Origin: a virus
Length of the DNA stretch: 20,476 nt
Reading direction: 5' to 3' (one strand)
IMG/VR virus record: IMGVR_UViG_3300037586_001158
Span: 1-20,476 of that record
The first letter of the stretch is position 1. Each line of letters opens with the position of its first letter. The position numbers were made by a program, and so were the translations under genes. The notes beneath the pieces are model-generated. The model was not told the origin of the DNA and did no database searches. It saw nothing but the letters and a program-made list of their open reading frames with translations. Shown here one piece after another: positions 1 to 20,476 of this stretch.

Positions 1-99
1 ATTGAGGATAATTTAGATGAAGAAGAAGCAAAAGACTATGAAAAATGGCGTGAACAAAGATTATTTGAAGGCTCTAAGCAGGAAAGTCCAAAAGACTAA
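1..99 (+). CDS. C-terminal end of an upstream gene (partial, unidentified)
   Basis: Frame 1 is open from the window edge to a TAA at 97-99 and encodes 32 residues that are highly charged (Glu, Asp and Lys rich), ending in KQESPKD. Lying directly upstream of and overlapping the terminase large subunit, it could be the end of a small terminase subunit. That is inference from position only, since too little of the protein is visible to identify a family. A 33-codon open frame is not rare by chance, so the call is tentative. Confidence 0.4.
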   Translation: MEDNLDEEEAKDYEKWREQRLFEGSKQESPKD

Positions 100-1702
100 T
101 CCCTTACTGTGGGTAGCTGACAACGGGATGATAACAGAACAGGGCAAAAAGCTTGAGTTCTCGGATCATAAATTCTTAGTTGAACCCTGGAAAGATATGA
201 CTCCTATCCAGGGGATCATAAAATGTTCACAGATCGGTTGGAGTACATTGACTATTTTAAAAACATTGTGGGCTGCGAAATATAAAAACTGGAACATCAT
301 TTATACTCTACCAACTGGTGATGGTGTGTCAGACTTTGTAAGTTCTAAGGTCAATCCATTGATAACTAACAATCCTGTTATTGGAGAGTTGGTAAAAGAT
401 AAAGATACTATTCAACAAAAGAAAGTAGGACAAGCATTTATCTTTTATCGTGGTACTCATTCCGGCAAGTCGGGTGATAGTAAGATGGAGTCTGGTCGCG
501 GTATTATGCTTACATCAGATTTAAACGTACACGATGAATCAGATCGTTCGGATCAAACTATTATTGAACAATATGAATCAAGGTTGGCGAATAGTGAGTA
601 CAAAGGAAGATGGTATTTTTCAAACCCGACAGCACCAGGGATTGGGGCTGATAAGTATTGGAAATTATCTAATCAAAAACATTGGTTTGTCACTTGCTCT
701 CACTGTAGTTATAAGCAGTTTATGCAGTTCCCGGACAATATTGATAAGGAAAAAGGGATATTTATATGTACTAAATGCAAAGGGGAAATATCTAATGAAG
801 ATAGGAGAAGAGGACAATGGGTAAAGAAATACAATAATAGAGATATAGCAGGGTATTGGATCAGTCAGTTGATGAATCCAAAGACAAGTGCTAAGGATAT
901 ATTACTCGCACACGCTACAAAAGACACACAATTCTTCTACAATTTCGTTCTCGGGCTTCCTTATAAGGGCTCAGACGTGGTCGTAGATAGAGAAGTTATC
1001 GTATCAAATATCGTTTTGACTGATAATAAGCGTCTAGATGTGGCTATTGGTGTGGACAATGGGGTTGAAAAGCATTATGTAGTCGGCAATCAAGAGGGAA
1101 TATTTGAAATGGGAGTGACAAAAGACTGGAAAGATATAGAAGATTTGAAGATAAAATACAAGGCTAAGATGGTTATTGATCTTAATCCGTATCCAAAAGA
1201 GCCAAAAAGATTGGCAAAGAAATATCCGGGTGAAGTATATTGTTCATTTTACAAGCAAGACAAGGATCAGCTCGGGACTGTTCAGTGGGGTAAGAAAGAA
1301 CGCAGAGGTATGGTTTACTCTGATAGGAATAAAATCATACAGGAAGTTATTGATATGATAGTTGATGGTGGTGTAAACTATAATATGGTTGAATCAAGGT
1401 TAGAGGAATATATCACTCATTGGGATAATATGTATCAAGTCATTGAAGAGTCAGCTCTCGGTGTTCCACGAGCAGTATGGAAAACTGTTGAGAATAGACC
1501 TGATCATTTCGCTCACGCAACAGTGTATTGGATGTTAGCTATGATGAAAATAGGTGTTGGTGGGGTAGTTACTAATAAAGTTAAACCAATACAAGGCAAG
1601 AAATCATTTTATGTTAATGAGGATAATACAGTTAAAGCAACCGATATCGGAGCAGAAATCAAGTTCAAAGATGATACAGCAACAGATTGGAAACACTGCT
1701 AA
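38..1702 (+). CDS. terL: Phage terminase large subunit, GpA-like
   Basis: This is the DNA-packaging motor: an ATPase that translocates phage DNA through the portal, with a nuclease that cuts concatemers. Counting from the ATG at 38 (554 aa), a Walker-A-like KCSQIGWST lies at about residues 62-70 and a Walker-B-like HDESDR at about 165-170. A CxxC...CxxC zinc ribbon (Cys 220, 223, 244, 247) sits between the ATPase and nuclease, as in lambda gpA relatives. RNase H-like nuclease acidic residues are seen in GVDNG (340), VIDLNP (381) and PDHFAHA (489). An ATG at 17 would add seven residues. I prefer 38 because the base before it is T, as at the other start sites here, and it overlaps the upstream frame less. 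The stop is TAA. The 3' end overlaps the next small gene. No Shine-Dalgarno sequence is visible. Confidence 0.9.
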   Translation: MKNGVNKDYLKALSRKVQKTNPLLWVADNGMITEQGKKLEFSDHKFLVEPWKDMTPIQGIIKCSQIGWSTLTILKTLWAAKYKNWNIIYTLPTGDGVSDFVSSKVNPLITNNPVIGELVKDKDTIQQKKVGQAFIFYRGTHSGKSGDSKMESGRGIMLTSDLNVHDESDRSDQTIIEQYESRLANSEYKGRWYFSNPTAPGIGADKYWKLSNQKHWFVTCSHCSYKQFMQFPDNIDKEKGIFICTKCKGEISNEDRRRGQWVKKYNNRDIAGYWISQLMNPKTSAKDILLAHATKDTQFFYNFVLGLPYKGSDVVVDREVIVSNIVLTDNKRLDVAIGVDNGVEKHYVVGNQEGIFEMGVTKDWKDIEDLKIKYKAKMVIDLNPYPKEPKRLAKKYPGEVYCSFYKQDKDQLGTVQWGKKERRGMVYSDRNKIIQEVIDMIVDGGVNYNMVESRLEEYITHWDNMYQVIEESALGVPRAVWKTVENRPDHFAHATVYWMLAMMKIGVGGVVTNKVKPIQGKKSFYVNEDNTVKATDIGAEIKFKDDTATDWKHC

Positions 1703-1802
1703 ATGTCCAGTCTGCAATAAATTACTATTCAAGTTTAATAAAATAATAGAGAACAATATAACGATTAAGTGTAGTAAGTGTAAGAGTTTACTGCTAATCT
1801 AG
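1671..1802 (+). CDS. Com-like zinc-ribbon protein (Mu Com family)
   Basis: A 43-residue protein built around one zinc ribbon: CPVCNKLLFK, an 18-residue spacer, then CSKC (Cys at about 12, 15, 34, 37). CxxCNKLLFK followed by IKCxxCK closely resembles phage Mu Com, a small RNA-binding protein that activates translation of the mom DNA-modification gene by binding a stem-loop in its mRNA. That role is family knowledge. No mom-like gene is visible here, so the target is unknown. The gene starts inside the end of terL and a terminator hairpin follows 19 bp after the TAG stop. The start is uncertain: an ATG at 1611 in the same frame has T at -1, as most genes here do, but would overlap terL by 92 bp. 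The ATG at 1671 gives a protein of usual Com layout. Confidence 0.75.
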   Translation: MIQQQIGNTAKCPVCNKLLFKFNKIIENNITIKCSKCKSLLLI

Positions 1803-1820
1803 AGTACCAGAGTGCCATAG

Positions 1821-1855
1821 AGCACCAGAGAACCTAATAAATCCTGGTGCTTTTT
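1821..1855 (+). terminator. Intrinsic terminator after terL and the Com-like gene
   Basis: AGCACCAG (1821-1828) and CTGGTGCT (1844-1851) form a perfect 8-bp stem around a 15-nt loop, and the stem runs directly into a T-rich tract (TTTTTATTT). It lies between the Com-like gene and the portal gene, so it may partly separate packaging from head transcription. It could also be a structured target for the Com-like RNA-binding protein; that is speculation. Confidence 0.75.
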
Positions 1856-1868
1856 ATTTAAAAATACT

Positions 1869-3596
1869 ATGCCAATAAATACAACAAGTACACCTCATTT
1901 TGAAAAACCAAAAGAAGGTGTAGAAGATACCAGTCCATCATTGGAATTAGATTTAAAAGATGATGAATTGATTAAAACAATAGATGCTTTGGTGAAAGAA
2001 TCATCAGGCACAAAAGCTGATATGGACAAGCGTGGTCGTGAGAACGAGCTTTACTGGAAAGGTAACCAGTTAAACGAACAGAAGATGCGACCGCATCAGT
2101 CCAAGATAGTAGACAATAGATTGTTTATGTCGCTTGAAACCATTATTCCTATAATGACTTCAAGAACTCCTGAACCAACTATTCGTATGAAAGACGATCA
2201 GTTGAAAGAGGATACAAAGCAATTATTAATGAATATGTGGGAAGTACCCACTGATAAGTGTGACACTGAGGGGATGCAATATAATGTTGAGATGATATCA
2301 CGTCACTGGGCAATATATCTTATTGGTATATTGAAGTATGAATATAACCCGGAGATTGATGATATTGAAACCACCTGGAAGAAACCAGACAAAATGATAT
2401 TTGATAAGAACGCTAGAAAGTTTAGCGAGAGTAGATTTGTCGGTGAGTGGTGTGATTCAACAGCAGAAAAACTAATTGAGTTATTCCCGGACAAAAAAGA
2501 TAAGATTGAAGCGAGTGTTGGTAAGAACAATCTAATGTCTGTTATTAAGTATATAGAGTTTTGGACACCGAAGTATGTGGTATATAAATACAACAACATA
2601 CTTCTAAAGAAGATGAAGAATCCTAATTGGGACTATGGGGATATGAACGAGTCCGGAGAACCTATGTTCAATCTATATCCTGAAAAGAAGATGCCTTTTA
2701 TTCCATTAACTGTATTTAATATCGGTAATACTGTATATGATGATACATCTTTAATGGAGCAAGGCAAAAGTATCCAAGATGGTGTTAATAAGAGAAAGAA
2801 CCAAATCAATGACAATGCTAATGATAATGGCGTACTTGTTGGTAGTGGTGACTTTATAGAAAAGAAAACTCTTGAATCATATACTGGTGATCCGAATGAA
2901 AAGTTGTTCATAAAGAGTGGATCAGCCGCCGAAGCAGTCAATCGTATCCCACCAAAACAATTACCAGCGTTTGTATTCAGCGATCTACAAGATAGTAAGT
3001 CTGAAATTGATAATATGTTTGGAGCTCATTCTACTACTAGAGGTGAACAGACTGGACAAAAGACACTTGGTGAGGCTAAGTTGTTAAAGTCTGGTGATCT
3101 AGGTCGTATTGATTTATTCAGTCGTGCATTGGATCGTGTGGCTCAAGAGTGGTACACTGCTATGTTGCATATGTACCTTATTTACAAAACTGAACCAGTT
3201 GAAGTAAATACTAATGACGAGGACAATACTTCAATTATATTTGATAGGAATAACTTCATTGATCCGGAAACTGGCAAGTTGGCTAGTATAAAGGTTAAGG
3301 TGAAACCTGGTAGTGCAATGAGTATTGATAAAGATACTCGCAGAGCAGAAGCTGTTCAACTAATGACTGCCGGTTTGATTGATCCAATATCTTTCTATGA
3401 GCGTATGGATTATGCCAACCCTAAAGAAATGGCTATGAAGTTATTTATTTGGCAGACAAATCCTATCGCATTATTCCCTGAAATGATGGAGGAACAGCAA
3501 CAAGCACAAATAGAACAAACTGGTAATGTACCTTTACCAGAAGGAATTCAACTTAATTTACCTGGTGGTGGAGAAACGCCGCCTGTAACACAATAA
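1869..3596 (+). CDS. Phage portal protein
   Basis: The portal is the dodecameric ring at one capsid vertex through which terminase pumps DNA and to which the tail attaches. The 575-residue length fits podovirus-type portals. Recognisable features are an N-terminal acidic arm, then ENELYWKGNQ and KIVDNRLFMSLETIIPIM at about residues 58-95, a helix-rich middle, and a stem/wing-like MEQGKSIQDGVNKRKNQIND segment at about 297-316. The C-terminal tail (about 545-575) is rich in Gln, Pro and Gly. Its position between terminase and scaffold/capsid genes supports the call. The ATG follows AAAATACT with no Shine-Dalgarno sequence. The stop is TAA, and a single T separates it from the next ATG. Confidence 0.85.
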   Translation: MPINTTSTPHFEKPKEGVEDTSPSLELDLKDDELIKTIDALVKESSGTKADMDKRGRENELYWKGNQLNEQKMRPHQSKIVDNRLFMSLETIIPIMTSRTPEPTIRMKDDQLKEDTKQLLMNMWEVPTDKCDTEGMQYNVEMISRHWAIYLIGILKYEYNPEIDDIETTWKKPDKMIFDKNARKFSESRFVGEWCDSTAEKLIELFPDKKDKIEASVGKNNLMSVIKYIEFWTPKYVVYKYNNILLKKMKNPNWDYGDMNESGEPMFNLYPEKKMPFIPLTVFNIGNTVYDDTSLMEQGKSIQDGVNKRKNQINDNANDNGVLVGSGDFIEKKTLESYTGDPNEKLFIKSGSAAEAVNRIPPKQLPAFVFSDLQDSKSEIDNMFGAHSTTRGEQTGQKTLGEAKLLKSGDLGRIDLFSRALDRVAQEWYTAMLHMYLIYKTEPVEVNTNDEDNTSIIFDRNNFIDPETGKLASIKVKVKPGSAMSIDKDTRRAEAVQLMTAGLIDPISFYERMDYANPKEMAMKLFIWQTNPIALFPEMMEEQQQAQIEQTGNVPLPEGIQLNLPGGGETPPVTQ

Positions 3597-3597
3597 T

Positions 3598-3717
3598 ATG
3601 CCAACAAAGAAAGTAGTTAAAAAGGTTAATACTGATGAAAAGAGAAAGAAAGTTTTAAAATCAGCTAAACCGAAAGGTCATAGTCACAAAGGTGGACACA
3701 ATAAAAAGAAGAAATAA
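3598..3717 (+). CDS. 39-residue Lys-rich basic peptide
   Basis: A short open frame starts one base after the portal stop, in the TAATATG arrangement seen at other junctions of this phage. It encodes MPTKKVVKKVNTDEKRKK and continues to a Gly/His/Lys-rich end. Of 39 residues, 15 are Lys, 1 Arg and 3 His, so it is strongly cationic and probably disordered. It could bind nucleic acid in the capsid or pair with the very acidic N-terminus of the scaffold candidate encoded next. I recognise no family. The tight coupling, ATG with T at -1 and TAA stop support a real gene, but a peptide this short could be fortuitous. Confidence 0.6.
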   Translation: MPTKKVVKKVNTDEKRKKVLKSAKPKGHSHKGGHNKKKK

Positions 3718-3754
3718 TTTAACATAAATGGGTCGTAACCTTATAACGTAATAT

Positions 3755-4501
3755 ATGTTTGAAAATATACAAGCGGATGTGAAACTAGAAAGCACATCAG
3801 AGGAGGAGAAAACTCCTACAGAGTCGCTACCTGAAGATAAGAAACCAGCCGAAGTTAAATCGAACGTCAGTGAAGACGAAAAAACTCCAGATGAAACTAA
3901 AGTTGAGGGCGAGGAAGTTAAAAAAGAGGAAGAGCCTTTTCATAAGCATTCTCGTTTTAAGGAGTTGGTCAAGGAAAAGAACGAGTTGAAGTCAACACTG
4001 GCTGAAACTAAAACTCAAATTGACGAACTTCGACAGCAGATAGCTGACTCACAAGGTCAGAAGAAAGCTGAAGTACCAGAGTTTGAAAGCTTTGAAGATA
4101 TAACAAAATATATCGCTGAGATGCCTAATAAAATTAAAGAACAAATCGTTGGTGATTTGGAGGCTAATAAAAAGGCAACAAAATCAGAGGAAAGTAAAGC
4201 TCAAGATATGGTCACTGAACAACTTAATGCTTTAAAGGATGATGGAAAGGAATTTAAAGAGGATGAACTTATCAAGTTTGCTCTTGAATATAAAATTACC
4301 GATCTATCAACTGCGTTAACTCTTATGGATAAGGTTAACAAAACATCTAAAGAAGCACTAACTAAGGGTGAACAGATTGGAAAGCGTAAGAAAGACTCTG
4401 GTCTTAAATCAACTCCTACTTCTAAAAAGGAAGCCGGAGTATATAATCCCGGACAATCTCTTGATGACATCATCGAAGAGGGCAAAAAGGGACTTAAATA
4501 A
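3755..4501 (+). CDS. Scaffolding protein candidate, acidic and coiled-coil
   Basis: A 248-residue hydrophilic protein directly upstream of the major capsid gene. Residues 1-62 are extremely acidic (many Glu, with Lys and Pro) and look disordered. Residues about 65-105 (FKELVKEKNELK through DELRQQIADS) should form a coiled coil. The middle is helical and the C-terminal 45 residues are basic (GKRKKDSGLK, TPTSKK) before a short helix, DDIIEEGKKGLK. This layout, with a long helix and a basic C-terminus, is typical of phage scaffolds, which template procapsid assembly and then leave. The function rests on position and composition; no sequence family is diagnostic. No Shine-Dalgarno sequence is present. 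The TAA stop lies 16 bp before the capsid ATG. Confidence 0.7.
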   Translation: MFENIQADVKLESTSEEEKTPTESLPEDKKPAEVKSNVSEDEKTPDETKVEGEEVKKEEEPFHKHSRFKELVKEKNELKSTLAETKTQIDELRQQIADSQGQKKAEVPEFESFEDITKYIAEMPNKIKEQIVGDLEANKKATKSEESKAQDMVTEQLNALKDDGKEFKEDELIKFALEYKITDLSTALTLMDKVNKTSKEALTKGEQIGKRKKDSGLKSTPTSKKEAGVYNPGQSLDDIIEEGKKGLK

Positions 4502-4517
4502 TGTTTAACTAACGAAT

Positions 4518-5573
4518 ATGACATTCGACTCATACGTACAGTCTTTAACACAAGACAAAATCGTACCTAGTGTTGTTGATGGTGCATTTAACGGCAATGT
4601 TCTAACCGCTCGTTTACTTAAAAATGGTAAAAGATGGGATGGCGAAGCATTGAAACGACCAATGATGTATCAGAAGAATTCAGCACAAGGTTCATATAGT
4701 GGATTTGATCCTTTATCAACAAGCAAGATTAATACTAGAATAATTTCTAGTTTTGATCCTAGACAATACTACCAATCAGTAGTTCTATCTAATCTTGATC
4801 TAGCTGTTAATGCTACTCAATCAAGAGTTTTAGATCTATTAAAGGTAGAAATGGAGACAGCAAAAATGTCAATGGCTGACAGTATCGGTGGTTTATTCTA
4901 CGGAGATGGTACTGGAAATAGCAACAAAGACTTCTTAGGTCTAGGTGCTGCTGTTGATGATGGAACTAACGTTGCTACTTATGGTACTCAAACTCGTTCT
5001 TCTTACAGTGCATTACAATCTAGTGTAACAACTGGTGTTGGAGCATTGACTATTAGTGCAATGGCTACTTCATACAATGCAGCTAAGGTTGGTACTGCTA
5101 AACCAACATTGATCGTTACTGACGAATCAGTTTGGACTTACTACGAATCTCTAGTACAACCACAAATCCGTGCTAACTACGATGTTGGTGGATATAAACA
5201 AGTTACATCAATGGGTATGGCAGAAAACAAATCAGCTCTTGGAGTTGGTGAAGTTGGCTTTGATGCTCTAATGTATCGTGGTGTACCTGTAGTTGCTGAT
5301 GAAAAATGTACATCAGGCTTCATGTATATGCTTAATGAAGATTACCTTAAATGGTATGGTCTTAAACATCCACAACACGGAGAAGTTGAAATGAAGATCA
5401 ACAATATCCAATCCGGTGCTTATGAAAATAAAGTACCTGTATATGGTTGTGCTTGGACTGGCTTAAAAGAACCTGTTAATCAAGACGCTGAAATAGGACA
5501 ATTCCTATTATATGGAAATTTAGTTTGCTGGAGTCCTAGACACCAAGCAGTTCTAAAAGGAATTACATCATAA
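4518..5573 (+). CDS. Major capsid protein (HK97-fold type)
   Basis: This 351-residue protein should build the icosahedral shell. Features typical of HK97-type coat proteins are a central GGLFYGDGTGNSNKDFLGLG segment (about residues 125-144), followed by a region ending in LIVTDESVWTYYESLV (about 198-213), FDALMYRGVPVVADEKC (about 248-264) and a C-terminal strand with NLVCWSPRHQAVLKG (about 334-348), which resembles the P-domain end of many coats. It follows the scaffold candidate by 16 bp and precedes small head proteins, the usual order. Its codons favour strong T- and A-ending forms, as expected for a highly expressed gene. No Shine-Dalgarno sequence; start context ACGAAT. The stop is TAA. 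Confidence 0.85.
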   Translation: MTFDSYVQSLTQDKIVPSVVDGAFNGNVLTARLLKNGKRWDGEALKRPMMYQKNSAQGSYSGFDPLSTSKINTRIISSFDPRQYYQSVVLSNLDLAVNATQSRVLDLLKVEMETAKMSMADSIGGLFYGDGTGNSNKDFLGLGAAVDDGTNVATYGTQTRSSYSALQSSVTTGVGALTISAMATSYNAAKVGTAKPTLIVTDESVWTYYESLVQPQIRANYDVGGYKQVTSMGMAENKSALGVGEVGFDALMYRGVPVVADEKCTSGFMYMLNEDYLKWYGLKHPQHGEVEMKINNIQSGAYENKVPVYGCAWTGLKEPVNQDAEIGQFLLYGNLVCWSPRHQAVLKGITS

Positions 5574-5628
5574 ATTAGAACCCGGTCGTAATCCACAGTG
5601 AGATAAGATCGGTTAACTGGAAAAGAAT

Positions 5629-5874
5629 ATGAGTATAAATCACGAGAATTATAACCCAGCTTTGAAGTTAGATACAAAAACTACTCAAACCTGGACATCT
5701 GGTACAACCCACACTGTTACTGATGCAAAAGTTACAGCTAGAAGTTTCATCTTATTGATGGACTTAGCTGTTCCTACTGGTCATATAGCAGTTACAACAG
5801 TAACAGCTGGTAGTTTCATTGTTGAATCAAGTGATGATGAAACAGGACACACCTTTAAATACCTAATCTTTTAA
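5629..5874 (+). CDS. Small beta-rich head protein, unidentified
   Basis: An 81-residue protein encoded just after the capsid gene. It is Thr, Ser and Val rich, with alternating hydrophobic residues (TWTSGTTHTVTDAKVTARS, then HIAVTTVTAGSFIVESSDD) that suggest a small beta sandwich. Position and size fit a capsid-stabilising or decoration protein, but I do not recognise a specific family. The start is preceded by GGAAAAGAAT, the closest thing to a purine-rich ribosome site in the window, though it is not a clear Shine-Dalgarno. The 55-bp spacer upstream holds the octamer GGTCGTAA, also found before the scaffold gene. Confidence 0.6.
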   Translation: MSINHENYNPALKLDTKTTQTWTSGTTHTVTDAKVTARSFILLMDLAVPTGHIAVTTVTAGSFIVESSDDETGHTFKYLIF

Positions 5875-5915
5875 CTGTTGAATACTTCAAACCTTAAATC
5901 ACATAATATAAAATT

Positions 5916-6635
5916 ATGAGTCAATTAACTAAACCCTTATCACCCCAGGACATCTGGACAGAAAGTACTTCACAGAACCTTCCATTGGGGACTTGCGGTG
6001 AAGCTGTGAATGGTGATCTATATCGTTATGCAAAGTTCGGTGGATCAGCTACTGTTGCTGGGAATGTGTTACAATCTCCTGCCACAATTGCTAATCATTC
6101 ATCAATGACACCTGCAGTTGCCGCTATTGGTGCAACCGAAGTTACTGTTACTTTAGGTGCAACTGCTGCTACTGCTAATCAGTATGCAGAAGGTTACCTA
6201 GTAACTTCAAGCACACCTGGTCACGGATACGCACTAAAGATTAAAAGTCATCCTGCTGCTGATGCTTCAGCAACATTGGTATTAACTCTTGAAGATCCTT
6301 TGATAATTGCTATCACTGCTTCTACAACTGTTGATATGGTACTTAATCCTTTTGCTGGTGTTATCCAAAGTCCTACAACTGAAACTGGAGCTCCTGTTGG
6401 AGTAGCTTTGTATGTAGGTACTGCTGCTAGTTTTGGATGGATCAAAACTAGAGGTATTGCTGGTGTATTGTGTCAAGGCACAATCGCAGTTGGTGAAACC
6501 GCTGTTGTAAGCAACGGAACTGCTGGTGCAGTAGAAGCCGGTGCTGACGCAACTGATGCTCAACCACTAGTTGGTAGAGCTGTTTCAGCTGGTGCAGATA
6601 CACAAAATTTCGGATTACTATTGTCTATAGACTAG
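5916..6635 (+). CDS. Capsid decoration-like structural protein
   Basis: A 239-residue Ala-, Thr-, Gly- and Val-rich protein with almost no charge. The N-terminal pattern QNLPLGTCGEAVNGDLYRYA (about residues 20-39), followed by AGNVLQSPATIANHSS, resembles proteins seen downstream of capsid genes in many uncultured phages (a LGT...dG..yRYa..G motif). The rest is predicted beta strands: two Ala/Thr-rich repeats, a GAPVGVALY turn and a final SAGADTQNFGLLLSID strand. It is probably a head decoration or completion protein, an assignment based on context and pattern memory only. The stop is TAG. The 81-bp spacer after it holds strong hairpins. Confidence 0.6.
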   Translation: MSQLTKPLSPQDIWTESTSQNLPLGTCGEAVNGDLYRYAKFGGSATVAGNVLQSPATIANHSSMTPAVAAIGATEVTVTLGATAATANQYAEGYLVTSSTPGHGYALKIKSHPAADASATLVLTLEDPLIIAITASTTVDMVLNPFAGVIQSPTTETGAPVGVALYVGTAASFGWIKTRGIAGVLCQGTIAVGETAVVSNGTAGAVEAGADATDAQPLVGRAVSAGADTQNFGLLLSID

Positions 6636-6643
6636 AATCGTTA

Positions 6644-6669
6644 ATCTCTCTCACTCCGGTGGGAGAGAT
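6644..6669 (+). promoter_or_regulatory. RNA hairpin with UNCG tetraloop in an 81-bp spacer
   Basis: ATCTCTCTCAC (6644-6654) pairs with GTGGGAGAGAT (6659-6669) over 11 positions, one of them a T-G wobble, closing a TCCG loop with a C-G pair. C(UCCG)G is a UNCG-type tetraloop, which is unusually stable in RNA. A weaker second hairpin can form just downstream, GGAT and GCTA pairing with TAGC and ATCC (about 6674-6696). No T-tract follows either stem, so mRNA processing, stabilisation or factor-dependent termination between the head and surface-protein genes is more likely than simple intrinsic termination. Confidence 0.6.
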
Positions 6670-6716
6670 AATAGGATGCTAATCTAGCAGCTCATCCCTG
6701 CAAAAAACATAATGAT

Positions 6717-7076
6717 ATGGATTCATTTGTTAGTTTTCATAACCCACTAAAAGAGGATTTCACCTTTAGGTGGGATAAGAAACCATACACCATCCCTGCT
6801 GGGGATACGATACCTTTAGAGCCTTACTTAGCAAAACACGGCTCAAAACATCTAGTTGATTATATAATTCTCCATCCTAAAACTTGGGCAGAGGTAGGAA
6901 TTGAAAGAACTACGTCTGATCTTGGACAGGGTAGAGACGAATTATTTGATAAAATACTAGATACTGCAAAAATAACTATGGTTACAAAAAAAGTTGATGT
7001 ACCTGTAGCAAAAGTATCAGAAGATAAACCAGTTAAGGAAAAAGAAAAAGAATTTGAAGATTTAAACAAGTCTTAG
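6717..7076 (+). CDS. Small head-module protein, function unknown
   Basis: A 119-residue protein. The N-terminal two-thirds contain FHNPLKEDFTFRWDKKPYTI (about residues 7-26), PAGDTIPLEPYLAKHGSKHL and an Asp-rich amphipathic stretch. This resembles small proteins encoded after capsid genes in many uncultured phages (NP..eDFt..WdgkpY.i..G....pe.lA.H.akHL), whose function is undefined. The last 30 residues are a charged Lys/Glu/Asp tail that is probably disordered. It is likely a virion or head-assembly protein by position. The start follows ATAATGAT with no Shine-Dalgarno sequence. The stop is TAG. Confidence 0.55.
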   Translation: MDSFVSFHNPLKEDFTFRWDKKPYTIPAGDTIPLEPYLAKHGSKHLVDYIILHPKTWAEVGIERTTSDLGQGRDELFDKILDTAKITMVTKKVDVPVAKVSEDKPVKEKEKEFEDLNKS

Positions 7077-7100
7077 CTAACTTATTAAGTAAATAAAAAT

Positions 7101-7973
7101 ATGGCTGACGAAGTATTAAAAATAGACGCCAATGGGAGACATGGTTCTAGTGCTATAACAAGTACTGGTGAAGAACTGCGAAACCTAAGGGTAGACGACA
7201 CCACTGGTCGTTTGCTTGTGGACAACACGGGCGATGTCAACGTAGATGCTACATCTATTGACACAAGTGGTTATATAGGTAAAGCAAGTGGTACTAATGC
7301 AGATTTTACTACTGCATATACTTCTGGTACAACTCTAACTTTAAGTAGTTTACCAAGTGATATTACAGCTTTTGTAGCTGATGATATTGCGACTGTTGTT
7401 CAAATCGCAACCGATGGATCAGTTACAGCGACTTATACTCGTGATGATTCAATTATGACTATGAGTGGTGATGTATTAACTGTATCAAGTGCAACGTTCG
7501 CTGCAAGTGATACTTTTGTAGTATATACAAATGTTGCAAGACCAAGCGCAGGACAAAGTTTCACAACAGCAACTTCTTCAGACAGAGTAGAAGAGATTGA
7601 CCCAGTTTCAGAACACTACGCAGAAGAAGAATTAATTGACGACACTAACGTTGCAGCAGCAACCAACTATTACCCATCTAGTGATGGTAAGGTTTTAGGT
7701 GCAATGAATTTAGTAAGTATCCAAGGTATGATAAGTGGTGGTGTAACAACTACTGTTGAGGCTACTTGGGATGATGCAGCTAGTCCAGATTGGGTTGATG
7801 TAACTCCAGCAGGATATGATCTATTAACAAACGTAACAGGTGGAGCAAGTTTTGTAGATACAAACTTCGCTCTTGATTTTGACCAGTTAAACGCTAAAAA
7901 AATACGTATTAAGTCAGTCACAGCTGATGGAACAAATGCAGTTCAGTACCACTGGAAAGTTAGATACGCTTAA
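7101..7973 (+). CDS. Beta-rich virion surface protein
   Basis: A 290-residue acidic protein rich in Thr, Ser, Val and Asp with no membrane segment. The N-terminus, NGRHGSSAIT...ELRNLRVDDTTGRLLVD (about residues 11-41), looks like an attachment segment shared by phage accessory structural proteins. Residues about 58-145 form a repeated-strand domain. The C-terminal part (about 180-290), with NYYPSSDGKVLG, VEATWDDAASPDWVDVT and YHWKVRYA, looks like a beta-sandwich module common in uncultured phage structural proteins. It is the first of five beta-rich proteins in a row. A role on the capsid or tail surface is inferred from composition and position. No Shine-Dalgarno sequence; the start context is TAAATAAAAAT. 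Confidence 0.55.
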   Translation: MADEVLKIDANGRHGSSAITSTGEELRNLRVDDTTGRLLVDNTGDVNVDATSIDTSGYIGKASGTNADFTTAYTSGTTLTLSSLPSDITAFVADDIATVVQIATDGSVTATYTRDDSIMTMSGDVLTVSSATFAASDTFVVYTNVARPSAGQSFTTATSSDRVEEIDPVSEHYAEEELIDDTNVAAATNYYPSSDGKVLGAMNLVSIQGMISGGVTTTVEATWDDAASPDWVDVTPAGYDLLTNVTGGASFVDTNFALDFDQLNAKKIRIKSVTADGTNAVQYHWKVRYA

Positions 7974-7994
7974 TAAATTTAACAGATTAAAAAT

Positions 7995-8639
7995 ATGAGA
8001 CCAAGTTCTTCGTCGGCTGTTCCGACATTAAAACTTTATAGTGACAGAACAATACAAGTCCTTGAAAATACCACAGGTAATTATTCCGGAGCCTTAACCC
8101 TTGAAGCTGAGGATGATGCGGTGAACCACTTAAAAATCACAGCCCTTCCTACTGGCGATGGTCCAATAATTTCAGCTGATGGAGATGATGCTGACGCAAG
8201 TATTTTCATTGAACCAAAGGGTGGTGGCTCAACAAAGGCTATTGGTTTATTTGAAGTAGAAAACTCAGCAAACACAGCTACACATACAATGTATACATCT
8301 ACAGTTCAAACAACTGATGCTACTGTTACTCAAGCAGCAGCTATTCCAGTTGCTGTAGATGAGGTTTACAGTGTTGAAGTTGACGTAGTAGCTAGAGAAA
8401 ATGCTACTGGTGCAGACAGAGCACAATATAAATTAGCTGGTTTATTCTATCGTAATACTGGTGGTGATGTAACACAGCAAGGTTCAACAACTTCACTTAG
8501 CACCATTGAAAGTGATGGTACTTGGGATTGTAACCTAACTGCTGATACAGAAAACCAGCAGATTGACATAGATGTAACTGGTAAAGCTGCTACAACTATT
8601 GATTGGGTAGCTACTATTAAATTTACTTTAGTATCATAA
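7995..8639 (+). CDS. Fibre- or receptor-binding-like beta protein
   Basis: A 214-residue protein. The N-terminal part has LKLYSDRTIQVLEN and a DADASIFIEPKGGGSTKAIG segment (about residues 67-86), matching the d.ni.l.pKGtG pattern of phage tail-fibre shafts. The C-terminal half (about 95-214) is a predicted jelly roll: VDEVYSVEVDVVARENATGADRAQYKLAGLFYRNTGG, then a final VTGKAATTIDWVATIKFTLVS strand pair, like fibre heads in many uncultured phages. It probably binds a surface ligand or decorates the virion. It starts 21 bp after the previous stop. The stop is TAA, four bases before the next ATG. Confidence 0.55.
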   Translation: MRPSSSSAVPTLKLYSDRTIQVLENTTGNYSGALTLEAEDDAVNHLKITALPTGDGPIISADGDDADASIFIEPKGGGSTKAIGLFEVENSANTATHTMYTSTVQTTDATVTQAAAIPVAVDEVYSVEVDVVARENATGADRAQYKLAGLFYRNTGGDVTQQGSTTSLSTIESDGTWDCNLTADTENQQIDIDVTGKAATTIDWVATIKFTLVS

Positions 8640-8643
8640 ATAT

Positions 8644-9150
8644 ATGGCAAAAACAGGAATAGAAAATGATGATTTAATCATCAATGGACAGAGTTCTGTA
8701 CAAGAATCTGTTTATGGGTTCATTTATAGAACCGCTGACCTATCTGGTATCGAAAGTACTGGGTGGACTGACACCGAGTTTACTGGTGGTAGTGTGGTTA
8801 AAGTTAATGTTACTCACGACACAGGAACTAACCCTGAAAGAGTAGCAGTAGACTTAGCAGGTAAATACAAAATATCTTATATGGTGAATGGATTCTGTGA
8901 CAACAGTATTCATACTACCTACACAAGACTGATAAAAAATGGCACTACTGAGTTGGTCGGTAGTGGTGCTCCAGAGACAACTCACGCTAGTTATGCTTTC
9001 TCAATTTCAGTGACTATCATCGCAGATCTAGCAGCTAATGACTACATCACACTACAAGGAAGAACAGATAGCAATACATCACAATGGAAGGGTGAAGGAA
9101 ACCTAGACACACCAGTAGCAGCACAAATATTAATTAAACGTATAGGCTAA
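8644..9150 (+). CDS. C1q/TNF-like jelly-roll surface protein
   Basis: A 168-residue protein. The stretch AGKYKISYMVNGFCDNS (about residues 72-88), TRLIKNGTTELVGSGAP (about 94-110), YAFSISVTIIADLAANDYITLQG (about 117-139) and a closing AAQILIKRIG strand follow the strand order of C1q/TNF-like jelly rolls used as trimeric tips of phage fibres. An N-terminal segment of about 45 residues could attach it to the virion. It probably works as a trimer that binds cell-surface glycan or protein; that is inference from fold resemblance. It begins four bases after the preceding stop. A 42-bp, almost pure AT spacer follows. Confidence 0.6.
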   Translation: MAKTGIENDDLIINGQSSVQESVYGFIYRTADLSGIESTGWTDTEFTGGSVVKVNVTHDTGTNPERVAVDLAGKYKISYMVNGFCDNSIHTTYTRLIKNGTTELVGSGAPETTHASYAFSISVTIIADLAANDYITLQGRTDSNTSQWKGEGNLDTPVAAQILIKRIG

Positions 9151-9192
9151 TAATATTACTAAAATAATTAAAAATAACTAATTAATAAACTT

Positions 9193-9456
9193 ATGTATTT
9201 ACAGGGAAAAGATTATAAAGCGTCTAAAAGCGACAAAAAGGCTTTATCTCCAGAAAAAAAGACATCTTTAAAAGCAAAAATTGAATCTTTTTGCCCAAAA
9301 GATAAAAAGAAATCTTACGAAGAAATCATTGCTCACATCAGAAAAGATGAAAAAGAATTCTACACTAATGATGAACTAATAGCAGTAATAGATAGCTTAA
9401 AGAAATCAGATGATTATAAACTTCCAGAACCTAAACTGGAGGAATTAAAGAAATAG
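9193..9456 (+). CDS. Small Lys-rich protein, unidentified
   Basis: An 87-residue, highly charged protein with about a quarter Lys. The middle, PKDKKKSYEEIIAHIRKDEKEFYTNDELIAVIDSLKKS (split here at about residues 35-72), looks like a compact helical domain, with flanking disordered basic and acidic tails. I do not recognise it. It sits between a jelly-roll protein and the LamG-type proteins and ends TAG, with one T before the next ATG, so it is translationally linked to the adhesin gene. It could be a chaperone or an internal virion protein; neither is supported by a motif. Confidence 0.5.
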   Translation: MYLQGKDYKASKSDKKALSPEKKTSLKAKIESFCPKDKKKSYEEIIAHIRKDEKEFYTNDELIAVIDSLKKSDDYKLPEPKLEELKK

Positions 9457-9457
9457 T

Positions 9458-10711
9458 ATGACACTTATAACAAACTCAACACCAGCAGAACGTAGTCGGG
9501 GTTGTATGTTTGCAGAAGACTTTGAAAATGCTAATCAGGTAGCAAGAAATGGTGCTACTGTTGGAGGAAGCCCAGTAATAAATAATGGTCTAACAACGGA
9601 TGGGGTAGATGATGAAGTAACTTATGCTCAGGATATAAACAATACGAAGTCTATTTCATTCTGGGTGACACTAGCTACTGATACAGAGAATATAATGCAA
9701 CTTAGTGCAAGTCACTCTATAGAAGCTGGGTCTGGTACTTTAACAGCGACAGGCTTAACTTCACCTACGTTTTACGTAGATGGAGTAGCTACTGCTACAA
9801 TCACAACAACTAGAAGTCATGTGACTATTACAACTGCAACTGCTTTTAACGCAGATGCTATCCAAATCGGACAGGATGCTTCATTCGGACAGTTCAAAAT
9901 AGAGGATGTAAAAATGTGGACTACTGAATTAACTGCTGCTGAAGTGACAGACTTGGCAAATGATAGCACTTACGAGTATATAAATGAGACTATTCTGGAT
10001 TTGCCCATGGGAATGGGGCAGCATGACATTACAAATACACAGACTCTTGATTTAAGTGCTACTGGGAATGATGCAACATGGACAGCAGGAGCGACAGCTC
10101 CAACAAAATTAACTGCCAACAAGGGGTACACTTTTGATGGCACTGCTGACTTGATGTATTTAACAAATAGTGGGACAGTAGATGTTGCCTATCAGACTAT
10201 AGGTGCAAGTGATAATTACACTATAGCTGTTTGGATTAAAACATCTGGGGGTACAGGAGGAGGTGCTAGTTGGTGGGCAAATGATGTTATAATGGAGCTT
10301 AGAGAAGAAACTGCATCTGATATTGATACTGCTTTTAGTTTTGGTATTGAGTCAAACACACTCTCTTTAGGAAGGTCAGATGCCTCTACAGCAGAAAGGG
10401 AAGTCGGGAGTGCTACGGTAAATGATGGTATTTGGCATCTTGTTTGTGCTGTTGTAACTGATGATGTTGTAGATTTTTATATTGATGGTGCTCTTGATAT
10501 ACAAAGAACTTACACAACTGTTACAGGTGATTCTTCTGTAGGCACTAATTCATCTAATTTCTTCATAGGGTCAAGATCGACCGATACTGGTGCTGCTGGG
10601 AATTGGTTCGCAGGGGATATGATGGGTGTAAAAATGTGGGGTAGTGCTTTAACTGCATTGCAAATAGCAGACTTATACCAAAGAGAATTTAAGAAAATTA
10701 ACGATATATAA
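9458..10711 (+). CDS. Two-domain LamG/concanavalin-like adhesin
   Basis: A 417-residue protein with two lectin-type beta-sandwich units. Unit 1 (about residues 18-170) has KSISFWVTLATD, SGTLTATGLTSPTFYVDG and FKIEDVKMWTTELTAAEV, the last a typical LamG end. Unit 2 (about 180-410) has a classic LamG pattern: YTFDGTADLMYLTN, YTIAVWIKTSGG, DGIWHLVCAVVTDDVVDFYIDG, NFFIGSRSTD and AGDMMGVKMWGSALTALQIADLYQ. LamG-like domains bind glycans or proteins, so a surface or adhesion role is likely, but specificity is unknown. Unit 1 matches the middle unit of the next protein closely. No signal peptide is seen, as expected for a virion protein. The start is coupled to the stop of the previous gene (TAGTATG). 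Confidence 0.75.
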   Translation: MTLITNSTPAERSRGCMFAEDFENANQVARNGATVGGSPVINNGLTTDGVDDEVTYAQDINNTKSISFWVTLATDTENIMQLSASHSIEAGSGTLTATGLTSPTFYVDGVATATITTTRSHVTITTATAFNADAIQIGQDASFGQFKIEDVKMWTTELTAAEVTDLANDSTYEYINETILDLPMGMGQHDITNTQTLDLSATGNDATWTAGATAPTKLTANKGYTFDGTADLMYLTNSGTVDVAYQTIGASDNYTIAVWIKTSGGTGGGASWWANDVIMELREETASDIDTAFSFGIESNTLSLGRSDASTAEREVGSATVNDGIWHLVCAVVTDDVVDFYIDGALDIQRTYTTVTGDSSVGTNSSNFFIGSRSTDTGAAGNWFAGDMMGVKMWGSALTALQIADLYQREFKKINDI

Positions 10712-10713
10712 AT

Positions 10714-12615
10714 ATGAGCGTAATACAATCATTAAAAAATGAAGGCGTACTAAAGCTCTATTCTGATTTCAGGTCAGGTACTTATGATGATTTCTCTGGT
10801 AATTCACATAATTGGACACCTGTAGGGACTATCCTGAAAAAGGAACACAAAGGGTATGCACTCGAGATGGTAAATGGCACAGTGGGAACACAGTATACCA
10901 CAATAGCAAACCACGCAGACTTCGATTTTGGCACATCTACCGATATTTCAGTTTATATGTGGTTTAGGACCAGAAAGGACTTGTCTGGAGCTTTGGATAA
11001 CCGCCTATTATCTAATGCAGATGCTGCTTCACCAGGAGGAATATTTTGTGATATTTATGGAAACACACCAAGGTTCTTTATGGAGGTAGGATCTACCTAT
11101 AAACTTGACTTTGATAACACCATTTCTCCGTCAATAGACAACCATATATGTTTCACCATAGATAGAGATGTAGAAGGGTTAGGATATCATCAAGGACTAC
11201 TTGTTGACACCACGGAAACAAATCCTGGGGATAGACAAAACGACTTGGATTCAAACTCTGCACTACAGCTAGGCAGAGTTCTTGCACAAACTACAAACAA
11301 TTATGATGGGATAATGAGGGCAGTCTTAGTGGTAAATCGTGTGTTAACAGCCACAGAGGTAGCAGGAATATACGCAGAGTTAGAGGGAGGAAAGTATCCA
11401 CTTAAATCTCAGGGTAAGTCATTAACGCCACAAAAGCCAGCATTAGATACTACAGGTTTGGTAGGAGCATGGGTGATGACACCACAAAACGGATTAATAA
11501 AAGATTTATCAGACAAAGTAAACGATGGAACAATAACTGGTGGTCCAACCATAGAAACTAGATTATTAGGGGATTTTATGAGATTTGATGGTGTTGATGA
11601 TTTTATAGACATAGGGAATACGGGACAAACTATTAAGACTATAGCTTTTTGGGTAAACCCAACAACTATAACCGAAGACATTATAGACCTAGACGGTGGT
11701 ACTCATACCATAGAAGTAGCATCGGGCACTTTAACAGCAACAGGGTTTACTAGCCCAACAATATACGTTGATGGAGCAGTCTCAAGCTCATTGGCAGCTG
11801 GCTTAATGCAAAGAGTAGTAATAACAACAGACACAGGCTTTGCAGCCAGCGACCTAGATATTGGTAAAGAGACAGGATTCTTTGATGGATTAATTGGAGA
11901 TGTACAACTATACAGTGATGCTAAGGTGGCTAAGTGGGTATCAGAAGACTATAATAAGGGTGCTAAAGCAGCACAATATAAAACAGACTGGGGAGTAGAT
12001 ACTAGTGCAGCTGATTTAACTTCTGGTGAAATAGCTAGTAGTAATTGGCAACTAGACACTGGTACATTTCAAGTAGTAACAAATGAGATAGAAAGCAAGA
12101 AGGTAAAAGTAATTAAAAGTACTACCAACAATTCAATCATGTATTTGCCTGTAGGAGCTGCAGACATAGACAACACAGAAGCAGCCTATGGAACATGGGA
12201 ATACTGGTTATACAAAGGTGGCGATGGTAATGCTTTACATGTTTCAATTAAAGATGAGGTTAACTTACCAAGAGGAGGCTCGGCTAATGGATATATATTC
12301 AGGATGGGTGCTTCAGAGCGATTTAGATTAAGAAGAGAAACAGCTGGTGTAGTAGCAGATCTGGCTACAACAGATGCAGGATTTTTCAATGTAGACCAAT
12401 GGTACAAATTCAAGATAACCAGAAACAATGTAGGAGAATTCAGTGTTTATGTAGATGATGTCCTTGTGCCAGTAACAGGTGGTACTAATCCAGTTACAAA
12501 TAACACACACACATCACTGTCATACATAGTCATAGATATGGATAATTTGGACATGATATCGTTCGCAGATATAGGAGGTAACCACTCACTAACTAAACAC
12601 TTGGGAATAGTGTAA
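10714..12615 (+). CDS. Three-domain LamG-like adhesin
   Basis: A 633-residue protein made of three lectin-like beta-sandwich units. Unit 1 (about residues 10-225) has ISVYMWFRTRKDL, LQLGRVLAQTTNNYDGIMRAVLVV and RVLTATEVAGIYAELEGGKYP. Unit 2 (about 246-415) has GLVGAWVMTPQNGLIKDLS, MRFDGVDDFIDIGN, KTIAFWVNPTT, SGTLTATGFTSPTIYVDG and GLIGDVQLYSD. Unit 3 (about 440-630) has YGTWEYWLYKGGDGNALHVS, DQWYKFKITRNNVGEFSVYVDD and a C-terminal strand region. It probably forms a virion surface array or fibre that binds glycan. Unit 2 is a paralogue of unit 1 of the preceding gene. It is the largest protein of the surface block. The start follows AAAT; the stop is TAA. Confidence 0.7.
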   Translation: MSVIQSLKNEGVLKLYSDFRSGTYDDFSGNSHNWTPVGTILKKEHKGYALEMVNGTVGTQYTTIANHADFDFGTSTDISVYMWFRTRKDLSGALDNRLLSNADAASPGGIFCDIYGNTPRFFMEVGSTYKLDFDNTISPSIDNHICFTIDRDVEGLGYHQGLLVDTTETNPGDRQNDLDSNSALQLGRVLAQTTNNYDGIMRAVLVVNRVLTATEVAGIYAELEGGKYPLKSQGKSLTPQKPALDTTGLVGAWVMTPQNGLIKDLSDKVNDGTITGGPTIETRLLGDFMRFDGVDDFIDIGNTGQTIKTIAFWVNPTTITEDIIDLDGGTHTIEVASGTLTATGFTSPTIYVDGAVSSSLAAGLMQRVVITTDTGFAASDLDIGKETGFFDGLIGDVQLYSDAKVAKWVSEDYNKGAKAAQYKTDWGVDTSAADLTSGEIASSNWQLDTGTFQVVTNEIESKKVKVIKSTTNNSIMYLPVGAADIDNTEAAYGTWEYWLYKGGDGNALHVSIKDEVNLPRGGSANGYIFRMGASERFRLRRETAGVVADLATTDAGFFNVDQWYKFKITRNNVGEFSVYVDDVLVPVTGGTNPVTNNTHTSLSYIVIDMDNLDMISFADIGGNHSLTKHLGIV

Positions 12616-12636
12616 TAAATAATTAATCACAGAATT

Positions 12637-12861
12637 ATGCGTGGCTCAGATTGTGATCAACAAGCAATAGATTTAAACTGGAGTTTAACACGTGAAAATG
12701 CTTGTCATCTTTCTGTCCAAAATCATGAAATGGGAGAGCTGAGAGACTATGTCAAAGAGATTGGTTGGAAAGTTGATATAATGGTTGGTGCTACAATTCC
12801 AATTTATTTAGCCGTTATGGCTATAGTGGTCAAAAGAATTTGGTCTGGACCAGTTAAATAA
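12637..12861 (+). CDS. One-TM small membrane protein, holin-like
   Basis: A 74-residue protein with a hydrophilic N-terminal 45 residues and one C-terminal membrane helix, GATIPIYLAVMAIVV (about residues 51-65), followed by the basic end KRIWSGPVK. A short soluble N-terminus, an amphipathic part (RDYVKEIGWKVDIMV) and a single C-terminal TM resemble XhlA-type hemolysin/holin accessory proteins. It stands immediately before the endolysin gene, seven bases apart, which supports a lysis role, but no family is certain. It could instead be a spanin-like or anti-holin protein. Both Cys residues (6 and 23) lie in the N-terminal part. Confidence 0.6.
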   Translation: MRGSDCDQQAIDLNWSLTRENACHLSVQNHEMGELRDYVKEIGWKVDIMVGATIPIYLAVMAIVVKRIWSGPVK

Positions 12862-12868
12862 AAATAAT

Positions 12869-13939
12869 ATGACTGAAAAAACATATAAAGGTGCAGTCCT
12901 AGATGAGCGCCTAGGCGAAGAAAAGGCTCAAGACTTCAAACACGAAGAAGCAGTTGCTTCTGTTTCTCCAGTCAAGTGGGTAGAAAAAGGTAAGACAAAG
13001 TGGCGTAAGTTTCCTATTTATAATCAAGACGGTTCAGGCTCTTGCGTTGCTCAAACCCTTAAAAAGATGTTTGGCGTAATGGAATGGTTAAAGAGTGGAA
13101 TTTTTGTTCACTTCTCAGCCACTGATCCATATCAGAGACGTTGGAATAAGCCTAATAGCGGTATGGCTGGTTGGGATGTGTTAAACATTGCTCGTAAAGG
13201 TATCACACTAGAAACTTTAGTGCCGAGTACAGATATGAATGATAAGCAGATGGATGAAGCAATAGTTGAAGATTATAATGAAAATATTAGAAAGGTTTTT
13301 AAGGCTGGCAGTACAATGGTTTTGCCAGAAAAGGATTTTGACCGAGTAGCTTCTACAATTCAAGCTACTGGCAAAGCAGTTATGTTGTGGTTCTATTTTG
13401 AATATGGTGAGTGGACTGATACTCCAGAAGTAAAAAAAGATATTAAACTAAATGGTAGCTCTACTTGCCGTCATTCAGTAGCTGGTACAGATGTATTCAA
13501 ATATAAAGGTAAACAATACATTTTAATAGAAGATAGTTGGGGACCGACTTTCGGGCTAGAAGGTAGAAGACTTATCAGTAGAGATTTCTTTGAGAAAAGA
13601 AACTTTTATGTAGCTCATATAATGAATTTTAAATACGGTGAGGAAACTCCAGTACCTACTCCCGATCCAGAACCTATGCAGAAATTCACAAGAACTATGC
13701 ACTTTTCTCCAACATTCAACGTGAAAGAGGATGTAAAGGAGTTACAGAAGATTTTGAAGGCAGAGGGATTGTTTCCATCTAATATCGACTGTACGGGCTA
13801 TTATGGGTCGATTACGTGCCGTTCGGTGTATAAGTGGCAGGTAAAACACAAGGTAGCTAGTATAAACGAATTAAATTCTTTGGGCGGACGTTCATGTGGT
13901 CCGAAGACTATTAAAAAGTTAAACGAATTGTATGGGTAG
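12869..13939 (+). CDS. Papain-like cysteine peptidase endolysin with C-terminal peptidoglycan-binding domain
   Basis: A 356-residue protein with no signal peptide. The catalytic part (about residues 35-255) has the papain pattern: oxyanion Gln53 and nucleophile Cys59 spaced six residues apart in NQDGSGSCVAQT, His202 in RHSVAG, and a DSWG motif at 222-225 where papains normally have NSWG, so Asp replaces the catalytic Asn. A Pro-rich linker (about 258-270) leads to a C-terminal PG-binding-1-like domain (about 280-356) with VKELQKILKAEGLF, TGYYGSITCRSVYKWQ and CGPKTIKKLNELYG. Cleavage of peptide cross-links in the cell wall is inferred from this domain pairing and from its place between two membrane proteins. 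It could instead be a maturation protease, but the wall-binding domain argues for a lysin. Confidence 0.75.
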   Translation: MTEKTYKGAVLDERLGEEKAQDFKHEEAVASVSPVKWVEKGKTKWRKFPIYNQDGSGSCVAQTLKKMFGVMEWLKSGIFVHFSATDPYQRRWNKPNSGMAGWDVLNIARKGITLETLVPSTDMNDKQMDEAIVEDYNENIRKVFKAGSTMVLPEKDFDRVASTIQATGKAVMLWFYFEYGEWTDTPEVKKDIKLNGSSTCRHSVAGTDVFKYKGKQYILIEDSWGPTFGLEGRRLISRDFFEKRNFYVAHIMNFKYGEETPVPTPDPEPMQKFTRTMHFSPTFNVKEDVKELQKILKAEGLFPSNIDCTGYYGSITCRSVYKWQVKHKVASINELNSLGGRSCGPKTIKKLNELYG

Positions 13940-13986
13940 GAAAAAAGAAACTAACTCTTACATATTAAGAAATTAATCAAATACGT

Positions 13987-14181
13987 ATGGAATATATTAA
14001 ACAGGCGTTAAAATCAAAAACAGTTTGGAGTGGTATATTAAAAATAGTAGCTGGTATAGGTCTATTGTGTACCGGGGAACAAACTATGTTAAATACAGCA
14101 ATAGAAATCTTACCTATTGTCTGGGGTGCAATAGATGTATTTATCAGACACAAAACTACTATGCCATTGAGTGCAAAATAG
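13987..14181 (+). CDS. Holin (two-TM, SKTVW-type)
   Basis: A 64-residue protein with two short membrane helices, about residues 16-32 (GILKIVAGIGLLCTG) and 38-54 (TAIEILPIVWGAIDVFI), an SKTVWSG N-terminal motif and a basic C-terminus IRHKTTMPLSAK. This matches a common class of small phage holins with SKTVW near the start and R..TT.P near the end. It would form membrane lesions that let the cytoplasmic endolysin reach the cell wall. It lies 47 bp after the endolysin gene. The spacer has A-rich stretches but no clear promoter or ribosome site. Confidence 0.75.
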   Translation: MEYIKQALKSKTVWSGILKIVAGIGLLCTGEQTMLNTAIEILPIVWGAIDVFIRHKTTMPLSAK

Positions 14182-14191
14182 TTTACATACC

Positions 14192-14215
14192 TAGTTCCTA
14201 GTTAACTAGGAACTA
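14192..14215. promoter_or_regulatory. Perfect 24-bp palindrome overlapping a TATAAT box
   Basis: TAGTTCCTAGTT (14192-14203) is followed at once by its exact reverse complement (14204-14215), a 24-bp perfect palindrome with no spacer. As RNA it would give a 10-bp stem with a TTAA loop and no T-tract after it. As DNA it is a strong candidate operator: its right edge overlaps TATAAT (14214-14219), which would place a start near 14226, about 15 bases before the tail adaptor ATG. No good -35 hexamer is seen at the usual distance, so an activator-dependent promoter is possible. Confidence 0.6.
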
Positions 14216-14240
14216 TAATAAGTAAATTAACTTTAAATTT

Positions 14241-15182
14241 ATGATGACATACCAAGATATCTATACACAAGTTCAAAACTTATGTAATGATACAGACGCA
14301 AACACTCTAACTATTATCAAAAGTTGGATCAACCAGACTCAAGAAAACTTACTAGCTTATAGATTGGATTTAACAGAGACTTCTTCCACTCAAAATACTG
14401 TTGCAAGTCAGGCAAATTATAATACTCCATATAACTATGGAAAGATGTATGCTGTGACTGTAACTGTTGGAAGCGTAGCATATCCTGTGACTTTCATTGA
14501 AGATGAGGTCTTGTGGAGGAATTTAATCGCTCGTGGGGCTAGTTATACATCAGATATTCCACAATTTTGCTATATAAGTGACGGACAATTCTATTTATAT
14601 CCAACACCATCATCATCTGGTAATACAATTACTCAATATTATCATAAGATAGTAAAGAGGATGTCAGCCGCTGATTATACTACTGGTAACATTTCTGCTA
14701 TAGCAAATGGAGCTACAACAGTTACTGGATCTGGTACAACTTTTACTTCTGCTATGGTTGGTAGATTTATAAACATAACATCTGATGGTTATTGGTATGA
14801 AATAGACACCTTTACTAATACTACCACTATTGATACAAAGAAAAACTTCGCTGGTACTACAATTGCTGCCGGATCAGAAGCATATACCATTGGAGAAATG
14901 CCACTTATCCCAGAAGCTTATCACGAACTACTTATTTGGAGACCAACAGCACTTTATTATATGCAAAAGGGTGAAGAAGCAACCGCTAAAAACTTTTGGA
15001 TGCAATATGATGGTGGCTATTCTATAGGAGTAAGAAAAGATCCGGGTGCTATGCTTGATATGTTCTTGAATGATAGAAGAGCTAAATTTGAATCAGCAAT
15101 TATTTCAGGCGATATGCTAAAGGTTAAACAAGAGGTTGGATTGCGAGATCCAAATGCATTTCCTTTGAATCTAACAAGTTAA
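14241..15182 (+). CDS. Head-tail connector / tail adaptor protein
   Basis: A 313-residue protein. The helical N-terminal part (YQDIYTQVQNLCNDTDAN through WINQTQENLLAYR, about residues 4-41) and the C-terminal helices (LPEAYHELLIW-like region at about 222-250) resemble adaptor proteins of podoviruses. A beta module is inserted at about 149-217: NGATTVTGSGTTFTSAMVGRF, WYEIDTFTNTTTI and GTTIAAGSEAYTIGE, a familiar cassette in phage tail-completion proteins. It probably fits between the portal and the short tail, as in T7 gp11- or P22 gp4-like systems. The tail propeller gene follows after 4 bp. The first of two adjacent ATGs is preferred because T precedes it. Confidence 0.65.
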   Translation: MMTYQDIYTQVQNLCNDTDANTLTIIKSWINQTQENLLAYRLDLTETSSTQNTVASQANYNTPYNYGKMYAVTVTVGSVAYPVTFIEDEVLWRNLIARGASYTSDIPQFCYISDGQFYLYPTPSSSGNTITQYYHKIVKRMSAADYTTGNISAIANGATTVTGSGTTFTSAMVGRFINITSDGYWYEIDTFTNTTTIDTKKNFAGTTIAAGSEAYTIGEMPLIPEAYHELLIWRPTALYYMQKGEEATAKNFWMQYDGGYSIGVRKDPGAMLDMFLNDRRAKFESAIISGDMLKVKQEVGLRDPNAFPLNLTS

Positions 15183-15186
15183 AAAT

Positions 15187-16638
15187 ATGGCTAAAAAAGT
15201 TTGGCGTTTAAACAAATGGTATGGTGGAATATCAACAGGTAATAAAATTGGTATTGATGGTTCTTTTAGTTTTGGACAAGGTTTGGATTTTGGTTCTAAT
15301 CCGGATTTGTTGCAATCTAATTATGCTCTTGAAAAAAGTAGCTCTACAAACGTTACAGGACTACCGAAATGGATTGTACAAAATGCTACTACTTACTATG
15401 CTTACGCTGACGATGGTAAGATACATAGTAATGCTTCAAGTTGGACTTCGTTAAGAACTGTAGCCAATTCAGGTGGTCAAGGGATGGAGATATTCAATGA
15501 TTATCTTTATTATACGCAGGACACTCAATTAGGTAGGTATGGTGCTTTGAGTGGTTCTCCATCATTCACTGATAACTATCAAACGGGGCTAACCGATACT
15601 TCTGCTCACAACTTTGCTCCAATGAAAGTTTTTTTGAATAAGCTTTGTGTTGGTCACGGGCGTACAATATCTACATTAGATGACAGTGCTACTTGGGTTG
15701 CAAGTGCAATAACTCTACCAATTGGTTGGGTTATCAAATCAATGGAAGTAAGGGGTGATTTTTTGTATATAGGTTGTTTTAAGGGTACTTCTGTCACTGA
15801 TTATGAAGAGGGAGCTTTATTTACTTGGGATGGAACGAGTTCTACTTGGAATAGTGCTGAATTTATAAACGAAAGTGGAGTTAATGCTTTGATCAACCAA
15901 AATGATACTATTTATGCTTTTGCCGGTACGAGAGGTAATATTTATCAATATGTAAACGGACAATATGTCAAAATTAAACGTATTCCTAATATTGGTGTTG
16001 GCGAATATGCTGATGTTTACCCTGGGGCTGTTACTACTTTTAACGGACTCTTACATTTTGGTACTTCTGGTGATACTGATTCTGCCACTTTATATCAAGG
16101 TGTGTATACTTGGGGGCAGGTAGAGAAGAATTATCCGTATGTTTTGAATTATGACTACCCGATATCCACAGGTAATACACAGGCTACTAACATCTCTATT
16201 GGTGCAGTTAAAGCGGTTTCTCCTACAAAACTGTATGTTGGGTGGAAAGATGACTCAACATATGGGATAGATTTGATTTCAACATCAAATCAGCAATCTA
16301 CTGTTGTTTATGAGAGTTTATTACACGATGACAATCAACCATATAGACGTAAAACATACCAAGATATCAAGCTTTTAACATCTACTCTCGCTTCTGGTGA
16401 TAGTGTGGTTGTTAAATACAAGGCAGATCGTGCAGCTGCTTGGTCTACTTTAGGAACTTTCAGCTTTACAACACACGGAGCTCAAAATAACAAGAAGTTT
16501 GCTTTTAAGGATAGCAATGGCAATTTCATAAAAGCGTTTGAACTTGAAGTAAGAATTGAATCAGTTAGTGGTGTATCTATTATAGAAGCAGATATATTCT
16601 TTGAAACAAACGAGGGAATAACAGACTATCAATCATAA
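15187..16638 (+). CDS. Tail hub/tube protein, propeller-like
   Basis: A 483-residue protein. It begins with WRLNKWYGGISTG and a GSFSFGQGLDFGSNP segment, as in podovirus tail proteins that start by listing surface data. Repeated blades of the type FNDYLYYTQDTQLGRYG, FLYIGCFKGTS, DTIYAFAGTRGNIYQYVNG and NGLLHFGTSGDTDSA (about residues 95-310) indicate a beta propeller. A C-terminal beta sandwich (about 370-480) has SVVVKYKADRAAAWSTLGTF. T7 gp12-like tubular proteins pair with an adaptor in this same order, which supports a role in the short tail. It could also be a sugar-binding spike base. The stop is one base before the fibre ATG. Confidence 0.6.
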   Translation: MAKKVWRLNKWYGGISTGNKIGIDGSFSFGQGLDFGSNPDLLQSNYALEKSSSTNVTGLPKWIVQNATTYYAYADDGKIHSNASSWTSLRTVANSGGQGMEIFNDYLYYTQDTQLGRYGALSGSPSFTDNYQTGLTDTSAHNFAPMKVFLNKLCVGHGRTISTLDDSATWVASAITLPIGWVIKSMEVRGDFLYIGCFKGTSVTDYEEGALFTWDGTSSTWNSAEFINESGVNALINQNDTIYAFAGTRGNIYQYVNGQYVKIKRIPNIGVGEYADVYPGAVTTFNGLLHFGTSGDTDSATLYQGVYTWGQVEKNYPYVLNYDYPISTGNTQATNISIGAVKAVSPTKLYVGWKDDSTYGIDLISTSNQQSTVVYESLLHDDNQPYRRKTYQDIKLLTSTLASGDSVVVKYKADRAAAWSTLGTFSFTTHGAQNNKKFAFKDSNGNFIKAFELEVRIESVSGVSIIEADIFFETNEGITDYQS

Positions 16639-16639
16639 T

Positions 16640-18964
16640 ATGGCTGAAATAAAAGAATCAAAACTATCAACATTAAAAAATATCCCAACAGAGGGGAATG
16701 CTATTTATAATACAAGTTCTATTTCTAATACTGGCACTCCCATTACTTCTGCTGGTGATGTACAGACAAATACACCATTAAGTAGTGGTTCTACTGATTA
16801 TAGTATCCCGGCTGCTTCTATTTTACATTCAGCTAATTTTGTATCCGGATCAGCTGGTTGGCAAATTACTGGTAAGGGTAGAGCTGAATTCCAAGAGATT
16901 ATAGCTGTTGGTACAATTACTGCTACATCTGGTTCTATTGGTGGATGGACAATCACTGCAACCACAATACAAGATTCAGCGGCTACTGTTGGTTTATCAT
17001 CAGAAGTTACTGGCGGTAATGATTTAAGGATATGGGCTGGTGGTGTTTTGGCTGCTTCTCCTTTTACTGTTTATGAAGATGGATCAATTTACGCTACCTC
17101 TGGTCGTGTAGGTGCTTGGTATTTAACTAGTACAGGGTTACGAAGTGGATTTTCAGATGCTACTTCTGATGTTTTGATTGATCAATCAAATACTTTAATT
17201 AGACTGGGGCAAACAAGTGGCGATTACCTAACAATGGATGGAGCTAATTTAAGAGTAAGAAGTTCTAATTATGTTACTGGTACTAATGGATCAGGATTTA
17301 CTCTTGAACCTGATTTACTGGAAGTCGGTAATATAGCTTGTAGAGGAATAATAAGAACAGCAGTTTTTCAAAAAGATGTTATTTCTTCTGTTGGTGGTAA
17401 TTTTGCAGTAATAGATAGTGATGTATTGGCAACTGATATGACTGCTTTAGATGCTAGTACACTAACTATTGATGGTAATACAACTTTTGCAGTAGGTGAT
17501 ATTTTAAGAATAAAAGATGGTACTGATGATGAATGGCTAGAGGTCACTAATATTGGCTCTGCTCCAACTTATACTGTAACTCGTGATAGAGGTGGTGATT
17601 ATACAGCTGATAATAACCCTGCTTGGTTGCAAGGTGCTACTGTAGTTAATTATAGACAATCAGGCGATGGTTTAATATATATGACGGCAGGAGAAACAAA
17701 TGCTCCGTATTTAGAGGTTCAAACTCACGCTGGAAGTCCGTGGACAACTATAACTCAGGAAGTAAGAGTTGGTAATTTGAATGGTATTGGTGGTGAAACT
17801 AGTGATAAGTACGGGATATTTATTGGAGATAAGGACGCTGGTAACTATTTAGAATATAATTCAACTGATGGTGATTTAGTTGTAAATGATAGTGTAATTT
17901 CTAACCAAGATATTTATGGTGATGGGGATGATGGAGATGTAACTATATCTTCTAATACGACTATTACTAGAGATATGTACTATAATAATTTAACTGTAGA
18001 TAATACATACACTTTAAAATCAGGAGGATATAGAATTTTTGTAAAAGACACATTAACAAACAACGGAACTATAAGTCAGGCAGGTAATGATGGTAGTAAT
18101 GGTACAAATGGCGGTCAACCTGGAAATCCTTTTGATGCTGGGGTTGGCGGTGCAGGAGGTGCAGCATTAACTTCAGGTACAGTATTTGGTGGCTATGTAG
18201 GGATAGCAGGTGGAGATGGTGGCTTGGGAGGAACAGAATCTGGTAACCCAGACGGACAACCTGGAAGTCCTGGAGCTAGTGTAGGTGCTAATTCTACAAA
18301 AGGAATAACTGGGGAAGATGGTGTTGCTGGTGTAGCTGGGGGGCGTGGAGGAGATGGAGAAGATCCAACTTATGACGATGGTCCAGGTGGTGCTGGAACT
18401 GCAGCTGGGACAAATTCAGGAACTATTTTCAATACACCTCATAACTCTTTTCATTGTTTAAGATTATTTGATGATTTACCAACATTAACACAATTAGAAG
18501 TTTCTGCAGCTAGTGGTGGCTCTGGTGGCGGCGGCGGCGGCGGTTCAGGCAATAGTTTTTCTGGTACTGGACCTGGCGGCGGAGGCGGCGGTGGGGCAGG
18601 TGGAGGGGGAAGTACTGGGGGGATACTACCAATTTATGCAAGAATAATTATCAATGCTGGAACTATAACTACAAAGGGCGGAGATGGCGGAGATGGCGGA
18701 GATGGTGGCAATGGTGGTGGTGGTGCTACACAATATGATAGTGGTGGTGGTGGAGGAGCAGGAGGCGGAGCTGGAGGAAATGGCGGTGTTGCATTACTTG
18801 TTTATTCTAAATTAACAGATACTGGAACTATTACTGTTGTAAAGGGAGATGGTGGCTCAGCTGGTTCTGGTGGTGCAAAAGGTGGCTCTGGCGGAGAAGA
18901 TGGTGTAGCAGGAACTACTGGAAATGATGGAAACGATGGTTTATTAATCCAATTACAAGTTTAG
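16640..18964 (+). CDS. Tail fibre/spike with glycine-rich C-terminal tip
   Basis: A 774-residue modular fibre. N-terminal part (1-90): disordered attachment plus a WQITGKGRAEFQ strand. About 90-170: GSIGGWTITATTI and GRVGAWYLTSTGL, two copies of a GxIGGWxI repeat. About 225-385: a module with LRIKDGTDDEWLEVTNI and VRVGNLNGIGG, as seen in many phage host-specificity proteins. About 425-480: DGDVTISSNTTITRDMYYNN and SGGYRIFVKDTLTNNGTI, a beta-helix-like start. About 480-765: Gly-rich segments such as a run of seven Gly, GGDGGDGGDGG and GGGGGAGGGAGG, likely polyglycine-II helices like those of phage S16 gp38 tips. The tip would contact the receptor. Fold and function beyond the repeats are inferred. 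The stop is TAG. Confidence 0.75.
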   Translation: MAEIKESKLSTLKNIPTEGNAIYNTSSISNTGTPITSAGDVQTNTPLSSGSTDYSIPAASILHSANFVSGSAGWQITGKGRAEFQEIIAVGTITATSGSIGGWTITATTIQDSAATVGLSSEVTGGNDLRIWAGGVLAASPFTVYEDGSIYATSGRVGAWYLTSTGLRSGFSDATSDVLIDQSNTLIRLGQTSGDYLTMDGANLRVRSSNYVTGTNGSGFTLEPDLLEVGNIACRGIIRTAVFQKDVISSVGGNFAVIDSDVLATDMTALDASTLTIDGNTTFAVGDILRIKDGTDDEWLEVTNIGSAPTYTVTRDRGGDYTADNNPAWLQGATVVNYRQSGDGLIYMTAGETNAPYLEVQTHAGSPWTTITQEVRVGNLNGIGGETSDKYGIFIGDKDAGNYLEYNSTDGDLVVNDSVISNQDIYGDGDDGDVTISSNTTITRDMYYNNLTVDNTYTLKSGGYRIFVKDTLTNNGTISQAGNDGSNGTNGGQPGNPFDAGVGGAGGAALTSGTVFGGYVGIAGGDGGLGGTESGNPDGQPGSPGASVGANSTKGITGEDGVAGVAGGRGGDGEDPTYDDGPGGAGTAAGTNSGTIFNTPHNSFHCLRLFDDLPTLTQLEVSAASGGSGGGGGGGSGNSFSGTGPGGGGGGGAGGGGSTGGILPIYARIIINAGTITTKGGDGGDGGDGGNGGGGATQYDSGGGGGAGGGAGGNGGVALLVYSKLTDTGTITVVKGDGGSAGSGGAKGGSGGEDGVAGTTGNDGNDGLLIQLQV
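18524..18544 (+). repeat. GGC/GGT trinucleotide run in the fibre tip
   Basis: Five consecutive GGC codons are flanked by GGT on each side and encode seven Gly in the fibre gene. The nearly pure trinucleotide run is prone to slippage, and each gain or loss of a unit keeps the frame. Confidence 0.8.
18677..18712 (+). repeat. 9-bp tandem repeat (GGC GGA GAT) in the fibre tip
   Basis: Three exact copies of GGCGGAGAT lie at 18677-18703, followed by a degenerate fourth, GGTGGCAAT. They encode Gly-Gly-Asp repeats. The unit is a multiple of three, so copy-number changes alter the tip without breaking the frame. Confidence 0.85.
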
Positions 18965-18965
18965 T

Positions 18966-19184
18966 ATGTATTATATTTACAAACCTACAATTAATATGAA
19001 GAAAGAGTCTGATATTTCAGGAGATTTTAAAGTAACTATGGAAATGAATAATATAGTTGTTGAAACCACAAGAGAATTTACAGAAGCTCAGATTATAAAC
19101 TCCCAAACTAAACTGAAACAAATATTAAAAAAGAACTTTAGTATCAAAAACCTTGATATTGAGTTAATAAACATTATTAAGTAA
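18966..19184 (+). CDS. Small protein after the fibre gene, unidentified
   Basis: A 72-residue protein, Lys-, Ile- and Asn-rich, with no TM and no family I recognise. DFKVTMEMNNIVVETTREFTE (split at about residues 20-40) is probably two strands, followed by a helix, AQIINSQTKLKQILKKNF. It is coupled to the fibre (TAG, one T, ATG) and to the next gene (TAA, one T, ATG). An in-frame ATG at 18996, preceded by ATTAAT, is an equally good start context and would remove the first ten residues. A fibre-assembly chaperone role is possible from position only. Confidence 0.5.
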   Translation: MYYIYKPTINMKKESDISGDFKVTMEMNNIVVETTREFTEAQIINSQTKLKQILKKNFSIKNLDIELINIIK

Positions 19185-19185
19185 T

Positions 19186-20476
19186 ATGCCTAAACAATTA
19201 ACAAGTGAACAAAGGTCATCTATACAAAAAAGCATAAACCTCAATAGAATGAACCACAATCAAAAGATAGGTGCTTTTGTAGATGCCTACGGTAAAGGTA
19301 AAGAATATTTTGAGTCTTTTGTTGATTCAGCCTCTTTGCCTCAATATATAAAGAAATTACCAGATATTTTAAAAGGTAGCGGTAATGACCAGTTTAATAC
19401 CTCTAGACAGGATATTAATAATATTATGGGCGGTTTTGCAAGAGGTGAAAGACATCACGGTTTTAGTCAGCTGACATCAGCTATAAAATTTGCTTCCAGT
19501 AATTTATCTGAATCCTCTATTAAAAAGAAAATTTCGCCAACTGGAGATTCGAAGGCAACATTTAAGTTTGACATCAACAATATCCCACAACAACAACAAA
19601 AGAAATATCCATCTAACTTTGATCCGACAAAGCTTACTTCAGCAGGTGGTCAAACAATAGATAGAGCTACTGGTAAGGCTATACCTGATAACACACCTAC
19701 AACACAACAGTCTGGTGCTGTTCCTGGTACTGTAAAAAATGGTCAATATACTATAATGGGCGGTGATACATTGTCAGCTTTAGCCTTAAAACACGGAACA
19801 ACTGTCGCAGAACTAATGAAAATAAACCCACAGATCTCTGATCCGAATATGATTATTGCTGGTCAGGGTATGTCAGTTCCGGGGATACAGCCAACCATGC
19901 CTGACAAAAGAGCTGCTTCTTCTGCTTCACCTGCTATTGGTGCTAGTGGAACTGCCGGGGCTACAGGGGCTACAAGTGGTAGCACAGGGGCTACCGGTAG
20001 TGGTGATCCATTACTAGATGCTTTCTATAACAGACTTAAGGGCAGTGCAGATGGTCAATCTGATTTAAGAAAAAAGTTGGCAACAATGATTGAAACACAA
20101 TCTAATTCAGCTATTCAGTCTAGGATAGATGCACGGAATACACAGCTTGATGACTTGGAAGAACAAATTGAAGATGTGCCAGAGGAAATGCGTGATCGTG
20201 TAAAAGACTTTGTAGTCAATGCTACTCAACTTGGTAGAATTAGTGCTGCTGAAGCATTACCACTAAGTAAGTTATTTACTAAAGTGACACGCAATGTTAA
20301 AGCTCTTGAGGTTAGTTTGAAAGCTAATAAGGAAGATCAGGCTGCTGTGATTGAAGCTATGAAAACAAGAATCACTGCAGGAGAAAAGAAAGAAGCAGCT
20401 GCTAGAAATGTATACAATGATTATCGTAATTTATTAACTACTAGAAAATCAATGGAAAAGAAGTTGAGTTCTAGAG
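19186..20476 (+). CDS. LysM-containing coiled-coil protein (3' partial)
   Basis: The frame is open from the ATG to the window edge: 430 residues are visible and the end is missing. Residues about 1-125 are helical with charged patches. A four-Gln run lies at 135-138. A clear LysM domain spans about 187-234: YTIMGGDTLSALALKHGTTV, then ELMKINPQISDPNMIIAGQ and a closing MSVPG. LysM binds the GlcNAc backbone of peptidoglycan. A low-complexity Gly/Ala/Thr/Ser linker (about 242-274) leads to long charged helices (from about 275 on), probably coiled coil. It is likely a virion-associated protein that touches the cell wall during entry, perhaps an internal ejection protein with lytic domains further on. 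A lytic activity is not visible here. Confidence 0.75.
   Translation, partial: MPKQLTSEQRSSIQKSINLNRMNHNQKIGAFVDAYGKGKEYFESFVDSASLPQYIKKLPDILKGSGNDQFNTSRQDINNIMGGFARGERHHGFSQLTSAIKFASSNLSESSIKKKISPTGDSKATFKFDINNIPQQQQKKYPSNFDPTKLTSAGGQTIDRATGKAIPDNTPTTQQSGAVPGTVKNGQYTIMGGDTLSALALKHGTTVAELMKINPQISDPNMIIAGQGMSVPGIQPTMPDKRAASSASPAIGASGTAGATGATSGSTGATGSGDPLLDAFYNRLKGSADGQSDLRKKLATMIETQSNSAIQSRIDARNTQLDDLEEQIEDVPEEMRDRVKDFVVNATQLGRISAAEALPLSKLFTKVTRNVKALEVSLKANKEDQAAVIEAMKTRITAGEKKEAAARNVYNDYRNLLTTRKSMEKKLSSR

Follow-up and report, generated by a model that had tools for sequence, protein, structure and literature searches.

A 43-residue Com-like zinc-ribbon gene between the terminase and portal genes of a 20,476-base IMG/VR virus record (the window, that is, the whole stretch of DNA analysed, which may be partial) is directly followed by a tandem array of four GAGNNCC words. 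We tentatively propose, with a confidence somewhat short of even, that a Com-type RNA-binding regulator may act through this array to control the portal gene and the head genes behind it. The initial annotation had suggested that a Com homologue might regulate a gene other than mom through a nearby stem-loop. The first part of that idea gains from the array, which had gone unnoticed there, provides independent support and, judged from sequence, is the strongest evidence for a Com-type regulator, whereas the stem-loop chosen as the target loses weight.

A Com-like zinc ribbon between terminase and portal

The window features described here lie on the plus strand. The gene for the GpA-like terminase large subunit (TerL; 17–1702; PF05876, 1.8e-13; phrog_675, 3.9e-86) is overlapped at its end, over 32 nt, by an ORF at 1671–1802 that begins with ATG and encodes MIQQQIGNTAKCPVCNKLLFKFNKIIENNITIKCSKCKSLLLI; an alternative in-frame ATG at 1611 would give a product of 63 residues. 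Downstream lie the portal gene (1869–3596; PF16510, 6.2e-12; phrog_156, 5.6e-17), which is the proposed regulated gene, a scaffold-like gene (3755–4501; phrog_8865, 9.7e-5) and the gene for the major capsid protein (4518–5573; NF033394, 1.2e-51; phrog_9953, 5.8e-49). On inspection of the start regions, no Shine-Dalgarno sequence was seen before the portal gene, and neither a Shine-Dalgarno sequence nor another sign of translation was found for the ORF; most gene starts inspected in the window are without a clear Shine-Dalgarno sequence and have A/T-rich leaders, the exceptions being the start at 9458 (GGAGG) and that of TerL (GAGG). TerL itself contains a zinc-ribbon-like CSHC..CTKC stretch at residues ~209–249 (PF09855, E 0.013, below the cut-off).

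The pattern of the ORF product, C-x2-CNKLLFK ... IKC-x2-CK, had been likened to that of Com in the initial annotation, and several lines of comparison agree with this resemblance. The best PHROGs matches are phrog_6417 ("translational regulator", 1.3e-5) and phrog_13819 (gpCom, 1.9e-4), and our own profile of 58 Com sequences, taken from among the matches listed, ranks the ORF first of 537 six-frame segments of at least 20 residues, with an E-value of 4.5e-5 against 0.66 for the runner-up. In an alignment with five phage Coms (Mu, JD024, PAN70, Mcat3 and DVM-2008) and the same-slot relatives L024 and L043, the ORF agrees at every one of the seven invariant columns (C, C, L, L, I, C, C), and the Com core of the Cys4 ribbon, C-x2-C-x2-LL..I-x-C-x2-C, is present. 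Scored with the Pfam Com family (PF10122), the ORF reaches 16.4 bits and stays short of the cut-off of 22.9, whereas L024, at 26.1 bits, and L043, at 26.8 bits, pass it. When the six frames of the record were searched with this family, the sole match was at the place of the ORF (E 3.9e-4), and the same search yielded no match in 14 control genomes. Another zinc ribbon, PADR1, stands slightly above Com in the ORF's Pfam scores, and the best NCBIfam match is ECs_2282, a small zinc-binding family (23.9 bits; cut-off 37). The product ends 6 residues past the last Cys and lacks the disordered C-terminal tail of the Com type, a tail described as dispensable for RNA binding in the available part of the relevant report (PMC6483171). 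Judged by these comparisons, the similarity to Com exceeds chance, and the ORF is to be called Com-like rather than a certified Com member.

The AlphaFold2 model has four short strands with an only fair mean pLDDT of 73.6, and a fold search with it gave no PDB match at E <= 0.001. VIA Z-scores did not exceed 3.0, with LysW, ZitP and ribosomal and polymerase zinc ribbons as the matches; such matches to a predicted model would give the fold class only. A search of named phages with the 43-residue product returned four weak records, none of them convincing.

Related loci were collected by capsid and portal alignments, giving 87 non-redundant loci, the window included, with a readable TerL–portal junction. 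The slot holds a zinc ribbon in 48 of them (assigned by a profile at E < 1e-3, which the profile seeds match by construction), a small Cys-free family in 15, no room for a gene in 9 and something else in 15; an earlier sorting by pattern gave 47 zinc, 31 other and 9 tight loci, and five loci differ between the two sortings. Among the 45 loci with a TerL matching that of the window, the corresponding counts are 13 zinc ribbons, 15 Cys-free, 8 without room and 9 others. Near relatives carry a ribbon (L024, L094 and L096), no room (L021, L022, L098 and L099) or something else (L023 and L100). The four cysteines and the gene position, on the conservation of which the earlier proposal depended, thus recur in many relatives and are patchy among the near ones, and the slot zinc-ribbon gene is frequent but replaceable; the invariance of the cysteines in our alignment A3 is partly due to selection, its 37 proteins having been picked as Cys4 genes.

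Several observations on the slot and its carriers stand apart from the zinc ribbon. The second slot family, without Cys pairs (e.g., MIGGKLIKIDISEEDARLFLEFQ..), was found in L026, L030, L031, L035, L039, L040, L041, L053, L057, L067, L069, L073, L082, L087 and L088. In the phage collection, only the TM7 phage DolZOral124_53_65 and a Manatee Spring phage matched the portal protein at E <= 1e-5. A scan of the genome collection with the capsid alignment gave two loci on one Prevotella MAG contig, too distant for a host to be named; on this 71-kb contig the 36%-identical capsid locus occurs twice (L213 and L214), ~40.1 kb apart, a spacing as in a concatemer of a ~40 kb phage genome.

The ORF could be an ordinary gene of this slot, namely a nucleic-acid-binding zinc ribbon for packaging or head assembly, with the hairpin and array behind it being a terminator with a chance repeat. 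We regard this explanation as unlikely, although it draws support from the frequency of zinc ribbons in the slot, most of which are of a longer type with weak Com scores. The window ORF itself scores higher with the Com profile (18.6 bits) than with a profile trained on 34 other slot zinc ribbons from A3 (11.8 bits), which speaks against it; the respective values are 37.6 and 11.7 bits for L043 and 26.1 and 15.8 bits for L024.

The GAGNNCC array and the Com loci

In an RNA selection with a Com zinc finger, GAG(N)2CC was recovered, often twice, and the bound form was CC(N)2-3GAG in a hairpin loop, as described in the available part of the report (Nowacka et al., 2019; PMC6483171). In the window, four tandem GAGNNCC words (at 1802, 1810, 1820 and 1828) form a candidate Com operator at 1802–1834, directly behind the ORF and before the portal ATG. 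The GAG and the CC are constant in all four copies, and the N pair varies (TA, TG, CA and AA). Four such words fall within 33 nt, and none of 300 shuffles of the window reached even three in 40 nt; the window as a whole shows no excess of the word (18 occurrences, 14.9 expected), so that the signal lies in the local cluster. Within the array lies the composite CCATAGAGCACC (1815–1826), after the motif in the part of that report available (PMC6483171); the strict form CC-N3-GAG-N2-CC occurs once in the 20.5 kb, at 1815, against 0.65 expected on both strands, which amounts to ~0.0013 for an 80-nt stretch of one strand. By these counts, such an array is very unlikely to have arisen by chance at the ORF–portal junction, a point that weighs against an ordinary slot gene with a fortuitous repeat.

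The array could stem from tandem duplication, which would weaken the independence of its four copies. Divergence cannot test it, since the five same-species contigs are identical to the window over 1401–2100. GAGNNCC was absent from the examined gap of the relatives L024, L043, L044, L052, L078, L101 and L104, and repeated 5-base words in other slot gaps amounted only to scattered triples. When a collection of viral contigs was scanned for the exact four-word array, seven contigs were returned, five of them from the window species. An array with the window spacing (GAGATCC/GAGCGCC/GAGCACC/GAGAACC) lies on the minus strand of L216 at 1749–1781, just before a Shine-Dalgarno-like AGGAGG and an ORF, with no zinc ribbon beside it. 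In L219, a GC-rich 48-kb contig, the array at 4751–4783 lies just behind a 281-residue frame whose end carries a C-x-C..C-x2-C stretch; this stretch scores 7.4 bits with the Com profile, and such an ORF occurs at 55 of 4000 random spots. Neither contig matches the window TerL or portal, and both arrays are suggestive only.

For comparison, at least 80 IMG/VR Com loci were chosen by similarity to the JD024 Com, and merging of those with the same first 40 residues left 58 among the matches listed. The composite CC-N2-3-GAG-N2-3-CC was present within 80 nt behind the last Cys codon in 54 of these 58 listed loci (5.3 on average and 10 at most in 100 shuffles), and in 17 of 19 when the listed loci were reduced to below 70% identity (300 shuffles: mean 1.65, maximum 6); a single GAGN2-3CC also occurred in 5 of 19 and 7 of 19 control stretches of these loci. 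By contrast with the listed Com loci, none of 48 other Cys-rich slot ORFs checked carried the composite, a result that counts on both sides, for a Com-type operator in the window and for an ordinary slot gene; these 48 were taken from the pattern table with duplicates dropped, so that some loci contribute more than one ORF and some entries are other Cys-rich ORFs, and the slot ribbons of L047, L064, L113, L118 and L126, missed by the pattern, lie outside them. Clusters of at least three GAGNNCC in 40 nt were found twice in the 58 listed Com loci, both in the 80-nt stretch, with no further cluster in their 0.52 Mb of strand-bases; in the relatives, 2.4 Mb contained two, which occupy matching positions on two related contigs. 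In an unbiased word count over the listed Com loci, GAGNNCC was enriched over shuffles and stood outside the top six words with a 2-base gap.

The position of the window array is similar to that of the composites. Measured from the last Cys codon, the composite GAG falls at +27 to +31 or at +47 to +53 among the matches listed, with the window GAGs at +21, +29, +39 and +47; the next-gene ATG is 74 nt past that codon in 28 of 51 listed Com loci (range 55–123), and the portal ATG 87 nt past it, next-gene start codons in these loci being first-ATG guesses. Relative to the com reading frame, the composite GAG sites of the listed loci number 52, 16 and 11 in the three frames, and their presence in all three makes a cause in the coding sequence alone less likely, despite the predominance of one frame. 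The com–mom junction of Casadabanvirus JD024 (GAGCGCCATGGAGCGCC) and window positions 1810–1826 (GAGTGCCATAGAGCACC) are identical at 14 of 17 positions.

Among these 58 listed loci, the gene after com is a C5 methylase in 25, a D12 methylase in 17, Mom in 5, an N4/N6 methylase in 5, colicin M in 2 and something else in 4, as typed by pattern and tblastn with a Pfam check on ten examples; the next gene is therefore DNA-modifying in 52 and not in 6. Across L133–L212, among the matches listed, the same GAG/CC composite accompanies com genes that precede Mom or a methylase of the C5, D12 or N4/N6 kind, and com stands before colicin M-like genes in L179 and L196 and before a gp25-like baseplate gene in L162. 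Taken together, the comparison suggests a general cassette of zinc ribbon, GAG/CC words and next gene, which would precede DNA-modification genes of four kinds, occasionally another gene and, in the window, the portal gene. If this is correct, the rule CC-N2-3-GAG-N2-3-CC behind a Cys4 ribbon would predict Com targets in phage genomes.

The prevalence of modification genes after com also lends itself to a different account, in which com and a modification gene were once present together and the latter was lost, so that com and its array are left before the portal gene by chance or serve only in self-control of the com mRNA. The initial annotation had seen no mom, and this stands for the searched parts of the window: no DNA-modification gene was recognized by Pfam among 15 of its proteins, and tblastn with three Mom and three methylase queries returned no hit under E 0.5 in the window, L002 or L018. 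This absence and the patchy occurrence of the slot gene among near relatives fit such a relic, but the array seems undamaged, each of its fixed bases being preserved, and Com-like short forms that pass the Pfam cut-off also precede the portal gene in L024 and L043. On balance, a relic or pure self-control is also improbable, and a regulator of the portal gene is the reading that we pursue below.

The portal-leader hairpin and the proposed switch

A hairpin followed by TTATTT occupies 1819–1853, and its core stem begins 18 nt past the ORF stop codon; the strong stem-loop with a 15-nt loop described in the initial annotation is borne out by an 8-bp core stem, AGCACCAG (1821–1828) with CTGGTGCT (1844–1851), and is followed by the tail TTTTATTT. 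The predicted fold of the 81-nt stretch 1795–1875 has an energy of -18.5 kcal/mol (z -3.2), a stability matched by 3 of 200 shuffles. With its G+C-rich stem and subsequent T-run the hairpin has the features expected of an intrinsic terminator, and in our own terminator scan it is the only terminator-like site at or below -8 kcal/mol on either strand of the window (a second hairpin scan, limited to loops of at most 8, does not list it). Rfam gave no match in the window at gathering thresholds and none in 1600–2000 at E-values up to 1.

Terminator-like hairpins are a common feature of this position. In the 130 nt before the portal gene they were found at 17 of 48 zinc loci, 10 of 15 Cys-free loci, 6 of 15 other loci and none of 9 without room, against a shuffle expectation of ~1.4 over all 87; by the pattern labels, and with start codons taken as first-ATG guesses, one is present in 16 of the 25 zinc loci that leave 40 nt or more of space and in none of the 22 that leave less. 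Since 16 of 30 non-zinc slot loci have a similar hairpin, it is common to portal leaders and no evidence for Com by itself, a fact that also accords with an ordinary slot gene. The stem-loop as the Com target, as first suggested, is not supported by these counts, and the known Com words, which lie in the array, overlap it only partly; the hairpin alone was therefore rejected as a specific Com site.

With portal starts again taken as first-ATG guesses, an extended -10 word, TGNTATAAT, precedes the portal gene at 20 of 87 loci, against ~0.8 expected (14 of 48 zinc, 2 of 15 Cys-free, 4 of 15 other and 0 of 9 without room), and was not found before the portal gene in the window. Over L010–L127, terminator-like hairpins occur at 34 of 91 portal junctions and 36 of 92 capsid junctions and before TerL at 0 of 36, and TGNTATAAT occurs at 20 of 91 portal and 12 of 92 capsid junctions. 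The recurring terminators and TGNTATAAT before portal and capsid genes are a block-wise transcription layout. Although this layout and the excess of TGNTATAAT would suit a simple intrinsic terminator at the end of the terminase transcript, with the portal gene served by its own promoter and the zinc protein acting elsewhere, that explanation is very improbable for the window, where TGNTATAAT is absent before the portal gene and where transcripts from a promoter upstream of the hairpin would have to pass it to reach the portal gene as well.

Under the regulator reading, the ORF product would be a minimal Com-type RNA-binding zinc ribbon, retargeted to head genes, that recognizes the four GAGNNCC words directly past the stop of its own gene, within the leader RNA of the portal gene, and its binding would control the portal and following head genes. 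We infer that the ORF is translated and that its product attaches to the array. Copies 3 and 4 of the array supply the 5′ arm and first loop bases of the hairpin, and binding may compete with this structure, so that RNA polymerase or ribosomes pass on to the portal gene. When predicted folds were computed with sites 3 and 4 forced to stay open, copy 1 stood in for the 5′ arm (-11.8 kcal/mol), and forcing all four sites to stay unpaired removed the hairpin (from -18.5 to -2.6 kcal/mol), which suggests that, with every site of the array occupied, the terminator would not form. A more specific version, in which this regulator, redirected from DNA modification to virion assembly, acts by antitermination, seems rather unlikely as it stands: array binding would block the terminator in the portal leader and allow head-gene transcription once enough protein is present. 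The opposite sign is conceivable if binding stabilizes the hairpin.

No stable stem is predicted around the portal start codon, for which a 91-nt fold gives pairing of 0.07–0.25 (a prediction for a short stretch only); as this start is predicted to be open and has no Shine-Dalgarno sequence, a mom-type opening of a closed start is less likely here. In the relative L078 (3053–3130), the portal start codon is predicted to lie in a stem, CATTTAG..CTAAATG, reminiscent of the translation-inhibitory stem of mom, in a fold that is not significant (z -1.3). If the antitermination version is true, the locus would represent a TRAP-like attenuation switch made of one gene and acting on late genes of the phage. 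The cassette, if correctly read, would offer a small RNA switch, open to testing, that governs the expression of head genes in many uncultured phages of a large group.

Comparison with known systems

Com is the translational activator of mom. The window shares with the Mu com–mom system the Cys4 ribbon CxxCNKLLFK..I+C+xC, GAG/CC words behind the zinc-ribbon codons and a small gene directly before its (proposed) target. It differs in that the next gene is mom in Mu and the portal gene in the window, and in that the window product has no C-terminal tail and falls below the Pfam cut-off, with a portal start outside any predicted stable stem. Repeated short RNA words or an early terminator before an operon are also known from TRAP-type attenuation and from lambda Q at pR′, which serve as a working analogy to the window only, with no sequence relation claimed.

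Com genes before genes other than mom have been described elsewhere. In Pseudomonas syringae, com precedes levansucrase and glycosyl hydrolase genes, a neighbourhood that resembles the window in having a non-mom gene behind com and differs in that this gene is not a head gene; according to the available part of that report, com beside lscB was not needed for levan formation or lscB expression (data not shown there; PMC3899960). The lscB case is a warning against inference from adjacency, and the adjacency of com to a gene proves nothing. In the parts of the literature covered by our search, no description of Com acting on a portal gene was apparent. Com also adjoins DNA methyltransferase genes (C5, D12 and N4/N6) in prophages, for example genes 21 and 20 of Burkholderia phage KS5, as stated in the available part of the source (PMC3091744). 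In the IMG/VR Com–methyltransferase loci among the matches listed, the next gene modifies DNA and the operator falls largely within the tail of the com coding sequence, whereas that of the window lies behind the stop codon; these loci nonetheless share with the window the same composite and a similar distance to the next start.
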